Source of the DNA: Pseudomonas sp. stari2
Lineage (GTDB): Bacteria; Pseudomonadota; Gammaproteobacteria; Pseudomonadales; Pseudomonadaceae
Direction: 5' to 3'
Assembly: GCF_040760005.1 (NCBI RefSeq)
Contig: NZ_CP099760.1
Location: 1,111,501 to 1,175,500, forward strand
DNA: 64,000 bases
Below are positions 1 through 64,000 of the stretch, piece after piece (the first letter of the stretch is position 1; every line of letters starts with the position of its first letter). The translations under genes were made by a program, and so were the position numbers. A model generated the notes under the pieces. The model worked only from the letters and a program-made list of their open reading frames with translations, was not told where the DNA came from and did no database searches.

Positions 1-1
1 C

Positions 2-553
2 CTATTGCTTGATGAGCTTGATGCGTTTGCCAAAAAACGGGACGATCATTCAGATGTTGGTGAAACTAAGCGGCTAGTTACCGTTCTGCTTCAAGAGCTA
101 GATCAGTGGCAAGGGAATAACTTGTTAGTGGCTGCCACAAATCATTACCACCTCCTTGACCCTGCTGTGCAGCGGAGGTTTGATCAGGTTGTAGAGTTTA
201 AGCGACCTAGTACAGAGGATCTGATGCGGGTCGGAGGTGTATTGACAACAGGAAGTGGTTTGCCGAAAGATTGGTTGTATTTCGTGTCTGTGCTCATGCA
301 GGATACTTCCTATAGTGACTTCCAGAGAGAGATAAACAATCTGCGGAAGGCTCAGTTACTAGAGGGTGAAGTTGGCGCTACCAATTTTTTGAAAATGCTG
401 TTAGAACGGCAGTGCCCTGATGATCGTGCACAGCGGAAGCAATTGGCATTGCTGTTGGTGACCAAGGGGAAGGCGTCACAGCGAATGGCCAGCAAAATTA
501 CCGGCGTTTCAAGAGATACACTTAGATCAGCATTGTCAGCAGGAGCTAAATAA
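2..553 (+). CDS. ietA: AAA+ ATPase of an IetAS-type defence pair, C-terminal part
   Basis: The gene runs in from outside the window, so only the last ~183 residues are seen. They hold the second half of an AAA+ module: a Walker B motif (LLLDELDAF) at the very start, a sensor-1 segment (AATNHYHLLD) and an arginine-finger-like RRFDQ. After a small helical lid region the protein ends in a short helix-turn-helix-like stretch (RMASKITGVSRDTL). The stop codon overlaps the start of the next gene (TAATG), so the two are translationally coupled. An AAA+ ATPase coupled to a subtilisin-like protease is the layout of the IetAS antiphage system; assignment to IetA is an inference from this pairing. Base composition is AT-richer than the core genes to the right, in keeping with island DNA. 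The Walker A motif cannot be checked here. Confidence 0.8.
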   Translation, partial: LLLDELDAFAKKRDDHSDVGETKRLVTVLLQELDQWQGNNLLVAATNHYHLLDPAVQRRFDQVVEFKRPSTEDLMRVGGVLTTGSGLPKDWLYFVSVLMQDTSYSDFQREINNLRKAQLLEGEVGATNFLKMLLERQCPDDRAQRKQLALLLVTKGKASQRMASKITGVSRDTLRSALSAGAK

Positions 554-2778
554 TGGCCGAGAAAGAACGATTTCTATTTGGACGCGGGGAAAAGCTGGCA
601 GATCATGTGCCATTTAAATCTGGTTTTGGAGAACCAGTGCCGCCCTACACGCTGGATGAGCAGGTTGAACGCATAGGGCACATGCTAGATGATGTTATAA
701 ATGACATCGCTGTGACTCCCAAGGATGCCTTAGCTGATGGCAAAGCTGTGACTTCTGTCACTCTTCATCCCCAATACATAGCTCGCTCCGGATTTCCTGT
801 TTCTTTGTTGGCTGCTTACTCTTTAAGGTTGATTGGTAGTAAGCCTAGCAAAAGCAAACCAAAAGCAGGGCGGGGAAGCGAAAAAGATGAGGGTATAGCT
901 TCTACTGTTCTCTATGTTGCAGGGGAGCCTGAGTCTTTCCAAGCGTTCAAGGAGTCGTTATCGGGGCTTGATGAAGAAAGCAATGTTTCAAGTGATCTTG
1001 TGAAGATTGAAAGCTTGGAGCTTCTTAAACCCGAAGATAGGCTACTGGGTGATTTTGACCAAGATACAAATAAATTAGAGGTAATCGTACATTTCGATAG
1101 TGCGATTGATATCGATTGGGAAGCAGACTTTCAAAGATATGCTTCAAAGAGTAAAGTCAAGCTGGATATGTCCCGATCATACCAGAGTCGAGGCTTGCTT
1201 TTTTTAAGTGCGGAGGGTACAGAGGCATCGGTGCAGCAACTGGCAAAGTTCTCTTTCATTAGAGCTATTCGAAAAATGCCTGTGCTCCGAACGGTGAGTC
1301 GCCCACAGATGCTGCGCAGTACTGGGAATGGTCGCTTCTCAATTCCTGCTGAAAAAGCTCTCGATGAAACGTTCAAGGTCGCAGTTTTTGACGGTGGCTT
1401 ACCTGGAAACCATCCCTTTGGATTGTGGGCAAAAAATATCGAGCCCAGTGGATCATTTCGTATCGGCGCTCCTGTGCCCGCTTACTTGGAGCATGGACAA
1501 GCGGTAACCTCCGCTCTGCTTTTTGGCAATATTCAGCCAGGGGGGTTGGAACGACCTTACGCGGAAGTAGATCATTATCGGGTGCTCGGTGACGAGCTCA
1601 CAGATGGTAGCTTGTATGAGGTAATGCTATATATTGACAACATTTTATCCCAGTCGAATTATCCTATTATCTCTTTCAGTATAGGGCCTGCGCAAATTGC
1701 AGGGGATGATGAAGTTACTGCTTGGACATCGATGCTGGATGATCATCTTGGGGATGGAGATATTCTCGCCGCTGTCGCAGTTGGGAATTATGGTGATGAA
1801 GCTTGGCCAGACAGTCGAATTCAGGTTCCGAGCGACTCCGTCAACGCTTTAGCCATTGGTGCAAGCAATGGCCATCATGAAGGATGGGTTAGAGCCGCAT
1901 ACAGTTCTATCGGCCCGGGGCGAAGCCCAGGTCTAGTAAAACCTGACCTTGTATCCTTTGGAGGAGTTGAGGAGGATAAGTTTAAGTTTATTTTCCCTGG
2001 TCCATCTATTGCAGAGGACTGTGGTACTAGCTTTGCCACGCCAGCCGTAGTAAGGCAGGCAGCGGGGCTTAGAGCTTACTTTGGAAACTCCTTAACGACC
2101 CCTGCTATTAGGGCTCTTCTTATCCACTCGGCGTTAAATCCTGGGCATCCAGTTGAGGAGGTCGGGTGGGGTATAGCTGAGCCTGATATTCGTAGAATCA
2201 CTGTTTGCCAAGATGGCGAGGTGAAAATTTTATTTACTGGGAAACTTGAGCCTGGGAAAGTTCTTCGAGCGCCAATCCCGCTGCCCGATGACGGGCTCAA
2301 GGGTGATGTAACTATCAAAGCTACTTTCTGCTATACTTGCACTACTGATCCGCATACTCCTGGTGAATATACAAGGGCTGGTCTTGATGTGAAGTTTAGG
2401 CCGCATCATAAAAAATTTGACCCGAAGCAGAAGAAGAAAGACGCTCGCTTCCCTGCGACAGCTGCTTTTTTTGGTCGTCACACTAAGAGCAATGAGCAGG
2501 AGCTTAGAACTGACGCCCATAAATGGGATACGGTTCGAAGCGCCTCCGTCACAAAAAGATCATCGTCACTTTCGGAGCCGGTCTTCGATATTCACTATAT
2601 AGCTCGGGAGCCAGGAAGCAGTGTCTCTCCTCGCCGAGCACCTAAGCTAACCTATGCTCTGGTGGTAACTATATCATCCAAAAAAACACCCGATCTTTAT
2701 GAGAAAATTCAAGCAAAATATAGTGCGCTAGTAGCTATTACGCCGCGCGTACAAATCCCGATTGCGATAAGTGTTTAA
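553..2778 (+). CDS. ietS: Subtilisin-like serine protease (S8 family), IetS-like
   Basis: 741 residues. The C-terminal two thirds is an S8 peptidase with a complete triad: Asp280 in VAVFDGG, His314 in EHGQAV, and Ser493 in GTSFATP, with a likely oxyanion Asn412 in AVGNYGDE. The first ~270 residues lack signal-peptide character and form an unrecognised N-terminal domain; the last ~200 residues are a beta-rich tail. With no secretion signal the enzyme should act in the cytoplasm, as expected for a protease controlled by the upstream ATPase. The ATG lies inside the stop of that ATPase gene (TAATG). In IetAS the ATPase and protease together give phage resistance in heterologous hosts; sensing and substrate are not known to me. 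The start is fixed by the overlap. Confidence 0.85.
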   Translation: MAEKERFLFGRGEKLADHVPFKSGFGEPVPPYTLDEQVERIGHMLDDVINDIAVTPKDALADGKAVTSVTLHPQYIARSGFPVSLLAAYSLRLIGSKPSKSKPKAGRGSEKDEGIASTVLYVAGEPESFQAFKESLSGLDEESNVSSDLVKIESLELLKPEDRLLGDFDQDTNKLEVIVHFDSAIDIDWEADFQRYASKSKVKLDMSRSYQSRGLLFLSAEGTEASVQQLAKFSFIRAIRKMPVLRTVSRPQMLRSTGNGRFSIPAEKALDETFKVAVFDGGLPGNHPFGLWAKNIEPSGSFRIGAPVPAYLEHGQAVTSALLFGNIQPGGLERPYAEVDHYRVLGDELTDGSLYEVMLYIDNILSQSNYPIISFSIGPAQIAGDDEVTAWTSMLDDHLGDGDILAAVAVGNYGDEAWPDSRIQVPSDSVNALAIGASNGHHEGWVRAAYSSIGPGRSPGLVKPDLVSFGGVEEDKFKFIFPGPSIAEDCGTSFATPAVVRQAAGLRAYFGNSLTTPAIRALLIHSALNPGHPVEEVGWGIAEPDIRRITVCQDGEVKILFTGKLEPGKVLRAPIPLPDDGLKGDVTIKATFCYTCTTDPHTPGEYTRAGLDVKFRPHHKKFDPKQKKKDARFPATAAFFGRHTKSNEQELRTDAHKWDTVRSASVTKRSSSLSEPVFDIHYIAREPGSSVSPRRAPKLTYALVVTISSKKTPDLYEKIQAKYSALVAITPRVQIPIAISV

Positions 2779-2789
2779 AAGGCATTGGT

Positions 2790-3050
2790 ATGCTTAATGA
2801 ATTAGATCGTGTGATCTGTGCCCTTGACGATAAAAAGTATAAGTGGCGAACTATTTCTGGGCTCTCAAAGGCCACAGGTATTTCGCCTAATAGGATCAAA
2901 CAGCTTATCAGCGAAAATAGTGGGCTGATAATGCAGTCTTCCGCTTTAAGCCCAGCAGGTGAGCCTCTATTCACAACTAGAAGCAAACACAACAAAGAGG
3001 CTAGCGCTTGGGCAAGAATCGGGTCGGCATTAAGGAATAGGGCTGATTGA
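2790..3050 (+). CDS. Small winged-helix/HTH-like protein linked to IetAS
   Basis: 86 residues beginning 11 bases after the protease stop. The segment RTISGLSKATGISPNRIKQLISENSGL reads as a helix-turn-helix or short winged helix of the kind used to bind DNA or as an adaptor; the rest is basic and polar (TRSKHNKEA). No transmembrane stretch. It is translationally joined to the next gene through a TGATG overlap, so it belongs to the ietAS operon. It could be an autoregulator of the system or an accessory partner. I do not recognise a named family, and function is inferred from fold-like features and context only. Confidence 0.65.
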   Translation: MLNELDRVICALDDKKYKWRTISGLSKATGISPNRIKQLISENSGLIMQSSALSPAGEPLFTTRSKHNKEASAWARIGSALRNRAD

Positions 3051-3358
3051 TGGATCAAATCTTTTCGACGCCGGTATTATTGGCAGCTGCAAGTGCGCTC
3101 ATAATAAAGCTTTTGGAGCTGGCAGAAGTCCACAAACTGCCCCCTACCCAAAGGCCAAATTTGAAGGATATTTGGTACTGGGTGCCGCATTTTATCTTGC
3201 CGCTTGCTGGAGGCTTTCTTGTGTACCTCCATCAACAGTCCGGTGGAACCATTAATGCACTGCTTGCCATGAATATCGGCATCACGGCTCCACTAGTCTT
3301 CAGATCGGCTGCGGAACGGCTCACTCCCAAGGTGATCGATCCAGGGGCAGGTGCGTGA
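3050..3358 (+). CDS. Small membrane protein at the end of the ietAS operon
   Basis: 102 residues from the ATG at 3050, which overlaps the stop of the preceding gene (TGATG); a TTG three bases upstream is also possible. Two hydrophobic segments are visible: near the N-terminus (PVLLAAASALIIKLLELA) and in the middle (WVPHFILPLAGGFLVYL), with a weaker third one (ALLAMNIGITAPLVF). The protein is therefore likely an inner-membrane protein with two or three helices. No family is recognised. Its tight coupling to the HTH gene and the ATPase-protease pair suggests a four-gene module, possibly with a membrane-acting or membrane-sensing component. Confidence 0.65.
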   Translation: MDQIFSTPVLLAAASALIIKLLELAEVHKLPPTQRPNLKDIWYWVPHFILPLAGGFLVYLHQQSGGTINALLAMNIGITAPLVFRSAAERLTPKVIDPGAGA

Positions 3359-3525
3359 TTGTCCTCGAGGTGGTTAATGCAATAGTAAATGTTTGGAAGC
3401 CTTCTCAGCCCTGCACGCGCATCCAGATGCATTGGCCGTCATGCTCTGATTCGAGCCCTTTCGTTCCTGTTCCAGCTTCTGCCGATCGACTTGTGCAATG
3501 CCAACCAGTGCCATGAACGCTTAAG

Positions 3526-3550
3526 AAGCCCGCCTCGTGCGGGCTTTTTA
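3526..3550 (+). terminator. Rho-independent terminator after the ietAS operon
   Basis: Perfect 8-bp stem AAGCCCGC/GCGGGCTT with a 5-base loop, followed by a T-run. It lies 170 bases past the last gene of the operon and ends its transcription. I see no convincing gene between 3359 and the start of the HEPN-like gene. Confidence 0.8.
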
Positions 3551-3616
3551 TGCAATGTCCCTTGGACCGGAGCGGATAGATAAGGGAAAAATCGTACGCG
3601 AAGCCTGCGAAGTGTG

Positions 3617-5101
3617 ATGAGTATGCCTATAGTTCAGAACGCTAAACGTACGGAATGGACTGAATCGATGAGCACTGTCATAACTACCCAAGGCTTAAAC
3701 AGCCTTATCGATCCGCAGGCTCAGCGCCTTGTGGATTTTCTGCGCGACGTTGGCCTACCTCACGAAAATATTATGGCCGAACCGTCCGAGCGGTCGATCA
3801 TTGCAAGCAATCTTCCCGGTTACCTGCAATCTTTGCCGGCTGAGGTAAAGCGCGACGCCCGCTACCTATCTAAGTTTGTGATAGGCGCCGGCTCTGGCCT
3901 TTTCGACTATGCGCTGAATGCGATCTGGAACGAGGTCGTCATCGACCTTCGCAAGAAGGCAGCACTCTACGGTCTTGATATTTTTTTCGATGCTGCCGTT
4001 GGCGGGAGCAAGACACGCGAGTTTTACAGGACTGGAGATGATCTCGCTGCTCTCAAGGATGCGGTGCTTCTGGATACCTGCCGGAAGTTGGAGCTGATCT
4101 CCGACACCACCTACAAGAAGCTCAAGCACATTTTGGATATGCGGAACGACATCGGCATATCCCACCCTACGAACTACAACATAAATGCATTCGAGCTGAT
4201 GGGGTGGTTGCAGACGTGCGTGCAAGACGTATTGCACGATCGTCCAACAGAGGCGGCCCTTCAAGTTCAAGCGTTTATCGCAAACCTCAAGGGGCATACG
4301 GCTCCAATCGACCAGGCCACGAGGCAGACCATTGAGCGCCGCTTCACGGAGCTGCCTAGCCATCTGTGCGGAAACTTGCTACGAACTGTGTTTGGCATCT
4401 ACGTAGCCCCGGACACTGATCCAGGTGTACGCAAGAATATCGCAACCTTGGTGCCTGCGCTTTGGAACACATGTCCTGACGAACCACGATATCGACTTGG
4501 GATCGTCTTGGAGGGCTACAACACCAATCTATACAAGGACAAATACGCGCTCGGTGACCAGTTCTTTGCACTGGTGGGGGGCAATGCCTACCGCTCCGCC
4601 TCCGAGCGCCTTGTCATCGTAGATACGCTGATCACGGAGCTACTAGACAAGCACAACGGCTGGGATAACTTTCATCACGAAGCTCCTGTAGCAGCCAATT
4701 TGTGGTCGTACGTGCCAGATCAAAACTCGATCTTCGACAATCTCGCGGCACGCCTTTTCAAGACGGTCCTGCTCTGCCGTATCGGCCGGGGTGTGTCCTA
4801 TAACGATGGCGTCTCGCCTGGTGGCAAGCGCTATTACGATGCGATTCTGAACCTTGCCGGTGATAAGTTCGCGCCGCACATCATGGCGGCGTTCACTCAC
4901 TACGAGATTTCGGGTCAGCTCGGCCGCTCGATCTGTCGAACCCAAGCCAAGCAGGCATTAGAAGCCGCCCGCACAAATGTCATCAACCAGCGGCTGATCG
5001 AGTGCATGACTTATCTTATCGACAACATCGACGCTAACCCCGGCTGCGCGACTTCTACCGATTTCAAGCGGCTATCAGCCGACTACATACGCTGGAATTG
5101 A
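3617..5101 (+). CDS. HEPN-motif protein of unknown function (candidate defence RNase)
   Basis: About 494 residues, helical, with no signal peptide or membrane segment. Counted from the GTG at 3614, residues 177-184 read RNDIGISH, which matches the Rx4-6H catalytic motif of HEPN ribonucleases, including the typical polar residue after Arg. It sits at the C-terminal end of a run of helices preceded by KKLKHILDM, as in many HEPN folds. The C-terminal ~280 residues are an unrecognised, mostly helical domain. The gene is alone between the ietAS terminator and the island end. Start is uncertain: GTG 3614, ATG 3617 and ATG 3668 are all possible and none has a strong Shine-Dalgarno. HEPN proteins in islands are often toxins or abortive-infection effectors; that role is inference here. 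Confidence 0.6.
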   Translation: MSMPIVQNAKRTEWTESMSTVITTQGLNSLIDPQAQRLVDFLRDVGLPHENIMAEPSERSIIASNLPGYLQSLPAEVKRDARYLSKFVIGAGSGLFDYALNAIWNEVVIDLRKKAALYGLDIFFDAAVGGSKTREFYRTGDDLAALKDAVLLDTCRKLELISDTTYKKLKHILDMRNDIGISHPTNYNINAFELMGWLQTCVQDVLHDRPTEAALQVQAFIANLKGHTAPIDQATRQTIERRFTELPSHLCGNLLRTVFGIYVAPDTDPGVRKNIATLVPALWNTCPDEPRYRLGIVLEGYNTNLYKDKYALGDQFFALVGGNAYRSASERLVIVDTLITELLDKHNGWDNFHHEAPVAANLWSYVPDQNSIFDNLAARLFKTVLLCRIGRGVSYNDGVSPGGKRYYDAILNLAGDKFAPHIMAAFTHYEISGQLGRSICRTQAKQALEAARTNVINQRLIECMTYLIDNIDANPGCATSTDFKRLSADYIRWN

Positions 5102-5218
5102 CGGAGATCTTGTCAGCTTTCGCAAACGCAGGGAGGAATAGCATGAGTACCTGATTGAGTACCTTAATTATGCTTGAAACTGTAAAGTGACAATATCTAT
5201 GGGGCTTTGAGTTATAGG

Positions 5219-5242
5219 GTTCGATTCCTGTCTCGGGCACCA
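5219..5242 (+). repeat. tRNA 3'-end fragment, putative attR of a genomic island
   Basis: 24 bases match the T-loop to CCA end of a tRNA: the T-loop core GTTCGATTCCTGT followed by CTCGGGC and ACCA. The upstream sequence cannot complete a T-stem or any other tRNA arm, so only the 3' end is present. This is what tyrosine integrases leave at the far side of an element inserted in a tRNA gene; the intact tRNA should lie to the left of the window, on the + strand. By synteny with PAO1, where a tRNA-Thr lies beside nadC, the target is probably tRNA-Thr, but the amino acid cannot be read from this fragment. Confidence 0.75.
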
Positions 5243-5249
5243 CTGCCAT

Positions 5250-5753
5250 TTATTTCACCTTGCGGCTCAACTCCTCGACGGTGCGTTTGAGCTGATCCAT
5301 CGCGCGATCCTGCTCGTTGAGCTTCTGCTTCAGGCTGGAGATTTCGCTGTTGTTCGAACTGGAGCTGGAGCCGCTGTTGCGCTTGAGTTCGTCGACCTGA
5401 CGGCTCAGCGTATCGATCTGACGATCCTGTTCCTTGACCTTGTTCTTCAGATCATCAATCTCTCTGCCGCTGGAGCTTGAGCTGGAACCGCTGCTGCGCT
5501 TGAGTTCCTCGATCTGACGCGACTGGTCGTTGACGGTGTCGCGCATCTTTTTCAGTTCTTCGACACCGATACCACTCTTGATCACCACGTCTTTGCCGAA
5601 ATCGTTGTGAATGGCGGAGATCTGGTCGCCATAGGAGGGGCTGCTGCTACTCAATTCAACGGCCATTGCGCTGGCCGGCAGGGCCAGTGTGCCCAGCAGG
5701 GCGGTCAGAGCGGTGGCGGACACAACAGAAGAAATCTTCGAAAAACTGCGCAT
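5250..5753 (-). CDS. Exported coiled-coil protein with two Ser-rich cassettes
   Basis: 167 residues from an ATG with a good AAGGAAA site upstream; a longer reading frame exists but has no such site. The N-terminus is a signal peptide (basic MRSFSK, then a hydrophobic stretch ending ALPASAMA). The mature protein is a charged coiled coil containing two near-repeats in which a heptad block (DLKNKVKEQDRQID, LKQKLNEQDRAMD) alternates with a linker of Gly and Ser residues. A periplasmic or envelope-anchored coiled-coil role is likely, but the family is not recognised. The gene ends eight bases from the putative attR, so the island inserted just beyond its stop codon. Confidence 0.7.
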   Translation of the reverse strand: MRSFSKISSVVSATALTALLGTLALPASAMAVELSSSSPSYGDQISAIHNDFGKDVVIKSGIGVEELKKMRDTVNDQSRQIEELKRSSGSSSSSSGREIDDLKNKVKEQDRQIDTLSRQVDELKRNSGSSSSSNNSEISSLKQKLNEQDRAMDQLKRTVEELSRKVK

Positions 5754-6029
5754 CACTGGGTTTCCTTGTGAACAGCGAAGGTGAGTGCCGATATGGCACA
5801 TCGCTACGACTTGGAAATCCGGTTTATGTTCCGCAGGTCAACTTTTTGTGGGAGAGATGTAAAGACCCGTGTAATTCGCTCGCCAAACGTCCTATATTCG
5901 CTGTCTGCATGAGCATCGCCCAGCAGTTTTCAGATGATCCCGAATGGTTCCGAAGGCCGGACAATCCGCGTCAGAGAGATCCTTGATGATCCAGATCCAT
6001 CTTCCATTCTTAAGATCAGCGAGAACGCC

Positions 6030-6329
6030 ATGACTGAATTGACCCAAGAGCAACGCCACGAACAAGCGCTGGAGAAGTACAAACTTGATGCGCCGGAGTT
6101 GATGGACGAGATCAAGGACCTGAGTCCCGATGAGCAGAAAGACCAGATCCAATGGGCGTTCGAAGACGAAGCCGAAGCCCAGGGTTTGCAGCCGTGGGAA
6201 CTGACGCTCAAGTACACCAGCAGCCCTGAAGAGTTCGAGGCCAAGCGCCTGGAGCTGCACAAGGAGGCAGCCGAAGTGCTGGGTGTCGATTGGGAAGAGT
6301 ACTGCGAGATGAACAATCTGGTGGTCTGA
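6030..6329 (+). CDS. DUF6388-like small acidic protein
   Basis: 99 residues starting MTELTQEQRHEQ; in-frame codons upstream belong to the divergent promoter region and lack a ribosome site. The protein is acidic and fully helical in appearance (repeated EAE, DEQK, EEFEAK), soluble and probably cytoplasmic. It resembles the short Pseudomonas proteins filed as DUF6388; function unknown. It stands alone, followed at once by a terminator, and is divergent from the coiled-coil gene. Confidence 0.65.
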   Translation: MTELTQEQRHEQALEKYKLDAPELMDEIKDLSPDEQKDQIQWAFEDEAEAQGLQPWELTLKYTSSPEEFEAKRLELHKEAAEVLGVDWEEYCEMNNLVV

Positions 6330-6335
6330 AACAAA

Positions 6336-6366
6336 AACGCCAGCCTCGAAAGGGCTGGCGTTTTTT
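6336..6366 (+). terminator. Terminator, likely bidirectional, between the DUF6388-like gene and nadC
   Basis: Stem AACGCCAGCC/GGCTGGCGTT with a 7-base loop, followed by a run of T on the + strand and preceded by a run of A, so it can also serve nadC, which ends 15 bases further on. Confidence 0.85.
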
Positions 6367-6380
6367 AATGCGCGCTCGAT

Positions 6381-7229
6381 TCAGAGGCTCAGACGCATCG
6401 ACAGGTCCACGGCTTTCACATCCTTGGTCATCGCACCGATCGAGATGTAATCCACCCCGGTTTGGGCAATCGGCAGCAACGTGCTTTCGTTGATGCCGCC
6501 GCTGGCTTCCAGCTTCGCCTTGCCGCCGTTCAGGCGTACGGCTTCGCGCATGTCATCGAGGCTCAGTTCGTCGAGCATGATGATGTCGGCGCCGGCCGCC
6601 AGCGCTTCCTTCAGTTCATCCAGACTTTCCACTTCAATTTCCACCGGTTTGCCCGGCGCGATCTTGTGCGCGGCGGCAATGGCCTGCGGGATTCCGCCGC
6701 TGGCGGCGATGTGGTTTTCCTTGATCAGGAACGCGTCGTACAAACCGATGCGATGGTTATGGCAACCGCCGCAGGTGACCGCATATTTCTGCGCCAGACG
6801 CAGGCCCGGCAGGGTCTTGCGGGTGTCTAGCAGTTTCACGTCGGTTTCGGCGACGAAGTCTGCAAGGTATTGCGCGCGGGTGGCCACGCCAGACAGCAAT
6901 TGCAGAAAGTTGAGGGCGCTACGTTCGCCGGTCAGCAGCGAACGGGCCGGGCCTTCCAGGTGAAACAGCGGCTGGTTCGGTGAAACCCGTTCGCCATCGC
7001 GTACCTGCCAGTGCACCGCGACCCGAGGATCGAGCTGACGGAACACCGCGTCGACCCAGGCTGTGCCGCAGATCACGGCAGCGTCACGGGTGATGATGGT
7101 GGCTTTGGCCAGGCGTTCGGCCGGGATCAGTTGCGCGGTGATGTCGCCGCTGCCGATGTCTTCGAGCAACGCACGGCGCACGTTGGCTTCGATTTCGGCG
7201 GTCAAATCGGCGAGACGTAGATTCGGCAT
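6381..7229 (-). CDS. nadC: Nicotinate-nucleotide pyrophosphorylase (quinolinate phosphoribosyltransferase)
   Basis: NadC turns quinolinate and PRPP into nicotinate mononucleotide, CO2 and pyrophosphate, the entry step from de novo quinolinate to NAD. 282 residues, the usual length. Family hallmarks are visible: RTALN-like [16 protein letters not shown], the [14 protein letters not shown]/quinolinate loop, [18 protein letters not shown], the KENH lysine, EVE and the C-terminal EASGGI...[11 protein letters not shown] phosphate-binding barrel strands. The start is the ATG with GGAG six bases upstream; a GTG four codons earlier is less likely. It is monocistronic and faces away from the DUF1631-ampDE genes, as in PAO1. 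Confidence 0.96.
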
Positions 7230-7334
7230 AACGGGCTCCACAAACTAAGTGGCCCGATTATAGGGGCATGGCACCGACCAACCCAAGGCGAGACCTCTGC
7301 GTCGACTTGCATCCGGTCGAATTTCTTTGAGCAA

Positions 7335-7400
7335 ACCCGATTTCCGGGTGGTCACTTGAAGGAGTCGGCGCCTAGGGGAAACCCTGACGCCTCTGGCGCC
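7335..7400. other. Hairpin-rich segment in the nadC/DUF1631 divergent region
   Basis: Three inverted repeats stand close together: ACCCG/CGGGT (7335-7349), AGGG-GAAA-CCCT with a GNRA-type loop (7374-7385) enclosed by GGCG/CGCC (7367-7370 with 7388-7391), and GGCGCC at 7367-7372 with GGCGCC at 7395-7400. The last two pairings exclude each other. The segment could be a leader RNA for either gene or simply promoter DNA; no known riboswitch class fits. Confidence 0.35.
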
Positions 7401-7483
7401 GGAGACAACTTTTGCAAGATAATCCGCCTTGCATTTGACGCCATAGCTTTGACGTCGGCAAATCACCGTTTCAGGAGGCTTGG

Positions 7484-9673
7484 ATGCACAACGACGGGAA
7501 TGTAGTGCCTTTGCACAAGGCCGCTACCGATCAGGCGACTCACTCGCCGCTCGCCCGCCTGCCTGTGATTCTGCTTCAGGTTCGCGACAAGGCTGCACAG
7601 CGCCTGCGCAACGGTTTGCAGGAGCTGTTCGATAACGCCGACGACACGCTGTTCGAAATGGCCGACCGGGCGCGCAACGACGTCGAGCAGAACATCTTTT
7701 TTGAAGCGATGCGCGACCTGCGCCTCAAGCGCAAGAACATTGAGCGCGGCTTTCTCGAGCAATTCTTCGAGGCCTTTGTCGGCCTCACTCAAGATAATCC
7801 CGCACAAAATGTCGTGTCCCACGCATTGCAGTACGAGGACACCACGGCACGCACCGACGACATGGAGCGCAGTGTCGCCATCGAGACCATGGTCGGCCGC
7901 GTACTGAATCGCGACGGTTTCGCCCTTGATCAATTGACCGCGCGATTCAATGCGCTGCTCGGTAAATCCCTGGACGATCAACACAACCCGCTGGGCCCGG
8001 CGATGCTGTGTGAGTATTTCCTGCAGGCCGGGCGCAATCTGGGCGTGGAGATCAAGGTCAAACTGATCCTGCTCAAACTGTTCGAGCGCTATGTTCTGGC
8101 CGATACCGACCAGCTCTTCGCGGAGGCCAATCAACTGTTGGTCGCTACAGGCGTGTTGCCCGAGCTGAAACCGGCACCGGCCCGTCGCGCCAGGGATCAT
8201 GCTTCGGCCAGCGTACACAGCGAACTCGACGATCTCGATCAATCCCCGGCGGACGCAGGTGTGCAGGAGGTCTTCGCCGCACTCCAGGAACTGTTGATGC
8301 ACGTGCGCGGCAGCGTCGCGCCGACTCTTGAGCCGAGCGCGACGACTCAGCCGATTTCCACCCGCGACCTGCTGCGCCTGCTTTCGCATTTACAGCAGTA
8401 CGTGCCGGCGCTGGCGGGGCAGGAAGACTTCGATCTGCGTAATCAGCTTGAGCAATTGCTGACCCGGGTCAGTGTGAAAAGCGGTAAATCAAGGATCGTC
8501 GGTGGCGCCGACGAGGATGTGATCAACCTGGTGGCCATGGTCTTCGACTGTATTCTTGATGACCGAAATCTGCCGGATTCGCTCAAGGCGTTGATCGCCC
8601 GGTTGCAGATTCCAATGTTGAAAGTCGCGGTGATCGACAAGAGCTTTTTCAGTCGCAGCAGCCACCCGGCGCGACGTCTGCTCAACGAAATCGCCGAAGC
8701 GGCCATGGGCTGGGGTGAATGCGATGGCGATGCGCGCGACAGCCTTTATCTGCGCATCGAGCAAGTAGTGCAGCGTTTGCTGACGGAGTTCGTCGATGAT
8801 CCGGCGATTTTCTCCGAGTTGCTGGCGGACTTCCTCACCTTTACCAGCGACGAGCGCCGTCGCAGCGAACTGCTTGAGCAGCGTCTGCGTGATGCCGAAG
8901 AGGGCCGGGCGAAGACCGAACTGGCCCGCCTGCGTGTCGAACAGGCGTTGAACCAGGCGATGCTCGGCAAAGTCCTGCCGCCGTCGGTGGTGACCTTTGT
9001 CCAGGCGGCATGGAGCAAAGTTTTGCTGCTGACGTGCCTCAAACACGGCGATCAGTCCGCCGAATGGCACGCCGACGTGCAGACCATGGAGCAATTGATC
9101 TGGAGTGTGCAGCGTCACGAGGATGCCGACTCGGGCCTGCGTCTGCTGTCGCTGGTGCCGGGTCTGCTCAAGTCGTTGCGCGACGGGTTGAGCAGTTCGG
9201 CGTTCGATCCATTTGCCACCAGTGAGTTTTTCAGCGCGTTGGAAGCGCTGCACGTTCGATTGCTTCAGCCCTCCGCCGAGCCGGACCAGGCCGAGTCGCC
9301 GCCGATGATCCAGGTGTCTCAGGCCATCGTTTTGCAGACCGCCGACGACAATCATCCGGTGTTGGGCCCGGAGCGTTTGCCGGCCGATGACGCGAGCCTG
9401 CGTCAGGTTGATCAATTGCGTCTGGGCAGTTGGGTGGCGTTCGAAGAAGATGAAGAACACACCTTGCGCTGCAAACTGGCGGCAATTATCGAGGCGACCG
9501 GCAAGTATGTGTTTGTCGACCGTACCGGGATGAAAGTGCAGGAGCGCAATCGCATCGCCCTGGCCATGGAGTTCCGTCGCGGGACGGTGCGGGCGCTGGA
9601 TGACACCTTGCTGTTCGACCGCGCGCTGGAGTCGGTGCTCGGTAACTTGCGACGGCTCAATCGCGGCAAGTGA
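7484..9673 (+). CDS. DUF1631 family protein
   Basis: 729 residues matching the gene found between nadC and ampD in Pseudomonas (PAO1 PA4523, historically mislabelled thymidine phosphorylase). No signal peptide and no membrane segment; long helical blocks dominate (e.g. ELLEQRLRDAEEGRAKTELARLRVEQALNQA). The final ~100 residues (LGSWVAFEEDEEHTLRCKLAAI...YVFVDRTGMKVQE) look like a small beta-barrel that resembles PilZ-like or RNA-binding folds. Function is unknown. ATG preceded by AGGAGG. It precedes ampD by 64 bases and may be cotranscribed with it. Confidence 0.85.
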   Translation: MHNDGNVVPLHKAATDQATHSPLARLPVILLQVRDKAAQRLRNGLQELFDNADDTLFEMADRARNDVEQNIFFEAMRDLRLKRKNIERGFLEQFFEAFVGLTQDNPAQNVVSHALQYEDTTARTDDMERSVAIETMVGRVLNRDGFALDQLTARFNALLGKSLDDQHNPLGPAMLCEYFLQAGRNLGVEIKVKLILLKLFERYVLADTDQLFAEANQLLVATGVLPELKPAPARRARDHASASVHSELDDLDQSPADAGVQEVFAALQELLMHVRGSVAPTLEPSATTQPISTRDLLRLLSHLQQYVPALAGQEDFDLRNQLEQLLTRVSVKSGKSRIVGGADEDVINLVAMVFDCILDDRNLPDSLKALIARLQIPMLKVAVIDKSFFSRSSHPARRLLNEIAEAAMGWGECDGDARDSLYLRIEQVVQRLLTEFVDDPAIFSELLADFLTFTSDERRRSELLEQRLRDAEEGRAKTELARLRVEQALNQAMLGKVLPPSVVTFVQAAWSKVLLLTCLKHGDQSAEWHADVQTMEQLIWSVQRHEDADSGLRLLSLVPGLLKSLRDGLSSSAFDPFATSEFFSALEALHVRLLQPSAEPDQAESPPMIQVSQAIVLQTADDNHPVLGPERLPADDASLRQVDQLRLGSWVAFEEDEEHTLRCKLAAIIEATGKYVFVDRTGMKVQERNRIALAMEFRRGTVRALDDTLLFDRALESVLGNLRRLNRGK

Positions 9674-9737
9674 TCGCGCGCCAGGGGCCGATCACGGCAT
9701 ACTGGGCGCCAACACAGTCGGCGTTGAAGGAATCGGT

Positions 9738-10298
9738 ATGCAGTTGGATCCCGCAAGCGGGTGGTGTCACGGGGTACAGGTCTGCCCCTCGCCCAACTTC
9801 AATGAACGCCCGGCGGGCGAAGTGTCTCTGTTGGTCATCCACAACATCAGTCTGCCGCCGGCGCAGTTTGCCACCGGCAAGGTGCAGGAATTTTTCCAGA
9901 ATCGCCTGGATGTCACGGAGCATCCCTATTTTGCAGGGATCGCCGACCTGCGCGTCTCCGCGCATTTCCTGATCGAACGTGACGGCAAGGTCACCCAGTT
10001 TGTCTCCTGTCTTGAGCGTGCCTGGCATGCCGGTGTTTCGGTGTTCGACGGACGGGAAACCTGTAACGATTTTTCCGTGGGCATCGAACTCGAAGGCACC
10101 GATGATCTGCCGTTCACCGATGCGCAGTATCAGGCCTTGATCGTGCTGACCCGCCATTTGCAAAAAGCGTTTCCGGCGATCACTGTCGAACGCATCTGCG
10201 GGCACAGCGACATCGCACCCGGACGCAAGACCGACCCTGGACCCGCATTCGACTGGGCACGCTACCGCGCCGCCCTGGCACAAGAGGAAGGACAATGA
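9738..10298 (+). CDS. ampD: 1,6-anhydro-N-acetylmuramyl-L-alanine amidase AmpD
   Basis: AmpD is the cytoplasmic zinc amidase that cuts the stem peptide from anhydro-muropeptides during cell-wall recycling; its loss raises AmpC beta-lactamase through AmpR. 186 residues. The zinc ligands are present: His35 (VIHNISLPP), His156 (CGHSDIAPGRK) and Asp166 (KTDPGP), with the catalytic Lys164. The start is the ATG with GAAGGAA upstream; the longer open frame reaches back into the DUF1631 gene and is not used. The gene overlaps ampE by four bases (ATGA), giving translational coupling. Confidence 0.96.
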   Translation: MQLDPASGWCHGVQVCPSPNFNERPAGEVSLLVIHNISLPPAQFATGKVQEFFQNRLDVTEHPYFAGIADLRVSAHFLIERDGKVTQFVSCLERAWHAGVSVFDGRETCNDFSVGIELEGTDDLPFTDAQYQALIVLTRHLQKAFPAITVERICGHSDIAPGRKTDPGPAFDWARYRAALAQEEGQ

Positions 10299-11128
10299 GT
10301 TTTCTGGTGTTACTGCTGGCGGTATGGATCGAGAAGTTCTCGGCCTTGCGCCACCGGGTTCAACGCGATGGCGGGTGGATCCGCGAACTGCACAAGCTTG
10401 AAAGCGGCAATCTGACAAAACGGCCTTGGTTGGTGCTGGTCATACTGGTGCTGCTGCCGGTGGCGTTGCTGGGTTTGCTGCTGGTAGTGCTGGACCCGGT
10501 CGCCTACGGCTTGCTGGCCCTGCCGGTGCATCTGCTGGTGGTGATTTACAGTTTGGGTCGCGGTGATTTGCTCGGCGGTCTGGGCCCGTTCCGCGATGCC
10601 TGGCGCCGGGAAGACTTGCAGGCCGCTGCCCATGTGGCCAAACGCGATCTGGATATTTGTGCCGAAAGTGGCGAGCAATTGTTGGAACAAGTGCAGCGCC
10701 ATCTGTTGTGGCAGGCGTATCAGAGCTTCTTTGCAGTGATTTTCTGGTACTTCCTGCTCGGCCCGGTTGCCGCGCTGAGCTATCGCCTGCTGGCGCTGGC
10801 TGAAGAAAACGCACAGAACCCGGCACTGGCCGAGCGGGCAGGGCAACTGCGGCACGCGTTCGACTGGGTGCCGGTACGCCTGCTGGCGGCGAGTTTCGCC
10901 CTCGTCGGCAACTTTGTTGCGGTCAGCCGGGTCATGCTGCATGAACTGTTGAACTGGAACATCAGCGCCGCGCAATTGATCAACAAGGTCGGCCTGGCTG
11001 CCGGGGAAATCCCGTCCGCCGCCGTCGGCCCGGAAGGCATCAATACCCTCGATTGCCTGTGGGAACTGCTGCTGCGTGCTGCCGTGTTGTGGTATGCCGG
11101 ATTTGCGCTGTGGACGGTGTTGCACTAG
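10295..11128 (+). CDS. ampE: Regulatory signalling modulator protein AmpE
   Basis: 277 residues, inner-membrane protein of the CobD/CbiB-like AmpE family, always beside ampD. Membrane helices: residues ~48-64 and ~67-80 (LVILVLLPVALLGLLLV, YGLLALPVHLLVVI), ~145-165 (FFAVIFWYFLLGPVAALSY) and a C-terminal one (LLLRAAVLWYAGFALW). The HRVQRDGGWIREL and FAVIFWYFLLGPVAAL segments are family-typical. It overlaps ampD (ATGA). Its proposed role is sensing or signalling in beta-lactamase induction; the mechanism is not settled. Confidence 0.93.
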   Translation: MSFLVLLLAVWIEKFSALRHRVQRDGGWIRELHKLESGNLTKRPWLVLVILVLLPVALLGLLLVVLDPVAYGLLALPVHLLVVIYSLGRGDLLGGLGPFRDAWRREDLQAAAHVAKRDLDICAESGEQLLEQVQRHLLWQAYQSFFAVIFWYFLLGPVAALSYRLLALAEENAQNPALAERAGQLRHAFDWVPVRLLAASFALVGNFVAVSRVMLHELLNWNISAAQLINKVGLAAGEIPSAAVGPEGINTLDCLWELLLRAAVLWYAGFALWTVLH

Positions 11129-11296
11129 CAGTTCTAGCGCCCATCCGCGTGGTGAGGGGGGCAATCCCCCTCGTTAACCTTAAGTTACAAAACCTCCCTT
11201 CGATTTGAGCTATACAGAGATAGCGCCCGATAGTGGCTATCTGCTTTCGCCCCGCGCCTGCCAATAAAAACAAGAAAAAACCAAGGGAGACTTCCA

Positions 11297-13327
11297 GTGA
11301 AGAGCTTGCTCTATCCCGCCGTCTCGCTGATGAACCGCTTGAGCTTCGGCATGAAGTTCAGCTTGATCAGCGTGCTGTTCCTGGTACCGATGCTGGTGAC
11401 CAACTTTTATCTGGTGCGCGATTCCTATCGCGAATTCCAGGGCACCCGGGTGGAGTTGCAAAGCCTCGACCTGCTGGGCAGCAGCCTGACCCTGCGCCGG
11501 GATCTGGAAACCCTCAACAATCTGGTGCAGATCAACGTCACCCTTGGCCAGTCGGGCAAGGCCGGCAATGTCGAAGCGCAAATCACCGGGCTGGAAAAAA
11601 CCGTGCTGGTGCGCCTGCAAGGGCTGACGGCCATGACCGAGGACCCGGAGCAGATCAAGGTCTTCGATGCCAAGCGCGATGAGATGATTACCGCGTTCAA
11701 GGCCCAGCAAGTGGAAAGCTCCCTGCAAAGCAAAAGTGCGCTGATCGGCAAGCTGCTCGGCAGCGCACAGATTTTCAGCCAGATCATCGCCAGCCAGGCC
11801 GGTCTGAGCCGCGACACCCAGAGCGATATCCGTCAACTCAGCGAACTGGTCACTGCGATCACACCAGCCATCACTCAGACCCTCGGTGAAGGCCGGGCCG
11901 TAGGCTCATTCTCGTTGGGGCAGGGTTTTCTCAACAGTTCCTCCAGCACCCGGTTCGATGAGCTGCTGGCACAGATCGAAAAACTCCAGGGCGAGTACGG
12001 GCTGAAACTGCAGGATGCACTGGGCTCAAGCAAAGCCGCGCGGGACTCGCTGAGTACCGTGGCCGATGTCAGCAAGGCCTCGCTGAAGCAGGCCAGCGAA
12101 ATATTCGAAGAGCAAGTGGTGGTCGCCGAGACCCTTGATGCGCCGTGGCAGGCTTTTTATGATCAGGTCACGGGCCTGATGGACCGGACATACCAACTCA
12201 ACGAAGCCACCCTGAAATTCCTCGATACCCAATTGCAGCAACGTCTGGCGCAGAACCGCACGCACATGGTGTTGCAGGCTGTGGCGCTGTCGGTGGTGTT
12301 CGTGCTGATTTTCTACCTCTATGGCGGCTTCTACGCCTCGACCCGCAACACGCTTAAACGCCTGGGCGCGATGATGGACAAGGTCGCCGCCGGGGACATG
12401 ACGGTCAACTTCGTAGCCCATAGCCGCGATGAACTGGGCGAGCTGGGCGAGGTGTTCAATGGCACGGTGCGCAAGATCCACGACCTGATCGAGCGGGTCG
12501 GGCATACCGTCGGCGAAGTCGAGCGTCAGGCCGGGCAAGTGGAAAACGTCTCGGCGCAAAGCAATCAGGCCGTGGCCGGACAGCGCACTCAGATCGAACA
12601 AGTGGCTACGGCCATGAACCAGATGTCGGCCACTTCGCTGGAAGTCGCGCGCAGTGCGGCGGCTGCGGTCAGCAGCGCCCACAGCGTCAACGATGAAACC
12701 ATCAGCGGACGTGGCCTGGTGGAGTCGCAGCAGGGCAGCATCGCAGCACTGGCCAGTGAGATCGATCAGTCGGTGTTGGTGATCAACCAGTTGGCCAGCG
12801 ACAGCCAGTCGATCAGCCGAGTGCTGGAGGTGATCAAGAGCATTGCCGAGCAGACCAATCTGTTGGCCCTCAACGCGGCGATCGAGGCCGCGCGTGCCGG
12901 GGAACAAGGACGAGGTTTTGCGGTAGTGGCGGACGAAGTACGGACCCTGGCCAAACGTACTCAGCAATCGACCGAAGAAATCGAGCAGATGATCGCCAAG
13001 CTGCACGGCGGGGTCGGTGCAGCGGTGAAGGCCATGGGCGTTAGCCATCAGATGGCCAATGGCACCGTCGGGCAGTCGGAAAAGGTCCAGCAGGCCCTGG
13101 AAAACATCCTCGGTGCGGTAGGCATGATCGTCGATCAGAACCAGCAGATCGCCGCTGCCGTGGAGCAGCAGACCGCTGTCGCCCATGACATCGACCAGAA
13201 CATCGTCGAGATCAACCGTGCCGGTGAGCGCACGGCCGAAGGGGCCTATCAGACCGAAAACGCCAGTCGGGCACTGTCGGCGCAGGTGGTTGAGTTGAAA
13301 CAGTTGATCAGCGCCTTCCGGGTTTAA
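11297..13327 (+). CDS. Methyl-accepting chemotaxis protein
   Basis: 676 residues. A first membrane helix (FSLISVLFLVPMLVTNFYLV, ~22-41) is followed by a large periplasmic helical sensor domain of ~280 residues, a second helix (LQAVALSVVFVLIFYLYGGF, ~327-346), a HAMP segment and a full cytoplasmic signalling domain. The hairpin tip is IAEQTNLLALNAAIEAARAGEQGRGFAVVADEVRTLAKR. No CheR-binding pentapeptide at the C-terminus. The ligand cannot be read from the sequence. It occupies the position of PAO1 PA4520 next to ampE. Start preceded by AGGGAGA. Confidence 0.95.
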   Translation: MKSLLYPAVSLMNRLSFGMKFSLISVLFLVPMLVTNFYLVRDSYREFQGTRVELQSLDLLGSSLTLRRDLETLNNLVQINVTLGQSGKAGNVEAQITGLEKTVLVRLQGLTAMTEDPEQIKVFDAKRDEMITAFKAQQVESSLQSKSALIGKLLGSAQIFSQIIASQAGLSRDTQSDIRQLSELVTAITPAITQTLGEGRAVGSFSLGQGFLNSSSSTRFDELLAQIEKLQGEYGLKLQDALGSSKAARDSLSTVADVSKASLKQASEIFEEQVVVAETLDAPWQAFYDQVTGLMDRTYQLNEATLKFLDTQLQQRLAQNRTHMVLQAVALSVVFVLIFYLYGGFYASTRNTLKRLGAMMDKVAAGDMTVNFVAHSRDELGELGEVFNGTVRKIHDLIERVGHTVGEVERQAGQVENVSAQSNQAVAGQRTQIEQVATAMNQMSATSLEVARSAAAAVSSAHSVNDETISGRGLVESQQGSIAALASEIDQSVLVINQLASDSQSISRVLEVIKSIAEQTNLLALNAAIEAARAGEQGRGFAVVADEVRTLAKRTQQSTEEIEQMIAKLHGGVGAAVKAMGVSHQMANGTVGQSEKVQQALENILGAVGMIVDQNQQIAAAVEQQTAVAHDIDQNIVEINRAGERTAEGAYQTENASRALSAQVVELKQLISAFRV

Positions 13328-13480
13328 TCAGCCTGTCTCTCCGGAGGCAGGTTTGTCGGAATAATTTGTAGTACTTATTTGCTTACTTTTGTAAGCCATT
13401 TCCTGATTTCCTCCGGGCTCTGATTTTTCGTCTTCAATGGATCAAGATCACGTCAACTGACCGTTTGGAGGAGGCCACAC

Positions 13481-13870
13481 ATGTCTGTTGCAACCCTGGG
13501 AGTCCAGGGCCGCTGTGCCCATTGCCAGACCACGCTGCTGCTCAAACCCTGGCAACTGAATGCCATTGCGATCAATGAACCGTTCACCTGTGCCCACTGC
13601 CAGAAGGCCCTGGAGCTGCGTTGCCCGAAACAGATCAGACGTTTCAGATCCCTCGATTCGCTGGGCCTGTTGCGCTTCAGCGCATCGTTGACAGTGTGTA
13701 CCGCGTTGCTGGTGGCGCTGGTGATGGAATGGATCGGGCTGCTCAACGTGACCGAACAGTTGAATGCCTCATTGATCGTGATTTTCGTGTACTTCGCGCT
13801 GATGCGTTTTGTTCACCGCCGTCAGCACATGACCCTGACGCTCGATGCGGTGAAGGCCCACGGCGAATGA
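13481..13870 (+). CDS. Zinc-ribbon plus two-helix membrane protein, unknown function
   Basis: 129 residues. Two CxxC pairs in the first 50 residues (CAHCQTT and CAHCQKALELRC) form a likely zinc ribbon on the cytoplasmic side; two membrane helices follow (residues ~68-84 and ~93-108: LTVCTALLVALVMEWIGLL, ASLIVIFVYFALM). Preceded by GGAGG. It stops one base before the end of the convergent TatD gene. No function assigned. Confidence 0.75.
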   Translation: MSVATLGVQGRCAHCQTTLLLKPWQLNAIAINEPFTCAHCQKALELRCPKQIRRFRSLDSLGLLRFSASLTVCTALLVALVMEWIGLLNVTEQLNASLIVIFVYFALMRFVHRRQHMTLTLDAVKAHGE

Positions 13871-14647
13871 CTACCAGCCGAATACTTCGCAGCAATTGAC
13901 GGTGCTTGCCTCGGCGAGCTCTTCTGCACTGACGCTCATCAATCCCGCAAGCGCCGTACAGATCGCCGGCAGATGTGCCGGTGTATTGCGTACGCCGGGG
14001 TACATGGCGGGCGCCATGTCCGGTGAGTCGGTTTCAAGCACCACCGAACTCAGTGGCAAGTCAGCCAGCACCCGATGCATTCGCAAGGCCTGGGGCCAGG
14101 TCGGAGCACCGCCGAGACCCAGTTTGAAACCGAGCTTGATGTATTCCCGCGCCTCTTCACGACTGCCGGCGAAGGCATGGATGATGCCCCCGCGCTTGAG
14201 CTTGAAGCGCTTGAGCGTGGCAATCACCGCCGCATGGCTGCGCCGCACATGAATCAACGCCGGTAACTCGAAATCCGCTGCCATTTGCAGTTGTGCGTCG
14301 AACAGCGCTTGCTGGCGTTCGCGGTCGAGTGTTTCGATGAAGTAATCCAGTCCGATTTCGCCGACAGCGCACAGTTGCCGATGACCGCGCAGCCGCGTCA
14401 GCCAATCGACCAAAGCAGGCAGGTCTTCAGGCCGATGCTGATCGAGATACACCGGGTGCAAGCCAAAAGCGGCGTACAACTCGGGATCGCTTTGCACCAG
14501 ATCCCACACTCGCTGCCAGTTGCCCTCATACACCCCCAGCACCACCATCCGCCGCACCCCGAGGGCGCGGCTTTCAGCCAGTAACGCCGCACGGTCGGCG
14601 TCGAAGTCGGGAAAGTCCAGGTGGGTGTGGCTGTCGATCAGCTCCAC
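13871..14647 (-). CDS. TatD family metal-dependent DNase/hydrolase
   Basis: 258 residues of the TatD/YcfH amidohydrolase-like barrel. Metal ligands visible: HTHLD at residues 6-10, the Glu in AVGEIGLDY, His in LIHVRRSH, His in IHAFAGS and Asp in VLETDSPDMAP. Members act as cytoplasmic 3'-5' exonucleases/DNases. It ends against the zinc-ribbon gene and starts three bases after the fruR stop codon, so it is the second gene of a fruR-tatD-like unit on the minus strand. Start at the ATG of MELIDSHTH. Confidence 0.92.
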   Translation of the reverse strand: MELIDSHTHLDFPDFDADRAALLAESRALGVRRMVVLGVYEGNWQRVWDLVQSDPELYAAFGLHPVYLDQHRPEDLPALVDWLTRLRGHRQLCAVGEIGLDYFIETLDRERQQALFDAQLQMAADFELPALIHVRRSHAAVIATLKRFKLKRGGIIHAFAGSREEAREYIKLGFKLGLGGAPTWPQALRMHRVLADLPLSSVVLETDSPDMAPAMYPGVRNTPAHLPAICTALAGLMSVSAEELAEASTVNCCEVFGW

Positions 14648-14650
14648 GGC

Positions 14651-15646
14651 TCAGTCCCGGTGAATACGTTGCTTGAAGGTGCGGGCGATGGCCTGCACGC
14701 CAGGCTGGTAGTCCGATTGCTCGACCGCCGCCAGCGCGAGTGCCAGCGCCTTGTCGGCGATCAACTGGTGTTGCTGGGCCATGGCGTTGACCGGCAGCGG
14801 CAGGAAGTCCAGCAACTGGGTGTCACCAAACGTGCCGAGGCGCAGTGGGCGGTTTTTCAGCGGGAAGTCATGCAGCGCATCGAATACACCCTGCAACAGC
14901 ACGTAGGACGTGGTGACCAGCGCATCCGGCAAATGCCCGAGGCGTTGCAGGAGTTCTTCCATCAATTGCTTGCCGCACTCGCGGCTGAAGGACTCGGCGT
15001 GCTCGATCAGCACTTCGCCCTTGAAGCCGGCGAGGGCCTGTTTGAACCCGGCGGTACGTTCCTGGCTGATGCTCAGATCGGGACGGGCGCCCAGCAGCAC
15101 GATCTGTTTCGGTTGCGGGTCGAGCAGGCTTTCGGTCAGATGCAGACTGGCTTCGCGGTCATCGCTGACCACCGAGCAGAAATGTTCGGGGTCCATCACC
15201 CGGTCGATGGCAATGATCGGCAAACCCTTGGCCTGCAACTGGCGATAGCTGTCGTCACCGGCCGGCAGGCAACTGGCGACGATCAACGCATCGCAGCGCC
15301 GGGCGCGAAACAGTTGCAGCAGTTGCCGTTCGCTGTCCGGCGCATCGTCGGAACTGGCGATCAACAACTGATAACCGCGTTCCCGCGCACCTTGCTCCAG
15401 CAATTTGGCGATCCGCGCGTAACTGGGGTTTTCCAGGTCCGGCAGGATGAAGCCAAGGGTCCGGGTGTGTCGACTGCGCAACCCGGCCGCTTGTGGATTG
15501 GGAGTAAAGCCGTGCTGATCGACGATCGCCCGCACTCGCTCGACGGTCGCATTGCTGATGCGTTGCTGTTCGGCCTTGCCGTTGATGACGTAGCTGGCGG
15601 TGGTCACGGACACTCCGGCCAACCGCGCGATATCACTGAGTTTCAA
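14651..15646 (-). CDS. fruR: Fructose repressor FruR (Cra), LacI family
   Basis: 331 residues beginning at a TTG (read as LKLSDIARLAGVSVTTASYV in the longer frame) with AAGGAAA eight bases upstream. The upstream 29 codons lack a ribosome site and precede the LacI-type helix-turn-helix, so they are probably leader. The DNA-binding domain (residues ~1-60) is followed by a periplasmic-binding-type effector domain, which in Pseudomonas FruR binds fructose-1-phosphate. The gene is divergent from fruBKA with an exact operator between them, showing local control. Confidence 0.93.
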   Translation of the reverse strand: MKLSDIARLAGVSVTTASYVINGKAEQQRISNATVERVRAIVDQHGFTPNPQAAGLRSRHTRTLGFILPDLENPSYARIAKLLEQGARERGYQLLIASSDDAPDSERQLLQLFRARRCDALIVASCLPAGDDSYRQLQAKGLPIIAIDRVMDPEHFCSVVSDDREASLHLTESLLDPQPKQIVLLGARPDLSISQERTAGFKQALAGFKGEVLIEHAESFSRECGKQLMEELLQRLGHLPDALVTTSYVLLQGVFDALHDFPLKNRPLRLGTFGDTQLLDFLPLPVNAMAQQHQLIADKALALALAAVEQSDYQPGVQAIARTFKQRIHRD

Positions 15647-15791
15647 CCCGGGATTTCCTTGTTTTTTCGAGCTTGCCGCCACATTTTCGCCAATCCTACC
15701 CGATTCAGGCAGGCGACCATTGTCGCAGCGCATCCGACAAGTTGGACTTCAAGGATGAGACATTATCGAGTAACGTGCCGATCAATCTAGA

Positions 15792-15803
15792 TTAAACGTT
15801 TCA
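15792..15803. promoter_or_regulatory. FruR/Cra operator
   Basis: TTAAACGTTTCA, identical to the operator described for P. putida Cra at the fruB promoter. It sits in the 306-base divergent region, 150 bases before fruB and 146 before the TTG of fruR, so it can control both. The rest of that region shows no other gene; a partly similar TACGTTTTAGAC follows about 20 bases on. Confidence 0.85.
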
Positions 15804-15952
15804 GCAAGCGTATTTTCTACGTTTTAGACGCCTTTGGCCGGTTCTGCCGTGAAACCGCCAAAACTGCCTCCTGAAAGGGAAGCCTACAAGCGCCTAAGCT
15901 GCAACCATTCAAAACAATACCTGGCATTGAACAGTGCCAAAAAGGAGATCGC

Positions 15953-18814
15953 ATGCTCGAGCTCACTGTAGAGCAGATATCCATGAGCCAATCGGCTGTG
16001 GATAAACCCGCCGCCCTGCAATTGCTGGCCAGTCACCTGGTCGCTGATGGTCTGGTCGCCGACGGATACCTTGCCGGGCTGCAGGCCCGGGAGGCTCAGG
16101 GCTCGACCTTCCTCGGTCAAGGCATTGCGATCCCCCATGGCACGCCCGAAACCCGCGATCAGGTGTTTGCCACCGGCGTGCGGCTGATGCAGTTTCCCGA
16201 CGGCGTGGACTGGGGTGACGGCCAGATCGTCTATCTGGCCATCGGTATCGCGGCCAAATCCGACGAACACCTGCGCCTGCTGCAATTGCTGACCCGTGCC
16301 CTCGGCGAGACCGATCTGGGCCAGGCCCTGCGTCGTGCGAGTTCGCCTGAAGCGCTGCTGAAACTGCTGCAAGGTGCGCCGCAAGAGCTGGCGCTGGATG
16401 CGCAGATGATCGGTCTCGGGGTCTCCGCCGACGATTTCGAAGAGCTGGTCTGGCGCGGTGCACGTCTGCTGCGCCAGGCCGATTGCGTGAGCAACGGTTT
16501 CGCCGGTGTATTGCAGCAAGTCGAAGCGCTGCCGCTGGGCGATGGTCTGTGGTGGCTGCACAGCGAGCAGACCGTGAAGCGTCCGGGTCTGGCGTTCGTC
16601 ACCCCGGACAAACCGATGCGTTACCTCGGCCAGCCGCTCAGCGGTCTGTTCTGTCTGGCCAGCCTCGGTGAAGCGCATCAGGCGTTGCTCGAGCGGTTGT
16701 GCGCGTTGCTGATCGAAGGTCGCGGCCATGAACTGGGTCGCGCCACCAGCAGCCGAAAAGTCCTCGAAGTGCTTGGCGGTGAGTTGCCGGCCGATTGGCC
16801 GAGCGCCCGGATTGCACTGGCCAACGCCCATGGCTTGCATGCGCGGCCAGCGAAGATTCTCGCGCAACTGGCGAAAAGCTTCGAAGGTGAAATCCGCATC
16901 CGCATCGTCGATGGTCAGGACAGTGCGGTATCGGTGAAGAGCCTGAGCAAACTGCTGAGCCTCGGCGCCCGTCGCGGTCAGGTGCTGGAAATCATCGCCG
17001 AGCCGAACATCGCCGCCGACGCCTTGCCGGCCTTGCTGGCGGCCATCGAAGAAGGCCTGGGCGAAGAAGTCGAGCCGCTGCCGACCGTGAGCGAGCAACA
17101 CGAAGTGATCGCGGATATCGCCGAAGTCCTGAGCGCCCCGACCTCCGGCAGCCTGCTGCAAGCGATTCCCGCAGCGCCGGGGATCGCCATAGGCCCGGCG
17201 CACATTCAGGTCCAGCAAACCATCGATTACCCGTTGCGTGGCGAGTCCGCCGCCATCGAGCGCGAACGTCTGAAAAACGCTCTGGTCGAGGTGCGTCAGG
17301 ACATTCAGGGCCTGATCGAACGCAGCAAGGCCAAGGCGATCCGCGAGATTTTCATCACCCATCAGGAAATGCTCGACGACCCGGAACTCACCGACGAAGT
17401 CGACACCCGCCTCAAGCAGGGCGAAAGCGCCGAAGCGGCGTGGATGGTCGTGATCGAGGCCGCTGCGAAACAACAGGAGGCGTTGCAGGACGCCTTGCTC
17501 GCCGAACGTGCTGCCGATCTGCGTGACATCGGGCGTCGGGTGCTGGCGCAACTGTGCGGCGTGCAGACGCCTGCCGAGCCTGAGCAACCGTACATTCTGG
17601 TGATGGATGAGGTCGGTCCGTCCGACGTGGCGCGGCTGGATCCGGCGCGGGTCGCGGGGATTCTCACTGCCCGTGGTGGCGCTACCGCTCACAGCGCCAT
17701 CGTGGCCCGCGCATTGGGGATTCCGGCGCTGGTCGGTGCGGGCGCAGCGGTATTACTGCTGAAACCGGGCACATCATTACTACTCGATGGCCAGCGCGGG
17801 CGTCTGCATGTCGATGCCGATACCGCGACCCTGCAACGTGCCACGGAAGAACGCGACACCCGCGAACAACGCCTGAAAGCCGCCGCCGAACAACGTCACC
17901 AACCGGCGCACACCACCGACGGCCACGCCGTGGAAGTGTTCGCCAACATCGGTGAAAGCGCCGGTGTCACCAGTGCGGTGGAGCAGGGCGCCGAAGGCAT
18001 CGGCCTGCTGCGCACCGAGCTGATTTTCATGGCTCACCCGCAGGCGCCGGACGAGGCGACTCAGGAAGCCGAATACCGTCGCGTCCTCGACGGCCTCGCC
18101 GGGCGGCCGCTGGTGGTGCGAACCCTCGACGTCGGCGGCGACAAACCGCTGCCGTATTGGCCGATCGCCAAGGAAGAAAATCCGTTCCTCGGTGTGCGCG
18201 GGATTCGCCTGACCTTGCAGCGTCCGCAGATCATGGAAGCGCAGTTGCGCGCCTTGCTGCGTTCGGCGGACAACCGTCCATTGCGGATCATGTTCCCGAT
18301 GGTCGGCAGCGTCGACGAGTGGCGTCAGGCCCGCGACATGACCGAGCGACTGCGCCTGGAAATCCCGGTCGCCGACCTGCAACTGGGGATCATGATCGAA
18401 GTGCCGTCCGCCGCGTTGCTGGCGCCGGTGCTGGCCAAAGAAGTGGACTTCTTCAGCGTCGGCACCAACGACCTGACCCAATACACCCTGGCCATCGACC
18501 GTGGTCATCCGACCCTGTCCGCCCAGGCGGACGGCCTGCACCCGGCGGTGCTGCAACTGATCGACATCACCGTGCGCGCGGCCCATGCCCATGGCAAATG
18601 GGTCGGTGTGTGTGGCGAGCTGGCGGCGGATCCGCTGGCGGTGCCGGTGCTGGTCGGCCTCGGTGTGGATGAACTGAGCGTCTCCGGGCGCAGCATCGCC
18701 GAGGTCAAGGCACGCATCCGCGAACTCAGCCTGACCCAGGCGCAAACCCTTGCTCAACAAGCCCTGGCCGTGGGCAGCGCCAATGAAGTGCGCGCATTAG
18801 TGGAGGCCCTGTAA
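15953..18814 (+). CDS. fruB: Fructose PTS multiphosphoryl transfer protein FruB (EIIA-HPr-EI)
   Basis: 953 residues carrying the whole soluble phosphorelay. Order: EIIA-Fru (residues ~1-145) with phospho-His62 in GIAIPHGT; a linker; HPr (~285-375) with His296 in GLHARPA and the regulatory-Ser-like SVKSLSK; enzyme I (~400-953) with phospho-His580 in GGATAHSAIVARALGIPAL, the PEP-binding LLRTELIFM and the C-terminal Cys in VGVCGELAADP. It takes phosphate from PEP and passes it to FruA for fructose uptake as fructose-1-phosphate. AAGGAGA precedes the ATG. Its stop overlaps fruK (TAATG). Repressed by FruR through the site upstream. Confidence 0.97.
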   Translation: MLELTVEQISMSQSAVDKPAALQLLASHLVADGLVADGYLAGLQAREAQGSTFLGQGIAIPHGTPETRDQVFATGVRLMQFPDGVDWGDGQIVYLAIGIAAKSDEHLRLLQLLTRALGETDLGQALRRASSPEALLKLLQGAPQELALDAQMIGLGVSADDFEELVWRGARLLRQADCVSNGFAGVLQQVEALPLGDGLWWLHSEQTVKRPGLAFVTPDKPMRYLGQPLSGLFCLASLGEAHQALLERLCALLIEGRGHELGRATSSRKVLEVLGGELPADWPSARIALANAHGLHARPAKILAQLAKSFEGEIRIRIVDGQDSAVSVKSLSKLLSLGARRGQVLEIIAEPNIAADALPALLAAIEEGLGEEVEPLPTVSEQHEVIADIAEVLSAPTSGSLLQAIPAAPGIAIGPAHIQVQQTIDYPLRGESAAIERERLKNALVEVRQDIQGLIERSKAKAIREIFITHQEMLDDPELTDEVDTRLKQGESAEAAWMVVIEAAAKQQEALQDALLAERAADLRDIGRRVLAQLCGVQTPAEPEQPYILVMDEVGPSDVARLDPARVAGILTARGGATAHSAIVARALGIPALVGAGAAVLLLKPGTSLLLDGQRGRLHVDADTATLQRATEERDTREQRLKAAAEQRHQPAHTTDGHAVEVFANIGESAGVTSAVEQGAEGIGLLRTELIFMAHPQAPDEATQEAEYRRVLDGLAGRPLVVRTLDVGGDKPLPYWPIAKEENPFLGVRGIRLTLQRPQIMEAQLRALLRSADNRPLRIMFPMVGSVDEWRQARDMTERLRLEIPVADLQLGIMIEVPSAALLAPVLAKEVDFFSVGTNDLTQYTLAIDRGHPTLSAQADGLHPAVLQLIDITVRAAHAHGKWVGVCGELAADPLAVPVLVGLGVDELSVSGRSIAEVKARIRELSLTQAQTLAQQALAVGSANEVRALVEAL

Positions 18815-19755
18815 TGGCCAAGATTCTTACCCTGACCCTCAACCCCGCGCTGGACCTCACGGTGCAGTTGCCACGTCTGGAACCCGGTCAGGTCAATCGC
18901 AGCGACGAGATGCACACCCATGCCGCCGGTAAAGGCGTGAACGTCGCGCAGGTGCTGGCTGATCTTGGTCATCAACTGACCGTCAGCGGATTCCTCGGCG
19001 AAGACAATTTGCAGGCGTTCGAAACCCTGTTCGCCAAGCGTGGTTTTGTCGACGCCTTCATCCGCGTGCCAGGCGAAACCCGCAGCAATATCAAGGTCGC
19101 GGAACAGGACGGGCGAATCACCGACATCAACGGTCCGGGGCCGGTGGTGGGCGTGGTGGCGCAACAGGCATTGCTGGATCGACTGGTGCAGATCGCGCCG
19201 GGGCATGACGCGGTGGTGGTTGCCGGCAGTCTGCCGCGCGGAGTCAGTGCGAAATGGTTGCGCGAGTTGATCGAACGCCTGAAGGGCCAGGGCCTGAAAG
19301 TCGCGCTGGACACCAGCGGCGAAGCATTGCGCACGGCGCTGAAGGCCGGCCCGTGGCTGATCAAACCGAATACCGAAGAGCTGGCCGATGCACTCGGCTG
19401 TGAAGTGGTGTCCCACGCGTCACAGGCAGAAGCGGCCAATCGGCTGCACGCTCAAGGCATTGAGCATGTGGTGATCTCCCACGGCGCAGAAGGTGTGAAC
19501 TGGTTCAGTGTCGGCTCGGCGTTGCATGCCACGCCTCCGAAGGTCAGCGTCGCCAGCACGGTCGGTGCCGGTGATTCATTGCTGGCCGGCATGCTCCATG
19601 GTCTGCTCAGCGCCGATACGCCGGAACAGACCCTGCGCACGGCCACGGCGATTGCGGCGCAGGCGGTGACCCAGATCGGTTTCGGAATTCACGATGCTGC
19701 GCAACTGACGCAGCTCGAACAGGGCGTGCGCGTGCGTCCCCTGACAGAACAATAA
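18814..19755 (+). CDS. fruK: 1-phosphofructokinase FruK
   Basis: 313 residues, PfkB/ribokinase family. Converts fructose-1-phosphate to fructose-1,6-bisphosphate with ATP. Visible signatures: LNPALDLTV at the start, AAGKGVNVAQVL (substrate loop), and the PfkB signature VGAGDSLLAGM with the catalytic Asp. Coupled to fruB through TAATG and 11 bases ahead of fruA; it consumes the FruR effector and so shapes induction of the operon. Confidence 0.97.
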   Translation: MAKILTLTLNPALDLTVQLPRLEPGQVNRSDEMHTHAAGKGVNVAQVLADLGHQLTVSGFLGEDNLQAFETLFAKRGFVDAFIRVPGETRSNIKVAEQDGRITDINGPGPVVGVVAQQALLDRLVQIAPGHDAVVVAGSLPRGVSAKWLRELIERLKGQGLKVALDTSGEALRTALKAGPWLIKPNTEELADALGCEVVSHASQAEAANRLHAQGIEHVVISHGAEGVNWFSVGSALHATPPKVSVASTVGAGDSLLAGMLHGLLSADTPEQTLRTATAIAAQAVTQIGFGIHDAAQLTQLEQGVRVRPLTEQ

Positions 19756-19766
19756 GAGGGTTTGTC

Positions 19767-21500
19767 ATGAAATTAGCCATTGTCACGGCCTGCCCGAACG
19801 GCATGGTCACCAGTGTGCTGTGCGCCCGGCTACTGGATGCCGCAGCGCAGCGTCAGGGCTGGAGCACCAGCGTCGAAGTGGTGGATGCGGCGCACCCGGA
19901 ACGCGAGTTGTCGGCGGCCACCATCGAGGCCGCCGAGTGGGTCTTGCTGGTGGCCACTGGACCTGTGGACATGACCCGGTTTATCGGCAAGAAAGTCTTC
20001 CGGATCGCGCCGGCGCAGGCCCTGCAGGATGTCGAAGGCGTGCTGCGGCGCGGCACCGTCGAGGCCGAGGTTTACGTCGCTGCCGAAACGCCGCCCGTGG
20101 TTGCCAGCGCCCAAGCGCCGCGCCTGGTCGCTGTCACTGCATGCCCGACTGGCGTCGCCCACACCTTCATGGCCGCCGAAGCCTTGCAGCAAGCCGCCAA
20201 GCGTCTGGGCTACGACCTGCAAGTCGAAACCCAGGGCTCGGTCGGCGCGCGAAACCCGCTGAGCGCAGCGGCGATTGCCGAGGCTGACGTGGTGCTGCTG
20301 GCGGCTGACATTGAGGTCGCCACTGAGCGTTTCGCCGGCAAGAAAATCTACCGCTGCGGCACCGGGATTGCGTTGAAGCAATCTGAAGCCACGCTGAAAA
20401 AAGCCTTGGCCGAAGGCAAGCAGGAAAGTGCCGCGAGCGACGGCAAGGCCCCGGCCAAACAGGAGAAAAGCGGCGTCTACAAACACCTGCTGACCGGCGT
20501 GTCGTTCATGCTGCCGATGGTAGTGGCGGGCGGTCTGATGATCGCGTTGTCGTTCGTGTTCGGCATCACCGCGTTCAAGGAAGAAGGTACGCTGGCGGCG
20601 GCGCTGATGCAGATCGGTGGCGAGACCGCGTTCAAATTGATGGTGCCGTTGCTGGCCGGTTACATCGCCTGGTCGATTGCCGACCGTCCGGGCCTGGCGC
20701 CGGGAATGATTGGCGGTTTGCTGGCGAGTACGTTGGGCGCCGGGTTCATCGGCGGGATCGTCGCCGGTTTCATTGCCGGTTATGCGGCGAAGCTGATCAG
20801 TCGTTATGTGGCGTTGCCGCAAAGTCTGGAAGCGCTGAAACCGATTCTGATCATCCCGCTGTTCGCCAGCCTGATCACCGGGCTGGTGATGATTTACGTG
20901 GTCGGCAAACCGGTGGCCGGGATGCTCGCGGCGCTGACGCACTTCCTCGACAGCATGGGCACCACCAACGCGATCCTGCTGGGTGTGTTGCTGGGCGGCA
21001 TGATGTGCGTCGACCTCGGCGGGCCGATCAACAAGGCTGCCTACGCGTTCTCGGTGGGGCTGCTGGCCTCGCAGAGTTATGCACCGATGGCCGCGACCAT
21101 GGCCGCCGGGATGGTGCCGCCGATTGGTCTCGGCATCGCCACCTTCATCGCCCGGCGCAAGTTCGCCCAGACCGAGCGCGAGGCGGGTAAGGCGGCGCTG
21201 GTGCTGGGTTTGTGCTTCATCTCCGAAGGGGCGATTCCGTTTGCCGCAAAAGACCCGTTGCGGGTGATCCCGGCGAGCATTGCCGGCGGTGCGCTGACCG
21301 GTGCGCTGTCGATGTACTTCGGCTGCAAGCTGATGGCGCCCCACGGTGGACTGTTTGTGCTGGCGATCCCGAATGCGATCAACCATGCGCTGCTGTACCT
21401 GCTGGCCATCGTTGCGGGCAGCCTGCTGACGGCAGTGGTGTATGCGCTGGTCAAGCGGCCGGAAGCGGTCGAGCTGGCGCTGGAGCCGGCCAACGTCTGA
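19767..21500 (+). CDS. fruA: PTS fructose transporter FruA, EIIB'BC
   Basis: 577 residues. Two EIIB-like domains in tandem: residues ~1-105 (IVTACPNGMVTS) and ~115-215 (VAVTACPTGVAHTFMAAEAL), the second being the standard phosphocysteine domain; the first (B') has the same TACP core but a changed loop. The EIIC channel (~235-565) has about eight to nine hydrophobic segments, e.g. FMLPMVVAGGLMIALSFVFG. It imports and phosphorylates fructose using phosphate from FruB. GAGGG precedes the ATG. Confidence 0.96.
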   Translation: MKLAIVTACPNGMVTSVLCARLLDAAAQRQGWSTSVEVVDAAHPERELSAATIEAAEWVLLVATGPVDMTRFIGKKVFRIAPAQALQDVEGVLRRGTVEAEVYVAAETPPVVASAQAPRLVAVTACPTGVAHTFMAAEALQQAAKRLGYDLQVETQGSVGARNPLSAAAIAEADVVLLAADIEVATERFAGKKIYRCGTGIALKQSEATLKKALAEGKQESAASDGKAPAKQEKSGVYKHLLTGVSFMLPMVVAGGLMIALSFVFGITAFKEEGTLAAALMQIGGETAFKLMVPLLAGYIAWSIADRPGLAPGMIGGLLASTLGAGFIGGIVAGFIAGYAAKLISRYVALPQSLEALKPILIIPLFASLITGLVMIYVVGKPVAGMLAALTHFLDSMGTTNAILLGVLLGGMMCVDLGGPINKAAYAFSVGLLASQSYAPMAATMAAGMVPPIGLGIATFIARRKFAQTEREAGKAALVLGLCFISEGAIPFAAKDPLRVIPASIAGGALTGALSMYFGCKLMAPHGGLFVLAIPNAINHALLYLLAIVAGSLLTAVVYALVKRPEAVELALEPANV

Positions 21501-21559
21501 GGTGTCACACCCGCTTCATCTGGTGATGGTTAAGTTTTCCTTTTTTCAGGGAGAACAGC

Positions 21560-23101
21560 ATGAGCGATTTCAACCTCGGTCGCCGGCGTGTGATGCAAGT
21601 GGTCGGCGCCGGTTTGCTGATGCCGGGGCTGGCCCCGGTAGTCATTGCTTCGGCCAAGGATCGACCACAACTCACCGATGGCGTGCAGTCCGGCGACCTG
21701 CAGGGCGACCGGGTGATGATCTGGAGCCGCAGCGACCGCCCGGCGCGGATGGTGGTGGAATGGGACACCCGCAGTCAGTTCCGCCATCCGCGGCGCGTCA
21801 TCTCCGCGCTGGCCGATGCCCGCAGCGATTTCACCGCCCGCGTCGAGCTCACCGGATTGCCCGCGGATCAGGCGATTTTCTATCGCGTGTATTTCAAGGA
21901 CGCCCAGACCGGCGTCGCCAGTGAGCCGTGGCTCGGCCATTTGCGCAGTGCGCCGATGGCGCGGCGCAATCTCCGTTTTGTCTGGAGCGGCGACACCGTC
22001 GGCCAGGGCTTCGGCATCAACCCCGATATCGGCGGCATGCGCATCTATGAAGCCATGCGCATGCGCCTGCCGGACTTCTTTATCCACAGCGGCGACACCA
22101 TCTACGCCGACGGCCCGGTGCCGGCGCAACTGACCACCGAAGGTGGCCGCGTGTGGCGCAACCTCACCACGGAAGCCAAGAGCAAGGTCGCCCAGACCCT
22201 CGACGATTATCGCGGTAATTACCGCTACAACCTGATGGATGAAAACATCCGCCGCTTCAACGCCGAAGTGCCGCAGATCTGGCAGTGGGACGACCATGAA
22301 GTGGTCAACAACTGGTCGCCGGGCAAACAGCTCGACGAGCGCTATCAGGAAAAAGATATCCACACCCTGGTCGGGCGCGCGCGTCAGGCCTGGCTCGAAT
22401 ATTCGCCGATGCGCCGTCAGGCAGCGGACGGTGGCGGGCGGATCTATCGCAAGCTGAGCTACGGGCCGATGCTCGATGTGTTCGTGCTCGACATGCGCAG
22501 CTATCGCGGCGCCAATGACGACAATCTTGGGGCGGAAAAACCGTTCCTCGGGCGCGAGCAACTGAACTGGCTCAAGCGCGGATTGAAGGCCTCGAAAGCC
22601 CAGTGGAAAGTCATCGCTGCTGATATGCCGATCGGTCTTGGCGTGCCGGACGGTGAAGTCAGCCCCGGCGTGCCGCGTTGGGAAGCGGTGGCCAACGGAG
22701 ATCCCGGCCCGGCTCAGGGTCGAGAGCTGGAAGTCGCGGAATTGCTCGGGTTCCTGCGCGCACATCAGGTGCGCAATTTCGTGTTCCTGACGGCGGACGT
22801 GCATTACTGCGCGGCGCATCACTATCACCCGGATCGCGCGGCGTTCCAGGATTTCGAACCGTTCTGGGAGTTTGTCGCGGGGCCCTTGAACGCCGGCAGT
22901 TTCGGACCCAATCCGCTGGACAAGACCTTTGGCCCGGAAGTGGTGTTCCAGAAAGCGCCGCCGACGCAGAACGCCTCGCCGTTTGCCGGGTTTCAGTTTT
23001 TTGGCGAGGTGAATATCGAAGGGCAGAGCGGGGAGATGAGCGTGGTGTTGCGGGATCTGAACGGGGTGGCGGTGTTTGAGCAGAAGCTGCAGCCGACCTG
23101 A
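21560..23101 (+). CDS. phoD: PhoD-family alkaline phosphatase/phosphodiesterase, Tat-exported
   Basis: 513 residues. The N-terminus is a Tat signal (GRRRVMQVVGAGLLMPGL). The metallophosphatase domain shows FVWSGDTVGQG, FIHSGDTIYADGP, QIWQWDDHEVVNNW, and FLTADVHYCAAHHY, matching the PhoD metal-binding motifs. It should hydrolyse phosphodiesters or phosphomonoesters in the periplasm. It starts 59 bases after fruA with a GGGAGA site and no terminator between, so some read-through from the fructose operon is possible; no clear Pho box is visible. Confidence 0.9.
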   Translation: MSDFNLGRRRVMQVVGAGLLMPGLAPVVIASAKDRPQLTDGVQSGDLQGDRVMIWSRSDRPARMVVEWDTRSQFRHPRRVISALADARSDFTARVELTGLPADQAIFYRVYFKDAQTGVASEPWLGHLRSAPMARRNLRFVWSGDTVGQGFGINPDIGGMRIYEAMRMRLPDFFIHSGDTIYADGPVPAQLTTEGGRVWRNLTTEAKSKVAQTLDDYRGNYRYNLMDENIRRFNAEVPQIWQWDDHEVVNNWSPGKQLDERYQEKDIHTLVGRARQAWLEYSPMRRQAADGGGRIYRKLSYGPMLDVFVLDMRSYRGANDDNLGAEKPFLGREQLNWLKRGLKASKAQWKVIAADMPIGLGVPDGEVSPGVPRWEAVANGDPGPAQGRELEVAELLGFLRAHQVRNFVFLTADVHYCAAHHYHPDRAAFQDFEPFWEFVAGPLNAGSFGPNPLDKTFGPEVVFQKAPPTQNASPFAGFQFFGEVNIEGQSGEMSVVLRDLNGVAVFEQKLQPT

Positions 23102-23116
23102 GTTCAGCGCAAACAA

Positions 23117-23140
23117 ACTGTGGGAGCTTGCTCCCACAGT
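23117..23140. repeat. REP-like inverted repeat / terminator
   Basis: Perfect 11-bp inverted repeat ACTGTGGGAGC/GCTCCCACAGT with a 2-base gap, between the convergent phoD and piuB. It belongs to the TGTGGGAGC family that recurs at 57.4, 58.4 and 62.3 kb and is typical of P. fluorescens intergenic spaces; here it may also end both transcripts. Confidence 0.8.
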
Positions 23141-23152
23141 TGTCATGTGTGG

Positions 23153-25681
23153 TCAGTAAACGTCGCGACGATAGCGACCCTGTTCGATCAGGCGTTCGAC
23201 TTCTTCGGCGCCGAGGATGTCATGCAGCGCCAGGTCGACGCCCGAGGCCATCCCTTGCAGGCTGCCGCAGATGTAGATCACGGCACCGTCCGCCAGCCAT
23301 TTCTTCAGTTCACCAGCTGATTCGCGCAAGCGGTCCTGCACGTAGATCTTCTCGGCCTGATCCCGGGAGAACGCCAGATCGAGACGTTCCAGATCGCCAT
23401 TGATCAACCACTCTTCCAGCTCCGCACGGCAGAGGAAATCGTGCTCGCGATTGCGCTCGCCAAACAGCAGCCAGTGACGCTGTTGGTTGTCGGCAATCCG
23501 CGCCTTGAGCAAGCTGCGAAGCCCGGCGAGGCCGGTGCCGTTGCCCAGCAAAATCATCGGCACCGGAGCGTTCGGCAGATGGAAACCGCTGTTGCGGCGC
23601 ACGCGAAGGCTGATGCTGCCGCCGACCGGAGCATGCTCGGTCAGCCAGCCGGAACCGATGCCGAGACGACCGTCGGCATGCTGTTCCTGACGCACGATCA
23701 GCTCCAGCACGCCGTCGGCGGCAATCGAGGCGATCGAGTATTCGCGCATGGCCAGCGGCACCATTGCATCGACCAGTGCCTGAGCATGCAGGCCCACCAG
23801 ATGGGCGCGGTGCTCGGGCAGTTGGCGGGTGGCGAGGGCGACTTCCAGCGACTCTTCCAGGCCGTTGACCTTGACGCTGGTTTCACCACGGATGCCGAGA
23901 CCGTCGAGGAAGTGCTCGATGGCCCACGGGCAGTTGCGCGGCAGCACTTCCACCAGATCGCCGGCCAGCCAGCTGCGGGAGATCGGTGCGGTCAAACCGA
24001 GCAGGAAGACGGGCGCGCCGCTGCTGTCCGGGTTCATCAGCTCGCGGCGTACCAGCGTCCAGTTTTCGTAGCTCGGCGCCTGCCAGGTGTCGACCGGCGC
24101 TTGTCCGGTGATTTGGCCCAGCTGTGTCTGCCAGTGACGCAGCGCGTAAGGATCACCGCTGTCGACTTCCACCGGGGCGAACAGGGTCTTGCCACCATGC
24201 TCGCCCAGCCATTGATGAAGGCGCCGGGCGAAACCGCAGAAGTGCTGATACTGACGGTCACCGAGGCCGAGTACGGCGTAGTTGAGGCTGTCGAGGGTCG
24301 AGGCGTTCTTCAACACCTTGCGCTCGAAACCGCGAGCGCTGTCCGGCGCTTCGCCGTCGCCGAAGGTGCTGACCACGAACAGCGCGTTGTTCGATTCGCG
24401 CAAATCTTGCTCGCTGACATTGGCCAACGGCTGAACCTTCACCGGCAATCCGGCCGCCTGCAACTGGCCGGCGGTCTGCCAGGCGAGTTGCTCGGCAAAA
24501 CCGCTCTGGCTGGCGAAGCCGATCAGCCACGCCGGGCCATCTCCGGCCGGTTGTTCGAGACCCTGACGGGCATCCTTGATCTGCTTTTTCTTGCGCCGAC
24601 GATCCAGGTACAGCAACCATCCGGTGATGAAGAACAGCGGCATCAACACCGCCGCGACCGTCACGATGATTCGCCCCACCAGACCGAAATAGCTGCCGAC
24701 ATGAAGCGCATAAATACTGGTCAGCAGTTGCGCCTTGAAGCTTTTGTCAGCGTAGCGGTCGACCCGTTTGACGACACCGGTGGCCGGGTCGAGGGTGATC
24801 TGGTTCAGCGCGCGCTCGTGGGGCGAGTTGTCGAGCAGGTAGAACACGGTCGCCGGTTGGTCGGCCACTGGCGGCATGCGGATGTTGTAGGAGGCGAGGC
24901 CTGGACCTGCGGCACTGTAGATGCTGATCCACATGGCTGCGTAATCGGCAGTCGGCGCCGGACCTTCGGGAGCCGGGCCACGGCCGCCGCGCACGCGCTC
25001 GTTCTGCGGCGCATCCGACAGCAGTTTCGTCAGGCCTTTGTTGTACCACTCGTAGGACCAGGACAATCCGGTCAGCGCCAGCAACAGGTAAACCAACATG
25101 CACCAGGTGCCGAACACCGAGTGCAGGTCCCAGTTGAAGCTGCGGCCCTTTTTCTTCCAGTCGAGGGTCAGCCACACACGCCAGCTGTTCCACTGGCGCG
25201 GCCAGCGCAGATAGAGGCCGGACAGGCAGAAGAACAGCAGCATCAGGGTGCAGGCGCCGGTGATGTTGCGGCCGGTATCGCCCATGGCGAGGAACCGGTG
25301 CAGTTGCAGCATCAGGCCGAAGAAATCCTGGCCGGTGGCCTCGCCCTTGAACTCGGCGGTGTAGGGATCGAAGTAACGCATCTCGCCACGACGCTCACCT
25401 TTGGGCGGGGTGAACCAGACGCGGCCGGCGCTGCCGCTTTCGGTCTCGACCGAGAGCATCGAGACTTTCTTGCCCGAGGCCGCTTCGATCTGCGCCACCA
25501 ACTCGGCGGGCGGCAGGACGCCGGCGACCTGTTTCTCCACCTGCAACACGGAGGGGTTGAGGGCTTTGAGAATTTCGTCCTGAAACGAATAGGCAGCGCC
25601 GGTGATGCCCATCAGGGCCAGCACCAGCCCGGCAGTGATGCCAAAAAACCAGTGCAACTGGAACAGGGTTTTCTTCAACAC
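23153..25681 (-). CDS. piuB: PepSY-flavodoxin-reductase fusion, siderophore iron reductase PiuB
   Basis: 842 residues. The N-terminal half is a PepSY-associated membrane domain with four helices (residues ~8-33, ~139-160, ~193-212, ~336-360); the C-terminal half is cytoplasmic: a flavodoxin domain from ~385 ([28 protein letters not shown]) and an FNR-like FAD/NADPH reductase ([28 protein letters not shown]). The layout fits an inner-membrane reductase that frees iron from ferric siderophores. It lies downstream of piuA as in PAO1 PA4513-PA4514, separated by a terminator, so it may have weaker read-through expression. Confidence 0.88.
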
Positions 25682-25765
25682 GTCGCTTGCCTTGTCCGTT
25701 CGGAAATTGTGTTCACGGCGTGCATTATGCCGTGGCTTATCGAGAAACGTTCTTTATTACGCACA

Positions 25766-25795
25766 AAAGCCCCGCTCAAATGAATGAACGGGGCT
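25766..25795 (-). terminator. Terminator after piuA
   Basis: Inverted repeat AAGCCCCG/CGGGGCTT with a 14-base loop; on the minus strand it is followed by TTTTGTG. It lies 19 bases past the piuA stop. Confidence 0.75.
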
Positions 25796-25813
25796 TGGTA
25801 CTTCCCTCTTCGA

Positions 25814-28135
25814 TCAGAAGTGGAAGTTGGTGCTCAGCAATGCCGTACGGCCCGCCGCCTGATTGGCGAAGTGAGTCGAGAAGGCTTTGTCGTAGTAGGT
25901 CTCGTTGGTCAGGTTCTGCACGTTCAGTTGCAGGTCGACGTTCTTGCTCAGCTTGTACGCCGCCATTGCGTCGTAGCGAACGTAGGAATCGACCATGGTG
26001 GTGTTGGCCACGTTGCCGAATACGTCATCCACGTAGAACGCACCGCCACCGATGGTCAGCTTCGGCGTGACCTGGTAAGTGGTCCACAGGCTGGCGCTGT
26101 TTTTCGGCGTGTTGGGCAGCTCGTTACCGTTGTTGGCCTTGTTGGCCGGCAGGTCACCACCGTCAACCTGTTCGCTGTCCATGTAGGCGTAGCCGGCGAA
26201 CACTTGCCACTTGTCAGTGATCTTGCCGCTGGCGGACAACTCGATACCTTGTACACGCGTCTTGCCGGCGTTTTCGTACGAGGTGGTATCAACCTGGACA
26301 CGCGCGTTTTCTTTCTCGGTGCGGAAGATGTCGGCGGTCAGCGACAGGCGATCGTTCAGCAGATCCCACTTGGTACCGATTTCGTAGTTCTTGGTGGTTT
26401 CCGGCTCCATGTCGCTCTTGAGCAGGTTGCCGTTGCGATCCGGCGTGCCGCCCAGCGGGTTGCCTTCCTGACCTTCACCCAGGGTGTTGCCCGGCGGAGT
26501 GGCGGAGGTGGCGTAGGACGCATAGATGCTGCCGTTCTCTGCCGGTTTGTAGACGACGCCGAACTGGCCGGTGACGAACTCGCTGGTGTCCGAACCCTTG
26601 GAGGTGGTGCGGCCAGCGTTGTTGTAAGTGTTGTAGCCGGTTTCGAAGTGGTCGTAACGCAGGCCCATGTTCACCAGCCATTGCTCGGACAGCTCCAGGG
26701 TGTCGAACACATACAGTGCGTAAGTATCGGACTGGGTGTCGGTGCCGGCGTAGTTGCGCGAAATGGCGCCGTTCCACGGATCGTTCGGGTTCGGGTTCGA
26801 CAGCGAGGTGCAGTTGTAGCCGCTGGCAGCGCCGATCAGGCCCGGGTTGCAGTTGGTGGTCACGGCCGAGGTGCGCGGCGTGGTGTCGGTGTTGACGTTG
26901 TACGAGGACTTGCGGCTTTCCTCACGGGTGTATTCGACACCGGTGGAGAAGCTGTTCTTGAAGCCCGCAACGTAGAAGTTACCGAACAGGTCAGTCTGGT
27001 TGGTGGTGGTCTCGGTGTTGCTCACGCGGGTGTTTGCACGACGCCAGACGCTGCCGTTGTTGACGTTGCCCTTGCTGTCGTCCGGCTGGGTCAGGATGTA
27101 ATCCTGCATGCTGGTGCCGTGACGCAGGGTGTTCTTGATCGTCAGCGAGTCGCTCAGGTCATGCTCGATGGCGAAGGTCGCGGTGTCGGTGCGGCCCTTG
27201 CGGAAGTCGCGGTCCAGACCGTAGAAGTTGCTGTGATCGCCGCCGGCGTACGGTTTGTCCGGGTTGGACTTGGTACGCGCCGCCGAGCCGCCGGCCGGGA
27301 TGGTGTAAGGAATGCCCGAGTCCGGCGTGTCGTTGCTTTCGAGATGGTAGTAATCGAGGTTGACGCGAGTGTCGGTGCCCAGGCCGAAGGCCAGGGACGG
27401 CGCGATGCCCCAGCGGTCGTAGTCGACCTTGTCGCGACCGGCGACGTTGCTCTCGTGGCTCATCAGGTTCAGACGGCCGGCAGCGGTGTCGCTGAACTGG
27501 TAGTTGCCGTCCAGGGTGTAACGCTGGGTCTGGTCGGAGCCCCAGGTGAAACCACCGTCGAACGAGTTGCCCAGATGCGCTTTCTTGCTCACCAGGTTGA
27601 TGCTGCCGCCTGCCGCGCCGCGACCACCGATGGCGGAGTTCGGGCCCTTGCTGACTTCGATGTTTTCCACGGCGAAGATCTCGCGGCTCTGGGAGCCGGT
27701 GTCACGTACGCCGTCGAGGTAGGTGTCGCCCTGGGCGTCGAAACCACGGATGAACGGACGGTCGCCCTGCGGGTTGCCGCCTTCACCGGCACCAAAAGTG
27801 ATGCCTGGCACGGTGCGCAGCGCATCCTGCATGTTCAGGGCACCGGTGTCCTTCAGGACTTGCTGCGGAATAACGGTGACCGAGCGCGGCGTATCGACCA
27901 GCGGCGCGGTGTACTTGGGCGAGGAGGCTTTCTCGACCTGGTAGGACGTCGAGTCCAGGGCTTCGCCGGTGATGGCGGTGGCGTCCAGGGCGATGGCATT
28001 GCCGGAGGCTTTGCTGTCGGTCTTTTCAGCGGCGAACACCATGTGCCCAGCGGAGCCGGCGGTGATTGCCACGCCGATGGCGGAAGCGAGCAGACGTGGT
28101 GAACTCACTGGTAATTGTGCGTGTTGACGTGCCAT
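25814..28135 (-). CDS. piuA: TonB-dependent catecholate-type siderophore receptor PiuA
   Basis: 773 residues, closest in layout to PiuA/Fiu receptors. Signal peptide to about residue 36, then the plug (VDTPRSVTVIPQQVLKDTGALNMQDALRTVPGI; GFDAQGDTYLDGVRD; KGPNSAIGGRGAAGGSINLVSK) and a 22-strand barrel ending in the typical aromatic C-terminus (STNFHF). It brings ferric catecholates across the outer membrane; PiuA receptors are also a route for siderophore-linked beta-lactams. Divergent from piuC over an AT-rich control region. Confidence 0.93.
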   Translation of the reverse strand: MARQHAQLPVSSPRLLASAIGVAITAGSAGHMVFAAEKTDSKASGNAIALDATAITGEALDSTSYQVEKASSPKYTAPLVDTPRSVTVIPQQVLKDTGALNMQDALRTVPGITFGAGEGGNPQGDRPFIRGFDAQGDTYLDGVRDTGSQSREIFAVENIEVSKGPNSAIGGRGAAGGSINLVSKKAHLGNSFDGGFTWGSDQTQRYTLDGNYQFSDTAAGRLNLMSHESNVAGRDKVDYDRWGIAPSLAFGLGTDTRVNLDYYHLESNDTPDSGIPYTIPAGGSAARTKSNPDKPYAGGDHSNFYGLDRDFRKGRTDTATFAIEHDLSDSLTIKNTLRHGTSMQDYILTQPDDSKGNVNNGSVWRRANTRVSNTETTTNQTDLFGNFYVAGFKNSFSTGVEYTREESRKSSYNVNTDTTPRTSAVTTNCNPGLIGAASGYNCTSLSNPNPNDPWNGAISRNYAGTDTQSDTYALYVFDTLELSEQWLVNMGLRYDHFETGYNTYNNAGRTTSKGSDTSEFVTGQFGVVYKPAENGSIYASYATSATPPGNTLGEGQEGNPLGGTPDRNGNLLKSDMEPETTKNYEIGTKWDLLNDRLSLTADIFRTEKENARVQVDTTSYENAGKTRVQGIELSASGKITDKWQVFAGYAYMDSEQVDGGDLPANKANNGNELPNTPKNSASLWTTYQVTPKLTIGGGAFYVDDVFGNVANTTMVDSYVRYDAMAAYKLSKNVDLQLNVQNLTNETYYDKAFSTHFANQAAGRTALLSTNFHF

Positions 28136-28186
28136 TTCTATTTCCCCTCCCCAAGGATTTGAGGCGGCGGAATATAGGGTAAACAG

Positions 28187-28313
28187 GTATTCGTATCAAT
28201 TGCGAAATATTGTTATTCGCGACAAATTTACATTCTTTACAATTTAACCTTACGGTTTTTGCCGACTCATTCGTCTAGCGGGTTTTACACGGCCAATAAG
28301 AATCAATACCATT
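28187..28313. promoter_or_regulatory. Putative Fur-controlled divergent promoter region of piuA/piuC
   Basis: AT-rich 208-base region between the two divergent iron genes. Two candidate Fur-like sites: GCGAAATATTGTTATTCGC (28202-28220), bounded by an inverted repeat GCGAA/TTCGC, and AATAAGAATCAATACCATT (28295-28313) just before piuC. Neither is a perfect Fur box; the assignment rests on position and partial match. Confidence 0.5.
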
Positions 28314-28343
28314 ACCGTCTCTTTGCCATCAGGTGACTTCGAC

Positions 28344-29024
28344 ATGCTGCTGCACATCCCCGCTCTGTTCGAGAAAGACGAAGTGCGGCGCATCCGCAAG
28401 GCTCTGGAACAGGCCGACTGGGCCGATGGCAAGATCACCGCTGGCTATCAATCGGCCAAGGCCAAGCACAATCTGCAACTGCCCGAAGGCCATCCGCTGG
28501 CCAAGGAAATCGGCGCGGCAATGCTTGAACGCCTGTGGAAAAATCCGCTGTTCATGTCAGCTGCGCTGCCGCACAAAGTATTTCCGCCGTTACTCAACTG
28601 CTACACGGCGGGCGGCAGTTTCGATTTTCACATCGACAACGCGGTGCGCCAGCCCAAGGGCAGCATCGAGCGGGTGCGCACCGATCTGTCGGCCACGCTG
28701 TTCTTCAGTGAGCCCGAGGATTACGACGGCGGCGAGCTGGAGATCCAGGACACCTACGGCACCCAGCGCGTGAAACTGCCCGCCGGCGACATGGTGCTTT
28801 ACCCCGGCACCAGCCTGCACAAGGTCAACGCCGTCACTCGCGGCGCGCGCTATGCCTCGTTCTTCTGGACCCAAAGTCTGGTGCGCGAAGACAGCCAGCG
28901 CGCTTTGCTGTTCGAGATGGACGGTGCGATCCAGCAACTGACCCAGGACATGCCCGATCACCCTTCGCTGATCCGTCTGACCGGCACCTATCACAACCTG
29001 CTGCGTCGCTGGGTCGAGGTCTGA
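28344..29024 (+). CDS. piuC: Fe(II)/2-oxoglutarate-dependent hydroxylase PiuC (PKHD type)
   Basis: 226 residues from the ATG of [14 protein letters not shown] with AGGTGA upstream. The double-stranded beta-helix iron site is visible: HxD in DFHIDNAV and the distal His in [13 protein letters not shown], with Arg for 2-oxoglutarate in [11 protein letters not shown]. The family (YbiX/PiuC) accompanies TonB siderophore receptors; the substrate is not firmly known. Followed directly by the Sel1 gene, as in PAO1 PA4515-PA4516. Confidence 0.93.
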
Positions 29025-29780
29025 GTGGCGGACTTTCGTTTGCGCCGCGAAGAAGTCCTCGACGGCGAACGGCTCACCGCCATGCTTGCAGAAAGTCCGG
29101 CACGTGCGGCCCAGGCCATTCTGCTGGCGGCAGGTGAGGGCGTGCTGGAGGCGCAGGCGCTGCTCGGACAGATCCTTCTTGATGGTCACGGGATTGCTCA
29201 GGATCAGCCGTTGGCGCTGCGCTGGTTTGGAATCGCGGCAGGGCAGGGACATCTGATGGCGCGCAACATGCTCGGCCGCTGTCATGAACATGGATGGGGT
29301 TGTGTGGCCGACGCAGCGGTTGCCGCCAGGCATTATCGCGTTGCAGCAGATGCCGGGCTGGACTGGGCGATGTACAACCTCGCCAATCTGCTGGCGACCG
29401 GGCGCGGGGCGGCTGTGGATCAGCCGCAAGCCTTGGCGCTTTATCGTCAGGCCGCCGAGTCGGGGCACGCCAAGTCGATGAACCTGCTCGGTCGGTATCT
29501 TGAAGAGGGACGTCATTGCCGCGCTGACCCGGCCGCAGCCTTCGATTGGTATCGCCGCTCGGCGCAGAGCGGCGACTTCCGTGGCCAGTTCAGTTATGCC
29601 AGTGTTCTGGCCGAGCGCTCTCAGATAAGAGAGGCGTTGAAATGGTACCGCCAGGCGATGTGCGGGGGGCATGCTGTGTTTCTCCATGTGGCTGCCCAGA
29701 CCTTGGAAAGCGCATCGCACCCTGCTATTCAAGCATTGGCTCAAGAGTACAAAGAGCGCGCAGAACACATGGCCGTCTAG
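29025..29780 (+). CDS. Sel1-repeat (TPR-like) protein
   Basis: 251 residues starting at a GTG immediately after the piuC stop, with GAGG in the piuC end. At least four Sel1 repeats of ~36 residues are readable (AQALLGQILLDGHGIAQDQPLALRWFGIAA, ARNMLGRCHEHGWG, AMYNLANLLATGRGAAVDQPQALALYRQAA, SMNLLGRYLEEGRH). No signal peptide. Such proteins act as protein-protein adaptors. Equivalent to PAO1 PA4516; role in iron uptake is inferred from linkage. Confidence 0.88.
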   Translation: MADFRLRREEVLDGERLTAMLAESPARAAQAILLAAGEGVLEAQALLGQILLDGHGIAQDQPLALRWFGIAAGQGHLMARNMLGRCHEHGWGCVADAAVAARHYRVAADAGLDWAMYNLANLLATGRGAAVDQPQALALYRQAAESGHAKSMNLLGRYLEEGRHCRADPAAAFDWYRRSAQSGDFRGQFSYASVLAERSQIREALKWYRQAMCGGHAVFLHVAAQTLESASHPAIQALAQEYKERAEHMAV

Positions 29781-29974
29781 TCAAACAAAACGAGCTGTTC
29801 GAAGTTTTCGATTCGTGTGTCTAGTTGTTGTTATTCTTTTTAAATAAATTGAAGGTGTGGTGCGCTTCTTTAGGTTTGGATTTTATGTTTAAGTTCGCTT
29901 GGAATAGTTGAGGCTTGTCTGCTTTAACTTTCTTGTTGATTTAACTTAACTTAAAACTGATTAAAGGAATGATC

Positions 29975-32242
29975 ATGTCTTCTTCCAGCTTATGGGGCGA
30001 TGCCCTGAATAACGCCTCGCCTGAGCAAGTTATGCAGATGGCGGCGGCGGCGCCTAAGTTACTCAGTGATGCATCGGTTTCCGAGGGGGACGATGTCGTG
30101 CGTGACCGCGGACTTCTCCTCACCAAAAAACAGATCATTGATTTGCGTAAATATGAAGCGGCCGGTCTGGCGCTTCCACATACCCTGAAGGATGTCGTTG
30201 ATTATCTGCGTTTCGGCGCCGGGCAGGACGGTGGCCCAGGTTTAAACCCGACTGATTTCCTTTCGACCTTCGTCAACACCCGCAACCACGCAAGACGTTG
30301 GTCGCCGTTGCGTGAACGCATCATGATGACCGGACAAGGACTGAAGAGCTTTGCCAGCAGCATGCTCAATTATGGCAAATCGATTCAGGAAGTCTTGAAC
30401 GATGATGATTCTGTCGCGTTCCTCAAGGCAAACAAGATTAAAACACTCGCTCAGCTTAAGGCGCTGGAAATCGAACTGGGTGACAAGTTTCCGGATATTG
30501 AAATTGACCCTGATACGGTCGCGACACTGGGTTATTACCTGCAACGGATATTCGAGAGGATCAATAAAAACCTGAGCGATGTGCAGGGCATAAAAAATGA
30601 TCTGGATATGTTTGGTTATGATCTGCGCGAGCATGTTCTGCCCGGCATAAAACTTCGGGTCGGGCTGATTGACAGCAGTACGTTGGCAGAGAATGTCAAA
30701 GTATTGAAGAACAATATTGATAATCGTGCTAAAGAAATTGATATCAAAAACACTGAATACAAGGCGGCGGTTCAGGAGGCATTGAAGTCTGCAGCCGGGA
30801 TGAACATCGTGGGCCTGGCCATGGCTATCTACATGGGGGTAGAGGCCGAAAATATTCGTGCTGCACGCAACGCGTTGTATGCCGAACAGGAGCGGGATAT
30901 CCAGCTGCTGGCGAGTATGAATCAGACGCTCGGTTCCCTTGCCCGCGTCAAGCATGACCTGCAAAGTCTGATGATCGTGGCGATTGATGCTGAGATTGCC
31001 ACGCAGAACCTGATACATGTCTGGAAAAGCCTGTACGTGCACATCTCCAACTCGGTAGCGGCGATGAACCGAGTCAACGACGCCTTGAGCCTGCGGATCT
31101 TCGGGACCGAATTCGAAGAAGTCGTGTTGCCATGGAAAGCCATCGAGACCGACTCGGACAAGCTTATCCAGGTCTTCAAAGAAGCTGATGCAGAATACGA
31201 GCGCAACTATTCGTTCAGCACGCGTGCCTCGCGTGTGATCGGTATCAACACCACAGTGAGCTATTCGCCTGTGGACGTTGCCACCCTGACATCCTCTATT
31301 GAACAGGTGCGTGAAGCCCGCACTCAGGCAGAAGTCTTGAAAACCCGACTGGGTTACCTGCCCGATCTTTTTGACCGCTTCAAGCGAATCGTGATTGGCA
31401 TGGGACAATGCCAAAGCCAATTGCAGGATTCGGCACAGTCGGGTGTGAATGATCTGCAAAACAGCCTGCGACGTCTCACCCGCAACGAGAAGGACCGGTT
31501 AAAAGAAACCGATCCTGAGGTCATTGAAGAAATCGATGATGAGCGTAAGGACATTTTGCGTTCGATCTCCTCTGCGATGACCAAGCAGGCATCTTTGGTG
31601 GGAAGCGCCTTGCGCAACATTGATGCACGGTTTGATGTTCGCCTGACGCAGGCTTACATCGCTGATTTTCAGCGCGACGCGCTTGTGGCCAATGCTGAAA
31701 TTGCCCAACTGGAGGGCAAACTTGCAGAGCTTGCGGCTGATCGCAAGATCATCAATGACGGGGTCACTCTTCTGGAAAAAAGTGGCATCGAGAAACTCGG
31801 CAAGGATGTTGAACTGACTATCGCCAAGATAACCGAGCTGGGCCTGGCTCCGCCGGAAATCAAACTGGTGATGGCGGCCATCGATCAACTGAAGCGAACC
31901 CTCATCGGCATCGGCGAATCGGTGCGCTTTCTGGACATGATTCGCGAGAGCGACAAGCTGAAGCTGAAAGTCGATGGCGTGCAGGCTGATATCGAACGTG
32001 AGCGCTCGGGTATCCGTGATTCGCAAGGCAAGGTCGCGTACCTGACGGCCATTCATGTCATGGAGGACTGTCGCGCCGAATATGCCGCCACCTACCGTCC
32101 TGCCGTGAATGCTTTTGAGCAATTGCGCGATGCGATCAATGTCGAGCGGTTGGACGACTTTGATGCACTCAGTGCCGCATTGAAACAGCATGCGCCACTG
32201 TTTATCGCTTTCGTTGATCCGCTGTCATTACCGCAGCGCTGA
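29975..32242 (+). CDS. Alpha-xenorhabdolysin (XaxA/YaxA-like) pore-forming toxin, apparent A-B fusion
   Basis: 755 residues from the ATG spaced eight bases from AAAGGA; an ATG two codons earlier overlaps the ribosome site. Residues ~45-130 (LLTKKQIIDLRKYEAAGLALP, VVDYLRF, WSPLRERI) resemble the N-terminal head of XaxA, followed by long helices and a hydrophobic segment near 272-288 (AAGMNIVGLAMAIYMGV) fitting the XaxA stalk. XaxA is normally ~400 residues; here a second helical unit follows from ~435 (EQVREARTQAEVLKTRLGYLPDLFDRF) that resembles XaxB, and the total is close to A plus B. No signal peptide, as in XaxAB. It sits between the piu genes and speC, flanked on its left by an AT-rich spacer. 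Likely a cytolysin active on eukaryotic cells; the fusion reading is inference. Confidence 0.65.
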   Translation: MSSSSLWGDALNNASPEQVMQMAAAAPKLLSDASVSEGDDVVRDRGLLLTKKQIIDLRKYEAAGLALPHTLKDVVDYLRFGAGQDGGPGLNPTDFLSTFVNTRNHARRWSPLRERIMMTGQGLKSFASSMLNYGKSIQEVLNDDDSVAFLKANKIKTLAQLKALEIELGDKFPDIEIDPDTVATLGYYLQRIFERINKNLSDVQGIKNDLDMFGYDLREHVLPGIKLRVGLIDSSTLAENVKVLKNNIDNRAKEIDIKNTEYKAAVQEALKSAAGMNIVGLAMAIYMGVEAENIRAARNALYAEQERDIQLLASMNQTLGSLARVKHDLQSLMIVAIDAEIATQNLIHVWKSLYVHISNSVAAMNRVNDALSLRIFGTEFEEVVLPWKAIETDSDKLIQVFKEADAEYERNYSFSTRASRVIGINTTVSYSPVDVATLTSSIEQVREARTQAEVLKTRLGYLPDLFDRFKRIVIGMGQCQSQLQDSAQSGVNDLQNSLRRLTRNEKDRLKETDPEVIEEIDDERKDILRSISSAMTKQASLVGSALRNIDARFDVRLTQAYIADFQRDALVANAEIAQLEGKLAELAADRKIINDGVTLLEKSGIEKLGKDVELTIAKITELGLAPPEIKLVMAAIDQLKRTLIGIGESVRFLDMIRESDKLKLKVDGVQADIERERSGIRDSQGKVAYLTAIHVMEDCRAEYAATYRPAVNAFEQLRDAINVERLDDFDALSAALKQHAPLFIAFVDPLSLPQR

Positions 32243-32356
32243 TTCTGCCGGCAGGCCGTGCTCTGTGTTTGTGTGTGATATCAGAGTCCGGCGCAGGATT
32301 GCCGATGGGCACGGTTCCATCGGCAACAAAAGTTCGATCAGACCAAGGAGAGGCTG

Positions 32357-33250
32357 ATGCTTGAATATTTACTGGCAGAAAAAAACTTCGCTGCATTGAA
32401 GCAGTATGTGAAGTTTCTGCAGGATCTACCCCCTGCCTTACAGGAAATGACTGAGTTTAGTAAAAGCTTTGAACGACAAGGGCACACCATGCTGTCCCCA
32501 CCAAATATTCAAAGCCTGAGGCTGGCGGCACAAGCCAATGGAGCGTGTTGGCTGGCGATACAGGAAGCAACACCGTTGCTTGGCAGCAATTCCGCGCGGG
32601 TGTTACTTGAGGTATTCGGCTTTATTGAAGAGTTTCAGGCCACTGTTTCAAATGCCGACAATCGCCGAGAGGCGATTGACACTATCGATCCACGGCAATT
32701 TTCATTGGTAAGGTCGCCTGTCTGGGGCAATGCACCCGCCGCAAGCATCATCGATGTGCTGCGGGAAATGGATCGACGACTGGAGCAATACCGGGGCACG
32801 GTGTTGAATTTCAAAACCCAGGTGACCAGCCTGGCTGAATCGATCCACAGCATCTTCGTACGTTTCATCGAGTGTTTGACGATGCCCATCTGTTCCTGCG
32901 ATGAACCCGTCGCCAAGATCGAAGTCTATTACGGCCTGGGTAAAATGGGATTACCCGGTACGACTTATGTGCCGGGCCGGTTGTATTCGCAGGAGGAGCG
33001 AATCGCGCTGTCCAAAGAACATGTCGAGTTTCTGTTCAATCTGCGTCGACGCGCTGCCAGTGCGGCGAACAATCTCAGCGATTTCTGCTTTCGGATGACC
33101 TGGATGCTGGATGAAGCGCAACAGATGCTCAGAAGTCATTACCCGACGATGACGATGGCGCGGGCGAAATCTACGCTGCCGATGCTCAAGGTGCCGTTGG
33201 ACGATGTGCAAAGCATGTCGGACCAGTTGGTCAAAATGACCCGACTGTAA
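32357..33250 (+). CDS. Helical companion protein of the Xax-like toxin
   Basis: 297 residues, ATG preceded by AAGGAGA, 114 bases after the toxin gene and in the same direction, so probably cotranscribed. The protein is largely helical with heptad-like stretches (DVLREMDRRLEQYRGTVLNFKTQVTSLAESIHSIF; LRRRAASAANNLSDFCFRMTWMLDEAQQML). No signal peptide. By position it corresponds to the B subunit of XaxAB-type pairs; however the B-like segment seems to lie in the upstream gene, so this may instead be a third component or immunity/chaperone protein. Function not established. Confidence 0.55.
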   Translation: MLEYLLAEKNFAALKQYVKFLQDLPPALQEMTEFSKSFERQGHTMLSPPNIQSLRLAAQANGACWLAIQEATPLLGSNSARVLLEVFGFIEEFQATVSNADNRREAIDTIDPRQFSLVRSPVWGNAPAASIIDVLREMDRRLEQYRGTVLNFKTQVTSLAESIHSIFVRFIECLTMPICSCDEPVAKIEVYYGLGKMGLPGTTYVPGRLYSQEERIALSKEHVEFLFNLRRRAASAANNLSDFCFRMTWMLDEAQQMLRSHYPTMTMARAKSTLPMLKVPLDDVQSMSDQLVKMTRL

Positions 33251-33257
33251 AGCATAA

Positions 33258-33288
33258 AAAAGCCCATGACTTGTCATGGGCTTTTCGC
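33258..33288. terminator. Bidirectional terminator between the toxin operon and speC
   Basis: Perfect 13-bp inverted repeat AAAAGCCCATGAC/GTCATGGGCTTTT with a 2-base gap, with A- and T-runs on both sides; it serves both convergent units. Confidence 0.88.
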
Positions 33289-33304
33289 GTTACGGGTAAG
33301 GTGC

Positions 33305-34468
33305 TTACACGTAAAACGATTTCAGCGGCGGGAAGCCATTGAACTCTACGGCGCTGTAACTGGTGGTGTACGCACCGGTCGACAGCCAGTACAGGCGATC
33401 ACCGATCGCCAGGTTCAGCGGCAGGCCGTACTTGTAGTTTTCGTACATGATGTCGGCGCTGTCGCAGGTCGGGCCGGCTATCACGACTTCTTCCATCTCG
33501 CCTTTCTTTTCGGTCCAGATCGGGAACTTGATCGCTTCGTCCATGGTTTCGATCAGGCCGGAGAACTTGCCCACATCGGTATAAACCCAACGCTCGACGG
33601 CGGTGCGGGATTTACGCGCGACCAGTACCACTTCGCTGACCAGGATGCCGGCGTTGGCAATCAACGAACGGCCCGGTTCCAGAATGATTTCCGGCAGGTC
33701 ATCACCGAAGTCTTCCTTCAGGAAACGGATGATTTCTTCGGCGTAGGTTTCCAGGCTGTTGGTGCGGGTGATGTAGTTGGCCGGGAAGCCACCGCCCATG
33801 TTGATCAGCTTCAGGTGGATGCCGTCTTCTTCTTTCAAGCGCTCGAAGATCACTTTGACCTTGGCGATCGCCGCGTCCCAGACGCTGATGTCACGCTGTT
33901 GCGAACCGACGTGGAACGAAATGCCGTATGGCACCAGACCCAGGTCGCGGGCGAGGATCAGCAGGTCCATGGCCATGTCGGTCTGGCAGCCGAACTTGCG
34001 CGACAGTGGCCAGTCGGCCGTGGTCGAGCCTTCGGTCAGGATGCGCACATAGACTTTGGCGCCCGGCGCAGCCTTGGCGATGTTGCGCAGGTCGGCTTCC
34101 GAGTCGGTCGCGAACAGGCGTACGCCCTTCTCATAGAAGTAGCGAATGTCCTTGGATTTCTTGATGGTGTTGCCGTAGCTGATCTGGTCCGGGCTGACGC
34201 CACGGCTCAGTACTTTGTCCAGCTCATAGATCGAGGCGATGTCAAAGCTCGAGCCTTTCTCCTTGAGCAGGTCGATGATCTCGACGGCCGGGTTGGCCTT
34301 GACCGCGTAGTAGACCTTGGCGAATTCGAAACCGGCACGCAGGTCATCGTAGGCCTGGGCGATCATCGCGGTGTCGATCACCACGAACGGGGTTTCCTGT
34401 TTGTCGGCGAACGCCTTCATTTTCTGAAAGGTTTCGCGCGCGAAATAGTCTTCGACCTGGATCGACAT
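33305..34468 (-). CDS. speC: Ornithine/lysine decarboxylase, fold-III PLP type
   Basis: 387 residues. Decarboxylates ornithine to putrescine (some members also act on lysine). The alanine-racemase-like barrel holds the PLP lysine Lys57 (YYAVKANP), HVGSQ, GGGFP and EPGRSLIANAG; Cys335 in GPTCDSAD is the active-site cysteine at the dimer interface. This is the eukaryote-like type of ornithine decarboxylase, as PAO1 SpeC (PA4519), not the large E. coli type. AGGAG precedes the ATG. A long leader with a terminator-like hairpin lies upstream. Confidence 0.93.
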   Translation of the reverse strand: MSIQVEDYFARETFQKMKAFADKQETPFVVIDTAMIAQAYDDLRAGFEFAKVYYAVKANPAVEIIDLLKEKGSSFDIASIYELDKVLSRGVSPDQISYGNTIKKSKDIRYFYEKGVRLFATDSEADLRNIAKAAPGAKVYVRILTEGSTTADWPLSRKFGCQTDMAMDLLILARDLGLVPYGISFHVGSQQRDISVWDAAIAKVKVIFERLKEEDGIHLKLINMGGGFPANYITRTNSLETYAEEIIRFLKEDFGDDLPEIILEPGRSLIANAGILVSEVVLVARKSRTAVERWVYTDVGKFSGLIETMDEAIKFPIWTEKKGEMEEVVIAGPTCDSADIMYENYKYGLPLNLAIGDRLYWLSTGAYTTSYSAVEFNGFPPLKSFYV

Positions 34469-34573
34469 ACTTGGGAGCTCCTATGGGCAAACTCGTGAAA
34501 TCAATGGGTGCAAATGAACGCCCTCCGTATCCCCACTTTGGTTCGCCTACTTCCCAAGGCATGTCGCCGAAAG

Positions 34574-34616
34574 CAAAAAGGCCATGGGAAATGTAGTCTT
34601 TCTTTCCCTTGGCCTT
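34574..34616 (-). terminator. Terminator-like hairpin in the speC leader (possible attenuator)
   Basis: On the minus strand AAGGCCAAGGGAAA pairs with TTTCCCATGGCCTT (one central mismatch) around an 11-base loop, then TTTTTGC follows. It lies 106 bases before the speC start. Either it attenuates speC or it ends a short RNA made from 34620-35020, where no good gene is seen. The 593-base space holds otherwise only this hairpin and the opuC terminator. Confidence 0.65.
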
Positions 34617-35023
34617 GCTGTCTCGTCGTCAGTACTTGAGCCGGATGGATCGTTTCCAGCATGGACGTTCGGCGCGAACTTTAGGGCGTGAGGGGCCTGA
34701 GATCAACTAAAAATGTCGCGTTTTTGCACGCTTCTGACGTACGTCGCGGATATCACTCTTTGTACCCGACCGAGATGACGGTCAGATGTTCCGCAATAAT
34801 TTTCAGGTGTTAAAAATACCTGCACGTTCGATGCTGATGTATGCCAAGTCATGGATAACTACGATCACTTCAACATCGGCGACGTTGGCGGCGAGAAAGG
34901 CAGATGAGGGGGAAGTTGCTGGTTCAGGCTGGCAAAATCGGCCGGGTTCGGCTCTCGGGTGTGTTGATATTTCTTGCCGGCTCATCGTCGGTAGGAAAAT
35001 CCCGGCCTTGAGTTTCCGGCGGT

Positions 35024-35051
35024 CGAAAAAAAGGGCTGTCGAACAGCCCTT
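35024..35051 (-). terminator. Terminator of the opuC operon
   Basis: Stem AAGGGCTGT/ACAGCCCTT with a 3-base loop; on the minus strand it is followed by seven T. It lies 11 bases past the opuCA stop codon. Confidence 0.85.
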
Positions 35052-35061
35052 TTGCTTTTGA

Positions 35062-36216
35062 TCAGGCCACCGCTTCGGCCGGCGACACGATATTGGTCTT
35101 CATTCCGCGTGAACGACCCGAACTCAGGTACGCCGCAATCGACTCCTGGGTGACTTCGCCAAGGAAAACCCGCTCGGCATCCATCACAGGCAGCCACGCC
35201 CGATTGAACTCGTACATGCGCGACAACAGAATGCGCAGGTGTTCGTCATAGGCGGCCGTGGCGTTGAACTCGCGCAGGAATTGCGCGCATGTACCGGTCT
35301 GACGGTGCAGGTCGCGACGTCGCACGTAACCCAATGCCTTGTTCTCGGCACAGGTGACCACCACATAACGGCGGTCATGTTCATCCATCAGCTCCAGCGC
35401 ATCCGCCACCGGGGTTTCCGGGCTCACCGACGGCGCGTTGTCCGCCGCGTCTTCGGCTTTCACCAGCAGCAGGCGTTTGAGTGTGCTGTCCTGGCCGACG
35501 AAGTTGCTGACGAAGTCGTCCGCCGGATGGGCGAGCAGGGTGTCCGGGTGATCAATCTGCAACAGCTTGCCGGCGCGGAAGATCGCGATCTTGTCGCCGA
35601 GTTTGATCGCTTCGTCGATGTCGTGGCTGACCATGATCACGGTCTTGTTCAACGCGCGCTGCATCTCGAAGAACTCGTTCTGGATCATTTCGCGGTTGAT
35701 CGGGTCCACCGCACCAAACGGTTCGTCCATCAGCAACAGCGGTGCATCTGCTGCCAGCGCGCGGATCACGCCGATCCGTTGCTGCTGGCCGCCGGACAGT
35801 TCACGGGGATAACGATGCAGATACTGCTTGGGCTCAAGCTTGATCATGCTCATCAATTCGCGGGCGCGATCGTGGCATTTCTGTTTGTCCCAGCCGAGCA
35901 GTTTCGGCACGACGACGATGTTCTCTTCAATGGTCATGTTCGGGAACAGACCGATCTGCTGAATCACGTAGCCGATGTTGCGGCGCAGGGTCACTTCGTC
36001 GAGGTCGGTGGTGTCTTCACCGTTGACCAGGATCTTGCCGGAGGTCGGCTTGATCAGGCGGTTGATCATTTTCAGCGTGGTGCTTTTGCCGCAGCCCGAT
36101 GGCCCGAGGAATACGCAGATTTCGCCTTCATTGACGGTCAGGCTCACCGAGTCCACGGCTTTCACATCTTTGCCGTTGCTTTGGAAGGTCTTGCTGAGGT
36201 TTTGAAGTTCGATCAT
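35062..36216 (-). CDS. opuCA: Osmoprotectant ABC transporter ATPase with CBS domains, OpuCA-like
   Basis: 384 residues. ABC ATPase domain with Walker A GPSGCGKST, signature LSGGQQQR and Walker B LLLMDEPF; the C-terminal ~120 residues hold two CBS modules (PVADALELMDEHDRRYVVV, MYEFNRAWLPVMDAERVFLGEVTQESIAAYL), which in this family sense ionic strength or nucleotides. It drives uptake of quaternary amines such as choline, carnitine or glycine betaine. The start MIELQNLSK overlaps the permease stop (ATGA). An in-frame extension of 13 codons lies inside the permease gene. Confidence 0.92.
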   Translation of the reverse strand: MIELQNLSKTFQSNGKDVKAVDSVSLTVNEGEICVFLGPSGCGKSTTLKMINRLIKPTSGKILVNGEDTTDLDEVTLRRNIGYVIQQIGLFPNMTIEENIVVVPKLLGWDKQKCHDRARELMSMIKLEPKQYLHRYPRELSGGQQQRIGVIRALAADAPLLLMDEPFGAVDPINREMIQNEFFEMQRALNKTVIMVSHDIDEAIKLGDKIAIFRAGKLLQIDHPDTLLAHPADDFVSNFVGQDSTLKRLLLVKAEDAADNAPSVSPETPVADALELMDEHDRRYVVVTCAENKALGYVRRRDLHRQTGTCAQFLREFNATAAYDEHLRILLSRMYEFNRAWLPVMDAERVFLGEVTQESIAAYLSSGRSRGMKTNIVSPAEAVA

Positions 36217-36866
36217 TTGAGTAATCCTTTTGGAGTCAAAGAGCGTTGCAGCCACTGCAAAAACAAGTCCGCGAAGATCGCCAGGAGACTGACCAGCAGT
36301 GCGCCGACGATGAGCATCGACATGTCGCTGCGGCTGATGGAGGCGAGGATCAGTACGCCGAGGCCGCCGGCGCCGATGGTCGCGGCGATGGTCATCACGC
36401 CGATGTTCATCACCACGGCGGTACGCACACCGGCGAGGATTACCGGCACGGCAATCGGCAACTCGACCATGCGCAGGCGCTGGCCGAAGGTCATGCCGAT
36501 GCCGCGTGCGGCTTCGCGGATGCCCGGTTCGACGCCGGTCAGGGCGAGGTAGGTGTTGCGCATGATCGGCAACAGTGAATAAAGGAATACGGCGGTGATC
36601 GCCGGCATCGGGCCGAGGCCCTGGCCGAATTTCGAGTAGAACGGCAGCAGCAGGCCGAACAGCGCAATCGACGGCACGGTCAGCAGCACCGTGGCACTGG
36701 CTTGTAGCGGGCCAGCGAGACTCGGGAAGCGCGTCATCAAAATACCCAGCGGCACGCCGATGAGAATCGCCAGGCTGACGGCGATGCCGACCAGGGTGAT
36801 GTGCTGCCAGGTCAGGTGCATCACCTGCTGCCAGTCGAGGTGGGAAAAGGCGTTCAAAAATTCCAT
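36213..36866 (-). CDS. opuCB: Osmoprotectant ABC transporter permease, OpuCB-like
   Basis: 217 residues with about five to six membrane helices (e.g. ITLVGIAVSLAILIGVPLGIL, LLTVPSIALFGLLLPF, TIAATIGAGGLGVLILA). The EAARGIGMTFGQRLRMVELPIAVPVI segment is the ATPase-contacting EAA loop. AGGAGG precedes the ATG; coupled to opuCA by ATGA. It pairs with OpuCD to form the heteromeric channel. Confidence 0.93.
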   Translation of the reverse strand: MEFLNAFSHLDWQQVMHLTWQHITLVGIAVSLAILIGVPLGILMTRFPSLAGPLQASATVLLTVPSIALFGLLLPFYSKFGQGLGPMPAITAVFLYSLLPIMRNTYLALTGVEPGIREAARGIGMTFGQRLRMVELPIAVPVILAGVRTAVVMNIGVMTIAATIGAGGLGVLILASISRSDMSMLIVGALLVSLLAIFADLFLQWLQRSLTPKGLLK

Positions 36867-36879
36867 GACTTTTCCTCCT

Positions 36880-37773
36880 TTAATTCAGTGGGTGCTGGCG
36901 CAGGAAATCGGCAGCGACTCTCGACGGGCTCTCGTGATCGACATCGACCCGCGCGTTGAGCTGGCGCATGGTTTCGTCGTCGAACAGTTCGGCCAGCGGC
37001 TTGAGTTGCGCCGCCAGTTGCGGGTGAGCGTCGAGGTAGGCCTGACGCACGACTGGCGCAGCGGTGTAGTCCGGGAAGTAATGCTTGTCGTCTTCCAGCA
37101 GCTTCAGGCCGAAAGCATTCAGTCGACCGTCGGTGGTGTAGACCAGACCGGCAAACACTTGCCCGTTGCGCAGTGCGGTGTAGACCAGACCCGCGTCCAT
37201 CTGCCGAATGTTCTGGCGTGTCAGGTTCATGTCGTACAGCTTGACCATGCCATCCAGTCCATCCGAGCGGTTGGCGAACTCGGTGTCCAGCGCGACCAGG
37301 TGGTTGGTCTTGGCTTCAGCCTTCAGCACGTCGTTCAACTGACTGATGTTGCTGATCTGCGGATATTCCTCGGCGACGTTTTTCGGCAGGGCGAGGGCGT
37401 AGGTGTTGCTGAATTTCGACGGCGTCAGCCAGACCAGGCCTTTTTTCGCGTCGAGTTCTTTCACCCGGGCGTAGGACTGTTCGCTGTCGAGTTTTTCGGT
37501 GACATGGTTGTAGGCCACCAGCGACACCCCGGTGTATTCCCAGAGCATGTCCAGTTGCCCGCTTTCGTGGGCGCTGCGGGCCAGGTTGCTGCCCAGTCCG
37601 CCGGTGATCTGCGCGTCGTAGCCTTTGCTGCGCAGGTATTGGGCGGTGATTTCCGCGAGCAGGGTCTGCTCGGTGAATACCCGGGCGCCGAGGCGAATGA
37701 GCGGCTTTTCCGCCGCCTGGGCAAATCCTGCGAACAGCAGGGCGCAGCCCAGAATCAAGCTAAATCGTTTCAT
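36880..37773 (-). CDS. opuCC: Osmoprotectant ABC transporter substrate-binding protein, OpuCC-like
   Basis: 297 residues with a cleavable signal peptide (LILGCALLFAGFAQAAE). The mature part is a type II binding protein of the ProX/OpuAC family: RLGARVFTEQTLLAEITAQYL at the start, WEYTGVSLVAYNHV around the ligand site. No lipobox, so a free periplasmic protein. It captures quaternary amines; the exact ligand cannot be told. Confidence 0.92.
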   Translation of the reverse strand: MKRFSLILGCALLFAGFAQAAEKPLIRLGARVFTEQTLLAEITAQYLRSKGYDAQITGGLGSNLARSAHESGQLDMLWEYTGVSLVAYNHVTEKLDSEQSYARVKELDAKKGLVWLTPSKFSNTYALALPKNVAEEYPQISNISQLNDVLKAEAKTNHLVALDTEFANRSDGLDGMVKLYDMNLTRQNIRQMDAGLVYTALRNGQVFAGLVYTTDGRLNAFGLKLLEDDKHYFPDYTAAPVVRQAYLDAHPQLAAQLKPLAELFDDETMRQLNARVDVDHESPSRVAADFLRQHPLN

Positions 37774-37794
37774 GAATATTCCTTTGCCGAAGCC

Positions 37795-38511
37795 TTAAGA
37801 CGGGCGCAAACCGCGTTCCAGCCAGAGACGGCTGGCGAGGGTGACCAGGCCATCGAGCAGCAGGGCCAGCAGCGCGGTGCACGCGGCGCCGAGCAGCAGT
37901 TGCGGCTGATTGTTCAGGGCGATGCCGGGGAAGATCAGGCTGCCGAGGCTGTTGGCGCCGATCAGGAACGCCAGCGGCGCGGTACCGACGTTGATCGCCA
38001 GCGCGACGCGCACACCGCCGACGATGATCGGCACGGCGTTGGGCAGTTCGACTTGCCACAGCACCTGACGCGGAGTCATGCCGATGCCGACGGCGGCTTC
38101 TTTCAGCGAACCCTGGACGTTTTTCAGGCCTTCATAGGTGTTGCGCACAATCGGCAAAAGCGAGGCGAGGAACAAAGCGAAGATCGCCGGACCACTGCCG
38201 ATGCCGAGTATCCCCAGGGCAATCGCCAGTACGGCCAGCGGTGGCACGGTGTTGCCGATGTTGAAGATTTGCATGAAGCGTTCGGCGCGGCCGACCATGG
38301 TCGGGCGGCTCAGGAAGATACCGGCGGGGATGCCCACGACAAGGGCGGCCAGCATTGAAGCGAGGACGAGAATCAGATGAGCTTGCAGGTAAAACAACAA
38401 ATCGTCGCGGTAGTGTTCGATCGTGTTGATGCCGATCCAGTGGACCAGCAGGGCCAGGAGCGCGATCACCACCGCACCTCCCATCAGCCCTTTGCCATAG
38501 CGGATAGCCAC
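37795..38511 (-). CDS. opuCD: Osmoprotectant ABC transporter permease, OpuCD-like
   Basis: 238 residues starting at a GTG with GGAG seven bases upstream. Five to six membrane helices (GAVVIALLALLVHWIGI, LILVLASMLAALVVGIPAGIFL, IFALFLASLLPIVRNTY) and the coupling loop KEAAVGIGMTPRQVLWQVELPNAVPIIVGGVR. First gene of the four-gene operon opuCD-CC-CB-CA. The P. syringae and P. aeruginosa OpuC systems have the same four parts. Confidence 0.92.
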   Translation of the reverse strand: MAIRYGKGLMGGAVVIALLALLVHWIGINTIEHYRDDLLFYLQAHLILVLASMLAALVVGIPAGIFLSRPTMVGRAERFMQIFNIGNTVPPLAVLAIALGILGIGSGPAIFALFLASLLPIVRNTYEGLKNVQGSLKEAAVGIGMTPRQVLWQVELPNAVPIIVGGVRVALAINVGTAPLAFLIGANSLGSLIFPGIALNNQPQLLLGAACTALLALLLDGLVTLASRLWLERGLRPS

Positions 38512-38798
38512 AGGCGGACTCCTTTTTTATAGTCGGCGGACGCTGTCCCGAGTGGCATGCCATGCCTGGCTGCCGGGCGTGAACGTTCGCGAGAAGCAGC
38601 TCCCCCAGCACCGGCCAAAAGCGGTCTGAAAGTGAGCCATGAGCGCAGCCTCGTCAGGCTAACTTGCTGATTTTTCAGCCCCTGACGAAAAGTCGTAACA
38701 GGGGATGGACGTCTCCGTGCTTTAAAAGGTTCCCATCTGAGGCAGCATTTGGCCACCCTTAATGTGCTCAACGGTTCGGTTATTGTCTTGACTTGGGC

Positions 38799-38804
38799 TA
38801 TAAT
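38799..38804 (+). promoter_or_regulatory. Likely -10 box of prfC in the opuC/prfC divergent region
   Basis: A perfect TATAAT lies 38 bases before the prfC start, with only a weak TTCGGT -35 at 18-base spacing. The remaining 330-base divergent region shows no gene; its other half must carry the opuC promoter, which I could not locate. Confidence 0.45.
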
Positions 38805-38841
38805 CGCGGCCCTTTTTTGAATCACCGCCAGGCGATTTCCC

Positions 38842-40425
38842 ATGACCAGACAGGCCGCCGAAGTCGCGAAACGCCGCACTTTCGCCATTATTTCCCACCC
38901 CGATGCCGGTAAAACCACGATCACCGAAAAGCTCCTGTTGATGGGCAAGGCGATTGCAGTGGCCGGTACGGTGAAATCCCGTAAATCCGACCGCCATGCG
39001 ACATCCGACTGGATGGAGATGGAGAAGCAGCGGGGTATTTCCATTACCACGTCGGTCATGCAGTTCCCGTATCGCGAACACATGATCAACCTGCTCGACA
39101 CCCCGGGCCACGAAGACTTCTCCGAAGACACCTACCGAACCCTGACGGCGGTGGACTCGGCCCTGATGGTTCTCGACGGCGGTAAGGGTGTAGAGCCACG
39201 TACCATCGCGCTGATGGACGTCTGCCGTCTGCGTGATACGCCGATCGTCAGCTTCATCAACAAACTTGACCGTGACATCCGTGACCCGATCGAACTGCTC
39301 GACGAAATCGAAGCCGTTCTGAAGATCAAGGCCGCGCCGATCACCTGGCCGATCGGTTGCTACCGCGACTTCAAGGGCGTTTACCACCTGGCCGACGACT
39401 ACATCATTGTCTACACCGCCGGCCACGGTCACGAACGCACCGAAACCAAGATCATCGAAAAGCTTGATTCCGACGAAGCCCGCGCCCACCTGGGCGACGA
39501 GTACGAGCGCTTCCTCGAACAGCTGGAACTGGTGCAGGGCGCCTGCCACGAGTTCAACCAGCAGGAGTTCCTCGACGGTCAACTGACCCCGGTGTTCTTC
39601 GGTACCGCACTGGGCAACTTCGGTGTCGATCACGTGCTCGACGCCGTAGTCGACTGGGCACCGCGTCCGCTGCCACGTGTGGCCAACGAGCGTACCGTGG
39701 AGCCGGTGGAAGAGAAGTTCTCGGGCTTCATCTTCAAGATCCAGGCGAACATGGACCCGAAACACCGTGACCGCATCGCCTTCATGCGCATTTGCTCGGG
39801 CAAGTACGAGAAAGGCATGAAGATGCGTCACGTGCGTACCGGCAAGGACGTGCGCATCGGCGACGCCCTGACGTTCTTCTCCTCCGAGCGTGAACAGCTC
39901 GAAGAAGCGTACGCCGGCGATATCATCGGTCTGCACAACCACGGCACGATCCAGATCGGTGACACCTTCAGCGAAGGCGAAACCCTGGGCTTCACCGGTA
40001 TCCCGCACTTCGCCCCGGAACTGTTCCGCCGCGTACGCCTGCGCGATCCGCTGAAATCCAAGCAACTGCGCCAGGGCCTGCAACAGCTGGCCGAAGAAGG
40101 CGCGACCCAGGTGTTCTTCCCGGAGCGCAGCAACGACATCATCCTCGGCGCCGTCGGTGTGCTGCAGTTCGATGTGGTCGCCAGCCGCCTGAAAGAGGAA
40201 TACAAGGTCGAGTGCTCCTACGAGCCGATCACCGTCTATTCCGCGCGCTGGATCGAATGCAGCGACAAGAAGAAGCTCGAGGAATTCTCCAACAAGGCTG
40301 TGGAAAACCTGGCGCTGGACGGCGGCGGTCACCTGACCTACCTCGCTCCGACCCGAGTCAACCTGGCCCTGATGGAAGAGCGCTGGCCGGACGTGAAATT
40401 CCGTGCGACCCGTGAGCACCACTAA
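38842..40425 (+). CDS. prfC: Peptide chain release factor 3
   Basis: 527 residues, GTPase that recycles RF1/RF2 from the ribosome after termination. G motifs: G1 [10 protein letters not shown]2/switch [10 protein letters not shown]3 DTPGHEDF, G4 NKLD. EF-G-like domains II and III follow ([39 protein letters not shown]). Single gene with its own promoter and terminator. Confidence 0.98.
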
Positions 40426-40449
40426 GCGCTGACTGGCGACACCCGAAAG

Positions 40450-40477
40450 CCCACTGTTAAAACAGTGGGTTTTTTTT
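40450..40477 (+). terminator. Terminator of prfC
   Basis: Stem CCCACTGTT/AACAGTGGG with a 2-base gap, followed by eight T. Confidence 0.92.
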
Positions 40478-40552
40478 GCGTGTTGATTAAGTATGCGAAC
40501 TCATTCAAGTCGGGCGCAGTGCATCTGGTCCCATCAATAAGGGAGCGATCGA

Positions 40553-41761
40553 ATGACAGGGAGGCTCGCTTATCTGCTTCGGCCCAATGGTTATTTCAGC
40601 CTGATGGCCTGGGTGCTGGCGGCGTTGCTCTTCATTAATCGCCTGAGCAGCATGGTCAAGCTGTTCATGGCGTTGTACTTGCGCCAGGAGCTGGGGCTGG
40701 CGATTGAAACCGTCGGCTGGCTGCTGTCGTCATATGGCGGTGGTCTGCTGATCGGCTCGATGCTCGGCGGATGGCTCAGTGACCACGTCCGCACGGCGCG
40801 CCTGACGGCGGCGCTGTTCTTTGTCTCTGCGTGGGTTCTGGTCTTGCTGGGTCTGGTCACGCAAGTGCCGTTGCTGGCCGGGTTGCTATTGCTCAGCGGC
40901 ACTCTCGATGGCGCGATTCGCACCCTGCATCAGCGACTGATCATGGAGAATTGCGAGGTTGCGCAGCGCCCACGGGCGCAGGCCTTGAGTCGCATCGCCC
41001 GGAACCTCGGGATGGCCGCTGCCGGTGTAGCGGGCGGTGTGCTGGCACAGGTGGATTTTCGCTGGGTGTTTTTCATCAGTGCCGGGCTCACGCTGCTGGC
41101 GCTGCTCTGGTTCATCCGCACGACCTGGCGCCGGCCGGTGCTGATCGCTGACGAGGCGCCACCGGCGCAATCGGGTTCGGGCCTTCCCTATCGCGACAAA
41201 CCATTTCTCTGGTTGCTGGCGGCGACCGTCCTTCTTGGCATGTCGTTCGACACGGTCTACAGCACCTTGGGCAACTATCTTCGCGACTATTACCGTTTGA
41301 GCACCGAGGCCATCGGCTGGCAGTTCGCGATCAACGCGATTCTGGTGGTAGCGCTGCAGATTCCCATGTCGCACTGGGGGGAACGCTGGGGCGCGCGTCG
41401 GCCATTGATCGCCGGTTGTGTGCTGCTGGCGGTCGGACTCGGCATGTTGCCGCTGGGTTCCGGCTTGTTTTATGCCTGTCTCTCGACAGTCATCTGGACG
41501 CTGGGGGAGGCGTTGTTCATGCCACCGTTGAACGTGCTGGTAATGCAGCATGCACAAACCGGAAAAAGCGGCCGTTACTTCGGTCTGTTCTTCATGGCCT
41601 GGAGTGCGAGTTCCCTGTTGTCGCCGGTGCTGGGTGGGCAGCTCTACGGCCAGTTCGGTGGCCACAGTGTCTGGCTGGCGAGTGCCGTCCTGGCCTCGCT
41701 GTCAGTACCGCTGATTTATCAGGCCACCCGTATTCGAACCACGCAATGCGCAAATGCTTAG
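40553..41761 (+). CDS. MFS transporter
   Basis: 402 residues with about 12 membrane helices. The loop between helices 2 and 3 reads GSMLGGWLSDHVRTARLTA, the MFS motif A. Helix 1 starts YFSLMAWVLAALLFINRL. It resembles drug/metabolite exporters of the DHA type, substrate unknown. GGGAG precedes the ATG. Monocistronic between prfC and the small acidic gene. Confidence 0.88.
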   Translation: MTGRLAYLLRPNGYFSLMAWVLAALLFINRLSSMVKLFMALYLRQELGLAIETVGWLLSSYGGGLLIGSMLGGWLSDHVRTARLTAALFFVSAWVLVLLGLVTQVPLLAGLLLLSGTLDGAIRTLHQRLIMENCEVAQRPRAQALSRIARNLGMAAAGVAGGVLAQVDFRWVFFISAGLTLLALLWFIRTTWRRPVLIADEAPPAQSGSGLPYRDKPFLWLLAATVLLGMSFDTVYSTLGNYLRDYYRLSTEAIGWQFAINAILVVALQIPMSHWGERWGARRPLIAGCVLLAVGLGMLPLGSGLFYACLSTVIWTLGEALFMPPLNVLVMQHAQTGKSGRYFGLFFMAWSASSLLSPVLGGQLYGQFGGHSVWLASAVLASLSVPLIYQATRIRTTQCANA

Positions 41762-41921
41762 CCGATCCGGTTATAGGCGTTATTCGAAAGCGGTCTGTCC
41801 ACGCATGGCATTTTCGGGCATGGGGCAACGTCCTATCTGGTGAACCCGGCGGATCGGAACTAGATTTCAATCAGCGTCAGGTCAGCATGAATTTCTCACC
41901 TGGAACAGGATGGACTCGGCT

Positions 41922-42182
41922 ATGAAAAACAGGTTGCTACGGGTTTTGCTGCTGTTGAAAGTGATGGTGATGCTGTCCCTCGGCACCGCGACGGCCTGGG
42001 CCGAGTGCGAGGATCACGATACCCAGGCCTCCAGCGGGCAGGTGGGGCATAGCGCGCTGATGCTGGCCAAGTCCGAGTCCGAGCCGGGCGACCAGGGCCA
42101 GGGTGGCAGCGCCGACGATGACGACTCGACCACCGACGAGCCGGACTCCGATGATCCGGATGAAGGGGACAGCCAGACGTAG
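41922..42182 (+). CDS. Small exported acidic protein, intact copy
   Basis: 86 residues. Signal peptide MKNRLLRVLLLLKVMVMLSLGTATAWA, then a short mature part (ECEDHDTQASSG...) that ends in an Asp/Glu/Ser-rich tail (ADDDDSTTDEPDSDDPDEGDSQT). Probably unstructured and possibly metal- or cation-binding; no family recognised. The ATG is chosen for the GGA site seven bases upstream rather than the ATG four codons earlier. A copy lacking the signal peptide lies 1187 bases downstream. Confidence 0.65.
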   Translation: MKNRLLRVLLLLKVMVMLSLGTATAWAECEDHDTQASSGQVGHSALMLAKSESEPGDQGQGGSADDDDSTTDEPDSDDPDEGDSQT

Positions 42183-42247
42183 ATTGCAGACAATAGAAAA
42201 CCTCTTCTGCCTCGACTGATGTGCAATCGCAATCGAGGTGGAAGAGG
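41979..42247 (+). repeat. Direct repeat, copy 1
   Basis: The first 202 bases align without gaps to 43166-43367 with ten mismatches (about 95% identity); beyond that the two copies share a looser stem-loop with CTCGA/TCGAG and flanking CCTCTTC/GAAGAGG. The repeats enclose the low-GC gene at 42509. Confidence 0.85.
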
Positions 42248-42508
42248 GGAGTAAACGAGAAAACAGTTTGAAGTTACCGAAGACTAAAATACTTCAGGCT
42301 TTAGTCCGGACTATCCTTCCTCTATGTTTCCCGCGGATCCGCAAAGTTGTCGGCTCTGCTTGAAAATCTCCTGCTTACAATGCGAGCCGTTTGTCGGAAT
42401 TTCACATTGATTGTTCCAGGCCTGTCAGAAATGACAGTAGACGTCGTGCTGTTTGCTCCTTATAAGTATTCGTGCAGTTAGATGCTTTTAATTACTAAAA
42501 GGAGTCGT

Positions 42509-42934
42509 ATGATGAGTGCTGACGAAAGCAAGAATACTACCGGGAAATTGCAGGCTACTGGAACTTCGGTGTCAGGTTTTTCGACTACTGATGTTTCTTT
42601 TCAGCAAAATCTATCGGATAAAGGCTATTCCTTTGACGGCAGAATGGCAAAGGAGCAACTGGGTTTTTTTATGCGAACTTTAGATGTTAAAGAGAACGTA
42701 AGTTACGATATACAAGCGGCTTGGTCCGGAGACAAGGAAACTGCGTTAGCTTATTATAAGAGCGCTGAGGGGGTTACCTATGACGGTGTTTCAGGAACTA
42801 TCGTGTTTCGGAAGTTCGATGTTTTGTCTGAAAGTGCCGATTTTGAAGCTAGGTTGAAGTTGGAAAGTGCTACAGGTGATGTTAAGGATAAAGTCGTGGC
42901 TCTAGGTGAATTTGTGGGGTTTGAAGAACCGTAA
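42509..42934 (+). CDS. Low-GC gene of unknown function inside the duplicated locus
   Basis: 141 residues from ATG 42509 (ATG 42512 fits the AAAAGGAG site slightly better). No signal peptide or membrane helix. The second half (VSYDIQAAWSGDKETALAYYKSAEGVTYDGVSGTIVFRKFDVLSESADFEARLKLES) alternates polar and hydrophobic residues like a beta-sandwich. Codon use and GC are well below the neighbours (e.g. TTT, GAT, AAA preferred), pointing to horizontal gain. The 260 bases before it are likewise AT-rich and hold no other gene. Family not recognised. Confidence 0.6.
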   Translation: MMSADESKNTTGKLQATGTSVSGFSTTDVSFQQNLSDKGYSFDGRMAKEQLGFFMRTLDVKENVSYDIQAAWSGDKETALAYYKSAEGVTYDGVSGTIVFRKFDVLSESADFEARLKLESATGDVKDKVVALGEFVGFEEP

Positions 42935-43165
42935 TCCTTAATTCATGGGTTAGGCTTTTGTTTGATTTTTAAATTGTCTGGAGTTATTGGCGAAAGGGAG
43001 GGGGCTTTTGTTGTGGTTTGGAAAAAAGGTCTTCTGTATCTTTGTGATAATCGCTGAGCAACCGCTTTCTTCCAATTGTCGTTTTGGAAGAAAGCGGTTT
43101 AGCTGATTGTTTGAATACCGCCACAATTACATGAGCGTTTACTTCGCCACGCCGTGGAGGAGCTG

Positions 43166-43369
43166 CTCGGCACCGCGACAGCCTGGGCCGAGTGCGAGGA
43201 TCACGATACCCAGGCGTCCAGCGGGCAGATGGGGCACAGTGCGCTGATGCTGGCCAAGTCCGAGTTCGAGCCGGGCGATCAGGGCCAGGGCGGCAGCGCC
43301 GACGATGACGACTCGACCACCGACGAGCCGGACTCCGATGATCCGGATGAAGGCGATAGCCAGACGTAA
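43166..43369 (+). pseudogene. Truncated duplicate of the small acidic protein gene (direct repeat, copy 2)
   Basis: Copies the mature part of the 41922 gene (residues TATAWAECEDH to GDSQT) with only two amino-acid changes (V/M and S/F), but the signal-peptide start is replaced by unrelated sequence. A GTG at 43154 keeps an open frame of 71 codons without export signal. It looks like a remnant left when the segment between the repeats was inserted. The near-absence of damaging changes suggests it is recent or still under constraint. Confidence 0.7.
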
Positions 43370-43374
43370 ATTCC

Positions 43375-43431
43375 GGACAAAAGAAAACCCCTTCTTTCTC
43401 GACTGATGCGCAATCGAGGCAGAAGGGGTTT
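43375..43431 (-). terminator. Terminator of the dpp operon
   Basis: Stem AAACCCCTTCT/AGAAGGGGTTT with an inner CTCGA/TCGAG; on the minus strand it is followed by TTTTCTTTTG. It overlaps the second repeat copy's downstream region. Confidence 0.75.
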
Positions 43432-43447
43432 GGTCAACATCATCAAC

Positions 43448-43478
43448 AACCCGCCCCAGGAAACCGGGCGGGTTTTTT
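43448..43478 (+). terminator. Plus-strand terminator abutting dppF
   Basis: Stem AACCCGCCC/GGGCGGGTT with a 9-base loop and six T on the + strand; stops transcription arriving from the small-gene locus. Confidence 0.8.
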
Positions 43479-44458
43479 CATGCCGCGCCGTCGAGGAACT
43501 GTTCGGCGTAGTGGCAAGCCACCTGCCGATTGTCGAGGTGGCGCAACATCGGTTCTTCAGTACTGCAACGCTCGGTCGCGTACGGGCAGCGCTTGTGGAA
43601 CGCGCAGCCAGGCGGCGGGTTCAGCGGGTTGGGCAGCTCGCCGACGATCTTGATTTTCGGCTTGTCCGGATCCGGATGGATGGTCGGCGTCGCCGACAGC
43701 AGCGCCTGGGTGTACGGGTGCAGAGGACGGGCATAAATGTCCTCTTTCGGACCGATTTCCACCGGACGACCGAGGTACATCACCATCACGTCATCGGCCA
43801 CGTGCTGCACCACCGCCAGGTTGTGCGAGATGAACACGTAACCGGTGTTGAACTCCTGCTGCATATCCATGAACAGGTTCAGCACCTGCGCCTGGATCGA
43901 CACGTCCAGCGCCGAGGTCGGTTCGTCCGCCACCAGCACTTTCGGTTGCAGCATCATGGCGCGAGCCAGCGCGATACGCTGACGCTGACCGCCGGAGAAC
44001 ATGTGCGGATAACGCTGGTAGTGCTCGGGACGTAAGCCGACCTGCTTCATCATCGCCTGGACTTTCTCGCGGCGCTCGGCGGCCGAAAGGTTGGTGTTGA
44101 TCAGCAGCGGTTCGGCCAGTTGATCTCCGACTTTCTGCCGTGGATTCAACGACGCGTAAGGGCTCTGGAACACCATCTGCACGTCTTTGCGCAGTTGTTT
44201 ACGCTGAGCCTTGTCGGCACCGGCCACTTCTTGCCCGGCGATTTTCAGCGAGCCGGACGACGGTTCCTCGATCAGAGTCAGGGCGCGGGCGAGGGTGGAT
44301 TTGCCGCAGCCCGATTCACCGACGACGGCGAGGGTCTTGCCGGCTTCCAGCTCGAACGACACGCCGTTGAGGGCGCGCACGGTCGCGTGGCCCTTGAACA
44401 GGCCACGGGAGACTTCGTAGTGACGGGTCAGGTCGCGGGCGGTAAGTACGACGGCCAT
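43478..44458 (-). CDS. dppF: Dipeptide ABC transporter ATPase DppF
   Basis: 326 residues. Walker A GESGCGKST, signature FSGGQRQRIALARAM, Walker B VLVADEPTSALD, and the C-terminal Opp/Dpp zinc/iron-sulfur-like cysteine motif (GCAFHKRCPYATERC). Couples ATP hydrolysis to dipeptide import. Its ATG overlaps the dppD stop by one base (TAATG). Last gene of the operon. Confidence 0.96.
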   Translation of the reverse strand: MAVVLTARDLTRHYEVSRGLFKGHATVRALNGVSFELEAGKTLAVVGESGCGKSTLARALTLIEEPSSGSLKIAGQEVAGADKAQRKQLRKDVQMVFQSPYASLNPRQKVGDQLAEPLLINTNLSAAERREKVQAMMKQVGLRPEHYQRYPHMFSGGQRQRIALARAMMLQPKVLVADEPTSALDVSIQAQVLNLFMDMQQEFNTGYVFISHNLAVVQHVADDVMVMYLGRPVEIGPKEDIYARPLHPYTQALLSATPTIHPDPDKPKIKIVGELPNPLNPPPGCAFHKRCPYATERCSTEEPMLRHLDNRQVACHYAEQFLDGAA

Positions 44459-45426
44459 TACGCCACCTCCTGGTTCAACGGATAGAAGCAGCGGGCGAGG
44501 CTGTTGCTTTTCGGGTCAAGGGTCGGACGCTGCGCGCGGCAGCTGTCCTGCACGTACGGGCAGCGCGGCGACAGCAGGCAACCTTGCGGGCGGTCGTAGC
44601 GGCCGGGAACGATGCCCGGCAGGGTCGCCAGACGTTCGGCACCCTGGCTGTGTTCCGGAATCGCTTTGAGCAGCGCTTCGCTGTACGGGTGGGCCGGGAT
44701 GTCGAACAGCTGCGGCACCTGACCGACTTCTACGGCTTGACCGGCGTACATCACGCACACGCGCTGGGCGGTTTCGGCCACCACGGCGAGGTCGTGGGTG
44801 ATCAGCACCAGGCCCATGTTCTGCTCTTTCTGCAACGCCAGCAGCAGATCCATGATCTGCGCCTGAATCGTCACGTCGAGTGCGGTGGTCGGTTCGTCGG
44901 CGATCAGCAGTTTCGGCTCGCCGGCAATCGCCATTGCGATTGCCACACGCTGGCTCATACCGCCGGACAGTTGGTGCGGGTAGGCGTCCATACGGCTGGC
45001 GGCGCCCGGGATTTCGACTTTTTCCAGCAGTTCGATCGCACGTTTACGCGCTTGCTTGCCGGACATTTTCAGGTGCAGGCGCAGCACTTCTTCGATCTGG
45101 AAACCGACGGTGTAGCTTGGGTTCAGGGCGGTCATCGGATCCTGGAACACCATGGACAGGTCTTTACCGACGATCTGCCGACGCTGGCGATTGCTCAGTT
45201 TGAGCATGTCTTTACCGTCGAAGCTCAGGGAATCGGCAGTGACGATCCCCGGGTGTTCGATCAGGCCCATCAGCGCCATCATGGTCACGGACTTGCCGGA
45301 ACCCGACTCGCCCACGATCGCCAGGACTTCGCCCTTGTCGACTTTCAGGTCGAGGCCGTCGACCACGGGTGTGGCGTTCTTGTCGCCGAAGCGAACGTTG
45401 AGATTCTTGATTTCTAGCAGTGACAT
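44458..45426 (-). CDS. dppD: Dipeptide ABC transporter ATPase DppD
   Basis: 322 residues from MSLLEIKNL with GGAG upstream; the longer frame lies in the dppC end. Walker [11 protein letters not shown], signature [14 protein letters not shown], Walker [14 protein letters not shown]-terminal [14 protein letters not shown] cysteine motif. Partner of DppF. Confidence 0.96.
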
Positions 45427-45436
45427 GGGAATCTCC

Positions 45437-46363
45437 TCAGGCGGCGTTCTTGAGTTTCGGGTCCAGCGCATCGCGCAGGCCGTCGCCCATCAAGTTGATT
45501 GCCAGCACGCTGAGCAAAATGGTCAAACCAGGCAGACTCACGACCCACCAGGCGCGTTCGATGTAGTCGCGGGCCGAGGCCAGCATGGTGCCCCACTCAG
45601 GGGTTGGCGGCTGGACGCCGAGGCCGAGGAAGCCCAGGGCGGCGGCATCGAGGATCGCCGAAGAGAAGCTCAGGGTCGCCTGGACGATCAGCGGTGCCAT
45701 GCAGTTGGGCAGCACGGTGATGAACATCAGGCGTGGCAGACCGGCACCGGCCAGGCGCGCGGCGGTCACATAGTCGCGGTTCAGTTCGCCCATCACCGCG
45801 GCACGGGTCAGACGCACGTAGGACGGCAAGGACACCACGGCAATCGCGATCACGGTGTTGATCAGGCCTGGGCCGAGGATGGCGACGATCGCCACGGCCA
45901 GCAGCAGCGACGGTAGGGCCAGCATGATGTCCATCAGACGCATGATGGTCGGGCCAATCATTTTCGGGAAAAAGCCGGCGAACAGGCCCAGCAGAATCCC
46001 CGGGATCAGCGACATCACCACCGACGACAGACCGATCAGCAGCGAAAGACGCGAACCCTGGATCAGACGCGACAGCAGGTCGCGACCCAGTTCATCGGTG
46101 CCGAGCAGGAACTGCATCTGCCCGCCTTCGAGCCACGCCGGTGGCGTCAGCAGGAAGTCACGGTATTGCTCGCTCGGGTTATGCGGGGCGACCCACGGCG
46201 CGAAGATCGCGCAGAAAATCACCAGCAGCATGAACAGCATGCCGGCGACGGCGCCCTTGTTCTTGGCGAAGGCCTGCCAGAACTCTTTGTACGGTGACGG
46301 ATACAGCAGACTTTGATCCACGGCGGTGGCGGCGGTGACTACTGAGGATGTTGGAGTGCTCAT
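45437..46363 (-). CDS. dppC: Dipeptide ABC transporter permease DppC
   Basis: 308 residues from MSTPTSSVV; the in-frame extension upstream is in the end of dppB and lacks a ribosome site. Six helices, with the N-terminal OppC signature ([41 protein letters not shown]) and the coupling loop [21 protein letters not shown]. Forms the channel with DppB. Confidence 0.95.
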
Positions 46364-46374
46364 GGGTATTGACC

Positions 46375-47385
46375 TCAGCGCTGATGACGGATGCGTGGGT
46401 TGGCAAAGCCGTAGAGGATGTCCACCACGAAGTTGACCAGGATCACCAGGCAGGCGATCAACAGAATGCCGTTCTGCACAACCGGGTAGTCCCGGGCGCC
46501 GATGGCTTCGATCAGCCACTTGCCGATGCCGGGCCAGGAGAAGATGGTTTCGGTCAGGACCGCACCGGCCAACAGGGTGCCGACTTGCAGGCCGACCACG
46601 GTCAGCACCGGGATCAGGGCGTTGCGCAGACCGTGAACGAACACCACGCGCGATGGCGACAGGCCTTTGGCCTTGGCGGTGCGGATGTAGTCTTCACGCA
46701 GTACTTCGAGCATCGACGAGCGGGTCATCCGCGCGATCACCGCCAGCGGAATGGTGCCGAGCACGATGGCCGGCAGGATCAGGTGATGCAGCGCATCCAG
46801 GAAAGCGCCGGTGTCATTGGCCAGCAGGGTGTCGATCAGCATGAAACCGGTGCGTGGCTCGATGTCATAGAGCAGGTCGATCCGCCCGGAAACCGGGGTC
46901 CAGCCCAGGCTCACCGAGAAGAACATGATGAGGATCAGGCCCCACCAGAAGATCGGCATCGAATACCCCGCCAGGGAGATGCCCATCACCCCGTGGTCGA
47001 ACAGGGATCCTCGCTTGAGGGCCGCAATCACCCCGGCCAACAGGCCCAGGATACCGGCGAACAGCAGGGCGGCCATGGACAGTTCCAGGGTCGCCGGGAA
47101 GAGGGAGGTGAACTCGGTCCATACGCTCTCACGGGTGCGCAGGGATTCGCCGAGGTCGCCGTGAGCCAACTTGCCGATGTAGTCCAGGTACTGGGCGTAC
47201 AACGGTTTGTTAAGACCGAGGCGTTCCATTGCCTGAGCGTGCATTTCGGGGTCGACCCGACGTTCGCCCATCATCACTTCCACGGGGTCGCCGGGAATCA
47301 TGCGAATCAACGCGAAAGTCAGCAAGGTGATGCCGAAAAACGTGGGGATCAACAACCCCAGTCGGCGGGCAATAAAACTAAACAT
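46375..47385 (-). CDS. dppB: Dipeptide ABC transporter permease DppB
   Basis: 336 residues with six membrane helices; starts FSFIARRLGLLIPTFFGITLLTFALIRMIPGDP, typical of DppB/OppB, and has the coupling loop RTAKAKGLSPSRVVFVHGLRNALIPV. 73 bases downstream of dppA. Confidence 0.96.
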   Translation of the reverse strand: MFSFIARRLGLLIPTFFGITLLTFALIRMIPGDPVEVMMGERRVDPEMHAQAMERLGLNKPLYAQYLDYIGKLAHGDLGESLRTRESVWTEFTSLFPATLELSMAALLFAGILGLLAGVIAALKRGSLFDHGVMGISLAGYSMPIFWWGLILIMFFSVSLGWTPVSGRIDLLYDIEPRTGFMLIDTLLANDTGAFLDALHHLILPAIVLGTIPLAVIARMTRSSMLEVLREDYIRTAKAKGLSPSRVVFVHGLRNALIPVLTVVGLQVGTLLAGAVLTETIFSWPGIGKWLIEAIGARDYPVVQNGILLIACLVILVNFVVDILYGFANPRIRHQR

Positions 47386-47458
47386 CTTGTGTGGTACCTC
47401 ATCAGCCGGTTAGGCGTGCCCGGCGACCCTGGGGTCAGGGAGGCCGGGAGTTTCTTAT

Positions 47459-49054
47459 CTACTTCACCTGGGTGGTGGCGAAGTTATTGGTTGTCAGAGG
47501 GCTGATGTGATAACCCTCTACGTTGTTGCGCATTGCGGTAAACATCCGGGTGTGGGCCATGCTGATCCACGGTTGGTCCTGATTGAAAATCGTCTGGGCT
47601 TCTTCATACAGTTTGGCGCGTTCGGCCGGATCTACTTTAGCCCGTGCTTCGTCGAGCAGTGTCTGGAACTTCTCGTTGCACCAGCGAGCGTAGTTTTCGC
47701 CGTTCTTGGCGGCTTCGCAACTGAGCATAGGCGTCAGGAAGTTATCCGGGTCGCCGTTGTCGCCCGCCCATCCGGCCGAAACCATGTCGTGCTCGCCTGC
47801 CTTGGCGCGTTTGAGCATTTCGCCCCATTCCATCACGCGGATGTCGATCTTGATCCCGACTTTCGCCAGGTCAGCCTGCATCATTTGCGCGCCGAGCATC
47901 GGGTTCGGGTTGGTCGGGCCGCCGCCGTTGCGGGTAAACAGGGTAAACACGGTACCTTCCGGCACGCCGGCTTCCTTGAGCAGGGCGCGGGCCTTGTCGA
48001 GGTCGCGTGGCGGGTTCTTCAGGTCGTGGTTGTAACCCAGCAGGGTCGGTGGGTACGGGTTGACCGCGACCGAGGCGTTGCCTTTGCCGAACAGGGCGTT
48101 GACATAGGCTTCCTTGTCGAAGGCGATGTCGATCGCTTTACGCACCCGCACGTCGCTGATGTATTTGTGCTGGGTGTTCATGGCGATGTAGGAGACGGTC
48201 ATCGCGTCCATTTCATCGACTTTCAGCTTGTCGTCTTTCTTGATGCTCGGGATGTCATCCGGTTTCGGATACAGCGCGATCTGGCACTCGTTGGCCTTGA
48301 GTTTCTGCAAGCGCACGTTGTTGTCGGTGGCGATCGCCAGGATCAGCGCATCCGCCGGTGCCTTGCCACGGAAGTAGTCCGGGTTGGCCTTGAAGCGAAC
48401 CTGGGCGTCCTTGTTGTAGCGCTGGAAGACGAACGGCCCGGTGCCGACCGGTTTGTTGTTCAGATCACCGGTCTTGTTGGCCTTGAGCAACTGGTCGGCG
48501 TATTCGGCCGGGTAGATCGAGGAGAACGCCATGGCGATGTCGGCCAGGAACGGCGCTTCGCGGCGGGTCAGCGTGAACTTGACCGTGTTGTCGTCGACTT
48601 TCTCGACGCTCTTAAGCAGTTCCTTGAAGCCCATGCTTTCAAAGTACGGGAAGCCCACGCTCGACAGTTTGTGCCACGGGTGATTCGGGTCCAGCTGACG
48701 CTGGAAGCTCCAGACCACGTCGTCGGCGTTCATGTCGCGAGTCGGCTTGAAGTATTCGGTGGTGTGGAACTTGACGCCTTTGCGCAGGTGGAACGTGTAG
48801 GTCAGGCCATCGTCACTGATGTCCCAGGACTCGGCGAGCGCCGGGATCACTTCAGTGGTGCCGGGCTTGAAGTCAGCCAGGCGGTTGAAGATGGTTTCGG
48901 CCACCGCGTCGGCAGTGACTGCAGTCGTGTACTGGACCATATCGAAGCCTTCCGGACTGGCTTCGGTGCAGACCACCAAGGGTTTGGCCGAGACGCCGAT
49001 GGTGGCGCTCAACAGGGCGGCAGCGACGGCCGCACGTAGGGGAAGCATTTTCAT
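47459..49054 (-). CDS. dppA: Dipeptide-binding protein DppA (operon copy)
   Basis: 531 residues from MKMLPLRAAV; signal peptide MKMLPLRAAVAAALLSATIGVSA. Type II SBP family 5: LVVCTEASPEGFDMVQYTT, the W-containing LTYTFHLRKGVKFH, and AGWAGDNGDPDNFLTPMLSC. Delivers di- and tripeptides to DppBC. Position matches PAO1 dppA4 (PA4502) directly ahead of dppB. One of four paralogues in this window; the other three are closer to one another in start (LVFCSEGSPAGFD or LVYCSEASPAGFD). Confidence 0.94.
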   Translation of the reverse strand: MKMLPLRAAVAAALLSATIGVSAKPLVVCTEASPEGFDMVQYTTAVTADAVAETIFNRLADFKPGTTEVIPALAESWDISDDGLTYTFHLRKGVKFHTTEYFKPTRDMNADDVVWSFQRQLDPNHPWHKLSSVGFPYFESMGFKELLKSVEKVDDNTVKFTLTRREAPFLADIAMAFSSIYPAEYADQLLKANKTGDLNNKPVGTGPFVFQRYNKDAQVRFKANPDYFRGKAPADALILAIATDNNVRLQKLKANECQIALYPKPDDIPSIKKDDKLKVDEMDAMTVSYIAMNTQHKYISDVRVRKAIDIAFDKEAYVNALFGKGNASVAVNPYPPTLLGYNHDLKNPPRDLDKARALLKEAGVPEGTVFTLFTRNGGGPTNPNPMLGAQMMQADLAKVGIKIDIRVMEWGEMLKRAKAGEHDMVSAGWAGDNGDPDNFLTPMLSCEAAKNGENYARWCNEKFQTLLDEARAKVDPAERAKLYEEAQTIFNQDQPWISMAHTRMFTAMRNNVEGYHISPLTTNNFATTQVK

Positions 49055-49132
49055 CGATAACCCTCTGCAATCGGTTGAAGAAAAAAAGCCGAACGGCCGA
49101 CTCGTCACTGAGTCAGCCGTCGGCACGCGTTT

Positions 49133-50545
49133 TTACAGAATGTTGAACGGTACGGTGGTCACGAGACGGAACTCGTTGATGCTGCCGTCAGCCTGGTTTT
49201 CGCTGGCGCGGTGAGCAGTGTAGGTGGCACGCACGGTGGTCGCCTTGAGCGGGCCGCTCTGTACCGCGTAAGTGGCACCGATGCCGTATTCGTAGTGGTG
49301 CTCGCCGTCCATGTTTTTCACGTCATACGCAGTGCCGGTGTAGTGAGTACCGTCGATGCCCCAGCCGCGAGCCTGGTAGATGTTGAACTTCAGGCCTGGC
49401 ACGCCGTATTCGGCCATGTTCAGACCGTAGGCGACCTGGAAGGATTTCTCGTTCGGGCCGTTGAAGTCGGACAGCAGGGAGTTGGCCAGGTAGATGCCGT
49501 TGGTTTCGTGCAGGTAGTCGAAGTACTCGTCACCGTTAATTTCCTGGTACGAGAAGGTCAGGCTGTGGGCCTGGTGGGTCAGACCGAACGACAGGGAGTA
49601 GGTGTCGTTGTCGATGTTGCCCATCTCTTTCTTGCCGGTATCGACGGTCTTGTAGTAGTTCAGACCGGTGGTCAGGCTCACGATGTTGCTGTCACCCAGT
49701 TCGTGGGTGGCGCCGAAGTAGTACTGGTTCCAGAAGTCTTCAACCTTGGAGGCGTACAGGCTGGTCTTCAGGCTTTTCAGCGGCTGGTAGTTCAGGCCGA
49801 CGATGCTCACGCGATCGGTCTCGGCTTTGTTGTTGGTGTACTCGGAGCGGAATTTCGACAAGCTTTCTTCGGTACGCGGCGATACGCGGTCGAAGCTGCC
49901 GGCGTCGAACGACAGGTTGTTCAGCTCTTCGCTGTGCAGGCTGACACCTTCAAAGCTCGAAGGCAGCGCACGGTTGCCGATGGTGTCGACGATTGGCGTG
50001 CTGAAGTTCTGGCGACCGGCGGTCAGGGTGGTGTTGGAAACGCGGAACTTGACGTTGGCCAGGCCCAGTTTGCTCCACTGACCTTCAGCGTCGCCGCCTT
50101 CTTTGGTCAGCGTACGGTTGTTGCCTGCGCCTGGACGCGAACCCGGTGCACCACCGTTGTTGGAGGCCAGATCCTTGCGATTGCGCTCCAGTGCAACGGC
50201 GTTGTACGCGGCCACTTCAGTGCTGACACCGACGGTGCCCTGAGTGAAGCCGGAGGTGTAGTTGACGATGGTGCCCTGCACCCAGTTGATACGACGATCG
50301 GTCGGGGTCGCGACACCGTCTTTGCGGTAGGTGAACTTGCCGCCACGTTTCAGTTGCTCGTTGGCGTACCAGTTACGGGTCGTGCCGCTGATTTTGGAGC
50401 CTTCGAGGAAGCCGGTGGCTTCAGCCTGGGCGCTCTGCTCGTTGACGGTAACCGGGGTGAACGCCTGGCTCTGTTCCTCGGCATAAGCCGTGGCGGTGAT
50501 GCTGCTGATGGCCAGGGCCAGTATCGCGGTGCTGCTCAGTTTCAT
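49133..50545 (-). CDS. opdP: OprD-family porin, OpdP-like dipeptide channel
   Basis: 470 residues. Signal peptide MKLSSTAILALAISSITATAYA, then an 18-strand barrel of the OprD family (GFLEGSKISGTTRNWYANE, RTWVQG-like DRRINWVQGTIVNYTSGFTQGTVGVSTEV, ending LVTTVPFNIL). In PAO1 the gene at this place (PA4501, opdP) imports glycine-glutamate and other short peptides; substrate here is inferred from linkage to dpp. Confidence 0.9.
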   Translation of the reverse strand: MKLSSTAILALAISSITATAYAEEQSQAFTPVTVNEQSAQAEATGFLEGSKISGTTRNWYANEQLKRGGKFTYRKDGVATPTDRRINWVQGTIVNYTSGFTQGTVGVSTEVAAYNAVALERNRKDLASNNGGAPGSRPGAGNNRTLTKEGGDAEGQWSKLGLANVKFRVSNTTLTAGRQNFSTPIVDTIGNRALPSSFEGVSLHSEELNNLSFDAGSFDRVSPRTEESLSKFRSEYTNNKAETDRVSIVGLNYQPLKSLKTSLYASKVEDFWNQYYFGATHELGDSNIVSLTTGLNYYKTVDTGKKEMGNIDNDTYSLSFGLTHQAHSLTFSYQEINGDEYFDYLHETNGIYLANSLLSDFNGPNEKSFQVAYGLNMAEYGVPGLKFNIYQARGWGIDGTHYTGTAYDVKNMDGEHHYEYGIGATYAVQSGPLKATTVRATYTAHRASENQADGSINEFRLVTTVPFNIL

Positions 50546-50625
50546 GGGTGAAGCTCCTTTACTTTCTTTTTATGCCGGCTTTTTTTGTAGGGCCGGTTTT
50601 TGGTTTTAGAACTCATTCACACATC

Positions 50626-50637
50626 GCAAACGTTTGC
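50626..50637. promoter_or_regulatory. Perfect palindrome upstream of the porin gene, candidate operator
   Basis: GCAAACGTTTGC, a perfect 12-base palindrome 81 bases before the opdP start. Its centre AAACGTTT equals the centre of the FruR site, and the shape is typical of LacI-family operators. No regulator is encoded beside it. Confidence 0.5.
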
Positions 50638-50723
50638 AAAAGGCCTGATTGGCGATTTTCGGCAAAGCGCTTGCGTGAGGAGGTAGACGGCCTCCTCAGC
50701 GTTGCGGCTAGTCGGTTATTTGT

Positions 50724-52322
50724 TTAGTCGATGCTCACACCCGAAAACACGTTGCGACCGAAGGGGCTGACCTTGAATCCTTCGATCCTGGCGCTTAACG
50801 GCTGGTTGACCGTCGAGTGAGCCACAGGCGTGATTGGCACTTGCTGTTTGAGCAACTGCTGGGCCTGTTTGTAGAGCACGGTGCGCTGGTCGCGGTCGGT
50901 GACGACCTTGGCCTCTTTGATCAGCTTGTCGTAAGCCGGGTCGCACCACATGGAGTAGTTGTTGCCGCCAATGGCGTCGCAGCTGTACAGCGTGCCGAGC
51001 CAGTTGTCCGGATCCCCGTTGTCACCGGTCCAGCCGATCAGGCTGACGTCGTGTTCGCCATTCTTGGTGCGCTTGATGTACTCGCCCCATTCGTAGCTGA
51101 CGATCTTCACTTTCAGACCGATCTTGGCCCAGTCAGCCTGGAGCATTTCGGCCATCAGTTTGGCGTTCGGGTTGTACGGACGCTGCACCGGCATGGCCCA
51201 CAGGGTGATCTCGGTGCCTTCCTTGACGCCGGCAGCCTTGAGCAGTGCCTTGGCTTTTTCCGGGTTGTAGGCGGCGTCCTTGATCGTGGTGTCGTAGGAC
51301 CATTGAGTTGGCGGCATGGCGTTGACCGCCAGTTGACCGGCACCCTGGTAAACAGCGTTGAGAATTCCCTGTTTATTCACCGCCATGTCCAGCGCCTGAC
51401 GCACTTCGAGCTGGTCGAACGGTTTGTGGCGCACGTTGTAGGCGATGTAACCGAGGTTGAAGCCCGGCTTTTCGATCAGTTGCAGTTTCGGGTCGTTCTT
51501 CAGTGCCGGCACATCGGCCGGGCGCGGGTGCAGAGTGACTTGGCACTCGCCGGCCTTGAGCTTCTGCACGCGAACCGAGGCGTCGGTATTGATCGCGAAA
51601 ATCAGGTTCTTCAGCTTCACCCGGCTCTGATCCCAGTAATGCGGGTTGCCGGTATAGCGGATGTTCGAGTCTTTCTGATAGCTCTTGAACACGAACGGGC
51701 CAGTGCCGATCGGCTTCTGATTGATGTCGCTCGGCTTGCCTTCGGCCAGTAGCTTGTCAGCGTATTCAGCAGACAGAATGGCGGCGAAGCTCATGGCGAT
51801 GTTCTGGATGAATGCGGCGTCGACGCTGTTGAGCGTGAACTCCACGGTCAGCGGCCCGGTCTTTTCGACCTTGGCGATGTTCTTGTTCAGGCTCATCCCG
51901 TTGAAATACGGGAACTCGGTCGGATAAGCCTTACGGAATGGCTGTTGCGGATCGAGCATGCGGTTAAACGTGAACAGCACGTCGTCGGCGTTGAAATCGC
52001 GGGTGGGTTTGAAGTAAGCCGTTGTATGAAATTTCACCCCTTCACGCAGGTGAAAGGTGTACTTGAGGCCATCCTCGGAAATATCCCAGCTCGTTGCCAG
52101 GCCCGGTACGACATTGGTCGCGCCTTTTTCGAATTCGGCCAGGCGGTTGTACAGCGGTTCGGCGGCGTCGTTATCCGTGGCCGTCGTGTACTGCGCGGTG
52201 TCGAAACCGGCCGGGCTGCCTTCGGAGCAGAACACCAGACTGTCGCTGGCGGCAAAACTCGCGGACGTGGCGGCCAACAGGCCGGCGCCCAGCAATGCGG
52301 AAAAAACCAAGGTGTGGCGCAT
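50724..52322 (-). CDS. Dipeptide-binding protein, DppA paralogue 2
   Basis: 532 residues from MRHTLVFSALLGAGLLAATSASFAA (signal peptide); an upstream extension of ten codons has the weaker start. SBP family 5 features: LVFCSEGSPAGFDTAQY, YTFHLREGVKFHTTAYFKPTRDFNADDVLF, GWTGDNGDPDNW. Stands where PAO1 has dppA3 (PA4500). Together with its neighbours it should broaden the peptides offered to the single DppBCDF channel. Confidence 0.93.
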   Translation of the reverse strand: MRHTLVFSALLGAGLLAATSASFAASDSLVFCSEGSPAGFDTAQYTTATDNDAAEPLYNRLAEFEKGATNVVPGLATSWDISEDGLKYTFHLREGVKFHTTAYFKPTRDFNADDVLFTFNRMLDPQQPFRKAYPTEFPYFNGMSLNKNIAKVEKTGPLTVEFTLNSVDAAFIQNIAMSFAAILSAEYADKLLAEGKPSDINQKPIGTGPFVFKSYQKDSNIRYTGNPHYWDQSRVKLKNLIFAINTDASVRVQKLKAGECQVTLHPRPADVPALKNDPKLQLIEKPGFNLGYIAYNVRHKPFDQLEVRQALDMAVNKQGILNAVYQGAGQLAVNAMPPTQWSYDTTIKDAAYNPEKAKALLKAAGVKEGTEITLWAMPVQRPYNPNAKLMAEMLQADWAKIGLKVKIVSYEWGEYIKRTKNGEHDVSLIGWTGDNGDPDNWLGTLYSCDAIGGNNYSMWCDPAYDKLIKEAKVVTDRDQRTVLYKQAQQLLKQQVPITPVAHSTVNQPLSARIEGFKVSPFGRNVFSGVSID

Positions 52323-52583
52323 GACGCTCCCTCTTGTCTCAGTGTTTTTCAATGCGCCGCGATCCCTTCCAGGGAAGTTGTGGCTGCATTGAGCTCAATC
52401 CAACAGCAAACCGATAGCCCACGCAGTCACTGGTCAGAACCTGACGGTAGGGGCCGTAGGTCTGGCAGTAAATGCGCTGAGTCCTAAAGACTCGTAGGAA
52501 AAGGCGACACGTCCTAAACCAATCTGGTAAGACCAGGTGGAAATGGATGTAGGCAGATTCCTGACTATTCGGCAGAAAAAAAC

Positions 52584-52610
52584 AGCGGCGACGCTGAAAA
52601 CGTCGCCGCT
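52584..52610 (-). terminator. Terminator downstream of DppA paralogue 3
   Basis: Perfect 10-bp stem AGCGGCGACG/CGTCGCCGCT with a 7-base loop, followed on the minus strand by T-rich sequence (GTTTTTTTC). It lies just past the stop at 52618 and makes the two paralogues separate units. Confidence 0.88.
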
Positions 52611-52617
52611 GGCTTTT

Positions 52618-54240
52618 TTACTTGATGCTGACGCCGTAGAAGGAGTTCAAGCCGAATGGGCTGATCTTGAAGTCCTGCACGTTGGCGCGCATGGGTTGAT
52701 ACACCGTCGAGTGAGCGATAGGTGTCATAGGGACTGCATCTTTGAGGACGTGTTGCGCCTCTTTGTAGAGTTCGGTGCGCTTGGCCTGGTCAGTGGTGCG
52801 CTTGGCTTCTTTCACGAGGCCGTCGAATTTCTTGTCGCACCATTTGGAGAAGTTGTTGCCGCTCAGCGAGTCGCAACCAAACAACACGTTGAGCCAGTTG
52901 TCCGGATCACCATTGTCACCGCTCCAGCCAATGATCATGGCCTGGTTCTCGCCACCTTTGGAGCGCTTGATGTACTCGCCCCACTCGTAGCTGGTGATCT
53001 TCACGTTCAGACCGATCTTCTTCCAGTCGGACTGGAGCATTTCGGCCATCAGTTTGGCGTTCGGGTTGTACGGACGCTGAACCGGCATCGCCCACAGGAC
53101 GATCTCGGTGCCTTCCTTGACGCCGGCTTCCTTGAGCAGCTGCTTGGCTTTCTCAGGATCGTACTTGGCGTCCTTGATGGTGGTGTCGTAGGACCACTGG
53201 GTCGGCGGCATGGCGTTGACGGCCAGCTGGCCTGCGCCCTGGTAAACCGAGTCTATGATCTGTGGCTTGTTCACAGCCATGTCCAGCGCCTGGCGAACAC
53301 GCAGGTCGGCCAGCGGGTTGGCTTCGTTGCTGCCCTTGACCTTGTCCATCACGTTGTAGGCGATGTAGCCCAGGTTGAAGCCGGCCTGGTCAGGCATCTT
53401 CAGCGCGGGGTCGGCTTTCAGTGCGGCGAGGTCGGCCGGACGCGGGAACAGAGTGACCTGGCACTCGTTCTTTTTCAGCTTCTGGATACGTACCGACGGG
53501 TCGGTGGTGATGGCGAAGATCAGGTTGTCGATCTTCACGTCTTCAGGCTTCCAGTAATCCTTGTTGCCGGTGTAACGGATGTTGGAGTCTTTCTGGTAGC
53601 TCTTGAACACGAACGGACCAGTGCCGATCGGCTTCTGGTTGATGTCGGCAGCCTTGCCTTCCTTCAGCAGCTGCGCTGCGTACTCGGCGGACTGAATCGA
53701 AGCGAAGCTCATGGCCATGTTCTGGATGAACGCGGCGTCGACTTCTTTCAGAGTGAACTTGACGGTGTGGTCGTCGACTTTATCGATCTTGGTGATGTTG
53801 GTATCCATCCCCATGTCGGTGAAGTATGGGAATTCGGTCGGGTACGCCTTACGGAACGGGTCATCCTTGTTAATCATGCGATTGAAGGTGAACAGCACGT
53901 CGTCGGCGTTGAACTCACGAGTCGGCTTGAAATACGGGGTGGTGTGGAACTTCACGCCTTCACGCAGGTGGAAGGTGTAGGTCAGGCCGTCCGGGGAAAT
54001 GTCCCAGCTGGTCGCCAGCCCAGGAACAACGGCGGTGCCGCCACGCTCGAACTGGGTCAGACGGTTGAACATGGTTTCGGCTGAGGCGTCGAAGTCGGTT
54101 CCGGTGGTGTATTGGCCTGGGTCGAAACCGGCCGGGCTGCCTTCGGAGCAGAACACCAGGTTAGTCGCAGCGGAAGCGAAAGGTGCGGAGGCTAACAAGC
54201 CTGCGCCGACTAAAAACGGAATGACCGCGTGTTTAAGCAT
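52618..54240 (-). CDS. Dipeptide-binding protein, DppA paralogue 3
   Basis: 540 residues from MLKHAVIPFLVGAGLLASAPFASA (signal peptide), with GAGG upstream. Family 5 SBP: LVFCSEGSPAGFDPGQYTTGTDFDAS, SWDISPDGLTYTFHLREGVKFHTTPY, GWSGDNGDPDNWLNVLFGC. Slightly longer than the others owing to an insertion (VKGSNEANPLADL). In PAO1 a repressor (psdR) and a peptidase (mdpA) lie among these genes; neither is present here. Confidence 0.93.
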   Translation of the reverse strand: MLKHAVIPFLVGAGLLASAPFASAATNLVFCSEGSPAGFDPGQYTTGTDFDASAETMFNRLTQFERGGTAVVPGLATSWDISPDGLTYTFHLREGVKFHTTPYFKPTREFNADDVLFTFNRMINKDDPFRKAYPTEFPYFTDMGMDTNITKIDKVDDHTVKFTLKEVDAAFIQNMAMSFASIQSAEYAAQLLKEGKAADINQKPIGTGPFVFKSYQKDSNIRYTGNKDYWKPEDVKIDNLIFAITTDPSVRIQKLKKNECQVTLFPRPADLAALKADPALKMPDQAGFNLGYIAYNVMDKVKGSNEANPLADLRVRQALDMAVNKPQIIDSVYQGAGQLAVNAMPPTQWSYDTTIKDAKYDPEKAKQLLKEAGVKEGTEIVLWAMPVQRPYNPNAKLMAEMLQSDWKKIGLNVKITSYEWGEYIKRSKGGENQAMIIGWSGDNGDPDNWLNVLFGCDSLSGNNFSKWCDKKFDGLVKEAKRTTDQAKRTELYKEAQHVLKDAVPMTPIAHSTVYQPMRANVQDFKISPFGLNSFYGVSIK

Positions 54241-54500
54241 GTTGGCCTCATGATTTGTTGTCATTTTTTAATATTGAGGTACGACCTCGTGAGTCGTGCC
54301 TGCGGATACTTATGCAGGGCCCATACCCAATGCAAGATCCAGAGCGCCCGGCGGCATCAAACGGTGGCACGAACGTACCTTAATGTCGCATCCGTATAAC
54401 TTCTGACGCATTTGACCGTTTGCGGTCGTTTTTTACGGTGCAAATGAAGCCCCAAAACGGTGCATTGGTCATGATTTGCGCGCCGCCTTGGGGCCGGGTG

Positions 54501-56102
54501 TTACTTATTTATACCCACGCCATAGAAGGGGGTTAGACCGAACGGGCTGATCTTGAAGTCGGTGACTTCCTTGCGCAGCGGCTGGAACACCGTGGAGTTG
54601 GCGATCGGCGTGATCGGCACTTGCTGTTTAAGGATCAGTTGCGCCTGTTGATACAGTTTTACCCGTTGCGATTTATCGGTGGACACCTTGGCCTGCTGCA
54701 CCAGTTTGTCGTAGGCCGGATCGCACCATTTGGCGTAGTTGCTGCCTTTCACCGCCGCGCAGCTGTAAAGCACGCCGAGCCAGTTGTCCGGGTCGCCGTT
54801 GTCACCGGTCCAGCCGTAGATCATCGCGTCGTGTTCGCCATTCTTGGCGCGCTTGATGTACTCGCCCCATTCATAGCTGACGATGTTGGCCTTGATGCCG
54901 ACCTTCTCCCAATCCTGCTGGATCATCTGTGCCGACATCCGCGCATTCGGGTTGGACGCGCGCTGCACGGTCATCGCCCAGAGATTGATGGTTGTACCCG
55001 GTGCAACCCCGGCTTCCTTGAGTAGCGCCTTGGCTTTGACAGGGTCGTGCGGCGCATCTTTTATGTTCGGATCGAACGACCACTGCGCTGGCGGTAAGGC
55101 GTTTTGCGCCAGCTGACCGGCACTCTGGTAAACCGCTTTGATGATCGCCGGTTTGTCGATGGCCATATCGAGCGCCTGGCGTACTTTGAGCTGATCCAGC
55201 GGCGGATGGGTGGTGTTGTAGGCAAGGAAACCGAGGTTGAAACCGGCCTGCTTCAACACGCGCAGGTTCGGGTCTTTTTCCATCACTTCGATGTCGGCCG
55301 GGCGCGGGTAGCCGCTGACCTGGCATTCGCCGGTCTTGAGTTTCTGCAGGCGGACGGCTGCGTCCGGGGTGATCGAGAACACCAGGTTGTCGATTTTGAC
55401 ATCTTCGGGTTTCCAGTAGTCCTTGTTCGCTGCGTAGCGGATCTGCGAGTCCTTCTGGTAACGCTTGAACACGAACGGGCCGGTACCGACCGGTTTCTGG
55501 TTGATGTCTGCTGCCTTGCCTTCCTTCAGCAACTGCGCGGCATATTCGGCCGATTGCACCGAGGCGAAGCTCATGGCGAGGTTTTGCACGAACGCGGCGT
55601 CGACGTTGTTCAGATTGAAGCGCACGGTATTTTCGTCGATTTTTTCCACGGATTTGATCGTGGTGTTCAGGTCCATGTCGGTGAAGTAGGGGGACTCGGC
55701 GGGGTAGGCCTTGCGGAAGGCGTTTTCCGGGTCGAGCAGGCGCTGGAAGGTGAACAGCACGTCGTCGGCGTTGAAGGTGCGGGTCGGGGTGAAGTAGTCA
55801 GTGGTGTGGAATTTTACGTTCTGGCGCAGGTGGAAGGTGTATTGGAGGCCGTCCGGGCTCACGTCCCAGCTTGTGGCCAGGCCCGGTTCGATGTCGGTGC
55901 TGCCGCGTTTGAATTGGGTGAGGCGGTTGAAGACGGTTTCGGCGGAGGCGTCGAAGTCGGTGCCGCTGGTGTATTGGCTGGGGTCGAAGCCTGCGGGGCT
56001 GGCTTCGGAGCAGTAGACCAGGGTTGTTGCTGCGTTGGCGATTGGGGTTATGGCGGTCAGGGCCAGGGTTATTAGAAGTGGTTTGAAGGTGAATCGATCC
56101 AT
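54501..56102 (-). CDS. Dipeptide-binding protein, DppA paralogue 4
   Basis: 533 residues; signal peptide FKPLLITLALTAITPIANAA. Family 5 SBP: LVYCSEASPAGFDPSQYTSGTDFDAS, YTFHLRQNVKFHTTDYFTPTRTF, GWTGDNGDPDNWLGVLYSC. Most distal member of the dpp cluster, matching PAO1 dppA1 or dppA2. Has its own upstream space; no operator is recognised. Confidence 0.93.
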   Translation of the reverse strand: MDRFTFKPLLITLALTAITPIANAATTLVYCSEASPAGFDPSQYTSGTDFDASAETVFNRLTQFKRGSTDIEPGLATSWDVSPDGLQYTFHLRQNVKFHTTDYFTPTRTFNADDVLFTFQRLLDPENAFRKAYPAESPYFTDMDLNTTIKSVEKIDENTVRFNLNNVDAAFVQNLAMSFASVQSAEYAAQLLKEGKAADINQKPVGTGPFVFKRYQKDSQIRYAANKDYWKPEDVKIDNLVFSITPDAAVRLQKLKTGECQVSGYPRPADIEVMEKDPNLRVLKQAGFNLGFLAYNTTHPPLDQLKVRQALDMAIDKPAIIKAVYQSAGQLAQNALPPAQWSFDPNIKDAPHDPVKAKALLKEAGVAPGTTINLWAMTVQRASNPNARMSAQMIQQDWEKVGIKANIVSYEWGEYIKRAKNGEHDAMIYGWTGDNGDPDNWLGVLYSCAAVKGSNYAKWCDPAYDKLVQQAKVSTDKSQRVKLYQQAQLILKQQVPITPIANSTVFQPLRKEVTDFKISPFGLTPFYGVGINK

Positions 56103-56239
56103 GGAGTCCCCGGGTGTATTGGAGGTAGTTGTGGGGAGGAGGGTAGCCGGGGTTTCGGTGGGCGCGGAAATATCGTTTTTCTAGGTGAGGTGTCTATCTC
56201 GGTATATCTGGGGAGGTTGTGAACATATCCGTTTTTTCG

Positions 56240-56710
56240 GGTGCTGCGGCTTATGGTTCCGCCCTGACGGCGGGTCACTTTTTACAAACGCCTAAAAAGT
56301 AACCAAAAACGCTTGCTCCTGCGTTCGGCCCGCTCGCTAGGGCTCGGGGTTCCTTCGCTCCGGGATTCATCCGGGGGGCATCGCCTACGGTTTGCTTCGC
56401 TGCACCTCCTCTCGATGTGTTTGGCTTCGCCAAACGGTCGCTGCGCTCCCACCCCCGGATAAATCCCTCCACTCAGCCTTCCGACGTCGCCCGTGGATCA
56501 AGATCAAGAGCTGCAGCCGAGCTAACGCTCATCCTGTTGAGTGGTGGTGGAGCAACAGCTAGAGCGGTTTGTGTGCTTTTCAGATTTTGAATTCACCTTC
56601 GATATCGCACGTCGGCGTACCTCTCCCAAACACCACGGTCAGTCCCCTCTCCCTACGGGCGGTCCGACGTTTCGGGAGGGTTAGGGTGAGGGCAGCTTTT
56701 GAAACTGTTT
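56240..56710. repeat. Non-coding intergenic repeat tract
   Basis: The 929-base gap between the last dppA and the DUF6124 gene holds two stretches with the look of multicopy P. fluorescens filler: 56250-56520 (CTGACGGCGGGTCACTTTTT, CCAAAAACGCTTGCTC and alternating GC-rich short palindromes such as TTTGGCTTCGCCAAA) and 56650-56700 (CCCTCTCC...GGAGGGTTAGGGTGAGG). Short open frames cross it but have no ribosome sites. Copy number cannot be checked here. From 56710 to 56890 I see nothing. Confidence 0.5.
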
Positions 56711-56899
56711 AAATCTCAACAACATCGCAGGACCCTTCCCACAAGGTTTTCAGGTTGTCCGTCGGAAGCACGCTCTCTAGTCTTTGGTTGTCGCAGAAAA
56801 CTCTGTGATTGGGTGTGAGAACCCAGGCAAGCGAGTGTTATTCAAACGTCAGTCCGACCATAATTGCCGCCAGCTTTCTGCTGCCTGTAGTTGATTTAT

Positions 56900-56973
56900 G
56901 GCGGCTGTGTGCGGGCAGACTTCGGTCTGGCCGGAATCTCCTTGCCCGGTTTCTCACCCCGCACATAGCTGCC
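56900..56973 (+). ncRNA. Structured leader RNA before the DUF6124 gene
   Basis: GGCGGCTGTGTGCGGG (56900-56915) pairs with CCCGCACATAGCTGCC (56958-56973) over 16 bp, the two non-Watson-Crick positions being G-U. Inside lie a hairpin CAGAC-TTCG-GTCTG with a stable UUCG loop (56916-56929) and a second short hairpin CCGG/CCGG (56931-56949). The loop of the second, CTCCTTGC (56938-56945), is fully complementary to GCAAGGAG (57017-57024), the Shine-Dalgarno of the gene. The arrangement suggests translational control in cis. Confidence 0.6.
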
Positions 56974-57031
56974 ACCTCTTCGCCGCGTGAGAACGGCATC
57001 TGGTGGCTTAAAATCAGCAAGGAGGTTATCA

Positions 57032-57403
57032 ATGAACAAGGTTGTCCCCGATCCACCCCTCGAATCACCCACCCCCCTCGAAGAAGCCATGCGCGCCGAA
57101 GACCTCGCCCGCAACCGCGAAGCCATCAAGCGCGCCCTCGATTTCTATCTTTGCCCCAACCCTTCCAAACCGCGCCCGAGCACGATGTATATGGTCACGC
57201 CCAACGTCGACACCGAAAGCCTGCTGGCCAACGCCTGCGAGTCCCTGGCGTCGGCCAGTACCATCGCCAGCAATTTCGCCAATGAACTCAGCGGTTCGCA
57301 GCGCAGTACGGCGCTCGGGATCCAGCAGATCATCATGCTGGCCGAGCTGGCGGTGAACCGGGCGCTGGATCGGGCGCTGGATCGGGTTGATCCGCAAACC
57401 TGA
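57032..57403 (+). CDS. DUF6124 family protein
   Basis: 123 residues from the ATG with AGGAGG at ideal spacing. Proline-rich start (VVPDPPLESPTPLEEA), then two helical parts with the segment FYLCPNPSKPRPSTMYMVTPNVDTESLLANACESLASA and a C-terminal helix (GIQQIIMLAELAVNRALDRALDRV). Small, soluble, restricted to Pseudomonas as far as I know, with several paralogues per genome; function unknown. Preceded by the structured leader at 56900. Confidence 0.8.
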   Translation: MNKVVPDPPLESPTPLEEAMRAEDLARNREAIKRALDFYLCPNPSKPRPSTMYMVTPNVDTESLLANACESLASASTIASNFANELSGSQRSTALGIQQIIMLAELAVNRALDRALDRVDPQT

Positions 57404-57414
57404 GACCGTGTCAT

Positions 57415-57490
57415 CGTTCATCGCCAGCAGGCTGGCTCCCACAGGAGTCCGCATTCCAAATGTGGGAGCTAGCTTGCTAGCGATGACGGC
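57415..57490. repeat. REP-like element
   Basis: Imperfect inverted pair ATCGCCAGCAGGCTGGCTCCCACA / TGTGGGAGCTAGCTTGCTAGCGAT-type halves around a short spacer; typical Pseudomonas REP doublet. Confidence 0.75.
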
Positions 57491-57519
57491 GGAGCTGACA
57501 ACCCAAATGCCGGGCACAA

Positions 57520-57554
57520 AAAAACCGGCGATCATTCACTGATCGCCGGTTTTT
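57520..57554. terminator. Bidirectional terminator between the DUF6124 and SIMPL genes
   Basis: 15-bp perfect inverted repeat AAAAACCGGCGATCA / TGATCGCCGGTTTTT with a 5-base loop; serves both convergent genes. Confidence 0.88.
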
Positions 57555-57572
57555 CATTCAGCCGTCACTCAA

Positions 57573-58289
57573 TTACTGCATCAACACTTCAATCGAGCCA
57601 TCAGCGGTCAGGCTGACCTGGCTGGTGCCGGCTTCGACTTCAGGCGTGACGGGCGCCGAATCCATGCCGGCGGCTTTCATCATCATCGGGGCGCGCATGT
57701 ACGGTTGTGGGAAGCCGTTGCTGTTGAGGTTCAGGTTGACGATTTTGTAGCCCTTGCCACCCAAGGCGTCGGTGGCCAGTTGGGCGCGGGCCTTGAAGGC
57801 GGTAACGGCTTCTTTCAGCAGTTTGTCTTCGCTGGCCTTGCGGGTCGGGTCGGCGATGGCGAAGTCCATGCCGCCCATTTTCAGGTCGGTCAGCAACTCG
57901 CCGGTGAGTTTGGACAGGGCGGCGAAGTCGGCGCTTTCCAGGCGCAGTTCGGCGCGTTCGCGCCAGCCGGTGATTTTCTGGCCCTTGGTGTCGTAGATCG
58001 GGTAGCTGTTGCGGCTGCCCTGGCGCAGGGTGATGTCTTTGACTTGCTTGGCCTGGGCCAGGGCCTTGTTCATGGTGGTGCTGACGTCGGCGGCGAGTTT
58101 GGCCGGGTCAGTGTTCTGTTCTTCGGTGTAGAGGGTCACGATCATCAGGTCGCGGGCCACTTCTTGGCTGACTTCGGCACGCAGGGAAATCTGGTTGTAG
58201 TGCAGCTCATCGGCCGCCAGGGCCGGAAGGCTGGCGACACTGCCGACGGTCAGGGCGAGAAGGGCGGCGCTGCGGCGAAATGTGTGCAT
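57573..58289 (-). CDS. SIMPL (DUF541) domain periplasmic protein
   Basis: 238 residues with signal peptide (SAALLALTVGSVASLPALAA). The remainder is the SIMPL domain: ISLRAEVSQEVARDLMIVTLYTEEQNTDPAKLAADVSTTMNKAL, QGSRNSYPIYDTKGQKITGWRERAELRLESADF. Function unknown; homologue sits between the dpp cluster and roxSR in PAO1 (PA4495). AAGGAGC precedes the ATG. Confidence 0.9.
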   Translation of the reverse strand: MHTFRRSAALLALTVGSVASLPALAADELHYNQISLRAEVSQEVARDLMIVTLYTEEQNTDPAKLAADVSTTMNKALAQAKQVKDITLRQGSRNSYPIYDTKGQKITGWRERAELRLESADFAALSKLTGELLTDLKMGGMDFAIADPTRKASEDKLLKEAVTAFKARAQLATDALGGKGYKIVNLNLNSNGFPQPYMRAPMMMKAAGMDSAPVTPEVEAGTSQVSLTADGSIEVLMQ

Positions 58290-58404
58290 GAAAGCTCCTT
58301 GATGAGGGCGCAGGTGATGGTTCGGGGCCTGCGTGAAACCATCAGACTCTAGCTTTTATGATCCGGTTCGCCCAGTTACAACTTCTATACAGATGGCCGG
58401 CAGC

Positions 58405-58485
58405 CGCTGCGCAGCCAATCGCGAGCAAGCTCGCTCCCACATTTGGGACGCGTTCCCCTGTGGGAGCGAGCTTGCTCGCGAAGGG
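58405..58485. repeat. REP-like doublet
   Basis: Two facing copies of the GCGAGCAAGCTCGCTCCCACA / TGTGGGAGCGAGCTTGCTCGC type about 20 bases apart, in the 315-base gap between SIMPL and roxS. The gap also holds the promoters of both divergent genes; no gene is seen. Confidence 0.85.
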
Positions 58486-58604
58486 GCCCTTATAGCCGCA
58501 GAAAATCTTTGCGCCATGTGGTCGTTTGCCGCACTTTCGCCTCTCAAGCGCGCGCCTTGGTTATACTCCGTGCGATCCGCCTGGAGCGCTCATCAGGAGA
58601 GCTC

Positions 58605-59867
58605 ATGCTCGCCCCCGTACAACTGACTTCCGCCACTCGCCAGAACCTCTGGCGGCTGACTTTCATCCGCACTCTGGTGCTCGCCGCGCAGGCCGGTTCC
58701 GTGGGCCTGGCCTACTGGCTGGAGCTGTTGCCGTTGCCGTGGGTGCAACTGGTGATGACCCTCGGCTGTTCGATCCTGCTGTGTGTGTTCACCGCCGTGC
58801 GCCTGCGCACTTCGTGGCCGGTCACCGAGCTCGAATACGCGCTGCAACTGGCCTGCGATCTGGTTATCCACAGTGCCTTGCTGTATTTCTCCGGGGGGTC
58901 GACCAACCCGTTCGTTTCGTATTATCTGGTGCCGCTGACCATCGCTGCGGTGACGCTGCCGTGGCGTTATTCCGTGGTGCTGTCCGGTATTGCGCTGGCC
59001 TTGTACACCCTGATGCTGACGCATTTCTATCCGCTGGAAACCCTGCCGGTCGCCCGGGAAAACCTGCAAATCTACGGCATGTGGCTGAGTTTTGCCCTCG
59101 CGGCAGCGGTGATTACCTTCTTCGCTGCGCGCATGGCTGAAGAGCTGCGCCGCCAGGAAGAGTTACGCGCGATCCGCCGTGAAGAAGGCCTGCGCGATCA
59201 GCAATTGCTGGCCGTGGCGACTCAGGCCGCCGGTGCCGCTCATGAACTGGGCACACCGCTGGCGACCATGAGCGTGTTGCTCAATGAAATGCAGCAGGAT
59301 CATCACGACCCGATGCTTCAGGAAGACCTGAAGGTGTTGAAAGATCAGGTCAAGCTCTGCAAGGAGACCCTGCAGCAACTGGTGCGCGCCGCCGAAGCCA
59401 ATCGTCGGATGGCGGTGGAGATGCAGGACGTCACCGAGTGGCTCGACGAGGCGCTCAACCGCTGGCACCTGATGCGTCCGGAAGCCAGTTATCGCTTCCA
59501 GCGCCTGGGCCAGGGCCCGCTGCCTCGTGTGGCGCCGCCCCCGGATCTGACCCAGGCCTTGTTGAATCTGTTGAACAACGCCGCCGACGCCTGCCCGGAA
59601 AACCTTCAGGTGACCCTGGACTGGACCGCCGAAGACCTGACCATCAGCATTCGCGATCATGGCGCTGGTGTGCCGCTGGCCATCGCCGAGCAGATCGGCA
59701 AACCGTTTTTTACCACCAAGGGCAAAGGTTTCGGCCTGGGCCTGTTTTTGAGCAAGGCCAGCGTGACACGCGCCGGCGGCTCAGTGAAACTCTATAGTCA
59801 TGAGGAAGGCGGCACGCTCACCGAGCTGCGCCTGCCCCACGGCGCCCGAGGAGAGCAACATGAGTGA
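58605..59867 (+). CDS. roxS: Redox sensor histidine kinase RoxS (RegB/PrrB type)
   Basis: 420 residues from the ATG with AGGAGA upstream. Six membrane helices in the first ~180 residues, with the conserved quinone-site motif GGSTNPF (97-103). The phospho-acceptor is His213 in AGAAHELGTPLAT; the ATPase domain has LLNLLNNAADAC, RDHGAGVP and GKGFGLGLFLSKA. In Pseudomonas RoxSR responds to respiratory inhibition (cyanide) and controls the cyanide-insensitive oxidase. Overlaps roxR by eight bases. Confidence 0.94.
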   Translation: MLAPVQLTSATRQNLWRLTFIRTLVLAAQAGSVGLAYWLELLPLPWVQLVMTLGCSILLCVFTAVRLRTSWPVTELEYALQLACDLVIHSALLYFSGGSTNPFVSYYLVPLTIAAVTLPWRYSVVLSGIALALYTLMLTHFYPLETLPVARENLQIYGMWLSFALAAAVITFFAARMAEELRRQEELRAIRREEGLRDQQLLAVATQAAGAAHELGTPLATMSVLLNEMQQDHHDPMLQEDLKVLKDQVKLCKETLQQLVRAAEANRRMAVEMQDVTEWLDEALNRWHLMRPEASYRFQRLGQGPLPRVAPPPDLTQALLNLLNNAADACPENLQVTLDWTAEDLTISIRDHGAGVPLAIAEQIGKPFFTTKGKGFGLGLFLSKASVTRAGGSVKLYSHEEGGTLTELRLPHGARGEQHE

Positions 59868-60420
59868 CGAAATCCAAGTCGAAGGCGAAGAACTGCCGCA
59901 TTTGCTGCTGGTCGATGACGATGCGACCTTCACCCGGGTGATGGCCCGTGCCATGGCCCGCCGTGGTTTCCGCGTCAGCACCGCCGGTTCCGCCGAGGAA
60001 GGCCTGACCATCGCCCAGGCCGATCTGCCGGACTACGCCGCGCTGGACCTGAAAATGGACGGCGACTCCGGTCTGGTCCTGCTGCCGAAGCTGCTGGAAC
60101 TGGACCCGGAGATGCGCGTGGTGATCCTCACCGGTTATTCGAGCATTGCCACCGCCGTCGAAGCGATCAAGCGCGGCGCCTGCAATTACCTGTGCAAACC
60201 GGCCGACGCCGACGACGTGCTGGCAGCGCTGCTGTCCGAACACGCCGATCTCGACAGCCTGGTGCCGGAAAACCCGATGTCGGTGGATCGCCTGCAGTGG
60301 GAACACATCCAGCGCGTGCTGACCGAGCACGAAGGCAACATCTCCGCCACTGCCCGCGCCCTGGGCATGCACCGTCGTACCCTGCAGCGCAAGCTGCAGA
60401 AGCGCCCGGTTCGTCGCTGA
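59860..60420 (+). CDS. roxR: Response regulator RoxR (RegA/PrrA type)
   Basis: 186 residues. Receiver domain with acidic pocket LLVDDDATF, phospho-acceptor Asp63 (YAALDLKMDGDSG), Thr in LTGYSS and Lys in CKPADADD; the C-terminal Fis-type helix-turn-helix is ISATARALGMHRRTLQRKLQKR. The start lies within the end of roxS (overlap of eight bases). Confidence 0.95.
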   Translation: MSDEIQVEGEELPHLLLVDDDATFTRVMARAMARRGFRVSTAGSAEEGLTIAQADLPDYAALDLKMDGDSGLVLLPKLLELDPEMRVVILTGYSSIATAVEAIKRGACNYLCKPADADDVLAALLSEHADLDSLVPENPMSVDRLQWEHIQRVLTEHEGNISATARALGMHRRTLQRKLQKRPVRR

Positions 60421-60459
60421 ACCTGCGCTGAACGGCCATCGCCAGCCCTCGCGATAAAG

Positions 60460-60492
60460 CGCACCGATCAACTATGATCGGTGCGTGTCTGT
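60460..60492 (+). terminator. Terminator of roxSR
   Basis: 10-bp perfect stem CGCACCGATC/GATCGGTGCG with a 6-base loop, followed by TGTCTGTTCTTTT. Confidence 0.7.
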
Positions 60493-60516
60493 TCTTTTCT
60501 TTATCGAGCCTTATCC

Positions 60517-62244
60517 ATGAATCAGAACGCTGAATATTCCGCGGTCAACGATGCTGTGCGCGGGCAGTTTTTTCGCAAGGTGTGGGCGATGACCACGCCT
60601 TACTGGCGCAGCGAAGAGAAGGGCAAGGCCTGGACATTGCTGATTGCCGTGATTGCGCTGTCGCTGTTCAGCGTGGCGATCTCGGTGTGGATCAACAGTT
60701 GGTACAAGGATTTCTACAACGCTCTGCAGAAGAAGGATGAGGCGGCGTTCTGGCAGTTGATCCTGTATTTCTGCGGCATTGCCACGGTGGCGATCCTGGG
60801 CGCGGTGTATCGCCTGTACCTGACGCAGATGCTGACCATCCGCTGGCGGGCATGGCTCACCGAGAACCACTTCAAGCGCTGGCTAGGGCACAAGAATTAC
60901 TACCAGCTGGAGCAGGGCGGCTACACCGACAACCCTGACCAACGGATTTCCGAAGACCTCAACACCTTCACTGCCAATACCCTGAGTCTCGGGCTGGGAC
61001 TGATCCGCACGGTGGTCAGCCTGGTGTCGTTCTCGATCATTCTGTGGGGTGTGTCCGGCAGCATCGAAGTTTTCGGCTTCGAAATTCCCGGCTACATGTT
61101 CTGGTGTGCGCTGCTGTATGCAGCGGTCGGCAGTTGGCTGACGCACCTGATCGGTCGGCGCCTGATCGGCCTGAACAACCAACAACAACGCTTTGAAGCT
61201 GACCTGCGTTTTTCCATGGTGCGAGTGCGCGAGAATGCCGAAAGTATTGCGCTGTACAACGGCGAACCGAACGAAAATCGTCGTTTGAGCAGCCGTTTCG
61301 GGCTGGTCTGGCAGAACTTCTGGGACATCATGCGCGTGTCCAAGCGCCTGACATTCTTCACGTCCGGTTATGGCCAGATCGCGATCATTTTTCCGTTTAT
61401 CGTGGCAGCACCGCGCTATCTCTCAGGCAAGATCGAGTTGGGTGAGCTGATGCAGATCAACTCGGCGTTCGGCAACGTGCAGGAGAACTTCAGCTGGTTC
61501 ATCAGCGCGTATTCGGAACTGGCTGCCTGGCGCGCCACTTGTGATCGTCTGTTGAGTTTCCGTCAGGCCATGAGTGACAACGAAGACAGGGCACCGGCCA
61601 TCGATGTGCAAAATCAGGGCAGCGAGTTGAAGTTACACAACCTCGGGCTCGATCTGGCCGATGGTCGTCACCTGCTGACCAGCGCCGACATGACCGTGGA
61701 GGCGGGCGACCGGGTAATGCTCAGTGGCCGCTCCGGCAGCGGCAAGTCGACACTCTTGCGGGCGATGGGGCATCTGTGGCCCGCCGGACACGGCAGTATC
61801 CGCCTGCCGTCCGCCCGCTATCTGTTCCTGCCGCAAAAGCCGTACCTGCCGATTGGGACCTTGCGCGAAGCCTTGAGTTATCCACAGCCGGGCGACACTT
61901 ACGCGCCAGAGCGTTATGCACAAATGCTGGAAACCTGCCGTCTGCCGCATCTGGTGGCACGTCTGGACGAAGCCAACCACTGGCAACGCATGCTCTCGCC
62001 GGGTGAGCAGCAACGTCTGGCCTTCGCCCGTGCGCTGCTCTACGCACCGCACTGGCTGTACATGGACGAAGCGACGTCGGCGATGGACGAAGAAGACGAG
62101 GCCACGCTGTATCAGGCGCTGATCGATCAGTTGCCGGGCCTGAGCATCGTCAGCGTCGGCCATCGCAGCAGCCTCAAGCGCTTCCATCCACGGCATGTGC
62201 GGATCGACAGCGGGCATCTGGTCGAGCAGACCGTGACGGCCTGA
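60517..62244 (+). CDS. SbmA/YddA-like ABC transporter (membrane domain plus ATPase)
   Basis: 575 residues from MNQNAEYSAV. N-terminal ABC_membrane_2-type domain with about six helices (WTLLIAVIALSLFSVAISVWINSWYKDFYNALQKKDEAAFW; EDLNTFTANTLSLGLGLIRTVVSLVSFSIILW), C-terminal ATPase with Walker A SGRSGSGKST, signature LSPGEQQRLAFARALL, Walker B WLYMDEATSAMDEE. This subgroup includes SbmA/BacA-like and YddA proteins that handle peptides or long-chain acyl substrates; substrate unknown. It stands behind the roxSR terminator, as its own unit. Confidence 0.9.
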   Translation: MNQNAEYSAVNDAVRGQFFRKVWAMTTPYWRSEEKGKAWTLLIAVIALSLFSVAISVWINSWYKDFYNALQKKDEAAFWQLILYFCGIATVAILGAVYRLYLTQMLTIRWRAWLTENHFKRWLGHKNYYQLEQGGYTDNPDQRISEDLNTFTANTLSLGLGLIRTVVSLVSFSIILWGVSGSIEVFGFEIPGYMFWCALLYAAVGSWLTHLIGRRLIGLNNQQQRFEADLRFSMVRVRENAESIALYNGEPNENRRLSSRFGLVWQNFWDIMRVSKRLTFFTSGYGQIAIIFPFIVAAPRYLSGKIELGELMQINSAFGNVQENFSWFISAYSELAAWRATCDRLLSFRQAMSDNEDRAPAIDVQNQGSELKLHNLGLDLADGRHLLTSADMTVEAGDRVMLSGRSGSGKSTLLRAMGHLWPAGHGSIRLPSARYLFLPQKPYLPIGTLREALSYPQPGDTYAPERYAQMLETCRLPHLVARLDEANHWQRMLSPGEQQRLAFARALLYAPHWLYMDEATSAMDEEDEATLYQALIDQLPGLSIVSVGHRSSLKRFHPRHVRIDSGHLVEQTVTA

Positions 62245-62252
62245 TGTGCACC

Positions 62253-62284
62253 GTCCTCTGTGGGAGCCTGCTCCCACAGAGGAC
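62253..62284. repeat. REP-like inverted repeat
   Basis: Perfect 15-bp inverted repeat GTCCTCTGTGGGAGC/GCTCCCACAGAGGAC with a 2-base gap, between two genes in tandem orientation. Confidence 0.85.
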
Positions 62285-62350
62285 AGTGATCGTACAACTC
62301 CCTTGGGCTATGATGCCCCTCTTACCGAATTTTCGAGACAAACGCAGACC

Positions 62351-63097
62351 ATGGAAACCCCGATCGACACCCCGCGCCTCCCTCGCAAGCGCCGCAGCCT
62401 GGCACAGGAACTGGTGACGGTGCTGACCGAGCAAATCCGCGACGGTCTGCTCAAGCGTGGCGACAAGTTGCCCACCGAGTCGGCGATCATGGAAGCCCAT
62501 GGCGTCAGCCGCACCGTGGTGCGTGAGGCGATTTCCCGGCTGCAGGCTGCGGGGCAGGTCGAAACCCGCCATGGCATCGGCACCTTCGTGCTCGACACGC
62601 CGAGCCCGAGCGGTTTTCGGATCGACCCGGCCACCGTAGTCACCCTGCGTGACGTACTGGCGATTCTCGAATTTCGCATCAGCCTGGAAGTCGAATCCGC
62701 CGGCCTCGCCGCACAGCGTCGCAGCGCCGAGCAATTGGCCGCCATGCGCGCCGCTCTGGATGCGCTGAACGAAAGCGTGGCCCATGCCAGCGATGCAGTG
62801 GCGTCGGACTTCCAGTTTCATCTGCAAATTGCGCTGTCCACCGGCAACCGCTACTTCACCGACATCATGACCCACCTGGGCACCAGCATCATTCCGCGCA
62901 CGCGGCTGAACTCCGCGCGCCTGGCCCATGACGATCAACAGCACTACATGAATCGCCTGAGCCGCGAGCACGAGGAAATCTACGAGGCCATTGCCCGTCA
63001 GGATGCCGATGCCGCTCGCGCGGCCATGCGCCTGCACCTGACCAACAGCCGCGAACGACTGCGTCAGGCCCACGAAGAGGCGCAGGCACAGGGCTGA
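62351..63097 (+). CDS. GntR-family regulator, FadR subfamily
   Basis: 248 residues from METPIDTPRL. Winged helix (residues ~17-85) with GDKLPTESAIMEAHGVSRTVVREAISRLQAAGQVETRHGIGTFV, then an FCD effector domain with the metal/ligand residues in FQFHLQIALSTGNRYF and HLTNSRERL. FCD regulators control sugar-acid or organic-acid catabolism; no target operon is visible inside the window, so its effector cannot be named. Confidence 0.9.
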   Translation: METPIDTPRLPRKRRSLAQELVTVLTEQIRDGLLKRGDKLPTESAIMEAHGVSRTVVREAISRLQAAGQVETRHGIGTFVLDTPSPSGFRIDPATVVTLRDVLAILEFRISLEVESAGLAAQRRSAEQLAAMRAALDALNESVAHASDAVASDFQFHLQIALSTGNRYFTDIMTHLGTSIIPRTRLNSARLAHDDQQHYMNRLSREHEEIYEAIARQDADAARAAMRLHLTNSRERLRQAHEEAQAQG

Positions 63098-63101
63098 GGG
63101 A

Positions 63102-63476
63102 TCAGGCTTCGACGTAGAGTCTCAGTGGCTCCGAGCAAGGTTCCAGACTGGACTCATCGGCGAACTTGTAGCGCAATTCAACAGTGCTGTTCAGGTACTT
63201 TTCCAGTTCGAATCGGGGAATGCTCAGTTCGATTCCGGTCAGGCCGATCATGTCGTCCAGTGCGTCATCCCAGACGCCGGTCGGCTCCGACAAACCCAGC
63301 CATTCAGGTTCTTCAGGATCCTCGCCGAGGATCGGGTACACATCCCAGTTCGGTGGGGTGTTCTGGCCATCGGGTACGCGGACGATCAGGTCATCATCCA
63401 GGTTCGATAATCGCAGGATGATCGAGTCGCTGGCGTGATCGGGGAATTGAGGAAGGTGTGCAGCGGCAAACGTCAT
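63102..63476 (-). CDS. Small protein of unknown function
   Basis: 124 residues from MTFAAAHLPQFPDH with AAGGAGC upstream; the longer frame contains non-gene-like residues. Acidic, beta-rich, with DSIILRLSNLDDDLIVRVPDGQNTPPNWDVYPILGEDPEEPEW and no signal or membrane segment. Convergent with the FadR gene. Family not recognised. Confidence 0.6.
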   Translation of the reverse strand: MTFAAAHLPQFPDHASDSIILRLSNLDDDLIVRVPDGQNTPPNWDVYPILGEDPEEPEWLGLSEPTGVWDDALDDMIGLTGIELSIPRFELEKYLNSTVELRYKFADESSLEPCSEPLRLYVEA

Positions 63477-63578
63477 GGCTCGTGCTCCTTGAAAGATCTG
63501 CCGCGATCCTTCGCGGCAGTCGTCGCACTTTACCCGGCGAATCTGTGAGATGCGCCGGGGCAATCTTGTCCGGGCATT

Positions 63579-63770
63579 TCAACTGCGGGGCAGAATCGAA
63601 CGATCCACCCTGACCGCCAGTTTGCCCGGGCCCGGCCTGACGTCGAATGTCGCCTGGCCATGAGCGTCTACCGACGTCCGGGCGATGGCCACGCCGTCGC
63701 GCAGTAATTGCAGCGGCGCACTTTTCAACGATTGGCCCGAGGCCAGTTCAACTTTCAATTTGATGGTCAT
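63579..63770 (-). CDS. Small beta-sandwich-like protein of unknown function
   Basis: 63 residues from MTIKLKVELASGQSL with GGAG-like sequence upstream. The pattern (LQLLRDGVAIARTSVDAHGQATFDVRPGPGKLAVRVDRSIL) resembles an Ig-like or carboxypeptidase-regulatory domain standing alone. It directly follows the next gene on the minus strand and is probably cotranscribed with it. Confidence 0.5.
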   Translation of the reverse strand: MTIKLKVELASGQSLKSAPLQLLRDGVAIARTSVDAHGQATFDVRPGPGKLAVRVDRSILPRS

Positions 63771-63781
63771 CGAATCGCTCC

Positions 63782-64000
63782 TTAATTCGTGTTGCCGGTC
63801 GGGTGATAGTCCTTGAGCAGCAGGTAAGTGCTCCAGCCCCACCAGTCGTCGACGGTGGCGGTGTCGTTGAGGTTGTTCACGTCCTTGCGCCGCAGGACTT
63901 TGTTGCCCTGAAGGCGGAACAGTGGCGAAAAGTTGTTCGTCAGACTCATCACGAAAGTCAGATCCGGCAACCGTTGCAGCGCGTTGAAGGTGGTCGGCAC
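63782..64000 (-). CDS. Partial gene, unknown product
   Basis: Only the last 72 residues are in the window (ALQRLPDLTFVMSLTNNFSPLFRLQGNKVLRRKDV...WWGWSTYLLLKDYHPTGNTN). No motif or family recognised. Its stop is 11 bases before the start of the 63-residue gene, so both belong to one unit. Confidence 0.55.
   Translation of the reverse strand: MPTTFNALQRLPDLTFVMSLTNNFSPLFRLQGNKVLRRKDVNNLNDTATVDDWWGWSTYLLLKDYHPTGNTN

Follow-up and report, generated by a model that had tools for sequence, protein, structure and literature searches.

C4 antisense RNA is a gene-silencing RNA first known from the phages P1 and P7. In P1 the elements lie in the order a1b1-C4-a2b2-gene, and differences in C4 are what make P1 and P7 heteroimmune. 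The C4 of these phages is described as an RNA cut from its own transcript by RNase P, whose b' arm covers a ribosome-binding site and whose a' arm pairs upstream for specificity (PMC5320573). The RNA, the c4-a1b1 element and their occurrence in Proteobacteria are already known (PMC2864571), and a study of mapped transcription starts in B. cenocepacia places a C4 in one transcription unit with an upstream isrK (PMC4603805). The closest multi-copy case is that of the Group 1 C4-like sRNAs of A. baumannii (Weiss et al. 2016), of which there are 21 with variable a' arms, and for which read patterns point to processing at a GG motif (PMC5320573). As that account presents them, their targets are unidentified and host RNAs are only proposed (PMC5320573), whereas in the present genome the guides can be matched to, and covary with, the adjacent gene. 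The P4 CI RNA (seqA/seqC) and IsrK/STnc1160 of Gifsy-1 are likewise described as short RNAs cut from their own transcript, and P4 CI has complementary sites both upstream and downstream (PMC4825925). Unlike C4, P4 CI acts by transcription termination; our comparison with these RNAs was made by description and with the isrK model (RF01394), which has no match within positions 56700-57200 of the DNA studied here.

The window, meaning the whole 64-kb stretch of DNA that was analysed, contains one leader of this kind. Rfam family RF01695 (C4 antisense RNA) covers positions 56894-56979 of the forward strand over model positions 1-87 of 87, scoring 77 bits against a cut-off of 45 (E 2.5e-13, cmscan of the whole window), and is the only Rfam family to reach its cut-off in the window. 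Judged from its sequence, the leader is a member of this described antisense RNA family. The layout is that of the P1/P7 C4, with a predicted promoter, a putative a1/b1, C4, a2, b2 and a DUF6124 gene following one another and b2 lying over the Shine-Dalgarno sequence of the gene. Also shared with the phage system (RF01695, with c4-a1b1 as RF03163) are the scaffold, the b' arm on the ribosome-binding site, the a' arm on an upstream site and the GG of the closing stem (PMC5320573, PMC12197685). The present system differs from that of P1/P7 in being chromosomal, with around thirty copies per genome, and in that the genes it would control are mostly DUF6124 or DUF3077 genes and not icd-ant. A phage antirepressor operon is not the target in the window, and only one of 31 cassettes in this genome (L001) precedes a Bro-N gene; since such a target is not part of the Rfam model, this is no bar to membership. 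The features of the locus are as follows.

56755..56783, + strand: predicted sigma-70-like promoter, TTGTCC (56755-56760) and TAGTCT (56778-56783) with 17 bp between them
56777..56829, + strand: c4-a1b1 target element (RF03163), 42.2 bits, E 2.2e-9 in a 501-base search, below its curated cut-off of 46.7 bits
56815-56821, + strand: a1, in a hairpin loop, pairs with a'
56826-56831, + strand: b1, just 3' of the a1 hairpin, pairs with b' over 6 nt only
56894..56979, + strand: C4 antisense RNA (RF01695, 77 bits, cut-off 45)
56899-56915 with 56958-56974, + strand: closing helix of 17 bp, two of them G-U, in the minimum free energy (MFE) fold, with compensatory pairs in paralogues
56916..56929, + strand: UUCG-capped 5-bp hairpin, in the MFE fold
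56930-56950, + strand: second hairpin of the MFE fold, carrying the 11-nt loop 56935-56945
56935..56945, + strand: b' guide loop AAUCUCCUUGC, 11 of 11 pairs with 57017-57027, one of them G-U
56951..56957, + strand: a' guide junction UUCUCAC, from the second hairpin to the closing helix, 7 of 7 pairs with 56987-56993
56987..56993, + strand: a2 target GUGAGAA, exact complement of the a' junction
57017..57027, + strand: b2 target GCAAGGAGGUU, pairs with the b' loop and includes the Shine-Dalgarno GGAGG, which lies 6 nt upstream of the start codon (57032)
57032..57403, + strand: DUF6124 gene, 123 aa (PF19619, 91.9 bits, cut-off 27)

We consider it about 85% probable that the leader represents a C4 antisense RNA cassette on the chromosome, in which one transcript is made, C4 is cut out of it and both arms block translation of the cassette's own gene. 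One promoter would then give a transcript reading a1b1-C4-a2b2-DUF6124, from which C4 would probably be excised, with RNase P as the likely enzyme and the GG of the closing stem as its likely site. On the mRNA of the same gene, the a' junction would base-pair with a2 and the b' loop with the Shine-Dalgarno region b2, blocking ribosome binding, and the upstream a1/b1 copy would serve as a second binding site. In this way transcription would make its own translational repressor. The GG in question lies at 56900-56901, at the 5' end of the closing helix, and corresponds to G7 and G8, which are invariant in 31 paralogues; by analogy with the phage RNA, it may be the RNase P processing site.

The fold of 56890-57060 has an MFE of -68.1 kcal/mol, compared with a mean of -54.3 kcal/mol for shuffled sequences (z -3.6), and none of 200 shuffles equals it. 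An earlier note on this DNA, made from the letters alone, had described a closing helix of 16 bp; the helix is present in the MFE fold, at a length of 17 bp. The same fold contains the UUCG-capped hairpin of that note, and the eight-base match that it reported between the second loop and the Shine-Dalgarno is exact, CTCCTTGC (56938-56945) being the complement of GCAAGGAG (57017-57024). The a' junction, for its part, sits inside a longer match to the a1 hairpin.

A search of the genome, which is a single 6.31-Mb contig, gave 32 C4 matches, 31 of them above the cut-off. Pfam finds 24 DUF6124 and 5 DUF3077 matches, which amount to 28 distinct genes because one gene exceeds both cut-offs. Comparing coordinates by eye, we see that 21 of the 24 DUF6124 and 3 of the 5 DUF3077 matches, or 24 of the 28 distinct genes, lie directly 3' of a C4, which bears out the note's mention of similar leaders before both kinds of gene. 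The remaining three DUF6124 genes and one DUF3077-only gene (L033-L036) have no C4 even in an unfiltered search, which indicates that C4 is not essential to the DUF6124/DUF3077 family. The c4-a1b1 model has 27 matches in the genome (10 above its cut-off), and by eye each adjoins a C4, 26 of them a C4 of the genome set and one the weak C4 of L037. Pairing was scored in 31 cassettes, leaving out of the 32 the C4 of L031, which has no convincing downstream gene, and never counting the sub-threshold L037. These cassettes precede 21 DUF6124 genes, 3 DUF3077 genes, 1 Bro-N gene, 5 genes for small proteins without a Pfam match and 1 short frame of 60 aa that has a DUF6124-like start and no Pfam match.

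Several of the individual loci deserve mention. The best-scoring C4 of the genome, L001 (C1:6293463-6293549), precedes the gene of a Bro-N protein whose PHROG matches are antirepressor-like; among the target types, this one comes nearest to that of phage P1. The C4 of L031 (C1:5289796-5289873; 45.2 bits) is located just 3' of cassette L015's DUF6124 gene and may be a relic. L037 (C1:1396500-1399500) holds a 33rd C4 of 37.3 bits, with c4-a1b1 and isrK matches alongside, all of them below threshold. Cassettes L007 and L013 (C1:3014293 and 3017364) face each other at a distance of 3 kb and have different guides.

Covariation was assessed in the 31 cassettes and in loci from other species. The latter were the best 80 of 109 relatives found with the window protein, several of them from one genome; L120, L121 and L155 had no C4 and were left out, giving 77. 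By eye, 74 of the 77 have no more than about 140 bp between the end of the C4 and the beginning of the protein match, and in L124, L127 and L154 the C4 lies some 565-667 bp upstream of the match. In the C4 scaffold, 16 of 25 predicted pairs show two-sided, pair-keeping changes among the 31 C4s of this genome. The guides themselves vary strongly: no two of the 31 cassettes have the same b' loop and their a' cores are of 23 kinds, and the other-species set has 58 different loops and 16 a' cores. Pairing is kept nonetheless: runs of at least 6 nt between guide and own target are found for a'/a2 in 31/31 and b'/b2 in 30/31 cassettes of this genome, and in 76 and 75, respectively, of the 77 loci from elsewhere. 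Mean self scores in the genome set (17.7 for a2, 20.1 for b2, 22.3 for a1 and 17.4 for b1) lie above the highest values from 5000 partner shuffles (14.3, 14.6, 16.7 and 14.7, respectively), so that the a'/a1 and b'/b1 pairings, too, exceed all shuffles over the cassette set. In neither set, and for none of the four arm tests, does any of the 5000 shuffles reach the observed self-pairing mean, the shuffles being of a kind that keeps no phylogeny. The covariation of both arms in these sequences points to selection for the pairing. The covariation whose absence the earlier note had named as counting against it is thus found both in the scaffold and in the loop/Shine-Dalgarno pairing, and together with the Rfam E-value it bears out the view that the features of the leader are jointly unlikely by chance.

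The same data bear on the nature of the switch. The earlier note had read the leader as a cis-acting translational switch resembling a riboswitch or thermometer. A metabolite riboswitch or an RNA thermometer could be imagined from the structured 5' leader and the complementarity of loop and Shine-Dalgarno, and for a thermometer one may add that, in the single fold made of this cassette (56890-57060), part of the Shine-Dalgarno pairs weakly, outside the C4, with the beginning of the coding region. However, the hypervariability of the loops and of the junction leaves no conserved ligand pocket to be seen, the duplicated two-arm targets a1/b1 and a2/b2 fit neither model, and the window cmscan gave no match to a riboswitch or thermometer family. 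We therefore disfavour the riboswitch on the hypervariable loops and two-arm targets, and regard such a device of either kind as extremely improbable, with the thermometer set aside less firmly than the riboswitch. What stands of the note's reading is a structured leader with loop/Shine-Dalgarno pairing, now backed by covariation; the second arm and the upstream a1/b1 copy had been overlooked.

To compare own and foreign targets, nearest-neighbour energies were calculated for all combinations of C4 and two-arm target in the genome set. The best target is that of the own gene for 24 of 31 C4s, the other 7 scoring better on another target, and the best C4 is the own one for 25 of 31 targets. For the window cassette, the own target gives -25.0 kcal/mol and the next -19.3. 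Of the 930 cross pairs, 14 attain at least 90% of each of the two self energies. The b arm alone ranks the own target first in 23/31 cases and the a arm alone in 6/31, which indicates that the b arm provides most of the discrimination. As partner shuffles keep no phylogeny, we also compared self with swapped pairings between loci whose proteins are at least 65% identical and whose b' loops differ, as a partial control for relatedness; these pairs are not independent, and in other species the protein used was that of the first frame downstream of the C4 with 90 aa or more. Self pairing of b' beats swapped pairing in 399/413 comparisons at 65-75% protein identity, 245/248 at 75-85% and 81/89 at 85% and over, and that of a' does so in 310/380, 198/224 and 61/76, respectively. 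The protein of L011, for example, is 96% identical to that of L012 and 95% to that of L016, yet the guides differ and swapping makes the b arm some 3 to 7 kcal/mol worse. In three pairs (L142/L147, L015/L142 and L089/L084) the swap is better in one direction, and in L093/L094 it is equal. On phage contigs, the own target is preferred by only 34 of 74. These energies suggest that chromosomal C4 cassettes are self-specific in most, not all, cases. The genome carries some thirty such cassettes, most with their own guide pair co-evolving with its target, and closely similar DUF6124 paralogues would come under separate control.

Self-preference would also be expected if C4 stayed in the mRNA as a cis-acting leader whose loops pair with their own a2/b2, giving a pseudoknotted attenuator and no separate RNA: most C4s would then fit their own neighbour best, and guide and target do lie on the same strand with the predicted promoter 5' of both. 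The MFE fold argues against this, as it has an intact C4 with a' and b' unpaired, but weakly, because the program allows no pseudoknots. A free RNA is favoured instead by the conserved GG, by the presence of an a1/b1 copy and by the match to a family for which processing has been described (PMC5320573). We judge the cis-acting leader to be unlikely, and the C4 of the cassette to be probably, by analogy, a diffusible antisense RNA cut from the transcript, which may act in trans.

From the promoter pattern at 56755-56783 we infer that transcription in the window starts near 56790. The pattern TTGNNN-N17-TANNNT is found 60-190 nt upstream of the C4 in 23 of 31 cassettes of this genome and in 66 of the 77 other-species loci, compared with means of 0.7 and 2.2, respectively, in letter shuffles; with other spacings from 13 to 21 it is seen in 0-1 of 31 and 0-8 of 77. 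The other-species set is the fairer test, because the pattern was first noticed in the genome's own set. A generic promoter scan of 56600-57560, which is stricter about agreement with the consensus, did not report the proposed promoter. Its sole site was at 56987-57014, downstream of the C4 and overlapping a2 (shuffle mean 0.2); if real, this site would produce DUF6124 mRNA that lacks C4. The upstream sequence type of the window has three copies in the genome, all preceding a C4. A conserved upstream 23-mer has 17 genome copies at up to 3 mismatches, 16 of them before a C4. It does not quite serve as a mark of C4 promoters exclusively, since one of the 17 copies (L158) has no C4. At that locus, around position 1253, the cassette promoter element lies 5' of a different reading frame.

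Phage contigs also carry C4 cassettes, and a few host guides equal phage guides (L003 = L185, L006 = L241), as one might expect if the host RNAs formed a guide library that silences genes of incoming phages sharing its C4 code, a possibility that has been put forward for A. baumannii (PMC5320573). The contigs gave 83 C4 matches, of which the two weakest were dropped, and the remaining 81 yielded 74 distinct targets. When 30 host C4s (leaving out L001) were paired with these targets, 81 of 2220 pairs reached -20 kcal/mol or better, against a mean of 88 when b arms were permuted among the host cassettes. We rejected the guide library for this lack of excess over permuted arms; the covariation of the host guides with the chromosomal genes of their own cassettes speaks against it too, and we hold it to be very unlikely.

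The gene under the predicted control lies between two genes of the opposite strand, one for an SBP_bac_5 solute-binding protein and one for a SIMPL-domain protein. The DUF6124 protein, whose nearest relatives are Pseudomonas proteins, has three predicted helices (AlphaFold2 mean pLDDT 74), with no fold match at E 0.001 or better in the PDB or BFVD and no match to the toxin families of Pfam. We considered whether DUF6124 is a mobile gene and rejected this, as tblastn finds it in 1 of 50,697 phage records and 0 of 72,556 plasmids; the sole phage-record match, at the edge of a prophage record, is probably host flank. The DUF3077 protein of L006 has no tblastn match in the phage records, and two DUF3077 proteins match a PHROG family (function unknown). 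Homology of the DUF6124, DUF3077 and unnamed C4-controlled proteins was not established by profile comparison (P 0.021, 0.36 and 0.11). The one gene above both the DUF6124 and DUF3077 cut-offs has no C4, and a PrrF sRNA lies directly 3' of it (L034:1527-1674). In the window, the region 3' of the gene (57418-57556) contains an inverted repeat that we take to resemble Pseudomonas REP elements, followed by a GC-rich inverted repeat between runs of A and T, which by eye looks like a two-way terminator and is absent from the scan listing.

Small proteins under RNA control, in many dispersed copies and with uneven spread, recall type I toxin-antitoxin systems. The operon that C4 controls in P1 contains the cell-division inhibitor icd together with the antirepressor ant (PMC8201110). 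The cassettes could in that case be toxin-antitoxin-like modules, in which proteins of the DUF6124 class would damage or reprogramme the cell, with C4 as an RNA antitoxin from the same transcript. The absence of toxin and significant fold matches noted above, and the placing of antitoxin and target on one predicted promoter, count against such modules, which we think distinctly unlikely. A wider reading is more speculative than the C4 cassette itself, and we offer it tentatively, with the odds against it: a phage immunity RNA may have been turned into a genome-wide set of mutually insulated switches (up to 54 per genome), with guides evolving faster than proteins as selection separates near-identical paralogues, and with DUF6124-class proteins as silent effectors of antirepressor- or toxin-like kind. 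If this were true, effectors would be released singly, on failure of a given C4 or on transfer of a cassette to a cell without the matching C4.

The system is widespread in the genus. C4 matches occur in 54 of 59 Pseudomonas genomes (above the cut-off in 53), with a total of 1018, a median of 17 and a maximum of 54, counts that may miss weak matches owing to stricter filters. The same genomes have 703 DUF6124 and 222 DUF3077 matches (925 together), and the number of C4s correlates with that of DUF6124 (Spearman 0.88) and with that of both families combined (0.93). Both families are absent from the 5 genomes in which no C4 was matched; 11 genomes in all lack the two families, and 6 of these still carry 1-3 C4s. 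The relation is not one to one, as shown by the totals and by genome G009, with 38 C4s against 10 family members; since C4 outnumbers the two families, other genes must follow the remaining C4s. In the wider phylum, at least 42 of 299 sampled genomes have a C4, with at most 14 scored candidates per genome.

The scaffold is that of a known RNA, and what seems new here, on the sequences compared, is a chromosomal, multi-copy and largely self-specific C4 system. We found no report tying C4 to DUF6124 or DUF3077, and none of guide/target covariation among C4 paralogues, in the open-licence literature searched, which leaves most subscription papers outside. The analysis puts forward a mechanism for the leader found in a large family with no assigned function, and the C4 matches of the 59 genomes point to hundreds of natural guide/target pairs of antisense type that share one scaffold, with pairing scored in the 31 cassettes and 77 other loci. 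This makes a ready data set for learning the specificity and insulation of RNA-RNA pairing, and it suggests where to seek the targets of the A. baumannii C4-like sRNAs.

Finally, the genes that follow C4 in other genomes were surveyed in a sample of 48 loci, being 50 minus L160 and L166, which repeat L040 and L048; the sample is biased in that it consists mostly of the best-scoring C4 of each genome. A reading frame lies just 3' of the C4 in 46 of the 48, the other two giving no frame. The products include DUF6124- or DUF3077-like proteins (assigned by eye), a family of 52-54 aa and Bro-N-like proteins, and several begin M-x-K-x-x-P-(D/N)-P-P, as DUF6124 proteins do. By eye, this N-terminal motif or one close to it is seen in the otherwise dissimilar C4-associated proteins of L042, L063, L161, L163, L165 and L167.
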